Shown here piece after piece: positions 1 through 64,000 of a stretch of 64,000 nucleotides of DNA (positions are counted from its first letter, which is position 1; each line of letters starts with the position of its first letter). The position numbers and the translations under genes were made by a program. Location: assembly GCF_001719125.1 (NCBI RefSeq), contig NZ_CP017006.1, forward strand, positions 1,798,001-1,862,000, written 5' to 3'. This DNA comes from Sulfolobus sp. A20 (GTDB lineage: Archaea; Thermoproteota; Thermoprotei_A; Sulfolobales; Sulfolobaceae). Under the pieces are notes generated by a model. The model did no database searches, was not told where the DNA came from, and saw only the letters and a program-made list of their open reading frames with translations.

Positions 1-90
1 ATCTGAGAAAAAAGAATTTATTCAAATTAGGTAAAAATTATTCGACGATACGATATGAAGTTAGGTTAATAAAAGTTTATGTACATATAA

Positions 91-753
91 ATGTATATGA
101 TGGATTTAGATTCTAAAGGAAAAGGTATGCCTTTTGAATTCTATGGAGCTTACTATCCACCTATATACTCTAAGCTAAAGGCTAAAAACTTGAGAGAGCT
201 GGTAATAGGTATAAGAAACGCCGATAAGTACTCATTATTTTATCACGTTTTTCATCCCATTTTCTCCTCTCACTTAATCCCTGAAGAATACTCAAATGAT
301 TTCGCTCACTGGATAGCCGAAAACCTTGGCTATAAGGAATTGGCTGAGTTAGTCTCTGACATCCCCGGAGCAGAGCCTAGAACCGTTGAAGATATTAGAA
401 AAGATCTAATTGAAATTCTGGAGCCTAGAGCAGATGATAAAATAGCGTTATATCCCTTTGTTTTCATTTCTTGCAGACCAATAGTATATAAAACAAATTA
501 TAGCGCAAATACTTTAGCAGAATTTCTTGATTTAATACAGCAAATTCCATCTAGATCCCTAGTATGGCATTTTGTGGCAAAAAGGGTCTTAGGATATTCT
601 AAGAGAAATGATTTCTCTGAATGGATAGAAATGAATTTTGGTTTGACAGATGTAGCTGAGGCTTTGAGCAAATTAGATCCTCAAACGTACGTTAATGAAG
701 AAATTCTTAGGAAAGATATAATCAAAACGTTAGAGAGGGGGTTGTTAAAATGA
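91..753 (+). CDS. DUF5752-like protein, two tandem modules, TreT partner
   Basis: The 220-residue protein consists of two similar modules of about 100 residues. Each begins with a Phe-X-Phe strand ('PFEFYGA' near residue 14, 'PFVFIS' near 123), has a helix rich in Glu/Leu, then an 'FxxWI' segment ('DFAHWIAENLG', 'DFSEWIEMNFG'), and ends in 'RKDLIEILE' or 'RKDIIKTLE'. This matches what I remember of DUF5752, a family often found beside archaeal trehalose glycosyltransferases; its function is unknown. It overlaps the next gene by 4 bp (ATGA), so the two are probably co-translated. Start is uncertain: ATG codons lie at 91, 97 and 100, and a TATA-like stretch near 66-75 would suit a leaderless start at 97. 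Confidence 0.7.
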   Translation: MYMMDLDSKGKGMPFEFYGAYYPPIYSKLKAKNLRELVIGIRNADKYSLFYHVFHPIFSSHLIPEEYSNDFAHWIAENLGYKELAELVSDIPGAEPRTVEDIRKDLIEILEPRADDKIALYPFVFISCRPIVYKTNYSANTLAEFLDLIQQIPSRSLVWHFVAKRVLGYSKRNDFSEWIEMNFGLTDVAEALSKLDPQTYVNEEILRKDIIKTLERGLLK

Positions 754-1955
754 TAGAAAAATATGAGAAATTTATAGGGGAACACGAGCTGGATGCAATA
801 TTCAGAATTGCTGAAAAAATAAAGGATTTGTCTATTTTACACGTGAACTCAACAAAGGCAGGAGGAGGAGTTGCTGAAATATTGAACAGAATGGTTCCAT
901 TGATGAAGGAATTAGGGCTCAATGTAGATTGGAAGGTAATTAAGGGGGATAGCGATTTTTTTAATGTTACGAAATCTTTTCACAACGCACTACAAAACGG
1001 CGTAGGTAATATAACAGAGGATTACTTTAAAATATATGATAAATGGCAAGAGGCTAACCTATCTGAGGTACCAATGGATTACGATATAATGTTTATACAT
1101 GATCCTCAACCAGCTGGACTTGTAAGATTTAAGAAAGGCAATAGCAAATGGATTTGGAGATGTCATATTGATATTTCAAACCCTTATCAGCCTGTGTGGA
1201 ATTTTTTGAAAAAATATATTTCCCAATATGATAGCGCGATCATATCAGTACCGTCATTCGGAAGAGATGATCTAGAAATTCCTCAGTTCATAATTCCTCC
1301 TTCAATAGATCCCTTGAGTATTAAAAATAGGCCTATTCCGGATACTACAATATTAAGGATATTACATAAGTTTGATTTGTCTGAGGAAAAACCTTTAGTT
1401 ACGCAAGTATCTAGATTTGATTACGCTAAAGATCCTTTAGGTGTCATTCAAGCGTATAAAATGGCAAAGAGACATGTGGATATTCAATTATTATATGTTG
1501 GAAGTCCAGCTACTGATGATCCTGAAGGTGAAAAAGTATATAATGAAGTTGTTAAAGCCTCACAAGGTGATAAGGACATTCATTTATTATTGTTACCACC
1601 CTATAGTGATTTAGAAATAAACGCCTTTCAAAGAGCTTCAACGGTGGTAATGCAAAAGTCAATAAAGGAGGGTTTTGGATTGACTGTTAGTGAAGCCATG
1701 TGGAAAAAGAAGCCTGTCATAGGAGGAAACACTGGGGGAATACCATTACAAGTCATTAATGGGATTACTGGATTCTTGGTAAACAGCCCACAAGGTGCTT
1801 CGCATTATATTATCTATCTTATAAGAAACAAAAAAGTTAGAGAGGAAATAGGGAGGAGAGCTAAGGAACATGTGAGAAGAAACTTCTTGATTACTAGAGA
1901 GCTGAGAGATTATTTAATGACAATATCATATGTGGCAAATAAATTCTCGGAATGA
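750..1955 (+). CDS. treT: Trehalose glycosyltransferring synthase (GT4)
   Basis: A 401-residue family 4 glycosyltransferase. The N-terminal segment 'LHVNSTKAGGGVAEIL' (near residue 29) is the nucleotide-sugar loop typical of TreT, and 'KEGFGLTVSEAMW' near residue 305 is the GT4 E-x7-E type donor motif, followed by 'GGNTGGIP'. TreT enzymes join NDP-glucose and glucose to give trehalose, reversibly, in the cytoplasm; trehalose is a known compatible solute in Sulfolobales. Length fits the family. It starts inside the stop of the DUF5752 gene, so it is the second gene of a two-gene operon. Substrate assignment rests on family resemblance only. Confidence 0.85.
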   Translation: MIEKYEKFIGEHELDAIFRIAEKIKDLSILHVNSTKAGGGVAEILNRMVPLMKELGLNVDWKVIKGDSDFFNVTKSFHNALQNGVGNITEDYFKIYDKWQEANLSEVPMDYDIMFIHDPQPAGLVRFKKGNSKWIWRCHIDISNPYQPVWNFLKKYISQYDSAIISVPSFGRDDLEIPQFIIPPSIDPLSIKNRPIPDTTILRILHKFDLSEEKPLVTQVSRFDYAKDPLGVIQAYKMAKRHVDIQLLYVGSPATDDPEGEKVYNEVVKASQGDKDIHLLLLPPYSDLEINAFQRASTVVMQKSIKEGFGLTVSEAMWKKKPVIGGNTGGIPLQVINGITGFLVNSPQGASHYIIYLIRNKKVREEIGRRAKEHVRRNFLITRELRDYLMTISYVANKFSE

Positions 1956-1991
1956 TTTTTCTACAAATATTATCAGATGGATGCAAAAATG

Positions 1992-2003
1992 CTTATAAAT
2001 ATT
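1992..2003 (+). promoter_or_regulatory. TATA box deciding a leaderless GTG start
   Basis: TTATAAATATTT lies just after the treT stop and is centred 24 bp before the GTG at 2021. This spacing is typical for archaeal leaderless transcripts and argues for a new transcription unit here rather than read-through from treT. Confidence 0.6.
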
Positions 2004-2020
2004 TAAGTATATGTTATCTA

Positions 2021-3088
2021 GTGAAAAAATCAGAGTCGACGAAGCTAACGCCAATCAGTGAGATACTTAGAGATAGAGCCAATTTGTTAATCAGCCTGTA
2101 CCAACTAAAGGATGAAAAGGAGTTCTACGATAATGTGTTTAATAATATTATCAATATGATACAAAGGGATAACTATCTAATTGGAATTGATGCGTGCTTT
2201 CTCATACCTTATATTTTGATTAATAACAATTTTACGTTCGTTCATACATCACAAATCTCAAAATTTGAATTTGATAGTTATGAGGAAATAATTGAATCAA
2301 TAATAAAGAAGTATTTCTCCTTTTTAAACACGCATCATTTAAGACATTTAATAGAATACTTTTTCCCATACTTACAATCTAATTTTGAAGTTGTTCGAAA
2401 TGGTAAAACAATAAGTTACAAGATAAGGATAGATAATAATATAGATAAAAATGTGATTAAATATTCATTCAAAATGATCGATCTGTTTATAGAGATCCTC
2501 AACTTAGGTAAAATCGTATATGAAGATAATTTTGTAAAAATAGAAGCACAAGTTCAAGAAATTATAGACTTCTCTAAGCATAATCAACACGGTGTGAGAA
2601 TAAGCGATAAAACAATTTTTAAAAGAGATGATATAGTGAAAAAGTTTATGTTAAACATAAATAACCCAAAATCCATAAACAATATTATATTATATCAAGC
2701 TTTAAATATATTTGAGATATTGTATAAAAAAAATCTATTTTTCTATGATGTATTATATAGGCTAAGCGAAATATATGATCTATTTGTGGAATTAAGAAAA
2801 ACCAGTCATATTCTCGCTCCTAGAACTAGCACTCACCCGGAAATCAACTATCGAGCATTAGATATAGAAATTATGAAGAGAAACATAGAATTATTAATAT
2901 ATCTAATTGATCAGAAATTAAAGTTAATACGAATAAATCCTAAAGAATTAATTATATATCCTGTTGGTAGTGAAAATTCACAATATATCCTAAACTTTCT
3001 ACATTTTATTTTTGGAGAGTCTGCAAAAATCGAATCCAATAATAACTTTGTTAGATTAAGGATTGATACAGAGATATTTTTACAATAG
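2021..3088 (+). CDS. Hypothetical protein, helical
   Basis: I do not recognise this 355-residue protein. It is rich in Ile, Asn and Lys, mostly helical by composition, with no signal peptide or membrane segment. Near residue 255 a stretch reads 'LRKTSHILAPRTSTH', followed by a long charged helix 'EIMKRNIELLIYLI'. An Arg-x3-His pair before a final helix loosely recalls HEPN nucleases, but the spacing is not the canonical R-x4-6-H, so I do not call it. An ATG at 1952 is in frame, but the TATA box at 1992-2003 makes the GTG at 2021 the better start. Lower-GC than treT; possibly acquired. Confidence 0.55.
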   Translation: MKKSESTKLTPISEILRDRANLLISLYQLKDEKEFYDNVFNNIINMIQRDNYLIGIDACFLIPYILINNNFTFVHTSQISKFEFDSYEEIIESIIKKYFSFLNTHHLRHLIEYFFPYLQSNFEVVRNGKTISYKIRIDNNIDKNVIKYSFKMIDLFIEILNLGKIVYEDNFVKIEAQVQEIIDFSKHNQHGVRISDKTIFKRDDIVKKFMLNINNPKSINNIILYQALNIFEILYKKNLFFYDVLYRLSEIYDLFVELRKTSHILAPRTSTHPEINYRALDIEIMKRNIELLIYLIDQKLKLIRINPKELIIYPVGSENSQYILNFLHFIFGESAKIESNNNFVRLRIDTEIFLQ

Positions 3089-3444
3089 ATATCTAAAACT
3101 AGCTAAAAGTATGCTCATATAAGCGTGTACCCTTAAGCTTAATAGCTGTACAAGATATTTAGCATTCAAGGAAAAAACTTAGATATATTTAAGTTATAAC
3201 ATGCGTGGTTACGGTAAAATTACATTTATGAACTAGAAGAAACTACGTATAATCTTTTGATATCCTAACACTAAACTAACATAATATAAAGTTAAAGCAT
3301 TATCAATATTAATTGAGGCTTAAGTAGAAATACTATATAATATAGGGTAACCTCAAACTATTGATTATCGAATGAGGATAATACTAAACATAGAAAAGTC
3401 TTAATGAAAAATTTTATAATATGTAAATTAAACGAAAGTCCTAT
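3089..3444. other. 356-bp intergenic gap
   Basis: No gene seen. A short inverted repeat (ATTATC, 7-nt spacer, GATAAT) sits near 3365-3384. A TATA-like TTTTATAAT at 3413-3421 precedes the next start by about 27 bp and is its likely promoter. Confidence 0.4.
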
Positions 3445-4065
3445 ATGAGTTCTCCTTCAGAAACTTCCTCGCATAGCTGGAGGATTGGAAACAAAATATG
3501 GGAGGATCTGGACAGGATATGCACGAAACTGAATATGAAGAAGTCTTATCGTTGCACAGATAAAATAATTGAAAGCGCGATAAAATTAATCGACAGTAAT
3601 TTAGATATTATAGATTTAAACTTCAAAGAGTCGATAATTGGATTAACATATCTTATTAACTCAAATTTTTTTAATGATCTAATAATTTTTTTAATGAAAA
3701 ATAATGATAAAATAATGATAAAACTCCTTTCCGATAAGATCATATCTTACATAAACAGTAGCCTAGGAGAGTTGGATATTATTGTTGAGAGTGAGAGCGA
3801 AAAATGTAAATCGCTGAAAAGAATATTAGGCAGTATTATCATTTCATTATCTAGTTTATTTGGTAGTGAATTGAAATTAAGAGTATTAGGGAGAGAAGAA
3901 GATATTAGAAGTATTGAGATATTTTCACCAACAAATAACGTCACCTTGCTTTCGTATTTGAATGATATGATACAAAGATTTTCAGAAAACTATGTTGATA
4001 TCATAAGACTGAGTGATCGATGTGATAAATCTCAAATATGTATTTCTTTTTCTCTGTGTAGTTGA
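3445..4065 (+). CDS. Hypothetical protein
   Basis: Unrecognised 206-residue soluble protein. The first 55 residues ('WEDLDRICTKLNMKKSY...') could be a small helical DNA- or protein-binding head, followed by hydrophobic helices with many Ile, Leu and Ser, and a Cys-containing tail ('RCDKSQICISFSLC'). No catalytic motif is apparent. It has its own TATA box near 3413-3421, consistent with a leaderless ATG at 3445. It is convergent with the Csx1-like gene 43 bp away. Very AT-rich codon use, like the gene before it, suggests that the 2.0-5.4 kb block is an accessory insertion. Confidence 0.5.
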   Translation: MSSPSETSSHSWRIGNKIWEDLDRICTKLNMKKSYRCTDKIIESAIKLIDSNLDIIDLNFKESIIGLTYLINSNFFNDLIIFLMKNNDKIMIKLLSDKIISYINSSLGELDIIVESESEKCKSLKRILGSIIISLSSLFGSELKLRVLGREEDIRSIEIFSPTNNVTLLSYLNDMIQRFSENYVDIIRLSDRCDKSQICISFSLCS

Positions 4066-4107
4066 TCTTTTTATGCATTTAAGAAGATCGCTAATAAATC
4101 TCTCCAA

Positions 4108-5361
4108 TTACTCATTGAGAAAATCCCTTATTTTTCCCATAATCTTATCTATGCATTCAGAGGAATAATAGATAGTAATTTTATCTTCTATATTTATGAT
4201 AGTTGAGTTTGGATCTAAGCCTAATCCATTTAAGTTTACCTCATCACTACAATCCTTTTTATGCCTTCTTATCAAATCAAGTATATTTTCTTTTTCTCTA
4301 GCAATTTCACCGACTGTTAATCTAAGTAAAGAGGATATTGAACTAAGACTATACTCGCCACTTATTTTTACATTTTTTAAAAGATAATTAATAGAAGCTA
4401 ATAAATCGTCTAATATCTCATTACCGATTCTTCTGCAAGGCAATGGTGAGATAGTTAGAATATTCCTTAAGTTCTCTATGGAATAGGGGTTCTTAGCCCT
4501 ATATCTATTAATTAAATGTACGCCCAATACGTAGTACGTAGCCCCCTCGAGCAACTCAACATCAAAATAAATTTTTCCATCCTTAATCTGCATATTACTC
4601 ATTAGAAACTTTTCAAACTCTTCTTCACTCATTAGATCTTTTACATCTTCTATCGAGTGAAGGGCTAGAAGCGGAAAGCAATTAGTAATACTAAAGGCGA
4701 ATTTCTTTATCTCAGACCTTCCCATTATTTGAGGCAGTTTAACTTGTTTCTCTGTTCTAAATATTTTTAGTTCCCGCAACAAATATTGAAATAGACTAAC
4801 GCTATTAACATCTTTAACAAAATGTGAAATAGTCTGTATTTCTCCTGTGTCTTTAGAAGAGATTATTCCAAAATACATTTTTTCAGAATACGTAAGTAAA
4901 ATATCATTCATAGCAACCTCTAGGCTTTGCTGAACCAGGGAGGAAAAAGCTGATTCTGCATGAGAAATATCAAGCAAAATTAAATTTGGTAGGGTTTCTC
5001 TTAAGGTCTTGTAAATACTAACATAACTAAAGAATAGTGAGGTACCCAAATTTACCGTATCCTCAAATGGTATTACATCTATTTTTTCTATCTCTTGATC
5101 TCTAAATAAAGAATATAGTTTATTTAATAATTCTTCATAGGTGTTAAAGGTGATATTCTGCTTATCTCTCAGTTTTGAGGGAATTAAAACTAAAACTTTA
5201 ACATCGTGTTTATCCTGCTTTAAATATGTTTTTTCAGCTAGAAATGAATATTTAGATTCAATCTCGACGGGAGATCTTCCCCAATTAATTATATCTAATG
5301 GGATATATTTTTCAACCCTTTGGGAAAGATCCGTTAAAGGTGCTATGATTAATATTTTCAT
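4108..5361 (-). CDS. Csx1-like CARF domain protein with degenerate HEPN motif
   Basis: The 417-residue protein has the outline of the Csx1/Cas_DxTHG family, whose members sense cyclic oligoadenylate through an N-terminal CARF domain and cut RNA with a C-terminal HEPN domain during type III CRISPR immunity. Here 'VKVLVLIPSKL' (near residue 54) and 'NLILLDISHAESAF' (near 126) match the CARF strand and the D-x-T-H-G motif in altered form (D-I-S-H-A). In the last 60 residues, where the R-x4-H pair of HEPN should lie, I read 'DLIRRHKKDC', so the catalytic pair looks lost or moved. No cas gene or CRISPR array is in the window. It could act as a sensor or ring nuclease, or in another defence role. 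Confidence 0.5.
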   Translation of the reverse strand: MKILIIAPLTDLSQRVEKYIPLDIINWGRSPVEIESKYSFLAEKTYLKQDKHDVKVLVLIPSKLRDKQNITFNTYEELLNKLYSLFRDQEIEKIDVIPFEDTVNLGTSLFFSYVSIYKTLRETLPNLILLDISHAESAFSSLVQQSLEVAMNDILLTYSEKMYFGIISSKDTGEIQTISHFVKDVNSVSLFQYLLRELKIFRTEKQVKLPQIMGRSEIKKFAFSITNCFPLLALHSIEDVKDLMSEEEFEKFLMSNMQIKDGKIYFDVELLEGATYYVLGVHLINRYRAKNPYSIENLRNILTISPLPCRRIGNEILDDLLASINYLLKNVKISGEYSLSSISSLLRLTVGEIAREKENILDLIRRHKKDCSDEVNLNGLGLDPNSTIINIEDKITIYYSSECIDKIMGKIRDFLNE

Positions 5362-5467
5362 TTACTATTGTATTCATTATAATTTTTAAAGCTATTCTTG
5401 AATCTTTTTTAAAAGGCAAAGCATAGGTAAGAAACATATAAAAACCAAGGCTTAGTTATTAGTTAGT

Positions 5468-6373
5468 ATGAGGAGATGGACTGCCGGATTATTAACATTA
5501 TTTATTATATTAGTAATAGCCATATCCGTAGTCTTCGTTTTATCTAATATTTTACACTTAATTACACTAAGTATCTCACTAATTATATATGCTATTCTAA
5601 TATTGACAACTGGAATAGTGTTAACGAGCTTAATTTCGGATTTTATCAAATCACAGAAGTTATCTAGGCTTCTTGGAGCTACAGTAAGTGAAGGTTTATC
5701 TCTAATGATAAGAGTAATAGGATATACAATCTCTATTATTGCAGTTTTATCATTATTTAAAATAGGCATTACGAGTATACTATTCGGTAGCACTGCTATT
5801 GGTCTCATTTTAGGATTAGCATCACAAGACGTGCTATCTAATATATTTGGAGGCATAGTACTTTTCATAAGTAAACCGTTCGGAGTAGGAGATAGAATAA
5901 CTTTTACCACTTGGCAATATGGATTGATAGCTCCAACTTTTCCTCCTAAGTATTTTAATAATGATTTCTTAATTCCTGGGTATACTGGCGTAGTCAAAGA
6001 TATTTCTTTAATGTGGACTACCATACTGACAGATGATAATATTATCATGAAAATTCCTAACAGCATTATGATACAAGCTGCAGTTCTTGTTCATGACGAA
6101 GACTATAGAAGAGTAAGAACTAGATTTGAGGTCAGTAAAGATATCGACCCAGATCTTTTTATAACCAAAGTAAAGTCTGAATTATCAGAATTAGACATAT
6201 TTGTCGGAGAACCCGTAGTAAGGGTTATTGAAACAACCTTAAGTACTTACGTAATCGTAGTTGATGCATTAGCTAAGGGACAATATGAAGAGCCAATAAG
6301 AGATCAAGTGCTTAGGAAATTAATAAATATTCAGAAACAATTATTAGAGAAGACTAAAGCCGTAAATACTTAG
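5468..6373 (+). CDS. MscS family mechanosensitive channel
   Basis: A 301-residue membrane protein. Three hydrophobic helices span roughly residues 6-30, 35-55 and 75-100. They are followed by the Gly/Ala-rich pore segment 'LGLASQDVLSNIFGGI' (near residue 116) and the 'KPFGVGDRI' turn that opens the MscS beta domain. The family lets ions and small solutes out on osmotic downshock. Between the beta strands sits an extra insert (about residues 146-165) not usual in MscS. A TATA-like box (5435-5444) about 28 bp before the ATG suggests a leaderless start. The ABC1 kinase follows after 17 bp, probably in the same transcript. Confidence 0.85.
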   Translation: MRRWTAGLLTLFIILVIAISVVFVLSNILHLITLSISLIIYAILILTTGIVLTSLISDFIKSQKLSRLLGATVSEGLSLMIRVIGYTISIIAVLSLFKIGITSILFGSTAIGLILGLASQDVLSNIFGGIVLFISKPFGVGDRITFTTWQYGLIAPTFPPKYFNNDFLIPGYTGVVKDISLMWTTILTDDNIIMKIPNSIMIQAAVLVHDEDYRRVRTRFEVSKDIDPDLFITKVKSELSELDIFVGEPVVRVIETTLSTYVIVVDALAKGQYEEPIRDQVLRKLINIQKQLLEKTKAVNT

Positions 6374-6390
6374 GAAAGTTTAGTATATAT

Positions 6391-7869
6391 GTGATAAGGA
6401 GATTACTAAAAGTATTCTTTAAACTAGCCCCTAGGATATTAGCTTACAGAAGATTTAGACAAATGATCTTAGAGGACAAATCAATAGATGAAAGAGAAGT
6501 TAGTCAAGAAGCTAAGAAGTTTGTAGATACTTTGATAGAGCTAGGTCCAACATTTATAAAATTCGGTCAAATCTTATCTGTAAGACCAGATATAATGCCT
6601 GAAACTTACATAAAAGAGTTATCTAGGCTTCAAGACGAGGTACCACCAGCACCATTTAACGATGTAAAGGAAATTCTAAAGGAGGATTTAGGTGATGAAA
6701 TAAGCATTGTTAGTGAGGAACCCATCTCCTCTGCTTCATTAGGACAAGTGTACTTAGGAGAGTATAAAGGTAAAAAGGTAGCTATAAAGGTAAATAGACC
6801 TAGGATAAAAGAAATAGTAAGTGAAGATATAGAAGTTATGAAGAGATTATTTCCTTTACTTAAACTAGTTTTTGATGAAGGTTTCTTAGAAATAATAAAG
6901 GTTTTCATGGACGAATTCTCTAAAAGAATATTTGAGGAAATGGATTATACTAGAGAGGCGTTTTATTTAAATAAGATAAGAGAAGAACTGTCTGATTACC
7001 CATCCTTGAGAATTCCTAACGTTATCAAAGCTACTAAAAGAGTTCTAGTGATGGAGTATATAAAAGGGTATAAAGTAACTAGTGACACTGCCAGAAAAAT
7101 AATTAATGAGAATATTCTAGCTTATAGGGTTTTCAGATTATTCATGTACATGCTATTGAATAAGGAGTACTTCCATGCAGACCCTCATCCCGGTAATATT
7201 GCAGTGGACGATGAGGGAAATATAATCTTATATGACTTCGGAATGAGTGGTAGAATTGATGAAAAAACTCGGACCTTATTGTTAAGAGCGTATGTAGCAA
7301 TGGTAAGAATGGATGCTGAAGCTTTGGTCAGAGTATTAGATGAATTAGGAGCAATACAACCATTTGCCGATAGGAGAGTGCTAACTATGGGATTAAAATT
7401 ATTTATGCAGTCCATGCAAGGTATAGAAATAAGTGAGCTAGAGTTACAAGATTTTGTACAACTAGCAGATCAAGTTTTCTTCAAATTTCCCTTAAGAATG
7501 CCGTCCAGGTTAGTCTTACCATTTAGAATGATAAATGTTTTAGAAGGCACTTGTAGGGAAATAGATAGTAATTTTGATTTCGTAAAATCATCCATAACTT
7601 TTCTAGAAGAGGAAGGATATACTACGAAAGTTGTAATTGAGCAAGCGAGAGAGTTATTAAATGGACTAATTAATAGGTTTAGGAACTTTCTTCTATCGTA
7701 TCCACAATATCAAACAGAAATTACACAAACAAGGAAGAAAAATTCAATAACTGATTATTTACCACAAATCATAATAATTGTATCGATAATAGTTTATATC
7801 CTAACCAAAAATATCATACTAACCTTACTTATAATCGTATTAGCTATCTCCATTTATGGTAAAAAGTAG
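6391..7869 (+). CDS. ABC1/UbiB-type atypical protein kinase, membrane-anchored
   Basis: A 492-residue member of the ABC1/AarF/UbiB family. Diagnostic parts are the KxGQ region 'FIKFGQILSVRPDIMP' (near residue 53), the Ala-rich nucleotide loop 'SSASLGQVYLG', the lysine 'VAIKVNRP', 'VLVMEYIKGY', the catalytic 'HADPHPGNI' (near residue 261) and the metal motif 'YDFGMSG' (near 280). Two hydrophobic helices at the C-terminus (about 455-490) anchor it in the membrane. Relatives support quinone synthesis or lipid homeostasis; the substrate in archaea is unknown. The start is GTG. It lies 17 bp behind the MscS gene and is convergent with hsp20 (11 bp gap). Confidence 0.88.
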   Translation: MIRRLLKVFFKLAPRILAYRRFRQMILEDKSIDEREVSQEAKKFVDTLIELGPTFIKFGQILSVRPDIMPETYIKELSRLQDEVPPAPFNDVKEILKEDLGDEISIVSEEPISSASLGQVYLGEYKGKKVAIKVNRPRIKEIVSEDIEVMKRLFPLLKLVFDEGFLEIIKVFMDEFSKRIFEEMDYTREAFYLNKIREELSDYPSLRIPNVIKATKRVLVMEYIKGYKVTSDTARKIINENILAYRVFRLFMYMLLNKEYFHADPHPGNIAVDDEGNIILYDFGMSGRIDEKTRTLLLRAYVAMVRMDAEALVRVLDELGAIQPFADRRVLTMGLKLFMQSMQGIEISELELQDFVQLADQVFFKFPLRMPSRLVLPFRMINVLEGTCREIDSNFDFVKSSITFLEEEGYTTKVVIEQARELLNGLINRFRNFLLSYPQYQTEITQTRKKNSITDYLPQIIIIVSIIVYILTKNIILTLLIIVLAISIYGKK

Positions 7870-7880
7870 GTTTAAAAAAA

Positions 7881-8252
7881 TTACTCTATTTTGACTGAAA
7901 CAGCCCCCTCTATAGGTACTCTGATAGTTAATACACCATTATCATATTTAGCAGAAACTTGAGCATCCTTCTTAACTTTAGCCGGTAAGTTAATTCGCCT
8001 ATAAATTTTAAGAGGTCTTTGTGTTACGTACTTAGTCCCAATATACTGAATATCTCTAGTCGCAGATATAGTTAGAACATTATCTGCCGTTAGTCTTACA
8101 TTAATCTTATCCTTGCTAAAGCCTGCTAAATCAGCTATAATAACTAGCTCTCCTCCTTCCTCATAAATATCAATAGGCGGTGCCACTGACTCATAAAACT
8201 CTCTACTTAATTCATTTAATTTTCTACCTATCTCTCTCATAATTACGTCCAT
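7881..8252 (-). CDS. hsp20: Small heat shock protein, Hsp20 family
   Basis: A 123-residue alpha-crystallin protein. The domain runs from about residue 27 ('PIDIYEEGGELVIIADLAG') to 'NGVLTIRVP', and the C-terminal 'VSVKIE' supplies the I/V-x-I/V motif that docks neighbouring dimers. It forms a large cytoplasmic oligomer holding unfolding proteins for refolding. Sequence and length match what I recall of Hsp14.1 from S. solfataricus. A TTG codon at 8255 is in frame, but the ATG at 8252 is preceded by GGTGAT 8 bases away, a good Shine-Dalgarno match, so I start there. The upstream 290 bp are gene-free and likely hold the heat-regulated promoter. Confidence 0.92.
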   Translation of the reverse strand: MDVIMREIGRKLNELSREFYESVAPPIDIYEEGGELVIIADLAGFSKDKINVRLTADNVLTISATRDIQYIGTKYVTQRPLKIYRRINLPAKVKKDAQVSAKYDNGVLTIRVPIEGAVSVKIE

Positions 8253-8544
8253 CAAAAATTATCACCTTCTCCTCCATTGCCATAAAGCCCTTAATAGCCT
8301 ATAAATCATATACCATCTTATTAGTCTTCTCATATTCTTCTATTTCCTGCAATTCATTATAAAGGTTTTCTTATAAAATTTACAGCTCTAGTTAGCTTCT
8401 ACAGTAATTTTTATGGAACAATATTTAATATATAAATTTTATGATAAACTTTACATAATATATTGAACAGAAAAGACATCTTGACATTTTAACGAAATTA
8501 TATTGAATGGAAAAATTTATTAGTAATTCTACAATAATATACCC

Positions 8545-9039
8545 ATGCAAAAGATATATACAGGTAGATCCATAAATATACCTTTATTAGTACAAGAAAT
8601 AAATAATTTACTACTAAGCGAAGGATGGGAGTCATCCATGATGCAAAATCCAATGCCTCCGATGATGCCTGGAATGACATACTATGACTATACCATAAGA
8701 GCAATGAAAAAAGGACATCTCCACCATGTCGAAAATATTATTATCAGAGTAACAGGACAACCCACTGACTTTAAGATAATTGTTGAGGAAGAGCACATTG
8801 GTCCTCTAGGCAGAGAGTTAATAAACCACAAATTATTCACTAATATAGACAAGCAAATCAATGATGGACTATTTGACATGCCAGTTTATTACCAACAAAC
8901 TCCCCAACAAGCATCAATACCACAACAAACTTCAATACCACAACAACCTATGACCCAAGGATTAAGATGTCCTTCGTGCGGAGTACTTAATCCCCCAACT
9001 GCTAAATTCTGTTCAAATTGTGGGTATAAACTCAGTTAG
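8545..9039 (+). CDS. Zinc-ribbon protein with Gln/Pro linker
   Basis: A 164-residue protein in three parts: an N-terminal alpha/beta domain (1-115, 'IIIRVTGQPTDFKIIVEEE'), a low-complexity linker with 'SIPQQ' repeated three times (about 122-139), and a C-terminal zinc ribbon with 'CPSCG' and 'CSNCG' separated by 14 residues. A Met/Pro run 'PMPPMMPGM' near 38-46 is unusual. The family is unrecognised; the ribbon suggests binding of nucleic acid or protein. A TATA-like AAAATTTATT at 8513-8522 precedes the ATG by about 27 bp, so it is probably leaderless and monocistronic. Confidence 0.7.
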   Translation: MQKIYTGRSINIPLLVQEINNLLLSEGWESSMMQNPMPPMMPGMTYYDYTIRAMKKGHLHHVENIIIRVTGQPTDFKIIVEEEHIGPLGRELINHKLFTNIDKQINDGLFDMPVYYQQTPQQASIPQQTSIPQQPMTQGLRCPSCGVLNPPTAKFCSNCGYKLS

Positions 9040-9042
9040 AAT

Positions 9043-9073
9043 GGCTCGGGATCATCATCTATCAAGCCGAGCC
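9043..9073 (+). terminator. GC-rich hairpin after the zinc-ribbon gene
   Basis: GGCTCGG and CCGAGCC form a perfect 7-bp stem with a 17-nt loop, starting 4 bp after the stop codon. In this AT-rich DNA it stands out. No U-tract follows, so it may be an RNA-stabilising hairpin rather than a terminator. Confidence 0.4.
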
Positions 9074-9220
9074 CTTATCAGCACCCAATATATTAATCCT
9101 GCTGAGAAAATATTAAGTTTTTTATTTCTGCTCTAATGTATAGTTTGTACATTCTAATCCTACGCTCTAGAGCTCTAATTATGTCATTTCAGCACTTCCA
9201 AGGACGAGTATTATAAAAAA

Positions 9221-9421
9221 TTAAAGCATCATAAATGTGAGTGTGATAAACACTATTGCAATCACAACTAACATCGTACCGATAGTATATAGATCTCTCC
9301 TAATTTTTGGAAATAAATTAAAATGTGCTATACCTACATAAGTTGCTCCGAAGAACGCCATTATTAGAGCTAATATTGCAAACGAAATTTTTATAAAAAT
9401 GATTATTGGTATCATACTCAT
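9221..9421 (-). CDS. Small two-helix membrane protein
   Basis: A 66-residue protein with two hydrophobic helices (about 3-28 and 43-65) separated by a short basic loop 'FPKIRRDLY'. No family is recognised. Support for a real gene is the clean membrane topology and a TATA-like AAAATATATATTT about 27 bp before the ATG, consistent with leaderless expression. It stands alone between the zinc-ribbon gene and a gene-poor stretch. Confidence 0.55.
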   Translation of the reverse strand: MSMIPIIIFIKISFAILALIMAFFGATYVGIAHFNLFPKIRRDLYTIGTMLVVIAIVFITLTFMML

Positions 9422-9951
9422 ATATCATATTATTGTTCACAAATATATATTTTACTTTCATTAAACACATAGCAAGTATTATGGAGTTTATATATCTTCA
9501 AGGTAATACAATTCCTAGTCATTAATCCTCCTAATAACAATAGGAGTATTATGGATAAGATTTATTAATTTCGTCGTATTATCTATAAAAGTTTAGATAA
9601 TACTTCTTACAACATGAGGAAAGCGTCATCCTTTAGGGCTTGAAGAAAGTTAGTGAACTACATAAAATGTGCTTGATACTCAGCAAAACTACCTTTAGGT
9701 CATCCTTCACGATAAGGTTGCTAATGCATGAATTCTGACTTTAATTTTACATTAAAATACTATATTTAATCTTACTATATATGTATAAAATTTTAGATTA
9801 TTATTAATATATATTTTTATGTTATACGTTTACACTCTCAATATTTTATTATAGTTAATTTATAATACGAGACTATGACTGTATTCAAGAATTTTTAAAT
9901 TAACGGCAATTTACCACAACGCTTAAATCTTTTTGTATATTAAAAAATCAA
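9422..9951. other. 530-bp gene-free stretch with an IS-end relic
   Basis: No plausible gene. It holds the promoter of the small membrane gene, a relic of the IS200/IS605-type right end at about 9620-9653 (CCTTTAGGGC flanked by degraded arms) and the promoter region of the surface protein at 9952. Confidence 0.45.
9620..9653 (-). repeat. Degenerate IS200/IS605-type end hairpin
   Basis: The core ATCCTTTAGGGCTTGAAGAA matches in degraded form the reverse complement of the better copy at 15221-15253. Dispersed family member. Confidence 0.35.
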
Positions 9952-12837
9952 ATGATGAGATGGGAATTAGTTGCATTAATACTTTTAATTATGCCACAAT
10001 TATCAATATTAAGCATAAGTCATACACCATATTTGAGCAAACCTCTACCATTATCAATGGTAAATGGTGATTCCCCGCTAAATTTCTACGATGAACAGTT
10101 ATTCATGATGCTTAATACTTATCCAGTAAGTACAAACTTCACAGCCTACGTTTATGCTATTGCGCAGTCTAGTACATCAGGTTATGGTCCTGCTTACTTA
10201 ATAAATGCTGTAACTAACACTGACTGGTGGTATCAATTAGGTATAGCTTACAATTGGCCATTTAGTAATGGAACGTTTGATCCGGGATTCCACATGATTT
10301 ATATGGTATGGGCTAGCAACGGAAGCCCAGTCCGAGGACCAGTACTATTGAATTTTAATGGAGTAGTTCAGGGTGGAGATGAAATAATGTTAGAAATGTA
10401 TTTCTTAAGCGGAAATATGGTATTATGTGCTTATGATACGGTAACTCATTCTAAGGCTATAGCTTTAGTTCCAGCTAATGGAAGCCAAATAGTAACTAGT
10501 CTTAATTTAGTTAACCACGGATACTTTACTGGGTTAATGACAGAATGGTACCATTTAAGACCGTATTATGGTAGTGAGGAAGGAGTAATATACAAACTAC
10601 CCAGTTTCTCTGGTTACTTTTCTTTGGGCGTAAATGAATTTTATAACTCTTCTGGTAACGTAAATACTTTGTTTTATTCTATTAGTGATTTCTCTCCTTC
10701 AAATAATTATACTTTTTATAACTTAACTTATGGTGGAGCTTTCGAGACGTCTAATGGCATATACTATGTTACTGGCAGTCTTTATCCAATTCTCATAAAT
10801 TACAAAATAATTGGAGGTAATTTTAATGAAAAACTCCCCGTAACTTATTACTCTAATTATCAAAAGATAACCACCTATATGCCTTCCTTAATATTCGTAA
10901 ATCCTGGCAGTAATATTACTGTTCCTACAGAAATAGTTAATGGTTTAAGCAGAATTTACTTGATCAATCAAACCCCTATAAAGGCGTTAAAAGTAGGGAA
11001 TCTAACACTTTATTACCAATTACAATATTACGTGGGTATAAACATCAATGTTAATGCCACAGTTAATGGGGTTACTACCATCTTATCTAGTGGATGGTAT
11101 AATTCTTCTTCAACAATATCAATTAATCCATACACTTATTATTCAAATGATTCCAGAATTTATATTATTTCCGTAAATCCTTCTAAGCAATTTGTATTAA
11201 ACTCTCCAGTCAATTTGACAGTTAATTATGTACTACAATACTATGTTTATGTAACGTCACAATTTCCCCTCTATGGTTCAATAAATGGAACTAACACAAC
11301 GATACAAAGTAATTGGTACAATAGTGGAACGATTATCAAAGTGTTTAACATTACTCTATATTTAAATAATGAAACCAGAATCATATACACGAGAATACTT
11401 CCAGCTACCTACATAATTGTAAATAGATCATATACTTTTTACGTACAAGAACTCATACAATATTATTTAAGTCTAGTGTCACAAATCCCGGTTTACGCGT
11501 TAATAAATGGCACAAACCAAAGCCTAAAGAGTAACTGGTTCAATACGGGTACGGTAATACAAGTAGAAAATATAACAATTTATGGACCAAACAATCAATA
11601 CAGATACATAATCACTAGTATATCACCTTCAAGCACGTTCGTAGTTGATAAACCAATAGCTCTAAGAATCTACGTAGTTAAACAATTTCCAGTAATTGTT
11701 AAGTCCCCAATACCGGTTTACGCGTTAATAAATGGCACAAACCAAAGCCTATCCTCATTTATGTGGATTAATAATGGTACTAGACTACAAATACTTAATG
11801 TAACACATTATGTTAATAATGTAACAAGATTAATAATTGTTAAAATATTACCATCATCCAATATTACTGTTATTACTCCGCTAAATATTTCTATATCTAC
11901 GATAACGCAATACTACTTGGAATTATTCTCAAATTACCCAGTTTACGTCTCCTCAAATGGTAAAAACGTCACATTACAAACCAATTGGTACAATAATGGA
12001 ACACAATTTACCATATATAGAATATGGTATATCAATCAGCTTGAAAGGCAATATCTAAGTGTTTTGTTAATTAACGGATCGAAAGTCCTCGAAAACATAA
12101 TAAGTGTCAATGAACCAATAAGGTTAGATGTATATTACATAATACAATACTATATCGGACTAGTTTCCAATATTCCTATAAAAGCTATTGTAAATACTTC
12201 TCTAATTACTTTCTCTTCAGGGTGGTATAATAAAGGTAGTTCAATAGTAATTTTGAATAATACGTATTATCCAACCTCCGACGTTAGGTACGTAGTTTTG
12301 AGAATCTCGCCACAGAATTTCACGGTTAATGAGCCCATAAATATCTCTGTAGTCACTGTAGAACAATTCCTAGTTAAGATAAATATTCCAATAGTAATAT
12401 ATATAAATAATTTAAGTATAAATACTAGTGAACTGTGGGTAAATAATGGCCAAGCAATAAAAATACCGCAGTATATCAATATAACAAGCAATGAAAGAAT
12501 TCTCTACAATACTACCCAATACGTATACAATGTAACGTCTCCTTTAAACGTTGAAGTATCTCCAATAAAGGAATACTTAGTTACAATAAATGGAGTTTCA
12601 GAATGGTTACCGGTTGGAAGCGAAGTAACATTAACGGAAAGCTTACCTATATATCTTCAAGGAAAATGGGTTGGTACAGAAAACGTGAGTAACGGGGAAA
12701 CCATAACTGTTAGTCAACCGATAACAGAAACGTTTATTAAAAATATAAGCAGTGTCTTTCTAGGCGGTATAATCTTAGTAATAGCAATAATAATAGCTGC
12801 AATTCTGATACTTATTTTAAGAAGACCTAAAATATAA
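9952..12837 (+). CDS. Surface protein with tandem ~75-90 residue repeats
   Basis: A 961-residue exported protein. A signal peptide (about 1-20) leads to an N-terminal domain (about 40-345) rich in Tyr, Ser and Asn. This is followed by about seven repeats of 75-90 residues, each opening with a strand such as 'QYYVYVTSQFPLYGSINGTN' and holding 'NWYNSGT' or 'NGT' turns. A single transmembrane helix ('GGIILVIAIIIAAILILIL') and a short basic tail end the protein. Dozens of N-x-S/T sequons predict heavy glycosylation outside the cell. The layout resembles thermopsin-associated or S-layer-attached proteins, but I see no thermopsin catalytic motif. It is convergent with the ABC transporter genes (10 bp gap), so a shared role is possible but not shown. 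Confidence 0.75.
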   Translation: MMRWELVALILLIMPQLSILSISHTPYLSKPLPLSMVNGDSPLNFYDEQLFMMLNTYPVSTNFTAYVYAIAQSSTSGYGPAYLINAVTNTDWWYQLGIAYNWPFSNGTFDPGFHMIYMVWASNGSPVRGPVLLNFNGVVQGGDEIMLEMYFLSGNMVLCAYDTVTHSKAIALVPANGSQIVTSLNLVNHGYFTGLMTEWYHLRPYYGSEEGVIYKLPSFSGYFSLGVNEFYNSSGNVNTLFYSISDFSPSNNYTFYNLTYGGAFETSNGIYYVTGSLYPILINYKIIGGNFNEKLPVTYYSNYQKITTYMPSLIFVNPGSNITVPTEIVNGLSRIYLINQTPIKALKVGNLTLYYQLQYYVGININVNATVNGVTTILSSGWYNSSSTISINPYTYYSNDSRIYIISVNPSKQFVLNSPVNLTVNYVLQYYVYVTSQFPLYGSINGTNTTIQSNWYNSGTIIKVFNITLYLNNETRIIYTRILPATYIIVNRSYTFYVQELIQYYLSLVSQIPVYALINGTNQSLKSNWFNTGTVIQVENITIYGPNNQYRYIITSISPSSTFVVDKPIALRIYVVKQFPVIVKSPIPVYALINGTNQSLSSFMWINNGTRLQILNVTHYVNNVTRLIIVKILPSSNITVITPLNISISTITQYYLELFSNYPVYVSSNGKNVTLQTNWYNNGTQFTIYRIWYINQLERQYLSVLLINGSKVLENIISVNEPIRLDVYYIIQYYIGLVSNIPIKAIVNTSLITFSSGWYNKGSSIVILNNTYYPTSDVRYVVLRISPQNFTVNEPINISVVTVEQFLVKINIPIVIYINNLSINTSELWVNNGQAIKIPQYINITSNERILYNTTQYVYNVTSPLNVEVSPIKEYLVTINGVSEWLPVGSEVTLTESLPIYLQGKWVGTENVSNGETITVSQPITETFIKNISSVFLGGIILVIAIIIAAILILILRRPKI
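11488..11751 (+). repeat. Identical 39-bp DNA repeat inside the surface protein
   Basis: A 39-bp run coding for 'PVYALINGTNQSL' is identical at 11488-11526 and 11713-11751, exactly 225 bp (75 codons) apart, whereas the rest of the protein repeats have diverged at DNA level. Recent duplication or gene conversion is likely. Confidence 0.85.
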
Positions 12838-12847
12838 TTTAAATTAA

Positions 12848-14212
12848 TTATCTTATTTTTTTAGTTACAATCAAATTAATTATTATTAATGTAATTAATG
12901 AAAATAGTATAGACAACAACAAATTGATGTATAGTAAAACAATAGCTATACCAACTATTGCATTTATTTCAATTTCTCTTATTATTAACGAAATCGGATC
13001 TGCTATTCTAATTCCTCTTCCCTTAAGCACGCTATTATATGATATTAATAAGCTGGTCTCTATGCTGGCTACTGTTGACGGTAATAATATAATTCCAGTT
13101 AATCTTCCCGTAAAAAATGTAAATATTAAAGCACTTATAAAATATATTAAACTTATTATTATTAGTTTTGATAGGAACGAATTCCTTAAACCTGATGGAA
13201 GAGTTAAAAGAAGTTGTATTCCAGAAGCTTCTATTAATATCATTGTAATAGAAGAGGTAGTTATCATAAAAATTAAGTAAAATATTGAATATTGCTGAAG
13301 AATTAGAGTAAATATTATGGCAAATATCGGGATAGCTAATAAGAAACTTGCTTGAGGTACTCTGATTAACCCTCTAACATCCTTGTAAAGATAAGCGAAA
13401 ATGGGTTTACGTAACTTAATTGAGTATCTAGTGAATTTTGCTACCTCGATTCTCGCTTTCGCAAAACTTGCAACTTGCCTATAAACGGACAAAATTGATA
13501 AGAAAACATATACAATGGAAAGTAAGAAGCCATAAGTGTTCACAAAATCAAACGGGAATATTGGCAGAAAATATATGGGCAGGATAGATTTATAAATTAT
13601 TTGATATGATGGAAAAATCACAAAAAGAATCCATATAAACGAAGTTCCTACTCTAAAGAGAGTAGATGCGATACCTAACTTAATTCTCTTACCTAAGAAT
13701 AAGACCAGCGAAAACGACAATGAAAAGAAAAATAAGACTTCGAGTTCAACCAGAAGAGCTTGGAGAATAGATGAGGTCATAACAAAAGTTGTAATTGGAG
13801 ATAAAATCACAGATATCAGAAAGCCTTGATAAAAGAATTCAAAAACTCCTCTAACAATCGCTCTACTCACTTGTGATTCGGTTAGAGGTAATGTAAGTAA
13901 AAAAGTCCTCAAATCATAATTATTTACGAAAAAAATTACATTTAAACCTGAGGTTATCATGTTTGCAAAAATTATTAGATCCAAAAAAGTAAATGCTAAG
14001 GGTGCATTTTCAGAAAATTTTGAAATAAATCCAGAAATTAACGTTGCTATTAGATAAGCAATGATATTACTTAGTTTTATGGTAGTAGCGCTCCTTCTTA
14101 CCCTATTTATCACATCAGCTCTAGGAGTTAGACCAAAGGATCTACTAGTATAAATAAGATATACTATCTGTCTGTAAACAATGTCGTAGATTTTTTTCTC
14201 GACATCGCTCAT
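12848..14212 (-). CDS. ABC-2 type transporter permease
   Basis: A 454-residue integral membrane protein with about 10-12 hydrophobic helices and a cytoplasmic N-terminal stretch of about 45 basic residues. A central soluble loop ('ARIEVAKFTRYSIKLRKPIFAYLYKDVRGL', in part) separates two six-helix halves. No family motif is clear beyond the topology; the role is inferred from the ATPase gene, whose stop overlaps its ATG by 4 bp. ABC-2 exporters of this kind move lipids, drugs or peptides. It is convergent with the surface-protein gene. Confidence 0.75.
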   Translation of the reverse strand: MSDVEKKIYDIVYRQIVYLIYTSRSFGLTPRADVINRVRRSATTIKLSNIIAYLIATLISGFISKFSENAPLAFTFLDLIIFANMITSGLNVIFFVNNYDLRTFLLTLPLTESQVSRAIVRGVFEFFYQGFLISVILSPITTFVMTSSILQALLVELEVLFFFSLSFSLVLFLGKRIKLGIASTLFRVGTSFIWILFVIFPSYQIIYKSILPIYFLPIFPFDFVNTYGFLLSIVYVFLSILSVYRQVASFAKARIEVAKFTRYSIKLRKPIFAYLYKDVRGLIRVPQASFLLAIPIFAIIFTLILQQYSIFYLIFMITTSSITMILIEASGIQLLLTLPSGLRNSFLSKLIIISLIYFISALIFTFFTGRLTGIILLPSTVASIETSLLISYNSVLKGRGIRIADPISLIIREIEINAIVGIAIVLLYINLLLSILFSLITLIIINLIVTKKIR

Positions 14213-14937
14213 TCTAATCCCTTTAGTATCTCTTTTACCTGCTCTTCTAAACCAGTTATTGTTAGGAATATTTCCTCTAATGATTTACCTTTTTCCCTTA
14301 TTCCCTCAGAGCTAGTCTCCATTATCATTATCCCCTTATTTATTATCCCAATCCTATTGCATATCTTTTCAGCTACTTCCATGATATGTGTAGAAAATAA
14401 TACTCCACCTCCAGCTTTCACGTGGTTTAAAATTATTTCCTTCAACACTTTCACTGATAGAACATCTAATGCGTTGAACGGTTCATCTAAGATTAATAAT
14501 TTCGGTTCGTGTAATAGTGAAAGTATTATCGAAACCTTTTGCTTATTTCCCATTGACAATGACGCTATTGGAGTGTTCATGTAATTTTCTAGAGAAAACG
14601 CCCTAACTAACGCGTTTATTCTATTTAGATCATTTATCTTTCTTAGGCTAGCTACAAAGCTAAATATTTCGGCTGGAGTCATATATTCATAAAGCGTAAC
14701 TTGCTCTGGAACATAGCCTACTAAATTTTTAACTTCCTTGTCTTTATTACTTTTATCTAAGATCTTTATCTCTCCTTCAAAAGGCACCATATTCATTATA
14801 GCCCTAAGAGTACTAGACTTTCCAGCTCCATTTGGGCCTAACAAACAATAAATCTCATTATTGACTGAGAAGGATAAGGAGTTTACGGCAACGAATGAGG
14901 CATACTTTACAGTTAAGTTCTTAACATCCAATAGCAT
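14209..14937 (-). CDS. ABC transporter ATP-binding protein
   Basis: A complete 242-residue nucleotide-binding domain. It has Walker A 'GPNGAGKSS' (near residue 34), a Q-loop-type region 'GYVPEQ', the signature 'LSMGNKQK' (near 128), Walker B 'LLILDEPFNALD' (near 148) and the switch His in 'FSTHIMEV'. It resembles the CcmA/NatA-type ATPases that drive ABC-2 permeases and is coupled by a 4-bp overlap to such a permease. The order ATPase then permease gives a two-gene exporter. Substrate unknown. Confidence 0.9.
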   Translation of the reverse strand: MLLDVKNLTVKYASFVAVNSLSFSVNNEIYCLLGPNGAGKSSTLRAIMNMVPFEGEIKILDKSNKDKEVKNLVGYVPEQVTLYEYMTPAEIFSFVASLRKINDLNRINALVRAFSLENYMNTPIASLSMGNKQKVSIILSLLHEPKLLILDEPFNALDVLSVKVLKEIILNHVKAGGGVLFSTHIMEVAEKICNRIGIINKGIMIMETSSEGIREKGKSLEEIFLTITGLEEQVKEILKGLE

Positions 14938-15339
14938 TATACACCTATTCTCTCTACTGGTTATTAAAATTTATAAAAAGCATTAAATATATCGATCCTT
15001 AGATTTTTAATCAAGAAATATACATTTTACGTTTTGATATCTATATTAAACAAGCAATCTTTGAACAATGCCATGTCTCTATAACTAGTACAGAAGAACT
15101 ATTACTTTAATGAATTAATTTTAATGATAAATAATTTTAATTCAGATGAAATACTTCTTATCAAAACTAGTCTATTTTTTATGGAGTCAATCTTACTTAT
15201 CACTTAGGGCTAAATGAGCCGACCTCCTCCCCACCCTAAAGGGCGAGGCTTGACATTTTATTGTTAAATTGGGCCTAAACGTGGTAATAGTTCACTTATC
15301 ATCTCGAAGGCTAATTGTCTCATTAATACTTTAGTTTAA
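14938..15339. other. 400-bp gap with IS-end relic
   Basis: No gene seen. The first 60 bp hold the ABC operon promoter. The best-preserved copy of the dispersed hairpin motif lies at 15221-15253. Confidence 0.4.
15221..15253 (+). repeat. IS200/IS605-type right-end hairpin relic (best copy)
   Basis: GACCTCCTCC then CCACCCTAAAGGGCGAGGCT contains the small stem CCCT-AA-AGGG within a GC-rich frame. I know this motif as the end of tnpB-carrying IS200/IS605 elements. No tnpA or tnpB is next to it. Confidence 0.55.
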
Positions 15340-16065
15340 CTATGTTGAATCAGTGTCGATTTTTAATTTTGAAAGAATTTTACTTACTTTTTCTTCTAAA
15401 TTCCTAAGCCTTCTTTCTAGACCTTGATTATTATCATCTTCATAAAAACCAAAAACTCCTCTCATTTTCATAAATACTACATCCCCTAATCTCTGTAGTT
15501 TAGGCTCATAACCATCCTTTACAATTTTATACAATCCTTGAACCTTACCACATCCTATCGGTAAAACCATTATACCTTTATCTTTCAATTGATCATAAAT
15601 TTTAGAAGGTATAGTAGGAGAAGCCGCCCAAATCACTGCTCTATCATATGGGGAAAGTTTCTCATACCCTAAACTACCGTCACCCTTAATTAAAATCATA
15701 TTTGGATACCTAGGTGATAGAAGCCTTTTAGCATAATCATACATATAATCGTCTATTTCAATACTTACTACGTTTTTGTCTCCAACTATTTCAGCAATTA
15801 AAGCTGTATAATAACCTATTCCGGTTCCGACTTCAAGAACTTTATGCTCTTCTCTTAAATCTAATACATCTAACATTAAAATACCTAAGCTTAACGCAGT
15901 GGTAGTTATGTTTGGGGTTATATGAAATGCATCGTTAACATAAGCAGGATCATAGGCAAATTTCTTTAAAACGTCTGGCAAAAAGTCTTCTCTATTAACT
16001 TTCATGAAAGCCTTTGCTAGCCTTGGATTCCGTATTGAGCTCAGTATGTTGTTTCTTGCACTCAT
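15340..16065 (-). CDS. pcm: Protein-L-isoaspartate O-methyltransferase
   Basis: A 241-residue SAM-dependent methyltransferase that repairs isoaspartyl residues in damaged proteins, a common need at high temperature. The SAM-binding motif is 'VLEVGTGIGYYTALIAE' (near residue 77). The preceding 'FHITPNITTTALSLGIL' occupies the place of the substrate loop 'ISAPHM', slightly altered. 'DRAVIWAASPTIP' and 'MVLPIG' follow as in the family. The last 30 residues form a charged coiled-coil-like tail ('LERRLRNLEEKVSKILSKLK') that is not part of the core. The start ATG at 16065 has a TATA-like box about 25 bp upstream, overlapping the sRNA promoter region on the other strand. Confidence 0.88.
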   Translation of the reverse strand: MSARNNILSSIRNPRLAKAFMKVNREDFLPDVLKKFAYDPAYVNDAFHITPNITTTALSLGILMLDVLDLREEHKVLEVGTGIGYYTALIAEIVGDKNVVSIEIDDYMYDYAKRLLSPRYPNMILIKGDGSLGYEKLSPYDRAVIWAASPTIPSKIYDQLKDKGIMVLPIGCGKVQGLYKIVKDGYEPKLQRLGDVVFMKMRGVFGFYEDDNNQGLERRLRNLEEKVSKILSKLKIDTDST

Positions 16066-16096
16066 ATTTATATATACTTCCTTTTTAAAAATATAT

Positions 16097-16152
16097 TATA
16101 TGATGATAGGCCTGCAACTAGACTTAGTGAAGAAGTCGTCGCGGCTCTGAAG
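16097..16152 (+). ncRNA. C/D box sRNA (2'-O-methylation guide)
   Basis: A complete C/D layout: C box ATGATGA at 16100-16106, a 16-nt guide, D' variant CTTA at 16123-16126, C' GTGAAGA at 16127-16133, a second guide GTCGTCGCGGCT at 16135-16146, and D box CTGA at 16147-16150. The GC-rich guide is out of character for intergenic DNA here. A TATA-like TTTATATATA at 16069-16078 lies about 27 bp before the expected 5' end. Archaeal C/D RNAs of 50-60 nt bind L7Ae, Nop5 and fibrillarin and methylate the base paired to the fifth position before D; I cannot name the target. Confidence 0.75.
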
Positions 16153-16183
16153 ATTTTTAATATCCCTTAACGTAAATTTCCAT

Positions 16184-16855
16184 ATGAAAAATAGTGAAAG
16201 GCTTTGGAGCTCCATTTTAGATATTTACAATTCTATTCTCAACCATCCTTTCCTAGTAGAATTAGTCAATGGTAATCTTGATGAAGAGAAATTCATATAT
16301 TACATAGTCCAAGATTACATGTATTTAAGGGAATTTTCTAAAGCTTTAGCTCTGTTATCAGCTAAAGCTGATAGCGAGGAACATTCTGCATTATTCATTA
16401 CACATATACAAGATGCTATTAAGGTTGAGAAAGCTCTACATAAATATTACATTAAGGAATTTGGAGTCAATCTAGAAAACTATGAAATGAGTCCTACCAA
16501 TCTAGCATATACATCCTATCTATTAGCGGTAGCATATTCTAGACCTTTCATTGAGGTAGTCTCAGCTGTGTTACCCTGTTATTGGATTTATATGGAAGTT
16601 GGTAAAGAATTACTAAAGAAAGGATCTAAGAACCCGATTTATCAAAAGTGGATTGATACGTATGGTGGAGAAGAATATGAAAGAGGAGTTAGAGCAGTGA
16701 TATCAATTTTAGATAATGAAAATGTGAGTGAGAAAGAGTTTAACGAATTAAAAAAACATTTTAGAACAGCTTCAGTTTACGAATACATGTTTTGGGATTC
16801 AGCTTACAGATTAGAAAAATTTCCATTTAATGTAGAAAAGAATAAAGGAGTGTAG
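16184..16855 (+). CDS. tenA: TenA-like aminopyrimidine aminohydrolase
   Basis: A 223-residue all-helical protein of the TenA/thiaminase-II family, which salvages degraded thiamine pyrimidines. Family features are 'FIYYIVQDYMYLREFSKALALL' (in part, near residue 36), 'AYTSYLLAVAYSRPFIEVVSAVLPCYWIY' with the conserved Cys near 131, and 'YGGEEYERGV' near 165. Close to the expected length. It stands 13 bp ahead of the aminotransferase and may be co-transcribed with it. No thiamine-biosynthesis neighbours are here, so use in thiamine salvage is inferred from the family. Confidence 0.85.
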   Translation: MKNSERLWSSILDIYNSILNHPFLVELVNGNLDEEKFIYYIVQDYMYLREFSKALALLSAKADSEEHSALFITHIQDAIKVEKALHKYYIKEFGVNLENYEMSPTNLAYTSYLLAVAYSRPFIEVVSAVLPCYWIYMEVGKELLKKGSKNPIYQKWIDTYGGEEYERGVRAVISILDNENVSEKEFNELKKHFRTASVYEYMFWDSAYRLEKFPFNVEKNKGV

Positions 16856-16868
16856 TTAAGCCTATCTT

Positions 16869-18023
16869 ATGGATAAGCTTTTACTACACGTAGGTCCAAC
16901 TACAATAAAAGAAGATGTGCTTATTGCTGGATTGGATAATAACGTAGGCTTTACTTCTAAAGAGTTCGTAGAAGCTTTCAGAAAGTCTCTTGAAGGGCTA
17001 AGATACGTTATGGGTGTTAGTAAAAAATATCAACCATTCATAATACCGGGTGGAGGGACTTCTGCCATGGAAAGCGTAACATCTTTGCTTAAAAAAGATG
17101 ATAAAGTTCTAGTATTATCTAATGGTGTATTTGGAGATAGATGGGAACAGATTTTCAAGAGATATCCGGTAAGTGTAAAAGTAGTAAGACCTTTACCTGG
17201 TGAATACGTTAATCAAGATTTAGTATTAGAAGAAGTGCAAAAAGAGAATTATAAGATGGTAACTTTAACACACGTAGAGACTAGTACCGGAGTTAGAGAG
17301 CCTGTAAAAGAGGTTGTGGAAAAGATAAGAAAGTACGTAGATCTAGTAGTTGTAGACGGAGTATCTAGTGTAGGAGCTGAGGAAGTAAAGGCTGAAGAGT
17401 GGAATATTGACGTATATTTGACAGCTAGCCAGAAAGCCTTAGGTTGTCCAGCTGGGTTAGGGTTATTAGTACTATCACCAAAGGCTAATGAACTTTTAAA
17501 TAACGAGGATTCAATTGCTGGTTATTATCTGAATTTAAGAAATTGGCTACCAGTAATGAGAAATATGGAAGAAGGAAAAGCTTCATATTTTTCCACTTTA
17601 CCAGTTCACGTAATTCTGCAATTAGCTAAAGCGTTTGATCTAATAAGAGAGGAAGGAATTGAAAACAGGGTTAAAAGGCACGCGTTAGTCTCTAGCGCTA
17701 TAAGAGCTGGAGTTGAAGCTTTAGGACTTGAAATAACTGCTAAGAAACCGGCGTCATATAGTAATACAGTAACCGGAGTTGTACTTAAAAAAACAGATCC
17801 TCAGAAAGTTTTAGCTGAGACAATAAATGAGGGAGTTGAATTTGCTCCAGGTGTGCATCCTGCTTTTAGGTATTTCAGGATAGGCCATATGGGTTGGGTA
17901 ACGCCTAATGATGCAGTAGTAGCAATAAGTGTTATAGAAAGGGTTTTAAGAAAACTAGGTGAACCAATAAGGTTTGGAGAAGGAGTTAAAGCAGTACAGG
18001 ATGTCATCTCATCAGCTCGCTGA
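16869..18023 (+). CDS. Class V aminotransferase (alanine/serine-glyoxylate type)
   Basis: A 384-residue PLP enzyme of fold type I, class V. The N-terminus '[17 protein letters not shown]' and the '[11 protein letters not shown]' loop (near 59) are typical of the serine:pyruvate/alanine:glyoxylate group. The PLP lysine is in '[14 protein letters not shown]' (near residue 187), after '[10 protein letters not shown]'. Expected role is transfer of amino groups between alanine or serine and glyoxylate in the cytoplasm. It follows tenA after 13 bp. The 3' end overlaps a possible C/D box sRNA on the opposite strand. Confidence 0.88.
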
Positions 18024-18066
18024 AAGTACGTCATCTTTCCAACTCCCCGAAAATATCATCATTCAC
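18010..18066 (-). ncRNA. Possible C/D box sRNA antisense to the aminotransferase 3' end
   Basis: On the minus strand, C box ATGATGA (18062-18056) is followed by a GC-richer stretch, an imperfect C' ATGACGT (18034-18028), a 12-nt guide and D box CTGA (18015-18012). A TATA-like ATTTATATTA (18100-18091) lies about 27 bp before the expected 5' end. The D' box is not convincing. Sulfolobus C/D RNAs overlapping ORF ends are known, so it is plausible but unproven. Confidence 0.4.
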
Positions 18067-18100
18067 ACTTTTTATGGTAATACTAAGCAATAATATAAAT

Positions 18101-18448
18101 ATGACTACTGAGAACAATGTTACCTATACTGACCTATTGGATTATCAATTACTTAAACATTATTATGAAAGCGTAATATCTAGATTAAAGAATAAGAGTA
18201 TAAGAAACTTAAAGAGCACTATAAAGGAATTACTAGGAGTCATTGGAAAAATTAAGAACTTTATAACTGACTCTAGACTGAAGGATATAATTTTAAACCA
18301 AGAGAAAGTAGCTAAAAGATTGTTAGTGATAATAAATATAAGATATCTGATATTCTTCATCTATAAGTATATAATAGGTAAACTAATATCAACCCTTTAT
18401 GACTTACTACAAATGTTCATATCGAAACTAGAAACAATCAAATATTGA
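18101..18448 (+). CDS. Hypothetical helical protein
   Basis: Unrecognised 115-residue protein, basic and almost entirely helical, with Lys, Leu and Ile making up much of it. A more hydrophobic stretch ('LLVIINIRYLIFFIYKYIIGKLISTLYDLL', in part) could be amphipathic or membrane-binding. I prefer the ATG at 18101 over the one at 18074 because a TATA-like TTTTTATGG sits at 18068-18076, 26 bp upstream. It overlaps the convergent EVE gene by 11 bp. Confidence 0.45.
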   Translation: MTTENNVTYTDLLDYQLLKHYYESVISRLKNKSIRNLKSTIKELLGVIGKIKNFITDSRLKDIILNQEKVAKRLLVIINIRYLIFFIYKYIIGKLISTLYDLLQMFISKLETIKY

Positions 18449-18887
18449 GTATTGATTCTTTGAGGCACTCTTCAATTATCTTGGCATCATACTCTGGAAC
18501 AGGTCTCTTTAAGTTAGCAGGGGCATTCCTCAGATATTTAGCTAACTGACCCTTATCCTCAATGAAACGTATTTTATCCAATATTTTTTTCATATCGCAT
18601 TCACCAGTTACTACTGGTTCCACTTTTACTCTGAATATATAAATACCTCTATTTCTTACCGTCTCCTCAGGATAAACGGGAGTATGGTCTTCATACCAGC
18701 CAGACAGTACTTTAACTATTCCCACTATCTTTCCGCCATAACGTTTAGCATAATACTTACTAACGTAAATTATTATATAATCACCTTCTTTAATATAATC
18801 TTGTAGATTCTCTTTATAACCATATATCCCCTTGTCCCTTATAACTTCCCACATATCTTCTTGAATTGGCACTAACCAGTAGGTCAC
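18438..18887 (-). CDS. EVE domain protein
   Basis: A 149-residue single-domain EVE protein (PUA-like fold). 'TYWLVPIQEDMWEVIRDKGIYG' at the start, 'YIKEGDYIIIYVSKYYA' near residue 31 and 'KIVGIVKVLSGWYEDHTPVYP' are typical, and 'YLRNAPANLKRPVP' near 120 closes the fold. EVE domains bind modified bases or RNA and occur in defence and RNA-modification systems as well as alone. Here it stands alone, convergent with a hypothetical gene. Function in this organism is unknown. Confidence 0.8.
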   Translation of the reverse strand: MTYWLVPIQEDMWEVIRDKGIYGYKENLQDYIKEGDYIIIYVSKYYAKRYGGKIVGIVKVLSGWYEDHTPVYPEETVRNRGIYIFRVKVEPVVTGECDMKKILDKIRFIEDKGQLAKYLRNAPANLKRPVPEYDAKIIEECLKESILNI

Positions 18888-19140
18888 AGAAAGCTATTAT
18901 ATTTTGAGAATATAAGATTTACCTAAATTTCAACCGTTACGAAATAGCCTTGATAATACGAAAAATAATATTTAACCTTTTGTTTTACTAGATAATTGTC
19001 ATATTCCTTACTTCCTTTTTCTTCAATTTCTAGAAAAATTATAGTAATATTTTGTCCTTTATATTTAATCTCTCATAACAATAAAATTTATTTGATTAAT
19101 ATATGGTATTATCTCATAATAAGTGACAGAGAATATTAAA

Positions 19141-19180
19141 TTGACGTTACAGAAGTATACCTTATTTATACTTGACGTTA
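19141..19180. repeat. Direct repeats flanking a palindrome
   Basis: TTGACGTTA occurs at 19141-19149 and again at 19172-19180, on either side of the inverted repeat AAGTATA-7 nt-TATACTT (19153-19173). It could be a regulator site or a hairpin; no gene starts within 150 bp. Confidence 0.5.
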
Positions 19181-19246
19181 TTATAGGCTACAATACAAAT
19201 CCACTCGTAAACCAATGAAATAACTTTAGACATGACAGAGAAACGG

Positions 19247-19283
19247 CTAGCCTTATCTTTTAGGGTGGGAAAGAAGTTCAGAC
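19247..19283 (-). repeat. Degenerate IS200/IS605-type end
   Basis: TAGCCTTATCTTTTAGGGTG followed by GGAAAGAAGTTCAG aligns with the reverse complement of 15221-15253 (…TTTAGGGTGGGGAGGAGGTC). Several substitutions. Confidence 0.4.
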
Positions 19284-19352
19284 TAATTTAAGTAAAACTG
19301 AAAAAGCTTGGGCGTTTAAGATTTTTAATCATTTATGAGTATCTTTATAATA

Positions 19353-19454
19353 ATGAACAAACTTTTAATTTTACCCTTTTTAGCGTTGGGACTTTCATTA
19401 TTGGCTTTAGCTCTTAGTATTATCGCTCTATTTATCAGTATGAAAAATCATTAA
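19353..19454 (+). CDS. Micropeptide, one transmembrane helix (33 aa)
   Basis: ATG at 19353 opens a 33-residue ORF (MNKLLILPFLALG..., ending ...FISMKNH) that is one hydrophobic helix with a Lys near each end. It is followed 26 bp later by the 19481 gene. A weak TATA-like TTAATCATTT lies near -26. A single-pass peptide of this length can arise by chance in AT-rich DNA, so this is a candidate only. Confidence 0.35.
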   Translation: MNKLLILPFLALGLSLLALALSIIALFISMKNH

Positions 19455-19480
19455 TATTTTAAGGATGATAGGTAGTTTTA

Positions 19481-19807
19481 ATGATAGGATGTAAGGATAC
19501 TGAATGTATAATAAATTTAATAAATGTAGTATTGGAAAAATATGGCATAAAAAGTTTCGTAAAGCAAATTAACTTGAAAGTCGTTGACGGATTATCAAAA
19601 TACGAAGATGGAAATGTAACAATCAATATACTTAAATATGATGAAATCTACCATGATGCAGGCGGAGAAAGTGAACTTATTTCATCATTTATATTTTTAG
19701 TTAGCTTATATTCGATTGTAGGAGTAAAAAAGAGCGAAGAGATCATACTTAATGAATTCGGAGCAAATTCATTAATTTATAAACTACATAATATCTTATT
19801 AGCTTAA
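19481..19807 (+). CDS. Hypothetical protein
   Basis: A 108-residue soluble acidic protein I do not recognise. It starts with two Cys ('[18 protein letters not shown]') and has a middle '[24 protein letters not shown]' (in part) that could be a beta hairpin and loop; the end is a hydrophobic helix. It overlaps the 3' end of tpiA by 9 bp (convergent). The ATG at 19481 has only a weak upstream signal, and co-transcription with the 33-residue ORF before it is possible. Confidence 0.5.
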
Positions 19808-20485
19808 ATCCATCGCTTTTAGTGCACTAATAATTAAATCCTCAACTACCTTATCTGGTTCCTTGGCTTTCATTACTGCACTAGCTACTCCAATCCCTTG
19901 AGCTCCTAGTTTTATTGCCCTAAAAACATCTTCACCGTTCGTAATTCCAGCACCAGCTATCAGATATACATCTTTGTTTTTACTTATTTCTTCTACAGCT
20001 CTAGTTATTACTTCTGGTTTAGCCCTCGATACTGAGATACCGGTTCCAATAAGTTCTGGAGGTTCAATAAGTATAGCATTTGGTTTAAGAAGACTGAATG
20101 GGTATACCAGTTCATATCTATCTACGCATAAAACACTTTCTAAACCGAGATTCTTTAGTCTTTTTAAAACATCATCTATTTCATCAGCTCTCATCCTCTT
20201 CTCACTGTGATTTAATAATGTACCTTTTGCCCCTGCATCTTTGATCAATTCTGGTGGTATAGTACCAGTGAAAGCACCTAAACTATTTGAATCAACATGC
20301 TGAGCGTAAATTGGTAAGTCAATTTCTTGAGACATCCTATATATCATTGTAGATGGCACGGAAAGTATAACCTCTACGGAGTGATCTTTACTTATTTTCT
20401 CTATTTTCTTTCCTAATTCAATAGCTTTATTTCCATAAGAGTTATCATATACCTTGTAGTTAATTAATATAATAGGTAGTTTCAC
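19799..20485 (-). CDS. tpiA: Triosephosphate isomerase
   Basis: A 228-residue archaeal-type TIM, shorter than bacterial enzymes as expected. It interconverts glyceraldehyde 3-phosphate and dihydroxyacetone phosphate. '[10 protein letters not shown]' holds the N-terminal Asn-x-Lys; '[11 protein letters not shown]' (near residue 88) holds the catalytic His-Ser; '[11 protein letters not shown]' has the catalytic Glu followed by loop 6; '[13 protein letters not shown]' and 'GIGVASAVM' bind phosphate. Reading can be extended upstream to an ATG at 20557, but the N-terminal strand begins at the GTG at 20485, which has a TATA-like stretch 25 bp upstream, so I start there. Only 29 bp separate this start from the divergent DUF429 gene. 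Confidence 0.92.
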
Positions 20486-20517
20486 ATACTTAAGAAAAAG
20501 AGGTAAAATAAAAAGTG
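20483..20517. promoter_or_regulatory. Interlocked divergent promoters of tpiA and the DUF429 gene
   Basis: The two GTG starts (20485 minus, 20515 plus) are 29 bp apart. A TATA-like CATACTTAAG (20484-20493) for the plus gene overlaps the tpiA start codon, and CTTTTTATTT (20514-20505 on the minus strand) for tpiA abuts the plus start. Both genes therefore seem leaderless with overlapping promoters. Confidence 0.5.
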
Positions 20518-21027
20518 TATTGTGGAATAGACCTAGCTGTGAAGAGGAAAACAGCAATAGGCGTACTGCGTGGAAAGGAAATAAAGATTATCGAGGCTAC
20601 TACTGATGGGGAAATTCTGGAAATATGTAGACAATCAAAGATAGTTGCAATTGACTCTCCATTATCTCACTCTAAAGGGTTCAGAAAAGTAGATAAGGAG
20701 ATGATTAAGAGAGGATTCAAGGTATTACCACCTTCTTTCATGGTTAGTCTAGTAGATAGAGCAATAAGGTTATCTAAAGAACTTAAAGTAATAGAAACTC
20801 ATCCTACTTCCTCATTAAAAAATATTGGCTTAAATTGGAAAGATCTTCATAGTATAAAAGATTATGTGGATGCTGCGATATGCGCGATAACGGCAATGGA
20901 GTATGATAATTCTGATGTAGAGGAAATTAGTGCAGATGACGGAACAATTTATCTACTTCCAAAAAAGTTTCGTTATAGTTTGAAGAAAAAAGATTTTGAT
21001 ACCTTTGTTTTATGTGAAAGGACCTAA
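20515..21027 (+). CDS. DUF429 protein, predicted RNase H-like nuclease fold
   Basis: A 170-residue protein that starts with GTG. '[17 protein letters not shown]' is the first strand-hairpin of an RNase H-like fold with its acidic residue, 'IVAIDSPLS' (near residue 43) gives the second Asp, and '[11 protein letters not shown]' plus '[14 protein letters not shown]' (near 119) supply the remaining acidic positions typical of DUF429. Function unknown; nuclease activity is predicted for the family. The first strand starts at residue 2, so the GTG start is firm. It overlaps the next, convergent gene by 18 bp. Confidence 0.75.
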
Positions 21028-21378
21028 GTGAGGTAATGCTATGCCTAATGCCCCCAAAATAAGTAGGATTATTGCAGCTACTATTATTGCTAATATTGCA
21101 ATACCTAAAGCTTGCAACCATCCAGTATCAAAAATCACCTTATACGATCCCAGAAACGCTATAAAGCCAATGATTACGCCAATTATTGGTGATATAAAGG
21201 AGAATATAAAAGAAAATATGTCAAACACTATTGCTCCTATTAAGGTTGCCAACATTGCTCTTCCAAAGGTAGTAGTCCTAGGTGTTATTATCTTTCCAGC
21301 TATCCATGTAGGTATTGAGACAATTATCCAGACAATTATGAAAGCTATTATGAAAGCTAACGCTCCAGCTAAAGCCAT
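21010..21378 (-). CDS. Four-helix membrane protein
   Basis: A 122-residue membrane protein with hydrophobic helices near 3-28, 44-66, 67-85 and 90-112, rich in Ile, Ala and Gly. The short loop 'GKIITPRTTTFGRA' carries its only basic cluster. I do not recognise a family. It lies 33 bp downstream of the citrate synthase stop on the same strand, so it may be read through from that operon, and overlaps the DUF429 stop by 18 bp. The open frame on the opposite strand (21041-21460) is its mirror. Confidence 0.6.
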   Translation of the reverse strand: MALAGALAFIIAFIIVWIIVSIPTWIAGKIITPRTTTFGRAMLATLIGAIVFDIFSFIFSFISPIIGVIIGFIAFLGSYKVIFDTGWLQALGIAILAIIVAAIILLILGALGIALPHLGPFT

Positions 21379-21411
21379 AGCAATAATGTTCTGTAAACAA
21401 AAAATAAAAGT

Positions 21412-22545
21412 TTATCTTTTACTTATAGGAACATATTGTAATGATTCGGGTCCTATGTAGAGAGCTCTAGGTCTTATTAGTCTATGCTGTTCTTCTACGT
21501 ATTCAATTATATGAGCTAGCCAACCTAATGTCCTCGATAAGGCAAAGAGAGCCGTGAACATATATACTGGGAATCCAAGTGCGTAGAAGACTATACCAGA
21601 GTAGAAATCAGTGTTAGGATATATTCCCTTACTGCTAAAGTTCTTAATGCCTAGCTCTTCAAGTTTCTGAGCTATTTCAAAGTACTTTTTAGCTTCACTA
21701 TTATGGGCAATTAATGTAGTAGCAAGTTCTTTAAATATCTTTGCTCTTGGATCATACGTCTTATAAACTCTATGCCCAAACCCCATTAGCCTATTCTTCT
21801 GTTTAATTATCTTCTCATTAAACCAGTTATCTACGTTATTGGGATCTTTTATTTCTAGGAATTGTTTAAACGCCTCCTCAGCTGCTCCTCCATGTAATGG
21901 ACCTTTTAACGCTGCTAATGCTGCCGTTAAAGAAGAATACATATCTGATAATGTTGAACAAGCAACTAGTGCAGCTGTAGTAGAGGCAGGTACTTCATGA
22001 TCAGTATACAATATTAATGCCTTATCCATAGCGTTAATTTCTTCGGGTGTAGGATCTTTAGAAAAGCTAGCAGCTAAGAAACTCTTAGCGTAACTGTCTG
22101 ATGGTTCGGGTATCTTAGGTTTATTCCCTTCCTTTCTTCTAAATACGTTAACCACGATTGTCGACATCTTCGCCATTATGCTTACAGCTTTCTCTTTATC
22201 ATTCTCTTTCCACTTAAAGTTCTTATCAAGAGAAGCTAATCCAGCTGTGGCTAACTCTAATAAGCCTATAGCGTCAGCGTCCCTCGGCATAAGATATATT
22301 GCATCAATAACCTCTTGAGGAACTTCATACTCCTCGTTTATTTTTTGTTTTAATTTTTCTAATTCATTCGAAGTCGGTAACTTTCCATATAACATTAAAT
22401 AGATAGTTTCTTCATAGCTTCCATATTTAACTAAATCATTAATATCATAACCTCTATATCTCAATATTCCCTTCTCACCATCTATAAAAGTAAGGCTAGT
22501 TGTCTTGATTATAACATTTTCTAAACCTTTACTAACTATACTCAT
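21412..22545 (-). CDS. gltA: Citrate synthase / 2-methylcitrate synthase
   Basis: A 377-residue type I-like archaeal citrate synthase, very close to the well-studied Sulfolobus enzyme. Catalytic residues are visible in 'PLHGGAAEEAF' (His), 'MGFGHRVYKTYDPRA' (His and Arg) and 'YPNTDFYSGIVFYALG' (Asp). It condenses acetyl-CoA or propionyl-CoA with oxaloacetate. Placement as last gene of prpD-prpB-CBS-gltA favours a methylcitrate role in addition to the TCA cycle; the Sulfolobus enzyme is known to accept propionyl-CoA. An in-frame ATG at 22566 exists, but the ATG at 22545 overlaps the CBS stop by one base and has GGGGGT upstream, and gives the family N-terminus 'MSIVSKGLENV'. Confidence 0.93.
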   Translation of the reverse strand: MSIVSKGLENVIIKTTSLTFIDGEKGILRYRGYDINDLVKYGSYEETIYLMLYGKLPTSNELEKLKQKINEEYEVPQEVIDAIYLMPRDADAIGLLELATAGLASLDKNFKWKENDKEKAVSIMAKMSTIVVNVFRRKEGNKPKIPEPSDSYAKSFLAASFSKDPTPEEINAMDKALILYTDHEVPASTTAALVACSTLSDMYSSLTAALAALKGPLHGGAAEEAFKQFLEIKDPNNVDNWFNEKIIKQKNRLMGFGHRVYKTYDPRAKIFKELATTLIAHNSEAKKYFEIAQKLEELGIKNFSSKGIYPNTDFYSGIVFYALGFPVYMFTALFALSRTLGWLAHIIEYVEEQHRLIRPRALYIGPESLQYVPISKR

Positions 22546-22973
22546 TAATCTGTACCCCCTTCCCATGTTGATTCAGATTTAATCAAAAAATTTAACACAT
22601 GTTCTTCATTTATGATATCTCTGATTGAAATAACTCCTACTAATTCTCCTTCTGACCCTATAACTATTACATGTCTAATATTATTCTTGATCATCTTCTC
22701 AGCTACCTCCCCTATTGGAGAATTTCTCTTTACTGTAATCAAATTCCCATAAGTTCCAAGTTTTTCTACAGGGTCATTAAGGTCCTTCCTATTAGCTATA
22801 GCACGCATGAGATCTCTTTCAGTAAAGATACCTACAGGACGATTTCTGTCATCCACTATAACGACTGAGCCTATGTTATTCGAATACATAACTTTAACTG
22901 CATCAATGGTTCTAGTTCCTAACTTAACTACAATAGGTGGTTTCTTTATTAAACTTTCAGAAGTTATCATCAT
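22545..22973 (-). CDS. Two-CBS-domain protein in the methylcitrate operon
   Basis: A 142-residue protein made of a CBS pair and nothing else. Repeats are 'RTIDAVKVMYSNNIGSVVIV' / 'RPVGIFTERDLMRAI' and 'SPIGEVAEKMIKNNIRHVIVI' / 'ELVGVISIRDIINE'. CBS pairs bind adenosine nucleotides, SAM or CoA-like ligands and tune partner proteins. It sits between prpB (24 bp upstream) and the citrate synthase (1-bp overlap), so it is co-translated with the latter. A role as an energy or CoA sensor for the methylcitrate enzymes is inference. Confidence 0.85.
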   Translation of the reverse strand: MMITSESLIKKPPIVVKLGTRTIDAVKVMYSNNIGSVVIVDDRNRPVGIFTERDLMRAIANRKDLNDPVEKLGTYGNLITVKRNSPIGEVAEKMIKNNIRHVIVIGSEGELVGVISIRDIINEEHVLNFLIKSESTWEGGTD

Positions 22974-22997
22974 AATTTAAACTTAGAACATAAAATT

Positions 22998-23855
22998 TTA
23001 AAGCTTTCTAAGAATTTTTATACTCCCAAGTTCTTTATCCATTCTCTCATAGAAGAAATAATCAATGATATCATATTGCTCTTGCCTAGTTATCATTTTA
23101 TCTAATAAATTAATTTGTGAACCTTCATTTAGTAAGACTTCTAAAGCCTCTTTCATTGCCTTAGCTGCTACTCTGAATAACGTAACCGGAAATATTACGT
23201 ATTTATATCCCATCTCTTTGAATTCTTGAGCTTTAATATAAGGTGTTTTACCGAATTCTGTCATATTAGCTAGTAGAGGAGCCTTAACTTCCTTAGCGAA
23301 CTTGGCAAACTCATCCTTACTAGTAAGAGCCTCAGGGAAAATCACATCGGCACCTGCTTCAAGATAAATTTTAGCCCTTTCAATAGCATCATCTAGATTA
23401 ATTACTCCCCTTGAATCAACTCTAGCAATTATAAGAGTATCTTTTCTTGCCTTTAATGCAGCCTTTATTTTTTGAACCATTTCTAAGGGCTCTACTACCT
23501 CTTTGCCCTCTAAATGTCCACACTTCTTAGGCATTCTCTGATCCTCTATCTGTATCGCGTCAGCACCAGCTTTTTCTAATACTTTAACGGTCCTATAAAC
23601 GTTTATGGCTTCACCGAAGCCTGTGTCAGCGTCTACAATAATTGGAATATCAACAACTTCCTTTATCCTTCTAACCATCTCAGCTACTTCATCTAAAGTG
23701 ATTAATCCTATATCTGGTAAGCCGTAAGATGACGTTAAAGCTCCTCCAGATAAGTAAACCGCTTTAAAACCTACTTTCTTAGCTAGAATAGCAGTAAAAG
23801 GATTAAACACGCCTGGAACTATAAGAAATTCAGATTCCCTTAATACTTGTGACAA
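22998..23855 (-). CDS. prpB: 2-Methylisocitrate lyase
   Basis: A 285-residue member of the isocitrate lyase/PEP mutase superfamily. It has 'VYLSGGALTSSYGLPDIG' (near residue 34), the metal-binding 'VDADTGFGE' and the catalytic loop 'PKKCGHLEGKE' (KKCGH near 109-116), which distinguishes methylisocitrate lyases. It splits methylisocitrate to pyruvate and succinate in propionate use. The gene overlaps the end of prpD by 26 bp and is followed after 24 bp by the CBS gene, placing it firmly in the operon. Confidence 0.92.
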   Translation of the reverse strand: MSQVLRESEFLIVPGVFNPFTAILAKKVGFKAVYLSGGALTSSYGLPDIGLITLDEVAEMVRRIKEVVDIPIIVDADTGFGEAINVYRTVKVLEKAGADAIQIEDQRMPKKCGHLEGKEVVEPLEMVQKIKAALKARKDTLIIARVDSRGVINLDDAIERAKIYLEAGADVIFPEALTSKDEFAKFAKEVKAPLLANMTEFGKTPYIKAQEFKEMGYKYVIFPVTLFRVAAKAMKEALEVLLNEGSQINLLDKMITRQEQYDIIDYFFYERMDKELGSIKILRKL

Positions 23856-25140
23856 CTTGTTTCACCTTTAACTCTTCAATCCTCCACAAAATATTTAACT
23901 CTTCCTTTCTTCCATTTAGTTTTAGATACTTCTCCTCTAGCTCATTGTCTGTCATAGGATTATTATAATAACCCCTCGGATTCCTTATCTCAACCTCTTC
24001 CTTTCCCCCATCGTTCGTATATACTATGACCTTAACTGGCAATTCTCTTGGGTAAACTTTAGTGTAATCTTCCTTTTCATAAACTACTATTTTTTTCATT
24101 AAATCTCTTACTTTATTATCAAATATGGAATCTTTAGTATATGCCTCAAGCCAGAAATCTTTCTTTAGTATTGTATATGCTAAGATATATGGCAAGCTGT
24201 GATCAGCGGTCTCCTTATTAGTGGGATTCCACTTCTCTTCATCCGCTATGATTGTCTTAGCAGCTTCATAAGTTTCAACTTCTATTTTAGTAATCTTATC
24301 AGTTTTAGTCGATATCTTTTTACCAGCTTCTACTACTGCTTCAGCGTGATATTCAACTGGATATTTCTTAAGGCTAGTGCTAAGAATACCTCCTTTAGAT
24401 AATTTATCAAATGCTGATGTGTCAAAGTCCTTGGCTATAATATTTATTAGACCCATTCTTCCAGAAAAAGGTTTAGCAGGTCCTGTTAATCCATGTTTAG
24501 CCAAGATTACGGCAAACGTAGCCTTCCTAGAAGCATCAGCTGCGGCACCGGCTTTCCACATTGACAATTCCCCAGACCTAGTCTCTCTTAATGCGATGTT
24601 GGGTACTAAGGTCAAAGAGATTGCGTTAACTGTCTGTTCTTTATTTAGGTCAAGTAACTTAGCTAAACCTGCAGCAGCTCCTATTTGCAAAAAAGTAACG
24701 TGATCGAAGCCTTTCTTCCTTAACGAAGTGGCGTCACATAGTTTTACCCCTACCTCGTACCCTGCTGCAATCGCCTCTATTAATTTCTTCCCATCTAGGT
24801 CGAATGTTGATGCAACAGCCAGAAAGGCCCCTATCATATCACTTGGATGTAATGGTTCTTTAGATAAGTAGGTATCATTGAAGTCGAGGTACCTTATTAA
24901 AAACGTATTATAAAATGAGGCAAAATCCACTGTACTATTACCTCCAAAGAGAAGTGGAGTATCTCCACGAAAATATTTGCTCACTTCCTTATTTACTAAA
25001 TGTGGTGGAGAATTAAGCGCACCTCTAGCTACAGCTATAGTATCTATAATTCTCCTTTTCGCTTCTTTAATAATTGGTTCATCTAGGTCTTCGTAGCTAA
25101 ACGAAGTTACAAAATCAGCTATTTTTTCTGCTATTTCCAT
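23830..25140 (-). CDS. prpD: 2-Methylcitrate dehydratase (MmgE/PrpD family)
   Basis: A 436-residue MmgE/PrpD enzyme. Conserved parts are 'KRRIIDTIAVARGA' (near 27), 'FLIRYLDFNDTY' with 'LHPSDMIGAFLAVA' (near 88-105), 'DASRKATFAVILAKHGLTGP' (in part) and 'ADHSLPYILAYTI'. It dehydrates methylcitrate to methylaconitate. The frame extends to an ATG at 25188, but the family N-terminus 'MEIAEKIADFV' begins at 25140, and a T-rich TATA-like element lies 25 bp before it, so I start there. First gene of the methylcitrate operon, divergent from malate dehydrogenase across 97 bp. Confidence 0.9.
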   Translation of the reverse strand: MEIAEKIADFVTSFSYEDLDEPIIKEAKRRIIDTIAVARGALNSPPHLVNKEVSKYFRGDTPLLFGGNSTVDFASFYNTFLIRYLDFNDTYLSKEPLHPSDMIGAFLAVASTFDLDGKKLIEAIAAGYEVGVKLCDATSLRKKGFDHVTFLQIGAAAGLAKLLDLNKEQTVNAISLTLVPNIALRETRSGELSMWKAGAAADASRKATFAVILAKHGLTGPAKPFSGRMGLINIIAKDFDTSAFDKLSKGGILSTSLKKYPVEYHAEAVVEAGKKISTKTDKITKIEVETYEAAKTIIADEEKWNPTNKETADHSLPYILAYTILKKDFWLEAYTKDSIFDNKVRDLMKKIVVYEKEDYTKVYPRELPVKVIVYTNDGGKEEVEIRNPRGYYNNPMTDNELEEKYLKLNGRKEELNILWRIEELKVKQVVTSIKGI

Positions 25141-25237
25141 AAAAAGTAGAATGAAATGAAAGTAAAAAAATTTAGGCTGATTCTTCACCTGAATAAGATT
25201 AATATACTTTAGAACGCATACTTATACTTGTGATAAA

Positions 25238-26164
25238 ATGTTAAAAATCGCTTTTATAGGAGTAGGAAAAATTGGACAGACAATAGCTTATTCCACTATT
25301 TTTGACGGACTGGCTAAAGAAGCCATATTATACGATATTATTCCGGAGTTGCCTGAAAAATTTGAACATGAATTAAGACATGCTCTAGCAACAAGAGGTC
25401 TCCCGACAGAAGTGATGGGAACTAACTCCTTGGATGATGTTAATAACGCCGATATAATAGTAATTACTGCCGGAAAGCCTAGGAAACCTGGTATGAGCAG
25501 AAGAGATTTATTCGTAGATAATGCTAAAATAATGATAGATTTAGGGCAAAAATTAACTCCCAAGAATCCTGGAGCTCTTTACATTATGGTAGCTAATCCA
25601 GTTGACATGATGGCATCAGTATTTATGAGATTCTCTAAGCAGTTTACCATTAGTACTGGAGACCAGGTAGAAACCATGAGAATGAGGTCGTTCATAGCAA
25701 AGAAGCTTAAGGTACCAGTGAATAGGATAACTGGATACGTTGGAGGAGAGCACGGAGAAGATGCGGTAGTACTATGGAGCACCGTAAAGGTTAATGGAAA
25801 GCCATTTGATGAAGTAGCAAAGGGTATTACTAAAGAAGAAGTTGAAAATTACGTTAAAACTATTCCGGGAGAAATAATAAGAGTTATGGGAGGAACTACT
25901 TGGGGACCAGCTACAATAATTAAAGATATCATAAGATCAGTAGTGCTGAATGAAGGGAGAGTCATGAGCATAGCTACTCCTAGAACTTATAAAGGAGAAA
26001 TAGTTCATATAAGTGTACCTATAGTTGTTGGCGCAACAATTGGACCTAGCATAGAGTCTACATTAGAGGAAGCTGATAGACAGAGGCTTGATAAAGCTAT
26101 TGAAGATTTCTACAAGGTTTACAAAGAGAATTTAGATCAGTTATTACAGACGATTAAGCAATAA
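25238..26164 (+). CDS. mdh: Malate dehydrogenase
   Basis: A 308-residue NAD(P)-dependent dehydrogenase of the LDH/MDH superfamily. The nucleotide-binding fold starts with '[16 protein letters not shown]'; '[14 protein letters not shown]' (near residue 79) holds the substrate-binding arginines that mark malate rather than lactate specificity; '[12 protein letters not shown]' holds the catalytic His. It oxidises malate to oxaloacetate, the acceptor used by the citrate synthase of the divergent operon. The possible ribosome site GTGAT just before the ATG and a weak TATA near 25203 leave the transcript start open. Agl3 follows 49 bp later with its own promoter. Confidence 0.92.
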
Positions 26165-26213
26165 AATTATTTGCTTACAACATAAGTTTTTTATTCACAC
26201 GCTCGTTATATTT

Positions 26214-27389
26214 ATGATGAAAGTACTGATTTTAGGAATAGATGGGTATTTAGGATGGCCTTTAGCACTAAGATTAGCTAAAAGAGGGCATGAAGTAATA
26301 GGGATCGATAACCTCTATACCAGAAATGCAGTAAAGGAGGTGGGATCTGATTCCGCATTTCCCTTACCGGATCCAGAGGAAAGGGTGTCCTTTGCTAAGA
26401 AGATACTTGACGTCGATATAACTTTTTATAAAGCTGATGTTAAAGATTTTTATAAGCTTCATGAGATAATCCAAAGGCATAAGCCTGATGCTATCGTACA
26501 TTTCGCAGAACAAAGGTCCGCACCATATTCGATGATAGATGTTGATCACGCTAACTACACTTTCATAAATAATCTCACTAGTACGATAAATTTAATATAT
26601 TCTATAATTAAAGTAGACCCTAACGTCCACATCCTTAAAATGGGCACGATGGGAGAATATGGTACACCAAATTATGATATATTAGAAAGACCCTTCGTGG
26701 AAGTGGAAATAAATGGAAAGAAGGATAAAATACCATTCCCTAAGTGGGCAAGTAGCTGGTATCATTGGTCTAAAGTATATGATTCCTACAACTTATTATG
26801 GGCTAATCAAGTTTGGGGAATTACGATAACTGATATAATGCAAGGACCAGTATATGGAACTAGAACCGAAGAAATTATAGATGATAAGTTGAGAACAAGA
26901 TTTGACTTTGACGAAGTATGGGGTACAGTGGTAAATAGGTATTGTGTGGAAGCAGTATTAGGCTTGCCTTTAACACCTTATGGTAAGGGAGGACAAACAA
27001 GAGGGTTCATATCACTAGAAGACAGTATGCAAGCATTAACATTATTACTAGAAAATCCACCCAAACAAGGAGAGTACAGAGTAGTGAATCAAATTCATGA
27101 AGTTTATAGTGTTATGCAAATCGCGCAAATGGTTAAGGAAGTAGGTGAGTCACTAGGGATGAAGATTAATATACAAAACGTTAAGAATCCAAGGATAGAG
27201 AAGGAAGAACATTACTATAATGTTGAAACTAATATTTTGCCATCATTAGGTTTTAGACCTAAGAAGAAGATGAAGGATGAGATAAAGTTTATAATTGAGG
27301 ATTTAATTCCGTTCAAGAGTAGGTTGGAAAATTTCAAACGTGTTGTAATGCCTAAGACTGATTGGAGGAAAGGTAGAGAGAATAAGTGA
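26214..27389 (+). CDS. agl3: UDP-sulfoquinovose synthase
   Basis: A 391-residue extended short-chain dehydrogenase with the Rossmann motif 'GIDGYLGWPLA' (residue 8 onward) and catalytic Y-x3-K in 'YHWSKVYDSYN' (near 183). 'HFAEQRSAPYSMID' (near 99) and 'MGTMGEYGTPN' are hallmark SQD1/Agl3 sequences. It makes UDP-sulfoquinovose from UDP-glucose and sulfite. In Sulfolobus this sugar is part of the N-glycan on S-layer and pilus proteins, several of which are encoded elsewhere in this window. Either ATG at 26214 or 26217 may be used. Confidence 0.93.
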   Translation: MMKVLILGIDGYLGWPLALRLAKRGHEVIGIDNLYTRNAVKEVGSDSAFPLPDPEERVSFAKKILDVDITFYKADVKDFYKLHEIIQRHKPDAIVHFAEQRSAPYSMIDVDHANYTFINNLTSTINLIYSIIKVDPNVHILKMGTMGEYGTPNYDILERPFVEVEINGKKDKIPFPKWASSWYHWSKVYDSYNLLWANQVWGITITDIMQGPVYGTRTEEIIDDKLRTRFDFDEVWGTVVNRYCVEAVLGLPLTPYGKGGQTRGFISLEDSMQALTLLLENPPKQGEYRVVNQIHEVYSVMQIAQMVKEVGESLGMKINIQNVKNPRIEKEEHYYNVETNILPSLGFRPKKKMKDEIKFIIEDLIPFKSRLENFKRVVMPKTDWRKGRENK

Positions 27390-27469
27390 TACTAATTTCA
27401 AATTGAGATTTTAACTATTAGGAATTTTTTGATAAATATATTTAAACTTGTAGTATCACTTATAGTTCG

Positions 27470-28003
27470 TTGGAAAGTAGTCTAAAGAGAAGATTAGGCT
27501 ACGTTATTAGGTATGAGGACATAGAATATGAGATAGTCTCTAAGAACTATACGCTGGAAGTGAAGATGCCAAGCAACGGAAAGTTAGGGCAAATACTTCA
27601 TGATTACTTACAGTCCTATCTAATAGAAGGAAAAGCAAGAAAAAATGATTCTTACGATCCATTTAATTATAATTTGAATAATGCTGTAAAAATATTATCT
27701 GACTTAACCAGTAAGTCGAGATTCTCTTACTGTGATAAAAGAGTGGAAAGAATTTATGGCGTAAGGGTTACTGGTCAAGCAGATCTATGCTCTGATGAAA
27801 TCGTAGTAGAAGTTAAAAGTAACTCTGACCTAAAGAAAGTGGACTTAATTCAAGCATTAATTTACACCTTCCTTTATGAGAAAGACGTAATACTTTTCTT
27901 ATATGGAATATATTCTGGAGATTATACTATAATTAGAGTGCCATTTAATCAAAGAAACTTAAACTCTTTATTAGAAGGGATCAAAAAGCTGACTGATAAA
28001 TAA
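27470..28003 (+). CDS. PD-(D/E)XK nuclease, Cas4-like, orphan
   Basis: A 177-residue protein with a nuclease core: 'GKLGQILHDYLQSYL' (His, near residue 42), 'VRVTGQADLCSDEIVVEVKS' (near 100; G-x-x-D plus E-V-K) and 'LIQALIYTFLYEKDV' (Q...Y helix). This is the Cas4/RecB-type layout, but the Cys residues needed for an iron-sulfur cluster are not arranged as in Cas4 (only two Cys, near 86 and 107). Start is TTG at 27470, supported by a TATA box (AAATATATTTAA, 27435-27446) about 29 bp upstream. It lies 25 bp before the first possible start of the Lrp-like gene. Function unknown; DNA repair or defence are options. Confidence 0.65.
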   Translation: MESSLKRRLGYVIRYEDIEYEIVSKNYTLEVKMPSNGKLGQILHDYLQSYLIEGKARKNDSYDPFNYNLNNAVKILSDLTSKSRFSYCDKRVERIYGVRVTGQADLCSDEIVVEVKSNSDLKKVDLIQALIYTFLYEKDVILFLYGIYSGDYTIIRVPFNQRNLNSLLEGIKKLTDK

Positions 28004-28073
28004 GAAATATTGTGTAAACTTTTAAAGCATGTTTGTAAGAAAAGGATATAAAACATTAATGAGATATATAATT

Positions 28074-28841
28074 ATGGATTCGATAGATAAAGGCATATTG
28101 AAAATACTGCTGAAGGACGCTAGAACTCCTCAGAGGAGAATAGCAATGATATTAGGGATTTCTCCACCAGCCGTAAGTTATAGAATGGAGAGACTGTTTG
28201 GAGAAGTTATAAAAAGATTTGTATTATACGTAAATCCTAACTTTTTAGGGAGATATCACGGATACGTTTCATTTAGTAACATTAATGACTGGGAAGGTGA
28301 CTACATAGCTAAGATTGAATGCCTTGAGGAGTTAAATGTTTATGAAATAGACGCTAAGAACAGAGTTGAATTAGAAGATAAGATAAGTAAGATGAGCGAA
28401 AAATTAGGCGAGCCTAGAATGATATACGTTCCTACGCAGATGCCCTACAGTCCATCTAAGTTCGATCTAAAATTATTGAGCATCTTGAAAGAGAAGCCAT
28501 TGATTAAACCTATAGAACTGGCTGAGGAGTTAGGAGTTTCCTCTAAAACTGTTAGAAGACATCTAAGATATTTATTTGGAAAGAGATATGTCAGATTAAT
28601 ACCAATAATAGATTTAAATAAATCTGGACTGTCAATTTTTGCAGTATTTACTAAAAAAACTGATGATGCCAAAAGATTTTTCGGTAAGTATATGTTCACT
28701 GAGGTTGAAGATGAGAAAGCTGGAATAATAGTAAACGTTGTGGACAGCATTGAGGAAGCTAGGGATCTAACGATAAAGTTTAGAAAAGAATTTGATAAAG
28801 AAGCAGAAGTCATGATATCAACAAAATATGATTTTACTTGA
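28074..28841 (+). CDS. Lrp/AsnC-like regulator with two helix-turn-helix domains
   Basis: A 255-residue predicted transcription factor. An N-terminal winged helix ('DKGILKILLKDARTPQRRIAMILGISPPAVSYRMERL', in part) resembles AsnC, followed by an alpha/beta region, then a second winged helix ('FDLKLLSILKEKPLIKPIELAEELGVSSKTVRRHLRYL', in part, near 135-170) and a C-terminal alpha/beta domain. Duplicated HTH regulators of this type are common in Sulfolobales. I start at ATG 28074 instead of 28029 because GATATAAAA at 28045-28053 is a good TATA box 25 bp upstream. Target genes unknown; the nuclease gene upstream is one candidate. Confidence 0.75.
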   Translation: MDSIDKGILKILLKDARTPQRRIAMILGISPPAVSYRMERLFGEVIKRFVLYVNPNFLGRYHGYVSFSNINDWEGDYIAKIECLEELNVYEIDAKNRVELEDKISKMSEKLGEPRMIYVPTQMPYSPSKFDLKLLSILKEKPLIKPIELAEELGVSSKTVRRHLRYLFGKRYVRLIPIIDLNKSGLSIFAVFTKKTDDAKRFFGKYMFTEVEDEKAGIIVNVVDSIEEARDLTIKFRKEFDKEAEVMISTKYDFT

Positions 28842-28857
28842 CCTTAATGAGAAAAAA

Positions 28858-29163
28858 TTAGAACTTATATACCTTCTTCCTATAATATTTGTTACCCTTT
28901 TGTCCTACATTTTTGGACTTTAATGTCTCGTACTCCTTTATTCTGGCTAGAGCCTCTTTTACGTTACTAACACCCTTCAACATCTCAGCTAAACCTCTTT
29001 CTCCTATATAATTTAACCAAGATACTATATGACCTTCCTTCAAATGCCATTCGACACAAGCAGAATCTGTCTTTCCTATTCTCTCCATTTCAGCTTCTAA
29101 TTCCTTTACATCATGTGCTATGCCCACTACTTTATCATATGACTTGAAATAGAATGGCTCCAT
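28858..29163 (-). CDS. DUF5752-like single-module protein
   Basis: A 101-residue protein matching one module of the two-module protein at 91-753: 'MEPFYFKSYDKVVGIAHDVKEL' (in part) opens like 'PFVFISCRP', and 'EGHIVSWLNYIGERGLAEML' parallels 'NDFAHWIAENLGYKELAEL', followed by an 'EALARIKEYE' helix. Function unknown. The reading frame extends to 29181, but the ATG at 29163 has a TATA-like TTTTATAAAGTA about 28 bp upstream. Encoded between an Lrp-like regulator and the zinc ferredoxin. Confidence 0.6.
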   Translation of the reverse strand: MEPFYFKSYDKVVGIAHDVKELEAEMERIGKTDSACVEWHLKEGHIVSWLNYIGERGLAEMLKGVSNVKEALARIKEYETLKSKNVGQKGNKYYRKKVYKF

Positions 29164-29290
29164 GAATAGTGAATTTAGCAATTATACTTTATAAAATAAA
29201 CATCTCGATATTACACAATTACCTAATATAATTAGAGACCTAGACTTTCTATAACTAAAAAAGGAAAAGATGTAAAAAGAAACTTCCTTG

Positions 29291-29620
<330 letters not shown>

Positions 29621-29762
29621 TCATATGCAATACTAAGATAATTAATACTTCCCCTAAACTGTTCGGGAGATTTTAAAAGATTTTTCATAATTTTACTATA
29701 TTTAAGACAATATATAAATCACTATGATAACACTTAAATTAGGAAAATGAGATAATATAGCT

Positions 29763-30149
29763 ATGAATCTCAGAGACAAAATATTAGCTTTTCTATACCA
29801 TCATGGTGAGTCTACTATTGACGAGATAGTTAAATCATTGAAGGACGAAGACAAGTATGAAATAGATGCAACTTTAAAACATCTAGAGAAGGAAGGATAT
29901 GTTATAAAGAGGGATAAAGGAATATTCTTTAAAAAAACTGTTTATGACCTAACTGCGGGAGGGTTGGAAGAAGCCAAGAAAATTTATGATAATTTACAGA
30001 ATAAGGCTAATGAAATCAAAAATATGATTGCTAATGGTGAACTCGACCCGTCACAAATACCTGAGGAGTATTTAGATATTTTACCATTACTTATTTCAAT
30101 GTCGTTAATCGAAATGATGTTATTAGAAGACCTCACTCTATGGTGGTAA
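29763..30149 (+). CDS. Winged-helix protein
   Basis: A 128-residue protein whose first 75 residues form a winged helix ('RDKILAFLYHHGESTIDEIVKSL' in part, then 'LKHLEKEGYVIKRDKGIFFKKTVYDLT' in part), like PadR or MarR-type DNA-binding domains. A helix follows ('GLEEAKKIYDNLQNKANEIK'), then an acidic, hydrophobic end ('LPLLISMSLIEMMLLEDL') that could mediate dimerisation. Probably a transcription regulator or a general chromatin-type factor. The next gene starts 8 bp after the stop, so the two form an operon. Confidence 0.65.
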   Translation: MNLRDKILAFLYHHGESTIDEIVKSLKDEDKYEIDATLKHLEKEGYVIKRDKGIFFKKTVYDLTAGGLEEAKKIYDNLQNKANEIKNMIANGELDPSQIPEEYLDILPLLISMSLIEMMLLEDLTLWW

Positions 30150-30157
30150 TTGATAAA

Positions 30158-30751
30158 ATGAAATTAAAGGTAAAGACATTAGAAGATCTATTTATACCTC
30201 CCTTGCGAGAATTCTCCTACTTATGTGATGGGACACTTTCTGAAGTTAAATGTAAAGGAATTGAGATATATAGGGATGAAGATTTTATCTCTTTTAATAT
30301 AAATGACATCCTAAGTTCACTAAGCTTACAGGCTCTAGTAAGGATGAAAACTAGAGGAAGAAAAAGAGATAGATGGCTTAATTACATTAATAAATACAAA
30401 ATTGAACTAGAGCCTAAAGAGTTTTCATTAATACTCAAACTAGGAGCTTTATTTACACTTTACGTTGATGGGTACGAAATTGATGGAACTCAAGGCGATG
30501 TGGTAATAAAGGAATTTAGAGTCACTGGTACAGGGTCTAATGTAGAACATATCATCAAAGTACTTAAAGAGATGACGCCAAGGCTAATTATACATGAAAT
30601 CAAACAAAACATATGGTATATGATAACAGCATATAAGGTTCCTTATATTGACAATCAATTAAAAAAGTTAGACAAACTATTTCTAAATTCTGATCGTCTT
30701 GAATGCAAAGAATTAAACGAAGACTTAGATATGAGGATCTGTAGGATATAG
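30158..30751 (+). CDS. Hypothetical protein, operon partner of the winged-helix gene
   Basis: Unrecognised 197-residue soluble protein. A basic cluster ('RMKTRGRKRDRW', near residue 62) and a beta-rich centre ('LYVDGYEIDGTQGDVVIKEF') stand out; there is no membrane segment. An ATG at 30140 overlaps the upstream gene, but ATG 30158 is preceded by GGTGGT at 30142-30147, a ribosome-binding match 10 bp away, so I favour it. Translational coupling to the upstream winged-helix gene suggests that they work together. Confidence 0.5.
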   Translation: MKLKVKTLEDLFIPPLREFSYLCDGTLSEVKCKGIEIYRDEDFISFNINDILSSLSLQALVRMKTRGRKRDRWLNYINKYKIELEPKEFSLILKLGALFTLYVDGYEIDGTQGDVVIKEFRVTGTGSNVEHIIKVLKEMTPRLIIHEIKQNIWYMITAYKVPYIDNQLKKLDKLFLNSDRLECKELNEDLDMRICRI

Positions 30752-30782
30752 GAATATACTAAGAATTTATGGTGAAATTCGT

Positions 30783-30836
30783 AAATCAGCGGTTATATCA
30801 TTTCATCTTTCAAAACTCGGCAAACTCATCATTATT
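30783..30836 (-). ncRNA. C/D box sRNA
   Basis: On the minus strand: C box ATGATGA (30832-30826), guide GTTTGCCGAGTT, D' variant TTGA (30813-30810), a C'-like GATGAAA (30806-30800), then a guide ending ATATAACCG and D box CTGA (30789-30786). A T-rich TATA element (TTTTTTATAT, 30862-30853) is about 25 bp before the expected 5' end just upstream of the C box. Box spacing and size (about 50 nt) fit Sulfolobus guide RNAs. The target base is unknown. Confidence 0.6.
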
Positions 30837-30920
30837 TCTATAAATTGTAGTATCATATAAAAAATATTTCATCATGAACTTCGCAAAACAAATATATTCT
30901 TAAGCTTATCATGTATATTA

Positions 30921-31769
30921 ATGGCTAAGCCAAAACAAAAGAAAAGTAAGCAGAAAAAAGAGAGTAACCTACTATATATTCCGTTTGCTGTTTTAATAGC
31001 CGTGATTGTAATTTTAGTAGTATTTCCCTATATTCATTCATCTAAAAATTCGGTTCCAGTAGCTAATGCTAACACTCCATTATTTAATATATATAAAGTC
31101 AGTAATCAAAATTTTGCAGGAAACAACTCAGTTCAAATATATTTCATAAGTTGGTACGGATGTCCCAATGGAGCAACTTCTTCCTGGCCCTTGTATTTAG
31201 CGTTAGAACACTTTGGCAACGTTAGTGTAAAGACTAACTATTCAATTTACGAGAGTAGTTTAGGGGCCAGAATACCTGGATTGATATTTACAAATTACAC
31301 GCCATATAATAATACCAAAATATTACCAGTTTACTTTCATCCAATTTACATATATGGTAATTATCTAAATGAGACAACAAATGATACACCAATACCAACT
31401 AATGATATTGTAAGCTTTGGATTACAAGAACTTAAAGAACTAGCCCCATCGTGGGTTTATAATTTGACCGTATTTTACGAAATAAATAGCACTTATAACA
31501 TAAATGGGAATATGATAAACGTAGTTAATGCAGGTAATCCTCCTCATATTGTAACACTTATAATAATCAGTGGCCCAGGGGGAACTTGGGTGGACATAGG
31601 GTATCCAAACAATATTTCTCCTACACAGTTAGCCGATCTAAATTCTACACTGCTATATCAATATATTACAGGAAAATCAGCACCATCGGGAATTTATGCA
31701 AATGTTTATAAATCAATATATGACTCTTATCAGATGTTATATAACACAATACGTGAAGCAATGTTATGA
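30921..31769 (+). CDS. DUF929 family membrane-anchored protein
   Basis: A 282-residue protein with a very basic start ('AKPKQKKSKQKKE'), one transmembrane helix (about 18-37) and an extracellular domain with many N-x-S/T sequons. 'IYFISWYGCPNGATSSWPL' (near residue 70) resembles a thioredoxin-like active-site region with one Cys in place of a C-x-x-C pair. This is the pattern of DUF929, a family known to me only from Sulfolobales. Role unknown; a surface redox-derived or binding function is a guess. Own TATA region near 30890-30900. Confidence 0.75.
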   Translation: MAKPKQKKSKQKKESNLLYIPFAVLIAVIVILVVFPYIHSSKNSVPVANANTPLFNIYKVSNQNFAGNNSVQIYFISWYGCPNGATSSWPLYLALEHFGNVSVKTNYSIYESSLGARIPGLIFTNYTPYNNTKILPVYFHPIYIYGNYLNETTNDTPIPTNDIVSFGLQELKELAPSWVYNLTVFYEINSTYNINGNMINVVNAGNPPHIVTLIIISGPGGTWVDIGYPNNISPTQLADLNSTLLYQYITGKSAPSGIYANVYKSIYDSYQMLYNTIREAML

Positions 31770-31836
31770 ATGTGGTCCTACTATAAATAATAAGGATTTT
31801 ATTAATTTTGTTAAGGAAAAATTTTATACATTTTTC

Positions 31837-31868
31837 TGATTTCCTCCCCGTCCTTAAGGTTTAAGGCT
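31837..31868 (+). repeat. Degenerate IS200/IS605-type end
   Basis: GATTTCCTCCCCGTCCTTAA followed by GGTTTAAGGCT matches the layout of 15221-15253 with substitutions. It sits between convergent genes. Confidence 0.45.
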
Positions 31869-31913
31869 ATCCCCACCTTGTAAATATGCTTAACTAAAAA
31901 CTATTTCTACTTT

Positions 31914-32900
31914 TTAAGGCATAAACACTTTAGAATATTGATTCTCTTTCACGATCTTTAGTGACTTTAAAGACTTAGGACAATCTTCACATCTATCTAA
32001 CTGAGGCATTTTCTTATTACCTATAATAATAATTTTTTTAAATCTATTAGCATAATTATTTACTATATTGTCTATCAAAACGTTATTTAAAATAACTGGT
32101 AATGCTTCAATTTCATGAAACATAGATGATTTAAATAAATAGGAATTTCTCCAACATTCTTGGATAGAGTTATTGCAGTCGAAAACCTTGTTCTTAGGCC
32201 ATATAATTGAAGGTATTAATAGTACATCACCATCATCTATTTTGGAAGTTCGTCTATCTTTCCCAAAACTTTCTAAGAAATCGAATATTAAATTCATATA
32301 ATGTCTTCCTAATTTTTCATCGTACATTTTATCCTTATCGTACTCCTCATGAAAATATTTGTTAAACCACACATAAGCATCTATTATTTCGTTTCTTTTA
32401 GGCATTATTGGATCAAGGAAGATAAAGTTAGTTATAGAAGATAATAGAGGATTTGCAACAATCACTCTACCTTGTAGTTCAGCTTTTACCTCCTCTAACC
32501 CTTCCTTGAAATAATTATAGCTCATTAATGGATCAGCTGCTATACCAGGCGTATACCCCTCTTCCGTACCAGGTACAGAGTATTGAACGAATCTATATAC
32601 GTCATAAAATTGATTATTAGGATACCACTCTTTAAATTTGGGTAATCCGTCGCTCTTCCTTTCGTTTAACTCTTCTAATATTTTTGAAAAGGCTTCCATT
32701 GGATCCTTGTATTCCCCATCAAGATAACCATAAGGTATGAATATAGGTTCACCCCATTTAGGATCAGCATATTTTAATCCATATCCTCTAATTATATCAG
32801 GTAAATAAGAGTCTAAAATAGTCTTTATCGCCATCTTCATGTTTATATGAAGGTGATCTATGTGATGTACAACCTTAACCTTTTTACCAAATAATGGCAT
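31914..32900 (-). CDS. Hypothetical protein
   Basis: Unrecognised 328-residue soluble protein, rich in Tyr, Phe, Asp and Lys. 'VVHHIDHLHINMKM' at the N-terminus holds four His that could bind a metal, and two Cys pairs occur late ('CNNSIQEC', 'CEDCPK'). No known domain comes to mind. ATGs exist at 32909 and 32900; I use the second because the sequence then begins 'MPLFGKKVKVVHH'. It is 14 bp downstream of the ferritin/VIT1 metal-transporter gene on the same strand, which, with the His-rich start, hints at a metal-related job. Confidence 0.5.
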   Translation of the reverse strand: MPLFGKKVKVVHHIDHLHINMKMAIKTILDSYLPDIIRGYGLKYADPKWGEPIFIPYGYLDGEYKDPMEAFSKILEELNERKSDGLPKFKEWYPNNQFYDVYRFVQYSVPGTEEGYTPGIAADPLMSYNYFKEGLEEVKAELQGRVIVANPLLSSITNFIFLDPIMPKRNEIIDAYVWFNKYFHEEYDKDKMYDEKLGRHYMNLIFDFLESFGKDRRTSKIDDGDVLLIPSIIWPKNKVFDCNNSIQECWRNSYLFKSSMFHEIEALPVILNNVLIDNIVNNYANRFKKIIIIGNKKMPQLDRCEDCPKSLKSLKIVKENQYSKVFMP

Positions 32901-32914
32901 AGAGAACAATAGAA

Positions 32915-34012
32915 TTAACTAAAATTTAAAGCTTTAGAGATTCGTAATATTATATAGTAATGAGGTAAAAACTTAGATGCTAGATACCCTAAGCCATGTG
33001 TAGCTAAAGCAGCTAGTAAGGCTAATATTGTCATTTGTAAACCTTTCTTAAAAGGTTTAACTCCGCTTAATAATCCTATAACTGATCCCACCACAAATGT
33101 AGCTAAGCCGGCTATAACATAAGACGAAATAACCCCGGCTAAGCCAGAAAGACCTACAATATAAGGTATAACTGGTATTATAGCACCAGTAATGTATGAC
33201 GCCCCTGTTATTAAAGCACTCTTGATAGGGTTATCTTTGACTTTAGGATATAAAATGTCCTCTGCAACATCTACCAAAGAAGGAGAAACTTTCTTCGCTA
33301 TATTTCTATTTATACCCAATTCTGTGAAGAAATTTATTAGCTTTAGCTCAATTTGACGCTGATCAACAATTTTCTCTAGTTCTAACTTTTTACGTTCTTG
33401 TTCCTTAACGTCTTTCTCTGATTTAGTAGATAAGTAAGCTCCTATTGACATTGATAATGTCCCCGAAGCTCCTATTATTAAACCTCCTACCGCAACGAAG
33501 ATAGGAGAAGAAATCGCTCCAGACAATCCAGAAACTGCTGCTAAAACTTCAACTAAACCATCACTTATCCCATATACAAAATCACCAACATTTTTAGCCT
33601 CAACATTTCCTAGAACCTTTTCATGAACAGCCTCATCTAACATTATTGATTCTAATCTAGATTTCTCTTCCTCAAATTCCTTCATTTCTGCTAATTTTTT
33701 ATATTTCTCCACGTCATCTTCTTCCCCAGCTTCTAGAAGCATTATAGTCAAATTGGTACCTAGCAATCTTCTTATAATAGAGTAAAAACCTATCTTTAGT
33801 TTGTCAACAAATGATAGCCCTTTAGTCCTTAGTCCTCTCTTATCAGCAATTTCCTTCCAGAACTCAGAGTGAGATCTTTCCATTTCAGAAAGTTTTGTTA
33901 AGGTTCTTCTTAACTTATCATCCTTTTCGATTCTAGCCAATTTCCTATAAACCTCGTAATCAAACATCTCTTCCTTATAGTTCTTTAATATAAGACTGTC
34001 CAATCGTTGCAT
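32915..34012 (-). CDS. Ferritin-like/rubrerythrin domain fused to VIT1-CCC1 metal transporter
   Basis: A 365-residue fusion. Residues 1-140 form a ferritin-like bundle with E-x-x-Y and E-x-x-H type ligands ('EEMFDYEVYRKLARIE', 'LSEMERSHSEFW', 'MLLEAGEEDDVEKY', 'DEAVHEK'). Residues 150-365 are a VIT1/CCC1 permease with 'DFVYGISDGLVEVLAAVSGLSG' (in part), 'GASGTLSMSIGAYLSTKSEKD' (in part) and five membrane helices. Such proteins move Fe(II) or Mn(II) across the membrane, the ferritin part capturing the ion. Probably first gene of a two-gene unit with the His-rich protein. Confidence 0.88.
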   Translation of the reverse strand: MQRLDSLILKNYKEEMFDYEVYRKLARIEKDDKLRRTLTKLSEMERSHSEFWKEIADKRGLRTKGLSFVDKLKIGFYSIIRRLLGTNLTIMLLEAGEEDDVEKYKKLAEMKEFEEEKSRLESIMLDEAVHEKVLGNVEAKNVGDFVYGISDGLVEVLAAVSGLSGAISSPIFVAVGGLIIGASGTLSMSIGAYLSTKSEKDVKEQERKKLELEKIVDQRQIELKLINFFTELGINRNIAKKVSPSLVDVAEDILYPKVKDNPIKSALITGASYITGAIIPVIPYIVGLSGLAGVISSYVIAGLATFVVGSVIGLLSGVKPFKKGLQMTILALLAALATHGLGYLASKFLPHYYIILRISKALNFS

Positions 34013-34251
34013 TTCATTATAGATATAGTCTTTCTCCCATATAAGACTAACTTATAATAACTTCTAGTTAGTATTCACTATAAGTTGATCATAACTAAGG
34101 CTTTTTATCTGACAATCATTTTATAATAGTATAATACAATTTTCTGAAATTATCAATGGTTCAGCAATGAATAACGCTGTATCTAACCCATAAGAAGCTG
34201 TTAAATTATGGAAACACAAAAAATATGAGCAAATTTTTCAATTAAAATCTT

Positions 34252-34545
34252 ATGAGCTTACTAGATAAAGCTAAAAGATTAAAACAATTGGGAGACGAAT
34301 ATGAAGAGCTATTAAATAATGTATTAAACGAACTTTTCAAACTAATACCCACATGTTTAGCGTTAAATATCGATGATTCTTTATTGCCAGTTTTTGCAGT
34401 CTCAGGGTTAAAGACTAAAGGAATTTTAGCCTTTCCTTACAAGTGTGAAGGAAAAGTAGGATACATAGTAATAGGAGAGGATGGTAAAGTATACTTTGAG
34501 GATTTAGACGATAATACAGTTAAGGAGATAGCCTACATTGGTTAG
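34252..34545 (+). CDS. Hypothetical protein
   Basis: Unrecognised 97-residue acidic protein: an N-terminal helix ('LLDKAKRLKQLGDEYEELLN') followed by a beta-sheet-like half ('GKVGYIVIGEDGKVYFEDLD'). No membrane segment. Two Cys (near 38 and 65). A TATA-like TTTTTCAATTAAAA lies upstream but the match is weak. Stands alone, divergent from the VIT1 gene. Confidence 0.5.
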   Translation: MSLLDKAKRLKQLGDEYEELLNNVLNELFKLIPTCLALNIDDSLLPVFAVSGLKTKGILAFPYKCEGKVGYIVIGEDGKVYFEDLDDNTVKEIAYIG

Positions 34546-34682
34546 GATATATCGTGTTATTTCACAATAACCTTACATCTATAATAACTCTCGAAACTTT
34601 TTGCTGTTATACTAAAAATCAAACCTTATATGAAGTCCAACTGGTATAAAGGTTTAAATAAAATGGATTATAAAGTGATTTG

Positions 34683-35225
34683 ATGAATTTTAACCTCAAA
34701 TATATTACTTTCATAGCTCCTTTAGTGCTGTGGTGGATTCCACTATTAGGTCCGTTTCTTACTGGACTATTATTTAGTTACTACTTCAAAACCAACTATA
34801 GATACTCGATAATTATTAGCGCAGTTTACTCTATTATGCTTTCTCTTCTAACCTCATTTATATTAATTAATTTTATAAAAATTAGCTTTATTAATAGCTT
34901 ATTTCATGGTGTTGTTATATTATTCAACATAATTGGTAGCTTAATATGCGTAATCACATCCTACTTATCCAGTAAACATGGAAGTTTTACTAAGATAAAA
35001 GGAGATTCAATTGAAACTGAATTTATTATAAGTAACATGAATCAACTAGATGAAATGCTCTCCCATTACGTAGACATTAGGACTTGCAATAAACCAAATA
35101 TAAAGTTCATAGACGAGTCTCACCTAGAAGTAACCAGAGAGTGCAGTAACATTAGAATAACCTATGATATAACAAAAATGGGTAAAGAGCTAAGAGTAAG
35201 GGCAAAATTCAAAAATATGCTCTAA
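34683..35225 (+). CDS. Three-helix membrane protein with soluble tail
   Basis: A 180-residue protein with hydrophobic helices near 9-30, 38-65 and 73-95, then a soluble C-terminal domain of 85 residues containing three Cys. Family not recognised. Start: a TTG at 34680 is possible but the ATG at 34683 has AGGTTTAAATAA 26-30 bp upstream, a good TATA match. Its stop overlaps the stop of the convergent disulfide reductase gene by 4 bp. Confidence 0.5.
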   Translation: MNFNLKYITFIAPLVLWWIPLLGPFLTGLLFSYYFKTNYRYSIIISAVYSIMLSLLTSFILINFIKISFINSLFHGVVILFNIIGSLICVITSYLSSKHGSFTKIKGDSIETEFIISNMNQLDEMLSHYVDIRTCNKPNIKFIDESHLEVTRECSNIRITYDITKMGKELRVRAKFKNML

Positions 35226-36457
35226 ATTCTACTTAATACTTCAGTTATAGCCTCAATATAAGATGGATGAGGAGCTACGAAATCTTTTAGCTCGTTTACA
35301 CTCATATTAAACCTGATCATAAGGGAAATTAGAGAAATAACCTCTTCAGCATCCTTCATAAACGCTTGAGCACCAACAATCCTATCGTTTTCTACACAAA
35401 TCTTAAGTATACCATCAGTCTCCTTTTCCACTATTGCCCTTCCCAAGTTCGACAAGGAGAATTTAACGCATTGCCCCTCCATCCTTCCTACATAGGCGAT
35501 TGTTGGATGAGTGTAAACCACTTTAGGAATACCTAGAGTATTGAATACCTTTCTCTCTCCCACAATATTTAAAGCAGCTATTTTTCCTGCATAGGAAGCT
35601 TCATGAGCAGTATGAGTACCTATTATATCCCCAGCGGCAAATACATTACTCAAACTTGTCCTCAAATATTCATCAACTTGTATGAAAGGGTTATGCTTAA
35701 TCTCTTCGAAGCCATCAATAGATGGTTTTCTCCCGAAAGTCATATAAACTACATCAGCTGTTAACCGCTCGCCATTGTCTAATATTACCTCGTTTTCCTT
35801 CATCTCTTTGACAATCCTGCCTAAATACAATTTCACTCCTATTCTGGAGAAATAATTAGTTATCGTATTACTAATGTCTTTATCCAGATAAGGTAAAAGA
35901 GAATTTTGCTTATCTATCAAAAATACCTCCTTCCCAATTTTCCTCAATAACCATCCAAACTCTATACCACCTACGTCTCCTCCTACCAAAATTACACTGT
36001 TGAAATCCCTATCCAAATAAGGTAAATCCTCAGAATAAATAATTCCTCTAGTCCTTTCTCTATAAGTACCAGTAGCTATAATTATATAATCTGGATTTAA
36101 TGATTCATTATTGACGTTTAATACTCCCGACCTAAGAGAAGCATTTCCATGAACAACCTCTACGCCATTATCTTCCAGCAAATATTCTACACCTTTAGAA
36201 ATTCTTGAAGAGGCTTCCTTACCTAACTTCTTCAGTTCATCAAGGCTAAAGGAGACGTCTCTCTTACCGACTTTTTCCATTGAGGTTAATAGGTGAATAG
36301 GGTTAAGCATGGCCTTAGATGGGATACAACCATATAATACACAAGTTCCGCCTAGTCTATCCTCTTTCTCTACCAAAGTAACCTTATGACCTCTCTTAGC
36401 TAGTTCAAGGGAAGCGGATACTCCAGCTGGACCAGATCCTATAACTCCTATTCTCAT
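35222..36457 (-). CDS. Dihydrolipoamide dehydrogenase-like flavoprotein disulfide reductase
   Basis: A 411-residue class I pyridine nucleotide-disulfide oxidoreductase. FAD motif 'IGVIGSGPAGVSASLELA' at the N-terminus, redox-active disulfide in 'GGTCVLYGCIPSK' (near residue 36), NAD(P) motif 'VILVGGDVGGIEFGW', and C-terminal 'APHPSYIEAI' with the His-x-x-x-x-Glu type base. Slightly short for the family (about 450). No lipoate-dependent complex genes are nearby, so the electron acceptor is unknown; mercuric- or CoA-disulfide-type reduction are alternatives. It is followed upstream on the same strand by the MFS carrier (38 bp). Confidence 0.85.
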   Translation of the reverse strand: MRIGVIGSGPAGVSASLELAKRGHKVTLVEKEDRLGGTCVLYGCIPSKAMLNPIHLLTSMEKVGKRDVSFSLDELKKLGKEASSRISKGVEYLLEDNGVEVVHGNASLRSGVLNVNNESLNPDYIIIATGTYRERTRGIIYSEDLPYLDRDFNSVILVGGDVGGIEFGWLLRKIGKEVFLIDKQNSLLPYLDKDISNTITNYFSRIGVKLYLGRIVKEMKENEVILDNGERLTADVVYMTFGRKPSIDGFEEIKHNPFIQVDEYLRTSLSNVFAAGDIIGTHTAHEASYAGKIAALNIVGERKVFNTLGIPKVVYTHPTIAYVGRMEGQCVKFSLSNLGRAIVEKETDGILKICVENDRIVGAQAFMKDAEEVISLISLMIRFNMSVNELKDFVAPHPSYIEAITEVLSRI

Positions 36458-36495
36458 AGTAATATTAGCTCGAAAAGAAAAATAATAATCTTTCT

Positions 36496-37707
36496 TCAGC
36501 CTAACGATACTTTATAGGTCTCAGGACCTACAGCCAAACTTATTAACGCTATCAGATTGCCTAAAGCGAATATTATTGTAGCTGAATTAAATGGGCTCAT
36601 AAACTGAGAAAGTGCAGAAACTAGTAATGGAGCCCAACCGGCTATTATATATGCTCCATTATAAGCAGTCCCTATGCCTAATGCTCTAGCATATGTCTTG
36701 AATCTCTCTGATAGAAAAGCCGGTGTTATAGCTGACGGCAGGTTGACTAAAAATCCAAATAATAATGTTAGGTAAAGTAAATTTCTATAGACAGGCAAGA
36801 AATGATAGAAAATAACTCCTCCAATAATTGATAAAACTATTCCTAAAATTCCCATTTTTTTCCTTCCAATAAAGTCAGAAAATAGTCCAGAAATTAGCAT
36901 GGAGGCTATTCCTATCAGATTCATATATATGACAAGATAGCCATAATATGAAGGAGATAACTTCATAACTTGCCCAAAAATTGTGGGAACTAGCTGCGGA
37001 CCAGCATATATTGCTAACCAAAATCCTATCATAACTAGTAGTGGCTGAGGTAACTGTCTTAAGCCTCTGAGTGGGTTTATATCATGCTTTATATTAGCCC
37101 ACACGCTAGGCTCAGACATTTTAAACCTTATTAGAACAGCTAGTATTGCTGGTATTACACCAATAATGAAAATTAATTTCCAGTAGAATGAAATGAAATC
37201 CCTCCCTGTCGTAGAAGCTAAATATGTGAAAAGACTATCTACGCCTACGAAACCAATTAACACCCCAGACTGCATAAGACCAGAGAAAATACCCCTATAG
37301 GAATTTATACTCTCCATTACTATCGTGAAGCTACCTGCTACGTCTCCTCCTATAAATATACCTTGAAGAAATCTCAATAATGATAAAAATATTGAGGCTA
37401 AAACACCTATTTGAGCGTAAGTAGGTAATATTGCTGTTAATCCTATCGATAATGAATAGCCTAATACTGTAACTAATAAACTAGATCTACGTCCTAACTT
37501 GTCTCCAATATAGCCGAAAACAAAACCACCTATTGGACGTGACATGATTGTAAAAACAATGGGCAATACTGAACCTAGTAGCTTTAGAGTTGGATAGAAT
37601 AGTATACCTAATATCGACGAAGTTATGACAACTGCACCTAGATCATAACCATCCATAACCCAAGAGATAAACCCCCCTACCACATTACTCCAATTCTCAG
37701 CTTTCAT
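36496..37707 (-). CDS. MFS transporter, metabolite:H+ symporter type
   Basis: A 403-residue protein with 12 predicted transmembrane helices. The N-terminus 'GFISWVMDGYDLGAVVIT' and the loop 2-3 motif 'GYIGDKLGRRSSLL' (near residue 84) are typical of the MHS/sugar porter branch; 'FIGGDVAGSF' (near 116) and a second 'DFIGRKKMG' in the second half confirm the family. Likely brings an organic acid or similar solute in with protons. Possibly co-transcribed with the downstream flavoprotein (38 bp gap). Confidence 0.85.
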   Translation of the reverse strand: MKAENWSNVVGGFISWVMDGYDLGAVVITSSILGILFYPTLKLLGSVLPIVFTIMSRPIGGFVFGYIGDKLGRRSSLLVTVLGYSLSIGLTAILPTYAQIGVLASIFLSLLRFLQGIFIGGDVAGSFTIVMESINSYRGIFSGLMQSGVLIGFVGVDSLFTYLASTTGRDFISFYWKLIFIIGVIPAILAVLIRFKMSEPSVWANIKHDINPLRGLRQLPQPLLVMIGFWLAIYAGPQLVPTIFGQVMKLSPSYYGYLVIYMNLIGIASMLISGLFSDFIGRKKMGILGIVLSIIGGVIFYHFLPVYRNLLYLTLLFGFLVNLPSAITPAFLSERFKTYARALGIGTAYNGAYIIAGWAPLLVSALSQFMSPFNSATIIFALGNLIALISLAVGPETYKVSLG

Positions 37708-37804
37708 AAGGACTCAGTTTTTATACTTTGTTAAAAAGTTATCTTCTTAACTATCGAAAGAAAGTGACAAAGCAAATAACATAAGTCCACTATTCAGTTT
37801 CGTA

Positions 37805-38176
37805 TCAATATCTCATTTTAACGTTATGCCCATCATAAACGAACACTAGATTCTTCTCAAGACCTATTATCTTTCTGTTTGTTATAATTATTAGAGGAAA
37901 TCTCCTCAACTCTCTCTCTAATCTTATGACACTAGTCACCTTGAGCCTATTAGACTTTGTCTCTGACAATTCCTTCAATATTTTATAACTTTCTATAAGA
38001 TCATTCATATTATAGAAAGTTTGGACTAGCTTTCCATCTAATTCAACTATACTGTCATCGTCTATCAAGAATACAATGTCCAATGAGCCGAAATTTTCAA
38101 AGAACTTTCTTAGGCCCTCTTGAAGCTGTTCTAAATTAATATTGGAATTCAGATCTATTGCTATTAGCGGTTCCAT
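37805..38176 (-). CDS. Hypothetical protein
   Basis: A 123-residue protein with an alternating alpha/beta pattern: 'MEPLIAIDLNS', 'SLDIVFLIDDDSIVEL', 'RLKVTSVIRLERELRRFPLIIITN' (in part). Acidic residues at strand ends suggest a compact sensor or nucleotide-binding fold, but no motif is diagnostic. The ATG at 38176 is preceded by an A/T-rich element 25-30 bp upstream. Its upstream flank has received the MITE-like insertion at 38265. Confidence 0.5.
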   Translation of the reverse strand: MEPLIAIDLNSNINLEQLQEGLRKFFENFGSLDIVFLIDDDSIVELDGKLVQTFYNMNDLIESYKILKELSETKSNRLKVTSVIRLERELRRFPLIIITNRKIIGLEKNLVFVYDGHNVKMRY

Positions 38177-38264
38177 AGTGAACTAACCTAATATACCTTT
38201 ATAAGCTTTTGGGCAATAAAAGCTAACAATATTTTTAGAGTCCGTTATTTCCTCTAAAGTTTTT

Positions 38265-38499
38265 GTGTGTGGACAACAATTTGGTTGATATGAATTGAAT
38301 TTTGTTTATTGTGGAAAAGTATTTTGCATGAGGCAACTCATCTATTGGGGCGAGAAGATGAATGAGTTTGATTTCCTAACACTTAACTCAACAAGAAACA
38401 CAATAACGAGATGGCTAAAAATATTCTTCAATACAATTTACTCGAAATCTATTAGCATAAGTTGGAATATGGGGGTGGATGAAATTGTTGTCCACACAC
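38265..38499 (+). mobile_element. MITE-like deletion derivative of the IS6-type element, with target duplication
   Basis: A 235-bp element with perfect 18-bp terminal inverted repeats GTGTGTGGACAACAATTT, the same as the 794-bp IS at 56724. It is bounded by a perfect 8-bp direct repeat AAGTTTTT (38257-38264 and 38500-38507). It keeps the transposase start (MNEFDFL, ATG at 38358) and jumps directly to the last 40 codons, leaving a 54-codon open frame. It has no functional transposase and would need one in trans. Confidence 0.88.
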
Positions 38500-38845
38500 A
38501 AGTTTTTCTCCACATAATTTAATTATAGCGAATAGTAAAATCATTTTAGCTGAAAAGAACAACCTACCTTCGAAAACTGTTTTTCTTTTATAAATGTCTC
38601 ATGTACTTAAAAGTAACTAAGATTATGTTAAGTTTTTATAAAGTTTCATGTGGATTTACATTATGTTTTTATTCAACCTTGAATAATTAAGGAATCGAAA
38701 ACATGACAATAAACTTCTTTTATCTATAAAATTAGGAGTACTAATCAAAGTGATAATTTATAAATTTGTTTTTGCTGAAAAGCATTCACAATGTCAGTTT
38801 AATTTAATGATAAAGTTTATTACAACATCGAATTACATTATTCCT
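38500..38845. other. 346-bp gap
   Basis: I see nothing except the target-site repeat of the MITE at its left edge and the promoter of the next gene (TATA-like AAAGTTTATTA at 38812-38822). Confidence 0.35.
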
Positions 38846-39601
38846 ATGGCTATTACAAAAGAGCAACTACTTAATAGGGCTATTACCTTAATAGAGAAAG
38901 CTGAGGAAAACGGCATTACATTAAGATTGGTAGGAGGAGCAGCAATTGCGCTAATTGCAAAGAAGGGATCAGAGATCTATACTAGAACTTACAAAGATGC
39001 AGACTATTTTGGATTATCAGAACAAAGCAGTAAAATTTCCAAACTTCTTGAGAGCCTAAACCTAATCCCGAATAAGAGATTTAACGCTTTACATGGACAT
39101 ACCAGACTAATGTTTTTTGACCCTGTAATAAATTCCACAATAGACATTTTCCTTGACGAGTTTGTTATGTGTCATAAGCTAGTCCTAAAAGATAGGTTAA
39201 GAATAATGAAATATACAATACCAACGTCAGATCTCCTATTAACAAAAATGCAGATAGTTAATTTAACTGAAAACGATAAAAAGGATATATCTGCATTATT
39301 GTATGATATAAATATAGGAGATAAGGATGACGAAACTACTCTAAATGCAAATTATGTCGCAAAGATACTTTCAGACGATTGGGGTTTTTATAAAACATTT
39401 ACCATAAATCAAGATAGAATTATAGACTTCTTGAAGAATGATCCCAATAAGAATATCATCGAAGAAAAATTATTAAAGCTAAGAAATATCGTTGAGAGTC
39501 ATCCTAAAAGCATGAAATGGAAATTAAGAGCTAAGGTAGGGGAGAAAGTGAAGTGGTATAATGAACCAGAGGAAGTTAACACAAATTTTGTGCAACAGTA
39601 A
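38846..39601 (+). CDS. Nucleotidyltransferase-fold protein, AbiEii-like
   Basis: A 251-residue protein. 'ITLRLVGGAAIALIAKKGSEIYTRTYKDADYFG' (parts, near residues 22-54) is the Gly-Gly...Asp-x-Asp signature of the nucleotidyltransferase fold, and 'TIDIFLDEF' supplies the third acidic position. The C-terminal half is helical, ending in basic 'MKWKLRAKVGEKVKW'. AbiEii-type toxins and other small-molecule NTases share this outline; no antitoxin gene lies beside it. I start at ATG 38846 (another start at 38750 is in frame) because of the TATA-like box 28 bp upstream. Likely an accessory gene, lying next to a mobile element. Confidence 0.6.
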   Translation: MAITKEQLLNRAITLIEKAEENGITLRLVGGAAIALIAKKGSEIYTRTYKDADYFGLSEQSSKISKLLESLNLIPNKRFNALHGHTRLMFFDPVINSTIDIFLDEFVMCHKLVLKDRLRIMKYTIPTSDLLLTKMQIVNLTENDKKDISALLYDINIGDKDDETTLNANYVAKILSDDWGFYKTFTINQDRIIDFLKNDPNKNIIEEKLLKLRNIVESHPKSMKWKLRAKVGEKVKWYNEPEEVNTNFVQQ

Positions 39602-39926
39602 TTTTCTCTAAATAATTGGATTTATTAAAGATAAGTATGAAGAAATAATATTAATAATAGTATTCTTTATATAATTATATCAATAAAGATTAGATAATTT
39701 AGGTTGCAAAACTTAACGAGGAAGAAGCTATTCCTCCTATCTTAGAAAAGAGTAAAGGGATAAACAATACGGTATAGTGCAGAAATAAGAAACTAAATTT
39801 AGGTAAATCCATTACAAAGGTGAGAAAAGACTCGCCCTTCAGGGCAGAGAGGAAGTCAGAAATAGCAATATGTATATCTAAATGAATGAACAAGACTAAT
39901 ATACTCTCGGAGACTATTTAACCTTA
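39602..39926. other. 325-bp gap with IS-end relic
   Basis: No gene seen; contains the relic at 39828-39859 and the promoter of the glutamine synthetase-like gene. Confidence 0.35.
39828..39859 (-). repeat. IS200/IS605-type right-end relic
   Basis: GACTCGCCCTTCAGGGCAGA then GAGGAAGTCAG is close to the classic GCCCTTCAGGGC hairpin plus GGGGAGGAAGTCAG end. Reverse orientation to 15221. Confidence 0.5.
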
Positions 39927-41216
39927 ATGAACATTGAAAAAGAGTTAAGGGATAAAGGAGTTGAAATCCTTAGATTTACATGGGTAGGATTAGATGGATA
40001 TATCAGATCTAAAGGAGCATATATTGATCACGTAAGTGAGTTAATTAAAACTGGAATTGGCTTAACTATGGCAATGATGAGTTTCACTCCTATGGACTAT
40101 ATAAGTCCTTATGGAAGTTTCGGACCACAAGATGAGGATGTCTTTTTAATGCCAGATATTACGACTTTCTCAGTCTTTCCACCCTCAGCAATGGTAATTT
40201 GTAATTTGTATAGGCAAGGCAAGCCTTGGGAGTACGATCCTAGAAGCACGTTAATTAGAACTTTAGATAAAATTAAGGAACAGTTCAACTTCACCTTTAA
40301 GTCAGCATTTGAAATAGAGTTTTATCTAGTAAAAGATAAAAAGCCCTTTGATGATGCTAGATGTTTCGACCCTTCAGCTTATTATACAAATCCCATAATA
40401 CCTGAAATAGCTAAGACAATAAGAGAAATAGGTATTGAGCCTTTAAGAGTAATAAAGGAATATGGACCGGGGCAATATGAGCTAGATATATTACATAAAG
40501 AAGCGTTGAGGAGTGCCGATGAAGTCGTAATATTTAAAGAAGTGGCGAAGCAAATCAGTAAAAAATATGGAGTAGAGGCAAATTTTATGCCAAAACCGTT
40601 TAACAAGTTAGCCGGATCTGGTTTACATTTAAATATAAGTGCTTGGAAAGATAATCAGAACGTATTCTACAATTCAAATGATAAGTACGGGCTTAGCGAA
40701 TTAGCGTATAGTTTTATTGCAGGATTATTGGAGCACGCAAAAGCGTTAACTGCTATAGCTTCCCCCACTATAAACTCCTATAAAAGACTAGTACCAGGCT
40801 CATGGGCTCCAACTAAGATAACATACGGTTATAACAATAAGTCTGCCATGATTAGGATACCCACACCTTACCCCGGGTCTTCCCATCTAGACAGAAGAAT
40901 AGAGTATAGAGTACCAGATCCATCTACTAATCCATATCTACTTCTCACCGCTGTAATAGAAGCCGGAATAGATGGAATAGAAAGAGGGCTTAGGCCTAGT
41001 GAACCAATAAATGAAAACGCTTACTACAGAAAGGATGTTGAGGATATACCTAGGAATTTAAGAGAAGCCTTGAATGAATTGAAGAAGGACAATAGACTCA
41101 TAGAGAGAATAGGAAGACCTATAATAGAAGAGTTCATAAAAGTAAAAACTGCTGAGGTAGAAGAATATGAAAGTCTAGTAACTGATTGGGAATATGAAGT
41201 ATATAAGCACTTATAA
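39927..41216 (+). CDS. Glutamine synthetase family protein
   Basis: A 429-residue GS-fold ligase. It has the N-terminal 'FTWVGLDGYIRSKG' grasp domain, metal ligands in 'FEIEFYLV' (near 130), 'GPGQYELDILHKEALRSAD' (near 185) and 'GSGLHLNIS' (near 230), and the ATP/glutamate region 'RIEYRVPDPSTNPYLLLTA'. True GlnA motifs are only partly kept, which suggests a gamma-glutamyl-amine ligase rather than nitrogen-assimilating GS. The amidohydrolase gene 13 bp downstream makes the pair look like a split form of FluG, in which both domains are fused in fungi. Substrate unknown. Confidence 0.85.
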   Translation: MNIEKELRDKGVEILRFTWVGLDGYIRSKGAYIDHVSELIKTGIGLTMAMMSFTPMDYISPYGSFGPQDEDVFLMPDITTFSVFPPSAMVICNLYRQGKPWEYDPRSTLIRTLDKIKEQFNFTFKSAFEIEFYLVKDKKPFDDARCFDPSAYYTNPIIPEIAKTIREIGIEPLRVIKEYGPGQYELDILHKEALRSADEVVIFKEVAKQISKKYGVEANFMPKPFNKLAGSGLHLNISAWKDNQNVFYNSNDKYGLSELAYSFIAGLLEHAKALTAIASPTINSYKRLVPGSWAPTKITYGYNNKSAMIRIPTPYPGSSHLDRRIEYRVPDPSTNPYLLLTAVIEAGIDGIERGLRPSEPINENAYYRKDVEDIPRNLREALNELKKDNRLIERIGRPIIEEFIKVKTAEVEEYESLVTDWEYEVYKHL

Positions 41217-41229
41217 CTAAACTTATTTA

Positions 41230-42291
41230 ATGAAAATAATAGATTCCCATTCTCATTGGTTTTCGGCAAAGATAATGAATGAAAAAGAATTAATTATGGA
41301 GACCGCTGAGTCATGGAGAGAAGATGAAATAAATGCTGATGTTTTTACAATGAACAAATTAAGACCATTTTATTTATATCTGAGGAAGGAATTGAAGAAG
41401 CTTCTCGGTGATAATTTCATAGAAGAAAGGAACAAACTTATTAGGAATGATCCAGTAGATTACATAAAATTTCTATTTAATGATGCAGGAATAGAAGGAA
41501 TGGTAATAGATGTAGGCTTTGGGAAAAAAGAAATTGAAATACCGGTTAAGATCAAACTTCTCTTTAGAATAGAGAGTATTGTGAATGAGCTCTTCTCCCT
41601 AAGCTTTGATAAAGCCTTAGAGTATTTTGAGGAGAAGTTAAGAGAAAAAATAAAGAACGAAGGATATGCTGGTTTTAAAACAATTATAGCGTATAGGACT
41701 GGTTTAAAAGTTGTGTGTAACATTAACAAGGCAAGGGAAGACTTTAATAAAGAAGATAAAGATTGGTACGGTAGAATAGCTAAAGGCTTCAGAGATTATT
41801 TAGTTTGTGAAACATTAAGAATAGGTAAAGAGTTAGACGTGCCAATTCAGATTCACACTGGGGCTGGGGATAGGGACATAAAATTTGACCTATCAAGACC
41901 TTCGTACTTAACCGATTTAGTAAGGAAGTATGAAGGAAAGGTAGTCCTTGTTCACTCAGGCTATCCATATCATAGGGAATCAGCCTGGATGTCATATATT
42001 TTCCCCTCAGTCTACTTAGATACCTCACAAATAATTCCGTTTGCACCTTTAACAGCATTTAACGTGCTGAGGGAGATATTTGAAGTAGCCCCCCTCAATA
42101 AGGTTATGCATGGTTCCGATACTTTTAGCATTCCAGAAATAGCTTGGCTTGGTGCTAAATTAGCAAAAAAGGGGATTCAGAAGGTAAAAAATGAATTAAT
42201 AGAAAAAGGGATTATAGATGAAGAAGACGGTAATGAGCTAATAAATAGGTTCCTATATGATAACGCAAAAATTCTGTATAGATTTGACTAG
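41230..42291 (+). CDS. Amidohydrolase-2 family protein (FluG N-domain-like)
   Basis: A 353-residue TIM-barrel metal-dependent hydrolase. 'IIDSHSHWF' at the N-terminus holds the H-x-H metal pair, 'DVPIQIHTGAGDRD' (near 199) and 'GKVVLVHSGYPYHRES' supply further His, and 'VMHGSDTFSIPEIAW' (near 292) the Asp. It probably cleaves a gamma-glutamyl or amide bond made or used by the preceding GS-like ligase. Its 3' end overlaps the stop end of the PNGase A-like gene by 80 bp in opposite orientation. Confidence 0.85.
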   Translation: MKIIDSHSHWFSAKIMNEKELIMETAESWREDEINADVFTMNKLRPFYLYLRKELKKLLGDNFIEERNKLIRNDPVDYIKFLFNDAGIEGMVIDVGFGKKEIEIPVKIKLLFRIESIVNELFSLSFDKALEYFEEKLREKIKNEGYAGFKTIIAYRTGLKVVCNINKAREDFNKEDKDWYGRIAKGFRDYLVCETLRIGKELDVPIQIHTGAGDRDIKFDLSRPSYLTDLVRKYEGKVVLVHSGYPYHRESAWMSYIFPSVYLDTSQIIPFAPLTAFNVLREIFEVAPLNKVMHGSDTFSIPEIAWLGAKLAKKGIQKVKNELIEKGIIDEEDGNELINRFLYDNAKILYRFD

Positions 42292-44062
42292 AAGATGAGG
42301 GATCTACATTAATTGAAATGAATTGAACCCTATGATATACATAATATCCTGCTAAATTAGTAGTAGAGTTCTGAAGACCTTGAGCAGAGAAGATTTCCTC
42401 ATAGCCTTTACCGTTAATCAAGAAATAATTCGTTAAAGTTTTTGTAGTTAAGGCATTATTTGAAGTTAATGATACTAAGATAGCTCCACCATATTTGTTT
42501 ATTACCTCTATAATACCTCCGAACCCTCCTATAGCAGTCAAATTTTCGGAAGTCCTTATAGTTGTGTTTTGCCCATTAAATATGTTCTCATAGTAATAGT
42601 ATAATCCTAGAGTTAAAGTACCGTTTTGATAATAACTTAAGTTAAACGGTATTACATGGGGATTAGTTATTGGTATTTCAACTGCAGAAAATTGTAAGAA
42701 TATTGGATAATACACGTGATAATATAATGTAGAATTATATAAATTACCCATCTCTATAGCCCTTTCCATGAAATTCTCACCTAGGTAAGCTTTTTCGTAA
42801 ATCTGGTTAAACGTCTGATAAGCGTAAAATCTGCCTTCTTGGACTACATCTGAATATTCTATACCATGTTCAAACTTTAATACTGCTGAATAGTTAAGTA
42901 AATATGACCCACCTTCTTGGTAATATTCTCCTAGAAGACCACTATTAAATATAGGTGATGAGTCCATGAATCTCGAATATTGAGATAATAAAGTACCTTT
43001 GACTAGCGGATTTGATGAATTGACCCATAATAATAAGACAGATGCAATATCCCAATCATATGCGGGAGTGCCAGTTAGCAGATATGCTTCTTCTAAATTA
43101 GTTACAGTAACAGCTACATTACCTGATGAACCTAAAGCTAACATCGGCGTTAGATCTATAATATATGGGCTATGAAAAGATAGTGTGTTAATTGAAGTTA
43201 ATGGCTTCCACCAGAGCAAATTAATTCCACCAGTGTATATAGTCTCATAGGGATTTACTATCCCTGCTAACCTGCCATTGTAAAACACTTGTATTTCTCT
43301 CGTAGCAGGTTCATTAGCATACCAAAACTCATCTAATCCACCTCCCTCTTCATATAGTAGCATAGCTAACCTATAAGTACCATTAGGAATTGTCACATTT
43401 TGAGAAATATAATCATTTAATGAGTTCAGGATTATATAGGAGTAATTATATTTGTTTAAAAATAATGGTATAAAATAGTTTGGCAATCCTTTTGGTGGAG
43501 TTCCGGGATAAAGATATAAAGTCACATTCATCTTGTATATTCCAGTAATTCCTATTTTTGCATCATAAAAGTTCTCTATGACAAGCTGGAAAGTCACATT
43601 ACCCCTTAACAAATTCTCGAAAAGCGTAACATCTACAGAGGCTGTCGAATTTAACATTTCTTGAGTAGACCCCCAAAAAATTGGTACACCATCCGCGAAA
43701 ATGTAGGCAGCTCTATCATATTGTGCACCCTCAGACTCATTTATACTTACGTTAAGTATTTCCATACTATAGTTGCCGGGAGGTATATATACGTGGACAA
43801 TATAAGGAGTTAGACCACTATTATTAAAGATAGCATTCGTTGCTATATTTACCTTTATAGGAGTTACATTAGGTGGAAGAATTTGATAGGCTTCGAATGA
43901 GTAATATGAGGGATCATACAGTATTCTTCCACTGTTTAATGCAGTTATATTCCCTAAAAACATAGGCTTACTTAAGGACTGTTGCTGAGAAAAAGTAATA
44001 GCAGAGATTAAAGGCGTTCCGAAGACTAGTATCAAAATTAGTATCAATACCCTTACATTCAT
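42212..44062 (-). CDS. PNGase A-like peptide N-glycanase (secreted)
   Basis: A 616-residue exported protein: signal peptide (about 1-21) then beta-rich domains. 'YIVHVYIPPGNYSMEILNVSI' (in part), 'AYIFADGVPIFWGST' and 'ENLLRGNVTFQLVIEN' (near 110-155) are the pattern I know from Peptide-N4-(N-acetyl-beta-glucosaminyl)asparagine amidase A. These enzymes remove N-glycans from glycoproteins outside the cell at acid pH. Many N-x-S/T sequons indicate that it is itself glycosylated. The ATG overlaps the sedolisin stop by 4 bp (44059-44062). The end of the frame overlaps the convergent amidohydrolase by 80 bp, so the C-terminus may be somewhat longer than in relatives. Confidence 0.8.
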   Translation of the reverse strand: MNVRVLILILILVFGTPLISAITFSQQQSLSKPMFLGNITALNSGRILYDPSYYSFEAYQILPPNVTPIKVNIATNAIFNNSGLTPYIVHVYIPPGNYSMEILNVSINESEGAQYDRAAYIFADGVPIFWGSTQEMLNSTASVDVTLFENLLRGNVTFQLVIENFYDAKIGITGIYKMNVTLYLYPGTPPKGLPNYFIPLFLNKYNYSYIILNSLNDYISQNVTIPNGTYRLAMLLYEEGGGLDEFWYANEPATREIQVFYNGRLAGIVNPYETIYTGGINLLWWKPLTSINTLSFHSPYIIDLTPMLALGSSGNVAVTVTNLEEAYLLTGTPAYDWDIASVLLLWVNSSNPLVKGTLLSQYSRFMDSSPIFNSGLLGEYYQEGGSYLLNYSAVLKFEHGIEYSDVVQEGRFYAYQTFNQIYEKAYLGENFMERAIEMGNLYNSTLYYHVYYPIFLQFSAVEIPITNPHVIPFNLSYYQNGTLTLGLYYYYENIFNGQNTTIRTSENLTAIGGFGGIIEVINKYGGAILVSLTSNNALTTKTLTNYFLINGKGYEEIFSAQGLQNSTTNLAGYYVYHRVQFISINVDPSSSSQIYTEFLRYHIGTYLLAHYRLLHL

Positions 44063-47000
44063 CTTCCACCACCCCTCCTCCTCGTTATGATATATGATAA
44101 TACTAAAGCTATTACTGCTATTACTAAAGATACTATAGCTAAAATAGTTAATTCAAATACTGAGCTATGTAATGATAGAATATTCCCATTTAACATTACT
44201 GTATGATAACTATTGTAGACGTTAAAGGTCAAATTATAGGGTAAACCATCAGATACTTCAACTGTAAAAACATACTCCCCGTCTGGCAAAGTAGATGCGT
44301 TAAATGGAATACTAATACTTATCATTGATGGAGAAGAAGAAATTATATTATACTTGATAGGCTCTTCATTTACTAATATATTAATCAATTTCAAATATTC
44401 TCCAGTTATATTCACTATAATTGATTTTTGAGCTACTGTAATATTTGAAGGTAAATAGGCTAGTTTAGGAGGTGTAACTGTTGATAAAGTAGTTACGTTA
44501 GATAAACTTACACCATTCATATTAATTATCGAATTAGACTGTGAAAACGCATACTGGGAATTTTGAATGACTGATGAAGCTATGTTTACAGTAGAACTAT
44601 TGGCTATAATAGCCACTTGTCTACCTCCAATATTTGATTTCACTACATTAACAGTAGAATTCAATACTATCAACTGTTTAATATTTGAAGATAGAATTGT
44701 GACTGACGAGTCCTTGATTACGAGTTGACCTATTACATCATTATTCAATACTACATTTGTACCCATTATGGTGATGTTATTGGAGGCAATTGAAGATAAC
44801 ATGTAAGCTGAAGAGTTTATCTCAGCGAGTAAAGGTAAGTCACTGCTTTTAGAAATTAGTAATTGGTTTAAGAAGGTATATGGTAGAACATTAAAATAGT
44901 AATAGTTATTTGAATAAAGATTATAACCATTACCTGAAATTCCAGACACTATAGCGTTCCATGGACCAGATAAGGCATATTGATTTGAACCTTGGAATAT
45001 TGAGCCATTAAAAATTGAAGGTAATTCATAAATTCCAACCCATTCATTAAGTGTGGAATTGTATTGAAGAGGAACACCTATCTCAAAACCTATAATCAAG
45101 GACTCATAATTCAACTGAGTAGGCGATAGAGTAGCAGTGAAAGTACCATATTTTACCTCAGTACCATTGGGATATGTAATATTGGCAAAAATCTTAATCC
45201 ATTGCCCTTCATACACCGTATCACTTACCTTTACATTATAATTCAGATTAGCGGGAGAGACATAAAAGGCTGTAGTAAAATTGGAAATATCAAGACCAAC
45301 AGATGTATTAGTAACAGACTGAATTACTACATTATAAAACCCTGGAGTAGCATTATTTGGAACAGTAAAATTACCCTCATATAAAAGAAATAGTAAATAT
45401 ACTCCAAACTGAATAGTATCTGGAGCAGGAATTAAATGAACTTCCCCTACCAGCTTGCCAGATGGATTGTACACAAATGCATTGACATTAGAGGTAAACA
45501 GACCCGTAAACTCTATCGTTTCTACTAAATCAATGAAAGTAACGTTTTCCCCTGGAGACGCAGCAGGTAACCCATCATTTAATGGAGTTAAAACACCACC
45601 GAAATTATACTCTCCAAAATATACATAAGAAGTGGCTGAACCATAAGAGTCATTGATTACAAGCAAATATGTACCTTGAGGTAAAGGTGGTAATAAAGCA
45701 TAAGCCCCTTGATAGTTCCCCGGAGATGACATAATTAAAGGAACTGAAGCTACTATGTGACCATTTCTTATTAGATAGGCAGTGACGCTCTGATTAGCTA
45801 CTGGTGTTCCATTTGGATAGTAAACACAAGCTTCTATCGGGAAAGGTTCATTATAGGGTAATGGTATGTTATAAGGATAAGGAATAGGTTGAATAATGTT
45901 TATTGATTCTCCAACATCTATCTCCACAATACCAGTACCCACAAATGACCCAGAAGTACCATTCACTATAATCTCCCATAAGTTAGGAGGATATCCCTTC
46001 GATATTGTAAAGTTACCTATCCAATAACTTCCGTTATAGCTTAATGGAACAGTAGCTAAGTAGCCATTAAGAGTATAAATGTAAGCATTAAACGAACCAG
46101 AACTGACTTCAGTACCATTTGGATATGAAATATAAGCAGTTATCGTAAACGTTGAATTATAGAAATACCATGGTTGAGAAACCCCAGGCTCAAAAGTACT
46201 TACTGATATGCTTAAACTCTTACTTATCAAGTGCTTAATTGTACTAGCTAGTAAACCAGCATTAGGACTTCCTAATCCAGTAACTAGATTATAAGATCCA
46301 TTAGCATAATAATATCCATTATAACCAAAATTGATTGAATGAAATACCTCATGATATAATGTCGAATTTTGATAAATTTCGTAAAGTAACGGATTAACTA
46401 AACCTAATGGATGGCCTAAATAACCATCAATATCTGCAATAATCCCAGCCCATAGTGGCGTAGCTAAACTAGTTCCGCCTATTACTACCTCTTGTCCTAA
46501 GGCATAAATCACAAAACCAGTATATGGGTTAGCATCAGCTGCAACATCTGGTATAGTTCTATAATCGCTATGAGTAATGTAAAACTGATACCAAGGAGAA
46601 GGAAATAGAGTACTATACCCACCACCAGACGACACAGTACCTTCTACCTCACCAAAATATAATGGGTTAACACTCCAAGCAGTTTCATAGCCATAAGTTG
46701 CAGTAGAATTGTAATTCGAAATATAACCTGAAGTCACGTTAAGGAATAGAGTAGTTCCTCCAACTGCTGTTACGAAAGGTGAAGATGCTGGATAGCTTGC
46801 AGCACCATATACTGTGGGAAGATCGTTATAAGCTCCTAGATCACCAGAAGCGGCAAAGAAAGAAATACCCTCAGCAGTTCCAATCTCAAAATAATAGTCT
46901 AAGTAAGGATAATTTGGAAATGGTTGTCCCTCGAAAAACGCATAAAAGCCTGACGCTCCAAATAAAATCTCTGGTAGACCAAAACTCATAGATACCACTT

Positions 47001-47991
47001 GAGCTAAGTCCTCACTGACTACCAAATTAATACCGGACCACAATGCAGGTATTGAAGCTGAGGGGGCAACTACTACAAGCAAATTAGCATAAGGAGCAGT
47101 AGTGTGAGCAATTTCTACATCCAACGCTACCTCCCCATACCAGCCCGTAATTAGCCCATTGAGAGGTTCGTATCTACCAATAGGTAAAATAGTTATATTA
47201 GCAGGAGGTAAATGGAAATGCTGATCAAATATCTTAACGTCTTGATATAACTCTGGATCACCATAAGCTTCAATTAATGCAATAGTAACTTTCTTATCCG
47301 CTGTAGCGTTGAACAGTGGAGTGATATTATACGCTCCTTCAATATCTTGAGGAGTATACCATGTTGCAGAGAACTGGAACGTATAGGTGAAAGATGAAGA
47401 TACTTGATTACCCAACAACAAATTACCGTTAACGATCTTGCCCAATTGAATCATAGGTAATTGAACATTAGTGAAATTAGTTAGACCTCCTATCAAGACG
47501 TTATTAAGTTCTGGAGGTATACTGACTTTACCTTCTGGTTTATAATATATTTCTCCATCACTTAGCGATTTAACTAGGATTAACTTAGTGTTAAAAATTG
47601 AAGAGACTTGAAGAGCAGTTGCCTCAGCGATGACCTCAAACGGACCTTTATACAATACAGTAAAGTTCTTACTCTCTAAGTAGCTTACTACTTGAGAGAC
47701 TTTATTCTCCTGCGAAAACATAGAAATTAATTGAGAGTTGGCTAGAGGCTTAACTTGATGGTTAGCAACCTCTTGTGCCATCAAATAAAGTGAATTGAGG
47801 TTCTTAGGAGGAATAAAGATATAAAGGTAAATTGGCGTATTATAATTTAACGTTGAAATGACCTGGGATTGAGAATAGGTAGGAGATATGTAAGTATTTC
47901 CCACTGAAGAATATACAATTAGAGACGTAGGAAGTAAAATAAATAATGTTAGAGCTGATAATATTATACCTTTTAGAGTAGTACCTTCCAT
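44059..47991 (-). CDS. Giant membrane-anchored sedolisin (S53/kumamolisin) protease
   Basis: A 1310-residue surface protease. Order: signal peptide (about 1-28); pro-kumamolisin activation domain (about 45-180); S53 catalytic domain (about 210-590) with Glu and Asp in 'GEVALDVEIAHT' (near 287), oxyanion Asp in 'FFAASGDLGAYND' (near 383) and the Ser in 'GGTSLATPLWAG' (near 505); then about 650 residues of Ig-like beta modules with recurring 'YPNGTEV' hairpins; a beta-helix-like stretch of short repeats (about 1080-1170); and a transmembrane helix before the tail 'TRRRGGGR'. S53 enzymes work at low pH, as outside this acidophile. It is the first gene of a two-gene operon with the PNGase A homologue. 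Confidence 0.92.
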   Translation of the reverse strand: MEGTTLKGIILSALTLFILLPTSLIVYSSVGNTYISPTYSQSQVISTLNYNTPIYLYIFIPPKNLNSLYLMAQEVANHQVKPLANSQLISMFSQENKVSQVVSYLESKNFTVLYKGPFEVIAEATALQVSSIFNTKLILVKSLSDGEIYYKPEGKVSIPPELNNVLIGGLTNFTNVQLPMIQLGKIVNGNLLLGNQVSSSFTYTFQFSATWYTPQDIEGAYNITPLFNATADKKVTIALIEAYGDPELYQDVKIFDQHFHLPPANITILPIGRYEPLNGLITGWYGEVALDVEIAHTTAPYANLLVVVAPSASIPALWSGINLVVSEDLAQVVSMSFGLPEILFGASGFYAFFEGQPFPNYPYLDYYFEIGTAEGISFFAASGDLGAYNDLPTVYGAASYPASSPFVTAVGGTTLFLNVTSGYISNYNSTATYGYETAWSVNPLYFGEVEGTVSSGGGYSTLFPSPWYQFYITHSDYRTIPDVAADANPYTGFVIYALGQEVVIGGTSLATPLWAGIIADIDGYLGHPLGLVNPLLYEIYQNSTLYHEVFHSINFGYNGYYYANGSYNLVTGLGSPNAGLLASTIKHLISKSLSISVSTFEPGVSQPWYFYNSTFTITAYISYPNGTEVSSGSFNAYIYTLNGYLATVPLSYNGSYWIGNFTISKGYPPNLWEIIVNGTSGSFVGTGIVEIDVGESINIIQPIPYPYNIPLPYNEPFPIEACVYYPNGTPVANQSVTAYLIRNGHIVASVPLIMSSPGNYQGAYALLPPLPQGTYLLVINDSYGSATSYVYFGEYNFGGVLTPLNDGLPAASPGENVTFIDLVETIEFTGLFTSNVNAFVYNPSGKLVGEVHLIPAPDTIQFGVYLLFLLYEGNFTVPNNATPGFYNVVIQSVTNTSVGLDISNFTTAFYVSPANLNYNVKVSDTVYEGQWIKIFANITYPNGTEVKYGTFTATLSPTQLNYESLIIGFEIGVPLQYNSTLNEWVGIYELPSIFNGSIFQGSNQYALSGPWNAIVSGISGNGYNLYSNNYYYFNVLPYTFLNQLLISKSSDLPLLAEINSSAYMLSSIASNNITIMGTNVVLNNDVIGQLVIKDSSVTILSSNIKQLIVLNSTVNVVKSNIGGRQVAIIANSSTVNIASSVIQNSQYAFSQSNSIINMNGVSLSNVTTLSTVTPPKLAYLPSNITVAQKSIIVNITGEYLKLINILVNEEPIKYNIISSSPSMISISIPFNASTLPDGEYVFTVEVSDGLPYNLTFNVYNSYHTVMLNGNILSLHSSVFELTILAIVSLVIAVIALVLSYIITRRRGGGR

Positions 47992-48571
47992 AATATTATT
48001 AAATTTTTATACATATAAAAGGATTACTTAAATAAAATTCTACACAAGAGCTGAAAATTTGTTATTTAGGAGTGAACGACAAAAATCTCCTTAATTTACC
48101 ATATCTTCATTAACACCTCAACAGCCATAAAGGTTATCATTTAAATTATTTTCCAGACATCATTGCTAAAGCCAGGTGAGCTAGCTATACCAACATCAAG
48201 ACTACGACCTCCTTACGAGCTAGGGTCTTGCTGAGGTCTAAAGTACTATCCCCATTTGTGCGGAAATTACTCTGATAGTTGTTCGTGGTTTAAAAATCCT
48301 TTTAACCTGCTTAAAAGACTTATCCTTCATTAATATTCACTATAGTTAAACTGTAGACAATTCCTCATATGGGAGAGTGTTAAGTAGTTTATGTTCATAA
48401 GTATAGGATAACTAATTTTATTCTCGCCAAAAAATTAACTCGCTCTGAGAATAAATCTTGAGAATAAATCTAAGAGGCAATACTCTGAAAGGAGAAGATC
48501 AAACAGCGGGAAGAAAAATAAGTATCACTTATAAAAAATTATTTATGATTCAGTTATTTTATTTCTAGCTT
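47992..48571. other. 580-bp gene-free stretch
   Basis: No gene recognised. An inverted repeat GACCTC...GAGGTC (48206-48211 and 48233-48238) lies in a GC-richer island at 48160-48260 that may be another decayed IS end. The promoter of the sedolisin operon lies at 47992-48030. Confidence 0.35.
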
Positions 48572-48772
<201 letters not shown>

Positions 48773-49038
48773 TCAAAATACTCTTGAAGGTTTCACATAA
48801 ATAAACTTTACGCTATTCAGATTAGTACAACTTAAAGAAAAGCCTTAAGATAAACTAAAGTTAGTACCTTAGCCGAAATAACTCAATAACGATCACTTAC
48901 GTGAAGGTAAATTTTTCTTATCTAATATAAAAATTTACTGAAAAAATTATTGAAAAAATAAATAAGTACTTTGATATAACGTTACCATTTGGGAAAAATA
49001 TAAATTTAATAATAAAGAATACTCTCATATAGAGAGCT

Positions 49039-49341
49039 ATGACTATGGTTGAAGCTTTAAACAAAATAATGAAAAACAAGAAAAAGAGCGCAAATTTAAG
49101 GCTATCCTACTATCCATTTTTACTAGCAGTAAAGGATCACGTCCTACAAGAAGAAGATATGTTGAAGAGAAAAAGAGAACTGAACAATTTCCTAGATAAA
49201 CTGTATGGAGAGAGCAGAAGGTATTTACTAAAATATGCAAAAGATAAATATTATTGTGTCTGTGGAAAAACTTTCTCCTCAGCATATCACTTTTACACGC
49301 ACGTGTTTACAGAACATAAACCAACCATCCTTAAAAACTAA
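49039..49341 (+). CDS. C2H2 zinc-finger-like small protein
   Basis: A 100-residue basic protein. The helical first 70 residues ('KLYGESRRYLLKYAKDKY') lead into 'YYCVCGKTFSSAYHFYTHVFTEH', a C2H2-like finger with a C-x-C knuckle in place of C-x2-C. It probably binds nucleic acid. ATG codons at 49039 and 49045 are both possible; a TATA-like TTTAATAATAAA lies at 49004-49015, roughly 25-30 bp upstream. Convergent with the APC permease gene (18 bp). Confidence 0.6.
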   Translation: MTMVEALNKIMKNKKKSANLRLSYYPFLLAVKDHVLQEEDMLKRKRELNNFLDKLYGESRRYLLKYAKDKYYCVCGKTFSSAYHFYTHVFTEHKPTILKN

Positions 49342-49359
49342 AGCGAAAAAACTAATACA

Positions 49360-50874
49360 TCATTCAGGGGGTATCTCCTTATAAACTAGTCTTATATCTA
49401 TCCCGTTCTTCTTCATTCTATAAACGTAAGACGAGAGGAAAATCACTGCCCCTAAACCAATTAGGCTAAGTATATATGCTATGCCCGGAAGATAAGGCTG
49501 ACCTTCTGAAGTGATCACTCCAAAGTATGGGTTAGTAAACGCATAGTACCCCATGAAACCCATGAACAGTATTGAGAGGATTGAAGATATAAGCATACCA
49601 GCATTCTTCTCCTTTAACGATTGAAGAACTCCTGCAATACTAACTAAGATAAGGTAAGCAATAGCTAAAGGAGTATAGCTATACAACGCTTCATAACCAT
49701 TAGGACTAATTATCGGCACAGCCAAGAATACTAAGGTGACGGCAAAGTCCAAGAGATGAGCATAAACTGGAGAACCCTCTCTATTTAACCTCGAGAAAAC
49801 CTCAGGGAATAGTCTATCGAAGGAAAACGCAAAAACATATCTAGCAAAAACAACAACACCAAAAGCCATTACGAAGAACTCCCAAGCAATTAAACTTATA
49901 CCCAAAAACCACTGTAAAGCGTAATTTTTAGCTAATGCTATACTAACTGACCAGAAATTATAAGTGTAAGTAGGGTAGAGCGAGTAATTAAAACCATATC
50001 CCCCTGCTAAATCCATCAATAAGAAAGGAACTGTGATAAATACTAATGTCAACACGCTACCTAGAATTAGATTATATCTAACTCCTCTCTTTGATTTGAT
50101 CTCTGAGGCAACAGCAGGCCCTGCATATAGCCAAATGTATGCAAAGGAAGCAAAATAAGGAATCATATAAATCGTTGAAGACCAACTAAACCTAGGACCA
50201 GTATATGGTGTAGCTGTAAGATTAAAAGCCTTTAAAAAAGGTTGTATCACCACATGAAAATCACTGACATTAAACGCTATAACTAGGATAGCTACTAACG
50301 TGCCCAATAAGGATAATATGCCTAAAGCAGAAGTTAAAGTATAACCCCATTTAGGTCTAAAAATATTTATTAAGATAATAATTGTAAAAGCTAATGCAGC
50401 CAGCCCATAAGCTAAATAAGCATTACTCGTAGTAAACACGTTATTCGCTAAGTTAACTAGATAAGGTTGAGAGTCTAATGAACCGATTACTGATAAAACC
50501 GTACTAATAGCAGATACTGAAAAGAAAGCTGACAACGCAAAGAAAGGTGGCATATTAAAAGCTAAAGCAATTCCCATTATAGCCCCTAGTGGACCGTTTA
50601 ACCTCCTAGACAACCATACGTAATCACCTCCAGTCCTAGGAATCCTCTGAATGAAGTAAGTGTAAAGTACTACTAAAGGTAAGGTGAACAAAAATGTAAG
50701 TAAGGATGCTACCCATAATACAGCACCCTTTACTATATAAGGACTTATACCAATGAATATTGCCAAACCAGCACCCATATTAGCTACATTAAGCATAGTA
50801 GCGTCAAGCAAAGATACGTTCTTGACCAGACCAGAAGTCTCCCTAACAAATAATTTCACATTACCCTTAGCCAT
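49360..50874 (-). CDS. APC superfamily amino acid permease
   Basis: A 504-residue membrane protein with about 12-14 helices. The start '[19 protein letters not shown]' and '[21 protein letters not shown]' (in part, near residue 78) match the first helices of APC family amino acid transporters; '[18 protein letters not shown]' (near 235) is the helix 6 region. Substrate cannot be read from sequence. A single gene with a promoter in the 140-bp gap toward the pilin gene. Confidence 0.85.
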
Positions 50875-51018
50875 AAGTTAGACTTATGATTAAAAAATTT
50901 AAATTTATCTTCAGAAAATGAGTTCGGAAAATAGCTTATAATAAAAATGAGCATAAAACGTGCTAATTCATTAATAGAAAATAATGAGAACAAAAATAAA
51001 AAAAAATTGATTTTATCT

Positions 51019-51444
51019 TCATTGTGCTACTACCGCTACTTGCACTGTCGCACCATCAGATAGTCCTAAAGATATCGTATAAGTAGAGCCAGCCTGTGGA
51101 GTAAAACCATTAAAAGTTATAGTCACCGTATTAGGTCCTGCAGTTAAATCGATAGTAGTGGGAGTTCCACTATATGTTGTCCCTACAATAATCGCTGAGA
51201 CTATTTGAACATTACCACTACTCTTTAAAACGAAAGTAGCAGTAGCACAATTATTACTACTACCTGGGCTTATTGTTCCAGTGCCTACTTGTGTTACTGT
51301 TGGTGTTCCTCCAAATGCTCCGAATAGTCCAAATGCAAAACCAACAACTACTAAAGCTATTATTACACTAGCAATTACTAGTATTAAAGCAGTTACAGCA
51401 CCACTGATAGCCCTCCTACTTTTCAACATCTTCCTATTACTCAT
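51019..51444 (-). CDS. Type IV pilin, copy 1
   Basis: A 141-residue archaeal pilin. 'MLKSRRAISGAVTALILV' is a class III signal peptide; PibD-type cleavage is expected after Arg-Arg-Ala, leaving a hydrophobic polymerising helix ('VTALILVIASVIIALVVVG'). The rest is a Ser/Thr/Gly-rich beta domain typical of the heavily glycosylated Sulfolobus pili. Promoter, N-terminal half and last 25 residues are almost identical to the copies at 57667 and 58835, while the middle (about residues 58-110) differs. It is in the opposite orientation. I use the ATG at 51444 since the conserved TATA (GTTTATATAG) lies 27 bp before it. Confidence 0.85.
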   Translation of the reverse strand: MSNRKMLKSRRAISGAVTALILVIASVIIALVVVGFAFGLFGAFGGTPTVTQVGTGTISPGSSNNCATATFVLKSSGNVQIVSAIIVGTTYSGTPTTIDLTAGPNTVTITFNGFTPQAGSTYTISLGLSDGATVQVAVVAQ

Positions 51445-52193
51445 CAAAAAATAGTAAAGAAAAAGTTCTATATAAACATTACTCATAATAAACAATAAGT
51501 AGATCGTTTACGATAAGGAGGATATATGAGAGAAGAGACTAAGGACGTCCTCTAAGTATCAAGTCTACGCTAGAATTTGCAGATATTTTGTCGAAAATCT
51601 TGATGCATATTTGCCAACTTCTCGCTTAGTATGCTCTCTCATTAATCCGTGGTTACAAAGTGATGAAAGCCTCACCCTTAGGGAAGGGGTAAAAGTTTTT
51701 TCAGTCAAAAACATTTCAGTACGTAGATGGGAGGGGTTCTCTGCACCTCTCGACACATGAGAGATGTAAACACGAAAGGATGGTAAAAACCAATGATACG
51801 CTCTAAGGGGAGGAAGTCAGATCTGAAAGACAGAAGAGATGGTTAAGAAGTCGCAGTTTAATATAGAGAAAATAGTACTATACAGCGTTATCTATATCCT
51901 ATAAGGAGCTTTAATCCTCTATAAGTACAGAGGCTAAAATTCTTTATTAGTTCTCTTGGTATCACAATTTGTATAATTACAAATATTTACAAAGTCTGTT
52001 AGGCTATTCTTGGACCATTCGTAATACCTCTATCAATCAATTCCGCTTATCAAAAGCATATAATGAACACCATCGTTTAAATTTCTATATAAGTTTTTTC
52101 CTAAATATTAAGTATTAATAGCTAAATTTGAAGATACTAAGCATATTCTATTTACATATTAATTTATATATACATCCCGGGATAATCTTCTAT
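51445..52193. other. 750-bp gap between divergent pilin genes, with IS-end relics
   Basis: Contains the pilin promoter, two relics of IS200/IS605-like ends (51666-51692 and 51800-51823, the latter with GGGGAGGAAGTCAG) and the minor-pilin promoter near 52160-52172. The 63-codon minus-strand frame at 51565-51756 lies in this debris and is probably not a gene. Confidence 0.45.
51666..51823 (-). repeat. Remnant of an IS200/IS605-like end region
   Basis: AAGCCTCACCCTTAGGGAAG (51667 on) resembles the hairpin half, and TCTAAGGGGAGGAAGTCAG (51802-51820) resembles the terminal half of the family. The ~110 bp between may be leftover element sequence. No tnpB reading is recoverable. Confidence 0.4.
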
Positions 52194-52586
52194 ATGGAAA
52201 AAGGAATAAGTGAATCTCTGGTTATGATTATACTGTTGGTAGTATCTGTCGTAATGGTAATCGGGGTAGTATCAATAGCTTTTAACTTTCTTAGCTTTTA
52301 CCCTAGCGGAGAAGTTAGGCAAGTGGGCACAGCGTATGCTTATACTAATGGCACTATACAAGTAACTCTAAGAAACACCTTTCAGGATGCTAAAATTATA
52401 CAAGTGGTATATAATGGAACTGTTTATGAACTTCAAAAAAGCATCAGCCTATCTCAAGGTATTAATACGTATGAAATCAATACTAATTTCAGATTCTCCT
52501 CCCAGCCTGTCTCAGTAGAAATTATAATAGAGGTTAATAATGGACAGAGCACAGTTTACTTACCAGTATCCGCTCAATTAGTGTAA
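52194..52586 (+). CDS. Minor pilin-like protein (class III signal peptide)
   Basis: A 130-residue protein with the short leader 'MEKGISESLVMIILLVVSVV': expected PibD cleavage after Lys-Gly, then a hydrophobic helix and a beta-rich extracellular domain ending 'VYLPVSAQLV', which echoes the pilin ending 'VQVAVVAQ'. It may be a minor pilin or adhesive tip subunit. The frame extends to a TTG at 52128, but TTTATATATAC at 52163-52173 lies 26 bp before the ATG at 52194, so that start is chosen. Divergent from pilin copy 1. Confidence 0.7.
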   Translation: MEKGISESLVMIILLVVSVVMVIGVVSIAFNFLSFYPSGEVRQVGTAYAYTNGTIQVTLRNTFQDAKIIQVVYNGTVYELQKSISLSQGINTYEINTNFRFSSQPVSVEIIIEVNNGQSTVYLPVSAQLV

Positions 52587-52912
52587 GTTTGAAGACTTAT
52601 ATCAATTTCATAATTAGCATAAAAAGTTATTATAACTTATTATATTACATTAAACCATAATTAAAATAATATTCCCCCTTGATATAAAGACAGAAAAATT
52701 CACTAAATTGTTGAAGTTTTTATCAATATTCTCTTCATCTATATATGAAATGGTTTTCCATAAAGAAAAATTTAAGAGCTGTATTCATTATCAAAGAGAA
52801 TAAAGTTAGTTAATCTCTTTAAAAGCTTAAGTTTAATCAAAACATTAGAGTTTATGACGAAGAATTAGCTCTTTATACAGCTTTAATATTCTCTTTTATA
52901 CTTTAGACTGTA
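52587..52912. other. 326-bp gap
   Basis: AT-rich; no gene or repeat recognised apart from promoter-like A/T runs before 52913. Confidence 0.35.
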
Positions 52913-53743
52913 ATGGAGACTATAATAAGGCTTGAGAATGAACAGTATGTAGTTAAGGATGAGAAACTAGTTTTGATAAAGGGAGGAGAGAAGAAATACG
53001 TCGTAGGTAGATTTTACTACTACTTGTTAAAAACCCTATACTCAATCCCTAGACTTTATGGGATCAAATCAACTGAACCTATAAGTGATTGGAAAAAGGA
53101 GTTTGAGAGACAATTTACTAATATAATTCGTAATGAAATAGATTTGGCGAAGATCAGTTTTAATGTTGATTTTCGAATGGATCTGAATAAGCTTGAGTTA
53201 AGTGGAAAAGTGAGCAAGAATGATATATCTCTTCACCTTGAGATAAAGGAGACGCCTAAGCTGAGTGAAGATGATAGGGGGATAAGGGGACTTATGAAGG
53301 TTGACTCGTTTTATTTTTCTAATCTAGATAGGAAGAAACCCTTTATAATATTGGCTACTAGGGCAGGTCTTATTTCAGCATTTTATAAATTTTTGCCATA
53401 TCAATTTGAAGGAGCCTCTGGCATACCTAAGACCTTTGGTTTACTCTCAGATTTCATAAATGCGATAAATATCCCTCTAGGTTATAGAGAAGAAATCTTA
53501 GGTCACCAGGTTTATGTGAGGGATAATGATATTTTCTGTGATAGTGAAATTATTTATAATGCTCCTCCAGAGATCCTAAGCTTATTTCCAATAATGTTTT
53601 TGTTAAAGACTTCTAATGAGAGAAATGTAATTATTATAGAGGACCCTGAAGTTCATCTAAGTGAAGAGGGCAAGCTGTTCCTAAAGAATTTGATATTATC
53701 AGCAAAGGCTAATGTAGTATTAGTGTCAGATTCTTTCTACTAG
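52913..53743 (+). CDS. Truncated-looking ATPase-like protein, Walker B only
   Basis: A 276-residue protein. Its end, 'RNVIIIEDPEVHLSEEGKLFLKNLILSAKANVVLVSDS' (parts), looks like the Walker B and switch region of OLD/ABC-type AAA ATPases ('...EDPE.HL...'), but no Walker A P-loop is present anywhere, and the usual H-loop is a 'SDS'. The central part contains 'KPFIILATRAGLISAFYKFL'. It may be the C-terminal part of a larger ancestor or a degenerate, non-hydrolysing member. ATG at 52913 follows a TATA-like stretch (TTTTATACTTTAG). It stands alone; 44 bp before the DUF2203 gene. Confidence 0.55.
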   Translation: METIIRLENEQYVVKDEKLVLIKGGEKKYVVGRFYYYLLKTLYSIPRLYGIKSTEPISDWKKEFERQFTNIIRNEIDLAKISFNVDFRMDLNKLELSGKVSKNDISLHLEIKETPKLSEDDRGIRGLMKVDSFYFSNLDRKKPFIILATRAGLISAFYKFLPYQFEGASGIPKTFGLLSDFINAINIPLGYREEILGHQVYVRDNDIFCDSEIIYNAPPEILSLFPIMFLLKTSNERNVIIIEDPEVHLSEEGKLFLKNLILSAKANVVLVSDSFY

Positions 53744-53787
53744 CTTTTTACTCCCCAGTTAAAAACTATTATGAACTTATTTAAACT

Positions 53788-54174
53788 TTGAAGAGTATAT
53801 TATATAATGTGGAATACTTATACTTTGACCTTGAGACAGCTAGGGAAAATTTGCTTTGGCTTAGGAAGAAATTGCTTCAACTCAGAGAAATAAAAAATCA
53901 GATTGAGATGCTACTTATTACTGGAGATAAATCCGCATTACAAAGTTATGCGATTGAGACTAAAAGGATCATAGATGAGATAATCTCTAAAGGGATAATT
54001 ATTAGGGATATAGATATAGGATTAGTTGACTTTCCTGCGATAATAAATGATAAACCAGCTTTCTTGTGCTGGAAAATTGACGAGAAAGACATAATGTATT
54101 GGCATTATACAGATGAGGGGTTCATAGGTAGGAAGAGGATAACCGGTAAAGAAAATATCTTAAGTTTACGTTAA
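53788..54174 (+). CDS. DUF2203 family protein
   Basis: A 128-residue protein in two halves: a helical first half ('LETARENLLWLRKKLLQLREIKNQIE', in part) and the conserved C-terminal part 'VRDID'-like 'IRDIDIGLVDFPAIINDKPAFLCWKIDE' followed by 'YWHYTDEGFIGRKRI', which is the DUF2203 signature. The function is unknown; the family occurs in bacteria and archaea. The start codon is TTG, supported only by lack of an upstream alternative and a weak TATA-like TTAAAAACTAT near 53758-53768. The molybdenum hydroxylase gene follows 31 bp later. Confidence 0.7.
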   Translation: MKSILYNVEYLYFDLETARENLLWLRKKLLQLREIKNQIEMLLITGDKSALQSYAIETKRIIDEIISKGIIIRDIDIGLVDFPAIINDKPAFLCWKIDEKDIMYWHYTDEGFIGRKRITGKENILSLR

Positions 54175-54205
54175 GCTTATTTAGATTTGGTCATTATTTT
54201 GAACT

Positions 54206-56395
<2,190 letters not shown>

Positions 56396-56723
56396 TAAAG
56401 AAGATCTTTTTAATAATGTATCAAAAATTTTCCTATACGTTTTTAATTTGTTTATGATTAAAATATAAACGATGATATAAGAGGCCTTTTAATTCACCTA
56501 AAGTTATATGCGTAAATGCTATTAATTTCCTATTGCCCTATAACACTTATAAAATTTAGAATATACTATTGAAGCTGAGTTTCCTCCTCCCGAGCCAGTA
56601 TATCCTAAGTAAAATACTTAGGGAATAGAAGCTCTATTTAAAAATGTACGCAACAGCTAGATATCTGTTTATAATGCCATTATATGGGTATAAAAATCTC
56701 AACTAACCTAGTTTCACATTAGA
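56396..56723. other. 328-bp gap, insertion site of the IS
   Basis: No gene. A palindrome CCTAAGTA-AAA-TACTTAGG occupies 56604-56622 next to TTTCCTCCTCCCGAGCC, which may be a terminator or another decayed IS end. Target duplication ACATTAGA at 56716-56723. Confidence 0.4.
56604..56622. terminator. Perfect 8-bp hairpin
   Basis: CCTAAGTA, loop AAA, TACTTAGG. It lies 209 bp beyond the hydroxylase stop, so it may instead belong to a mobile-element relic (TTTCCTCCTCCCGAG just before it). Confidence 0.35.
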
Positions 56724-57517
56724 GTGTGTGGACAACAATTTCATCCATCCCCATAAAATTCAATTTTATTCCAACTTATGCTAATAGATTTCGAGTAAAT
56801 TGTATTGAAGAATATTTTTAGCCATCTCGTTATTGTGTTCTCTGTTGAGTTCCACGTGAAGTGTGAGTCCATGCTTGCTAGCCTATGTTTTAAGCTCCTA
56901 AAAACTAGTTCTACCAAGCTTCTCTTGCCAAAAGTTTCAACCTCGTGTTTTGCATTAAACCAAGAAAATGCCTTGTAGACTGATGCCTTATCGTGTAGGA
57001 AGATAACCTTATCCCTCCAATTCTCAAGCTTAATGCCATTTAATATCACATAAACGTGGAAACCACTCCTAAGACTAGTTAACATGAAGAACACAACAAG
57101 CCCAGACTCACAATGCCTAACAACCCATAAGTAGTAATACTCACCATTAACCCTCAAAACCTTAGTCTCATCAACGAGCAAACAATCACCATACTCAACA
57201 TCAAGCTTAAGCTCATAATTAACATTAGCCAACTTGTGAAAATAGTAGAGTAAGGTAGTGTGGGGCAATGAAGTCCTCCAACTCGACAAGCCTAGCAAGT
57301 AAGAGGTTAAGGATAATACAATCTCGTCTAAGGAATGAAACCTAGGCTTAACATTTATATACTTTAAAAGGGTAGAGATAATTTGGGTGAGGGCGAGGAA
57401 ATCGAATATGTTCATGTTCTCGCCCTAATAAAATAACTCGCCCTCACCCTAAAAACACTTTTCCACAATAAAGAAAATTCAATTTATATCAAAACAACCA
57501 AATTGTTGTCCACACAC
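56724..57517 (-). mobile_element. Intact 794-bp IS6-like insertion sequence
   Basis: Perfect 18-bp terminal inverted repeats (GTGTGTGGACAACAATTT) at 56724-56741 and 57500-57517, flanked by a perfect 8-bp target duplication ACATTAGA (56716-56723 and 57518-57525). One open transposase gene fills it. Length, 8-bp duplication and a single ~225-residue DDE transposase fit the IS6 family. Exact flanks imply recent insertion. Confidence 0.9.
56741..57415 (-). CDS. DDE transposase of the IS6-like element
   Basis: A complete 224-residue transposase. The likely acidic triad is Asp82 ('LLVDETKVLRV'), Asp142 ('LHDKASVYKAF') and Glu169 ('GKRSLVELVFRSLKHRL'). The ATG at 57415 is close to the right end, and the stop lies on the last base of the left terminal repeat, so the whole element is coding. 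It should also mobilise the related non-autonomous copy at 38265. No frameshift seen. Family placement is by residue pattern only. Confidence 0.85.
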   Translation of the reverse strand: MNIFDFLALTQIISTLLKYINVKPRFHSLDEIVLSLTSYLLGLSSWRTSLPHTTLLYYFHKLANVNYELKLDVEYGDCLLVDETKVLRVNGEYYYLWVVRHCESGLVVFFMLTSLRSGFHVYVILNGIKLENWRDKVIFLHDKASVYKAFSWFNAKHEVETFGKRSLVELVFRSLKHRLASMDSHFTWNSTENTITRWLKIFFNTIYSKSISISWNKIEFYGDG

Positions 57518-57666
57518 ACATTAGATTTCGCTAAATTCAAATCATTTACTCCTACATTGCATTTATACATTCTACAGTCTATTTCATATCTTCAAAACTG
57601 CAACATAATCGCACATGGTTTATTATGAGTAATGTTTATATAGAACTTTTTCTTTACTATTTTTTG

Positions 57667-58107
57667 ATGAGTAATAGGAAGATGTTGAAAAGTAGGAGGG
57701 CTATTAGTGGTGCTGTAACTGCTTTAATACTAGTAATTGCTAGTGTAATAATAGCTTTAGTAGTTGTTGGTTTCGCATTTGGACTATTTGGAGCATTTGG
57801 AGGAACACCAACAGTAACACAAATAGGCACTGGAACAATAAGCCCAGGTAGTAGTAATAATAACTACTATGTTGCTAGTTTTGTCTTAAAGAGTAGTGGT
57901 AATGTTCAAATAGTCTCAGCAAGTATTGTAGGAACTACTATAAGTGTAGCATCTAGTATATCTCTTTCCGCAGGATTTAATACGGTGAGTATAACTTTTT
58001 CTACTGCTAATGCTAATGGTTTTAGTTTTCAGCCTGGCTCTACTTATACGATATCTTTAGGACTATCTGATGGTGCGACAGTGCAAGTAGCGGTAGTAGC
58101 ACAATAA
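57667..58107 (+). CDS. Type IV pilin, copy 2
   Basis: A 146-residue pilin with the same class III leader (RRA/ISGAVTAL) and hydrophobic helix as copies 1 and 3. Its 5' 232 bp (57612-57843, promoter included) are identical by eye to 58780-59011, and its last 78 bp (58030-58107) are also shared, while the segment between encodes different, Ser/Thr/Asn-rich sequence ('NNNYYVASFVLKSSGNVQ', '...STANANGFSF'). The conserved TATA GTTTATATAG (57630-57639) is about 30 bp before ATG 57667. Probably a major pilus subunit or a donor of sequence to the others. Confidence 0.85.
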   Translation: MSNRKMLKSRRAISGAVTALILVIASVIIALVVVGFAFGLFGAFGGTPTVTQIGTGTISPGSSNNNYYVASFVLKSSGNVQIVSASIVGTTISVASSISLSAGFNTVSITFSTANANGFSFQPGSTYTISLGLSDGATVQVAVVAQ

Positions 58108-58162
58108 AATTAAAGGTAATTTGAACTTTTTTATTTTAATCTTAAAATTTTTGCAGTATTTT

Positions 58163-58783
58163 ATGTGTGGACAAAAGTTTGTTTTTTGATAAAAATTAAA
58201 TTTTCTTTATTATGAAAAAGTATTTTTAGGGTTATTTATTAGGACGAGAATAGGTTTGATTTCCCAAATTATCCCTACCCTTTTAACCCTAGGTTTCACT
58301 CCTTGGATGAGATCGTATTAGCCTTTTACTTGCTAGGCTAAAGGGCTTTACTACCTCACTTGCTTTTCACAAGTTACCTAGCGTCAATTATGAGCTTAAG
58401 CCTGATGTTAAGGATAGGATTGTTTACCCGTTGATGAGGTTTTGAGGGTTAATGGTGAGTTAGGCATTACGGGTCTGGGCTAATTCTTCATGTAGGAGTG
58501 GTTTTCACGTCTACGTAATGTTAAATTAAGCTTGAGAATTGGAGGGATAAAGTTACACGATAAGGCTACAAGGTATTCTCTTGGTCTAAACATAATGTTG
58601 AAACTTTTGGCAAGAGGAGCTTAGTAAGTGTTCAGAGGCCTAAAACTAGTAAATATGGACTCCACATGGAACTCAACAGGGAACACGATAAAGAGATGGT
58701 TAAAAATATTCTTCAACACAACTTACTCGAAACCTATTGGCATAAGTTGGAATATGGGGGTAGATGAAATTGTTGTCCACACA
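58163..58783 (+). mobile_element. Decayed copy of the IS6-like element
   Basis: A 621-bp relic with a diverged left end (ATGTGTGGACAAAAGTTT) and a good right end (AAATTGTTGTCCACAC). Inside, most of the transposase can be aligned by eye ('MNIFDFL'-like start near 58250 to 'NTIKRWLKIFFNTTYSKPI' near 58690), but with many stops and deletions. Its right terminus abuts the start of the segment shared by pilin copies 2 and 3, so the relic now forms the upstream flank of pilin copy 3. Confidence 0.8.
58248..58760 (+). pseudogene. Transposase pseudogene in the decayed IS
   Basis: Remains of the same transposase family as 56741-57415, on the plus strand. Frame is broken several times (for example TAA/TAG/TGA codons between 58340 and 58620). 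The last part, 'WNSTGNTIKRWLKIFFNTTY', is still open and reads into the pilin copy 3 frame. Confidence 0.7.
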
Positions 58784-58797
58784 TGGTTTATTATGAG

Positions 58798-58807
58798 TAA
58801 TGTTTAT
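58798..58807 (+). promoter_or_regulatory. Conserved pilin TATA box (copy 3)
   Basis: GTTTATATAG is identical before all three pilin genes (57630-57639 for copy 2; reverse strand near 51479 for copy 1) and lies 27-30 bp before the leaderless ATG. In copy 3 it is only 15 bp from the end of the decayed IS. Confidence 0.6.
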
Positions 58808-58834
58808 ATAGAACTTTTTCTTTACTATTTTTTG

Positions 58835-59275
58835 ATGAGTAATAGGAAGATGTTGAAAAGTAGGAGGGCTATTAGTGGTGCTGTAACTGCTTTAATACTA
58901 GTAATTGCTAGTGTAATAATAGCTTTAGTAGTTGTTGGTTTCGCATTTGGACTATTTGGAGCATTTGGAGGAACACCAACAGTAACACAAATAGGCACTG
59001 GAACAATAAGCTCAAGTAGTGGTAGTGCTACTTTTGTCTTAAAGAGTAGTGGTAATGTTCAAATAGTCTCAGCGAGTATTGTAGGAACTACTATAAGTGT
59101 AGGAAGTAGTGACATAACTGTTATCGGTGAATCTAGTGCATCTCTTACCGCGGGAGTTAATACGGTGAGTATAGATTTTGGTACTAGTTCTAATTTACAG
59201 CCTGGCTCTACTTATACGATATCTTTAGGACTATCTGATGGTGCGACAGTGCAAGTAGCGGTAGTAGCACAATGA
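58835..59275 (+). CDS. Type IV pilin, copy 3
   Basis: A 146-residue pilin: leader and helix identical to copy 2; middle region different ('GSATFVLKSSGNVQ', '...SSDITVIGESSASLTAG'); ending 'YTISLGLSDGATVQVAVVAQ' identical. The open frame extends upstream to 58628 through IS-derived sequence, but the conserved TATA at 58798-58807 gives a start at 58835. Its stop overlaps the ATG of the next gene (ATGA, 59272-59275), so the membrane protein downstream is co-translated. Confidence 0.85.
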   Translation: MSNRKMLKSRRAISGAVTALILVIASVIIALVVVGFAFGLFGAFGGTPTVTQIGTGTISSSSGSATFVLKSSGNVQIVSASIVGTTISVGSSDITVIGESSASLTAGVNTVSIDFGTSSNLQPGSTYTISLGLSDGATVQVAVVAQ

Positions 59276-60012
59276 AAATGAAATCAATTATTTTTTTATT
59301 TTTAATATTTTTCATATTTCTCTCCATCATATATATTAATTCTACTTCTTCTATGACTTCTCCTCTTTCACCCGGAGACTTTCTACTATACAATGAAACT
59401 GTAAGGTCAGTCCTACCTAATGGTTCAATCAGTATTATAAAGTTTATATTGTCTCAACAGATAGTTTCTGTTTACTCAAACGGAACTGCTCTCGTTAATT
59501 TTACGATTTATGTACTTAATGGTTCTTACTACTATGCTCCTTCCCTTTCAGTGCAAAACTCATCCATACCCGCTACGTTCTTCTACATCTCACCAAATTT
59601 ACTAGGGCATAATGTAACTAGGGCAAATTCTCCTTTTTACTTTAACGGAACGTATAACGATCTTTACGAATACTACTCAGTTTCATACGTGCAAGGTGTT
59701 GAATTATTATTTAAGATGTGGTTCAATAATTACGGAATAGCCGTTAAGGCTGAGTCCCTTCAGATCTCCCCTAGTAATATCGTAGTAAGCAATGCTACTT
59801 ACTTACTGTGGTTAACTAATGTGGTCAATCATAGTGTAGCTAGACCTTACTTGAGTGGGTTTTCGTTAGCTCAAAGCACTTTAAAGTACTCTTTTCTGAA
59901 CTCAGTGATTAGGGTAGTCCCTAAAATATTCGAAATACTTGTTGTAGTAGTTTTTGTCTTACTAATAATATTGCTCTTGATCAGACCATCTTCAAAGAGC
60001 TTGAAGACGTAG
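59272..60012 (+). CDS. Membrane-anchored surface protein, operon partner of pilin 3
   Basis: A 246-residue protein: signal peptide or anchor (about 5-25), an extracellular beta-rich domain with at least eight N-x-S/T sequons, a transmembrane helix near 217-240 and a short basic tail 'RPSSKSLKT'. Its layout resembles the protein at 62886. The ATG overlaps the stop of pilin 3. Copies 1 and 2 lack such a partner. Function unknown; pilus anchoring or surface adhesion are guesses. Confidence 0.65.
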   Translation: MKMKSIIFLFLIFFIFLSIIYINSTSSMTSPLSPGDFLLYNETVRSVLPNGSISIIKFILSQQIVSVYSNGTALVNFTIYVLNGSYYYAPSLSVQNSSIPATFFYISPNLLGHNVTRANSPFYFNGTYNDLYEYYSVSYVQGVELLFKMWFNNYGIAVKAESLQISPSNIVVSNATYLLWLTNVVNHSVARPYLSGFSLAQSTLKYSFLNSVIRVVPKIFEILVVVVFVLLIILLLIRPSSKSLKT

Positions 60013-60035
60013 GTATCTGATATAAACACACTTTT

Positions 60036-60070
60036 TTCCCTTCTCCCTGCTATAAAGGGCGAGGTGTGCC
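60036..60070 (+). repeat. IS200/IS605-type end relic
   Basis: TTCCCTTCTCCCTGCTATAA then AGGGCGAGGTG, followed by GCCGTTCTTTTAT, matches 15221-15265 (…CCCTAAAGGGCGAGG, then ACATTTTAT) in order, slightly diverged. Confidence 0.45.
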
Positions 60071-60257
60071 GTTCTTTTATCTAAGTCTTAGTGTCAATAC
60101 TGGGTTATAATCTAGAATTTAGAAAACTACGATTACAATCTTAAAAAGCTCCATTCTGTCAGCTGTAAATTAGCACAACATCTATGTGGCGTAGCACATT
60201 TATTGAGATGAGCTAATGGAAAATCCTTTAATCCGACTTACCCTATATTTACTCATG

Positions 60258-62608
60258 AAATTAGATAGATATGAGATCTTTCTCGATTTCGATTTCAAGA
60301 ATGCAAAGTATAAGGGGATAGAGAAAATTTATTTGGAGAATGACGAACAAGAAGTATTGTCAATTGATGCAGTTGACCTTAAGATAAATAGTGTAAAGGT
60401 TAATGGGAAGGAGGTAGAATACTCACAATCTGAGAATAAGTTAAACGTTAAATCAGGGAAGTTTTCAGGCGAGCTAGAAATAGAGTTTGAGGGGATAGTT
60501 TCAGACACTCATTTGGTAGGAATATACAAGGCTAAATACGACCAAAGTTATATTGTTACTACTCAGTTTGAGGCTTCTCATGCTAGGCGTTTTATCCCTT
60601 GTTTTGATGTTCCTTATATGAAGGCTAGGTTTAAGTTGTTTGTTAGGGTTGATAGGGGTTTGAAGGTTATTTCTAATATGCCTATTGTTAGTTTTAGGGA
60701 TGATGGTGGTAAGGTTGTTTATGAGTTTGATGAGACTCCTAGGATGTCTACGTATTTGTTATATTTAGGCATTGGTGATTTTGAGGAGGTTGTTGATAGT
60801 AGTGGGGGTGCCTACTATTATTCTTGCAACTACTGAGGGTAAGTCTAAGAGGGGTTATTTCGCAATGAACATTGCTAGGAAGGTCTTAGATTTCTACGAA
60901 AAGTATTTTGAAATACCATACCAACTACCAAAGGTTCACTTAATAGCTGTGCCAGAGTTCGCTTATGGGGGCTATGGAGAATTGGGGTGCTATTACTTTT
61001 AGGGAGACTGCTTTGTTGGCTGATGATTCTTCTTCTTCTCAGCAGAGGTTTAGGGTTGCTGAGGTTGTTGCTCATGAGTTGGCTCATCAGTGGTTTGGTA
61101 ATTTGGTTACTCTGTATTGGTGGGATGATCTTTGGCTTAATGAGAGTTTTGCTACTTTCATGAGTCATAAGGCTTTAGCAGAATTACACCCAGAGTGGAA
61201 GTTCTGGAACTACTTTGTGTTGAGTCAAACTTCTAGGGCTTTAGAGAAGGATTCCTTAACGGCTTCCCATCCTATTAGGTCTGATGTTTCTTCTGTTAGT
61301 GATGTTGAGCAGATGTTTGATGATATTAGTTATGGTAAGGGTGCTAGTGTTTTGAGGATGTTTGAGTCTTTTGTTGGTGGTGAGTTTTTTAGGAGGGGTG
61401 TTGTTTCTTATCTTAAGTCTTTTTCCTTTTCTAATGCTAGGGGTTTTGATTTTTGGAGTAGTATTTCATCGTCTTATGGTTCAAACATTAATGATGTAGT
61501 ATCAGATTGGATAACAAAACAAGGCTACCCAATGTTAAGAGTCAGTGTAACTAATAGAAGCATAATTCTCGAACAGGAAAGATTCTCTCTGCTTGGCAAT
61601 GTTGAAAATTTAATTTACAAGGTCCCTATAACCATGGAAGTGAATGGAAAGAGTATGACTTACCTATTGGATAAGGAGAAGGCTGTAATCAATATAGATG
61701 AGGATATAAGGAGTATTAAGGTTAACCTGGATAAGACAGGTTTCTACAGAGTTCTATACAATACCGATCTCTTCCTTAACGCTAGACTTTCTGAACTGGA
61801 TAAGTGGGGAATAATAAACGACTATTGGGCTTTTCTATTAGCTGGGAAAATTAGTTATAATGAGTATGAGAAGATTATCAACAACTTCTTTAATGATAGA
61901 GAATTTATGGCAGTAAATGAGATCTCTAATCAGTTAAGTACGCTTTACGCTATTAATCCTAGTAAATATGGTGAGATAGCTAAGAAATTCCACAAGGTTC
62001 AATTAAGGAATTGGAGGAATGATAAGACAGACTTAGGAAAGATTACTTACTCTAACATATTATATAGATTAGCATTTATGGATGAATACTTCTCATTAGG
62101 ATTATCAGAGTTGTTTAAGTTTTATGATAATCTTGACGCTGATATGAAGCAAGGAGTTAGTGTGGCATATGCTATTACTTACGAAGAGAACGCTATGGAC
62201 GAGTTATTAAGTAGATACAGAAGGGAAAAATTTGATGAAGAGAAGCTAAGGTACTTAACAGCTTTACTACTATTTAGAAAGCCGTATTTAGTAGTTAATT
62301 CTCTCAGTCTAATATTGACCGGGGAGGTCAAAAAACAAGATATGCCGTATGTTATTAGTGTAGTATCGTATAATCCCTATGCTAGAGAAGCGACTTTCAA
62401 CTGGATTAAGACTTACTTTAACTTCTTGAGGGAAGCATATAAGGGGACTGGAATATTAGGTAGGAGACTAGGCGAAGCTATACCATTAATAGGAATTGGA
62501 ATTGAAAAGGAGGTTGAGGAGTTCTTTAATAATATAGAGATGCCAGAGGGTTCGAGAGGAATTAAGATGGGATTAGAGATGTTAAAAGCATATTCAAAGC
62601 TGAAGTAA
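60258..62608 (+). pseudogene. M1 family aminopeptidase split by two +1 frameshifts
   Basis: Three overlapping open frames (to 60836; 60772-61002; 60965-62608) together encode one M1 zinc aminopeptidase of about 782 residues: N-terminal beta domain, 'GAMENWGAI', zinc site 'HELAHQ' with the Glu 18 residues on in 'WLNESFATF', and a helical C-terminal half. The frame breaks at two runs of five G (60804-60808 and 60967-60971); removing one G from each restores the protein. Start chosen at ATG 60258 ('MKLDRYEIFL'); an earlier ATG at 60216 is less family-like. It may be a fresh pseudogene, an assembly error, or recoded. Codon use in 60541-61458 is patchy. Confidence 0.88.
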
Positions 62609-62885
62609 TAGCATTATAATATGTTAACAATTTTTATCCTATTAGATTCGTACTGAATATTTAATGTATTAAGTATGTATCTACTGCTATCTCATACTCT
62701 AGTTCTGATGCTCAGTTAAAAGCACCTCACGTGACCTCTTTCCCACTAGTGGGGCTTTCTTCATATTCCAAACTCAATCTACGCCCTCATAACGGGATTA
62801 GTTAGAAGTGGTCTTAAACTAAATAATCTTAGTTTTTAAATAGAAGAAGAAAATTTTTAATTTTTATTAACATATAAACCCTTCA
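62609..62885. other. Gap with IS-end relic
   Basis: 277 bp without a gene. TGACCTCTTTCCCACTAGTG then GGGCTTTCTT (62732-62761) resembles the dispersed end motif. Confidence 0.35.
62732..62761 (+). repeat. Degenerate IS200/IS605-type end
   Basis: GACCTCTTTCCCACTAGTGG shows the GACCTC...CCC stem-GGG order of the better copies; stem is CCCACTAGTGGG (perfect palindrome). Confidence 0.35.
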
Positions 62886-63545
62886 ATGGGCTTTATTCCA
62901 TTCATCTTTATTTTATTGATATTCCCTCACGCTTTTGTGGAGTATCATGTACAAACCTATATAGTCTCTACCAAGTCGTTTGTTGACAATCTGGTAATCG
63001 AAGAGGTAACTGATGTTTACAGTAACGGTACATTTGAGTTTAACATCACAACGGTTTTCTTAAACTTTTCAGAAATATCCTCTCCCTCAACAATTTTCGA
63101 TAATCTCACTTGCCCTATGCTATTCTACTACATTCCACATCCAGGTAAGGAAGTAGTAGATAGACAGATCCCATTGACCCTAGTAAATGAAACGGGGAAT
63201 TATTACGTTTATGAAGGTGTGAGCTACATAGGTTACGTTGGGTTAAGGTACTATTATTACGTAAATTCGACAGGTGTTCCCTCAAGGATCGTAATTTATC
63301 AAATAGGCGAGAACGGTGAAGTAGTAAGTGTTTCCACCTATACTCTAATTAGTTCAAATTTGATCAATAGTGAAGAGAAAATTATTTTACCACCTAATTT
63401 AAGACCAGCGAGTGGAATAACATATTTAGGTAATTTATTTCCCTCTTCTCTCACAAATACTATAGGATCTTACATAGTATTATTTAATATAATAGCAATA
63501 CCGATTCTGATAGTTATAAAGAGGAAATTGATGAGAAAGTACTAA
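62886..63545 (+). CDS. Membrane-anchored surface protein
   Basis: A 219-residue protein with an N-terminal signal ('GFIPFIFILLIFPHAFVEYH'), an extracellular beta-rich domain with several sequons ('VYSNGTFEFNITTVF'), a C-terminal helix ('IGSYIVLFNIIAIPILIVI') and the basic stop-transfer tail 'KRKLMRKY'. Same architecture as the 59272 product, with a shared 'VYSNGT' strand, so the two may be distant paralogues. Family unknown. A TATA-like TTTTTATTAACATATAAA lies upstream at 62859-62876. Confidence 0.6.
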   Translation: MGFIPFIFILLIFPHAFVEYHVQTYIVSTKSFVDNLVIEEVTDVYSNGTFEFNITTVFLNFSEISSPSTIFDNLTCPMLFYYIPHPGKEVVDRQIPLTLVNETGNYYVYEGVSYIGYVGLRYYYYVNSTGVPSRIVIYQIGENGEVVSVSTYTLISSNLINSEEKIILPPNLRPASGITYLGNLFPSSLTNTIGSYIVLFNIIAIPILIVIKRKLMRKY

Positions 63546-63787
63546 CGGGGTGTTACCAGATTTTATTACAGTTTAAAATTCAAATACAAAGATAATCTTT
63601 AATCCTTAAAATTCTATTTATCTAAGAAATCTGTTAATTTATCATCTCCATGATTACCTCTATAGCATCAAGGTTATATACTAGAGATTAGCGTGACTAT
63701 AAAGAGCTTTAGTGAACTTCCCACAATAATAATGCTTAGGGTGAAACTAATTAAAAACTTTAATACTTTATCACAATATTTATATGC

Positions 63788-64000
63788 ATGAATAGGAAAA
63801 TTCTTATAGAGTTAGCATTAGTTGTTATACTCACAATCATCACGCCTATAATCGCAATTAGAGATGTTGCATTTCACGTTGGCTTTATATATCAAAGGGA
63901 TTCCATCCCACCATTTTATTTGAACTCTTGGCAAACAGCTGAGTCTTATTTATCTTTTCCAGCGATAATGGATAACTCCTTAATTCCGCTCTTATTACTA
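63788..64000 (+). CDS. Partial membrane protein, cut by the window edge
   Basis: The open frame starts at ATG 63788 and is still open at the last base (71 codons). It begins 'MNRKILIELALVVILTIITP', a signal or anchor helix, then an extracellular-looking stretch and a second hydrophobic segment. Too short to classify; the neighbouring surface proteins suggest a related role. The upstream TATA-like CTTTAATA near 63757 fits a leaderless start. Confidence 0.5.
   Translation, partial: MNRKILIELALVVILTIITPIIAIRDVAFHVGFIYQRDSIPPFYLNSWQTAESYLSFPAIMDNSLIPLLLL

Follow-up and report, generated by a model that had tools for sequence, protein, structure and literature searches.

Two adjacent genes of Sulfolobus sp. 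A20, encoding an S53 (sedolisin-like) protease and a PNGase A-family glycanase, appear, on the evidence of conserved architecture and expression signals, to form one translationally coupled two-gene operon. They lie within the window, the 64,000-nucleotide stretch of DNA analysed here (contig positions 1798001-1862000 of a genome of 2,688,317 bp). On balance, we lean toward viewing the pair as a unit tethered at the surface and regulated by nutrients, which removes glycans from Sulfolobales-type N-glycoproteins and cleaves the proteins outside the cell at acid pH; its activities, substrates, order of action and purpose are what we infer from the material set out below.

According to this proposal, the protease would be exported, activated through loss of its pro-domain and kept at the cell surface by a C-terminal membrane helix, to which an Ig-like/beta-helix stalk leads. 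Export is likewise proposed for the PNGase, which would hydrolyse the GlcNAc-Asn amide of chitobiose-linked N-glycans. Heavily glycosylated targets, namely shed or dead-cell S-layer and the cell's own surface proteins, could thereby be opened, peptide cleavage exposing glycosylation sites and de-N-glycosylation exposing peptide bonds, in either order. The peptides and glycans would then be recovered under nutrient shortage.

The two open reading frames and 4-bp overlap described in an earlier note on this DNA were borne out, both genes lying on the minus strand and sharing an ATGA (Table 1), as were its assignments of a membrane-anchored S53 protease and a secreted PNGase A homologue. A TATA-like box is found about 25 nt 5' of the S53 ATG in most of 31 Sulfolobaceae genomes. 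No Shine-Dalgarno sequence was seen upstream of the S53 start in the window, and the same holds in most Sulfolobaceae genomes; this being the usual leaderless arrangement, the S53 transcript is probably leaderless. A simple Shine-Dalgarno match precedes the PNGase start in 27 of the 31 genomes. Taken together with the congruent trees described below, a TATA-led, leaderless S53 gene followed by a Shine-Dalgarno-led PNGase gene argues for a genuine operon. An Rfam scan of window positions 38000-52000 returned no RNA family match. The 3' end of the PNGase gene overlaps that of a convergent amidohydrolase gene (41230-42291, plus strand) by 80 bp, at 42212-42291. A gene for a Sul7d-like DNA-binding protein of 64 residues, recognized by eye, occupies 48572-48766 (minus strand) between the C2H2 and S53 genes; the gap that holds it is longer in A20 than in other genomes of the genus.

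Table 1 Features of the S53-PNGase locus, in window positions
Feature	Position	Strand	Basis
S53 (sedolisin/kumamolisin) protease gene, 1310 aa; operon gene 1, upstream	44059..47991	-	Pfam; nearest solved relatives
PNGase A-family gene, 616 aa; operon gene 2, downstream	42212..44062	-	Pfam
ATGA overlap, S53 stop/PNGase start (4 bp)	44059..44062	-	ORF coordinates
TATA-like box (TTTTATATGT), ~24 nt upstream of S53 ATG	48011..48020	-	Sequence
Shine-Dalgarno-like stretch (GAGGAGGGGTGGTG), within S53 gene end, ahead of PNGase start	44067..44080	-	Sequence
S53 pro-domain, residues 41-173	47473..47871	-	Pfam Pro-kuma_activ
S53 catalytic domain, about residues 205-578	46258..47379	-	Alignment to kumamolisin 1t1e
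Glu287, predicted catalytic Glu	47131..47133	-	Invariant, 20 sequences; matches kumamolisin GEVELD motif
Asp291, predicted catalytic Asp	47119..47121	-	Invariant, 20 sequences; kumamolisin alignment
Asp384, predicted oxyanion-hole Asp	46840..46842	-	Invariant, 20 sequences; kumamolisin alignment
Ser508, predicted nucleophile (GGTS)	46468..46470	-	Invariant, 20 sequences; kumamolisin alignment
About four Ig-like beta domains, residues ~593-1046	44854..46215	-	AlphaFold2 model
Predicted beta-helix section, residues ~1063-1184	44440..44805	-	Short regular strands in model
C-terminal transmembrane helix, residues ~1277-1302, then RRRGGGR	44086..44163	-	Hydropathy; kept in orthologues
PNGaseA domain, residues 76-358, predicted double jelly-roll	42989..43837	-	Pfam; AF2 model and Foldseek
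N-terminal hydrophobic signal-like segment of PNGase, residues 1-~22	43997..44062	-	Hydropathy
Asp116 (QYDR), candidate equivalent of PNGase F Asp60	43715..43717	-	Invariant in 31 sequences; QYDR in 9vla
Glu245 (DEFW), candidate equivalent of PNGase F Glu206	43328..43330	-	Invariant in 31 sequences; DE-W in 9vla

The nearest solved structures of the protease by sequence are kumamolisin and sedolisin, and its Pro-kuma_activ domain scores 55.7 bits (cut-off 23.5); the subtilase profile Peptidase_S8 matches the catalytic domain at 22.0 bits, barely above its cut-off of 21.8, and NCBIfam assigned no family to either protein. The activation pro-domain, the Ser-Glu-Asp triad and the oxyanion Asp of the S53 family are all present, the residues having been aligned across 20 orthologues that include Acidilobaceae and Marsarchaeota. 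Absent is the Asp pair of the family's calcium site, which in the linked clade is replaced by Ser/Gln/Pro and Asn when compared with kumamolisin, the register at the first Asp depending on an FHxI motif. This two-Asp site is common among S53 proteases and does not define membership. In this region (window 46282-46347), the Sulfolobaceae S53 proteases compared lack both Asp ligands, whether PNGase-linked or paralogous (L128-L131, L139), the paralogues having replacements like those of the linked clade; both ligands are retained by kumamolisin and by two relatives from thermoproteotes (L140, L141). The loss may reflect adaptation to very low pH.

The protease has a hydrophobic N-terminal segment and the C-terminal helix with its basic tail, kept in orthologues. 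Residues 585-1310, modelled with AlphaFold2 (mean pLDDT 84), contain a further beta domain beyond the Ig-like array and the beta-helix-like section. Foldseek matched this model to tandem-domain proteins only (macroglobulins and titin, TM ~0.2); given such generic matches, no specific function was assigned to the C-terminal part. Four more S53 genes, of about 600 to 1280 aa, are located near contig positions 156000, 1482258, 1581175 and 1984585, and the genome has a single PNGase gene. Indeed, with one to six pro-domain matches per genome, the Sulfolobaceae are rich in sedolisins.

The PNGase matches Pfam PNGaseA (PF12222) at 113.1 bits (cut-off 25.3), and its hydropathy profile displays no second hydrophobic segment beyond the N-terminal one. 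Considered alongside the C-terminal helix of the protease, this suggests that the protease is tethered and the PNGase free or loosely held. The only solved chain found by the PNGase profile was PNGase Bb (9vla, a complex with glycopeptide), which the AF2 model (pLDDT 84.9) also matched over nearly its full length (Foldseek E 1.9e-28, TM 0.63/0.71); the second match was PNGase F (1pnf, E 2e-9), over the double jelly-roll. The active site of PNGase F comprises Glu206 and Asp60, the latter flanked by Trp59 and Arg61, making the Tyr-Asp-Arg of the QYDR motif its likely counterpart. Some double jelly-roll proteins are non-enzymes, and a catalytically dead, glycan-binding partner of the protease could be envisaged. 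We regard this as very improbable: both candidate catalytic residues are invariant in 31 of 31 aligned sequences, and the motifs around them are common with 9vla, an enzyme whose structure was determined in complex with glycopeptide. Working in acid lies within the capacity of the PNGase A family, since a Terriglobus member has a pH optimum of 2.6.

The two genes are not separate in all other genomes, the outcome that the earlier note had set against its idea: a survey of gene neighborhoods revealed coupling far wider than that note knew. All 31 Sulfolobaceae genomes examined, which represent 11 genera and reach down to 1.5 Mb in size, contain a single PNGaseA gene, and in every one an S53 gene lies directly upstream on the same strand, at a spacing of -20 to +8 (exactly -4 in 21). 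The other window neighbors, encoding an amino-acid permease, a C2H2 protein, an amidohydrolase and a glutamine-synthetase-like protein, adjoin the pair only in its own genus (seven genomes). These flanks provide an internal control for the decay of gene order: they are replaced outside the genus while the pair is kept throughout, so that the adjacency is far beyond chance. An accidental or isolated neighbor pair is thereby ruled out, as is a pseudogene, since nearly all genomes keep the frames open and the catalytic residues in place. The PNGase is split into two frames in L149:7910-9761 (genome G456) and in L118:7947-9745 (Vulcanisaeta distributa JCM 11216), possibly through sequencing error or decay.

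Beyond the Sulfolobaceae, in a survey spanning one phylum, acid-type PNGases (those with a profile score above 600) were found in five Acidilobaceae genomes, three of which have a linked S53 gene. Linked pairs also occur in Candidatus Marsarchaeota G2 (G037/L115) and in one further thermoproteote (G456), bringing linkage to 36 of 40 acid-type PNGase genomes. Most of these linked pairs outside the family, those of the Acidilobaceae included, have the 4-bp overlap. Two Acidilobus-type genomes carry the S53 orthologue at a different place from the PNGase, and the Vulcanisaeta-like G298 and G403 have an acid-type PNGase without a linked S53; tight linkage is thus dispensable, which counts against the unit that we favor. 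Within the class, an S53 protease is present in 37 of 37 genomes with an acid-type PNGase and in none of 19 with other PNGase types.

In lineages lacking S53 (L099, L098 and the Thermogladius-type L091 and L094), the PNGase gene lies near a gene for a secreted coiled-coil protein, although likeness among these proteins may be compositional. That of L099:3343-13000 (= L119, Desulfurococcales MAG EvPrim.Bin15) has a C-terminal membrane helix in a SlaB-like layout, and a 1245-aa subtilase is encoded one gene beyond it. These three genes are a possible counterpart of the S53-PNGase pair, and their arrangement in a neighboring lineage without S53 may point to a swap of protease partner as acid habitats were entered.

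The two genes also appear to have been inherited jointly. PNGase-linked S53 proteins form a clade of their own (support 100), to which neither own-genome nor related paralogues belong. The S53 and PNGase trees have 24 of 34 splits in common over 37 taxa, with a distance correlation of 0.89; shuffling the labels (2000 permutations) gave at most two common splits and a maximum correlation of 0.32. In both trees, the Marsarchaeota copy groups with Sulfolobales archaeon HS-7 (support 99 for PNGase, 55 for S53), which suggests that the unit moved jointly between these lineages; judged from the trees, inheritance is otherwise largely vertical. These findings bear on whether the genes could encode two independent exo-enzymes without a joint substrate, their promoter shared only from a common extracellular need under the same nutrient signal. 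The unlinked genes kept in Acidilobus, and the four additional S53 genes set against one PNGase, would suit such independence. We nonetheless think it improbable, given that every Sulfolobaceae genome couples its PNGase to a member of one S53 subclade, which follows the same tree, own-genome paralogues falling outside.

Least credible of all the alternatives is a role in defense or predation, in which the pair would remove virus receptors or the glycoprotein coat of competing cells. Sulfolobales surface glycans do act in species recognition, and they are hydrolysed by one of the fuselloviruses; however, the pair is universal and largely vertically transmitted rather than patchy, and a PNGase search of phage records gave no match, for which reason a viral link was also dropped.

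In the Sulfolobales, N-glycans have the GlcNAc-GlcNAc-Asn (chitobiose-Asn) core typical of eukaryotes; SlaA of S. acidocaldarius carries about 27 such N-glycans, and PNGase F has been reported to release the N-glycans of a Sulfolobus strain. The linkage is hence cleavable, and S-layer and other surface glycoproteins of the cell's own type would be the obvious substrate, one compatible with the glycan linkage data. The earlier note had N-glycans removed before the protein is cut. PNGase A-type enzymes have classically been applied to glycopeptides obtained by proteolysis. As one acid PNGase is, furthermore, thought to require a flexible substrate, a protease-first order is as plausible as the glycan-first order, and the latter is not supported over it.

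Published data on S. acidocaldarius speak to regulation. That Saci_1147 and Saci_1148 are the orthologous pair found at locus G022 is our inference, based on their annotation, their order and their occurrence as a single copy rather than on locus tags. Both are down on xylose and belong to one iModulon (independent component) with the sox genes. The XylR paper (PMC7264815) makes no mention of either. Saci_1148, an 'asparagine amidase', is up on nutrient depletion and has been proposed to act in glycan recycling. Saci_1147, a 'subtilase', was highly transcribed in a nutrient-excess study, which counts against our favored explanation. That no Sulfolobaceae genome surveyed lacks the pair, not even at 1.5 Mb, also fits housekeeping better than facultative feeding.

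The pair may, less probably, serve surface quality control or S-layer turnover, constantly removing misfolded or damaged own glycoproteins and making room in the S-layer during growth, much as glycoproteins are degraded in eukaryotes but outside the cell. The universal, single-copy PNGase would be expected of such a role, as would a protease that is predicted to stay attached to the cell, and the lineage without S53 has its PNGase beside a secreted coiled-coil membrane protein and a large subtilase. Against this, nutrient-dependent regulation and the rise on starvation indicate supply over constant maintenance, and the neighbors of the pair differ between genera. It is tempting to speculate further, though with no greater confidence, that tethered acid protease and PNGase form an obligatory, family-wide machine for surface glycoprotein turnover in the Sulfolobaceae. 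Such a machine would recycle or quality-control the cell's own chitobiose-linked S-layer glycoproteins outside the cell, paralleling eukaryotic deglycosylation-coupled degradation with unrelated enzymes.

The enzyme families are known, and their fixed pairing seems undescribed. The earlier note knew of no description of this coupling, and a search of the open-access literature found no paper containing both 'sedolisin' and 'PNGase'; its claim must be qualified to the extent that Saci_1147 and Saci_1148 had already been listed as co-regulated and Saci_1148 proposed as a glycan-recycling enzyme. The papers searched give no settled account of how archaea whose S-layer is heavily N-glycosylated dismantle or recycle this coat, and for that process the pair provides a two-gene candidate, present in every Sulfolobaceae genome surveyed, S. 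acidocaldarius included. That organism requires N-glycosylation, and methods for markerless deletion are established for it. The pair also connects an N-glycan core common to eukaryotes with a dedicated predicted removal enzyme and could yield, for use in glycan analysis, a PNGase that withstands heat and acid.

Among the closest known systems, Saci_1147 and Saci_1148 are almost certainly orthologous to the A20 pair and are reported to be co-regulated and nutrient-responsive; in the papers found they are not handled as a functional unit, and the names 'subtilase' and 'asparagine amidase' are annotations only. With kumamolisin and sedolisin (MEROPS S53), the A20 protease has in common the pro-domain, the E-xxx-D and GTS motifs and the oxyanion Asp; it differs in some 700 extra residues forming the Ig-like/beta-helix stalk, in its C-terminal membrane anchor and in the replacement of both usual calcium-site Asp ligands. 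PNGase F and the zebrafish acid PNGase Ngly2 resemble the A20 PNGase in the double jelly-roll, the Asp/Glu active site and the reaction proposed, but belong to other Pfam families, Ngly2 carrying thioredoxin-like and PA domains in addition. PNGase Bb has the same fold and the QYDR and DE-W motifs at about 16% identity. Finally, the plant, fungal and Terriglobus enzymes of the PNGase A/PNGase H+ family (PF12222) are united with the A20 protein by a profile match above cut-off and by an acid environment; the predicted A20 PNGase stands apart in being archaeal, in coming from a host of hot acid and in having its gene coupled to that of a protease.
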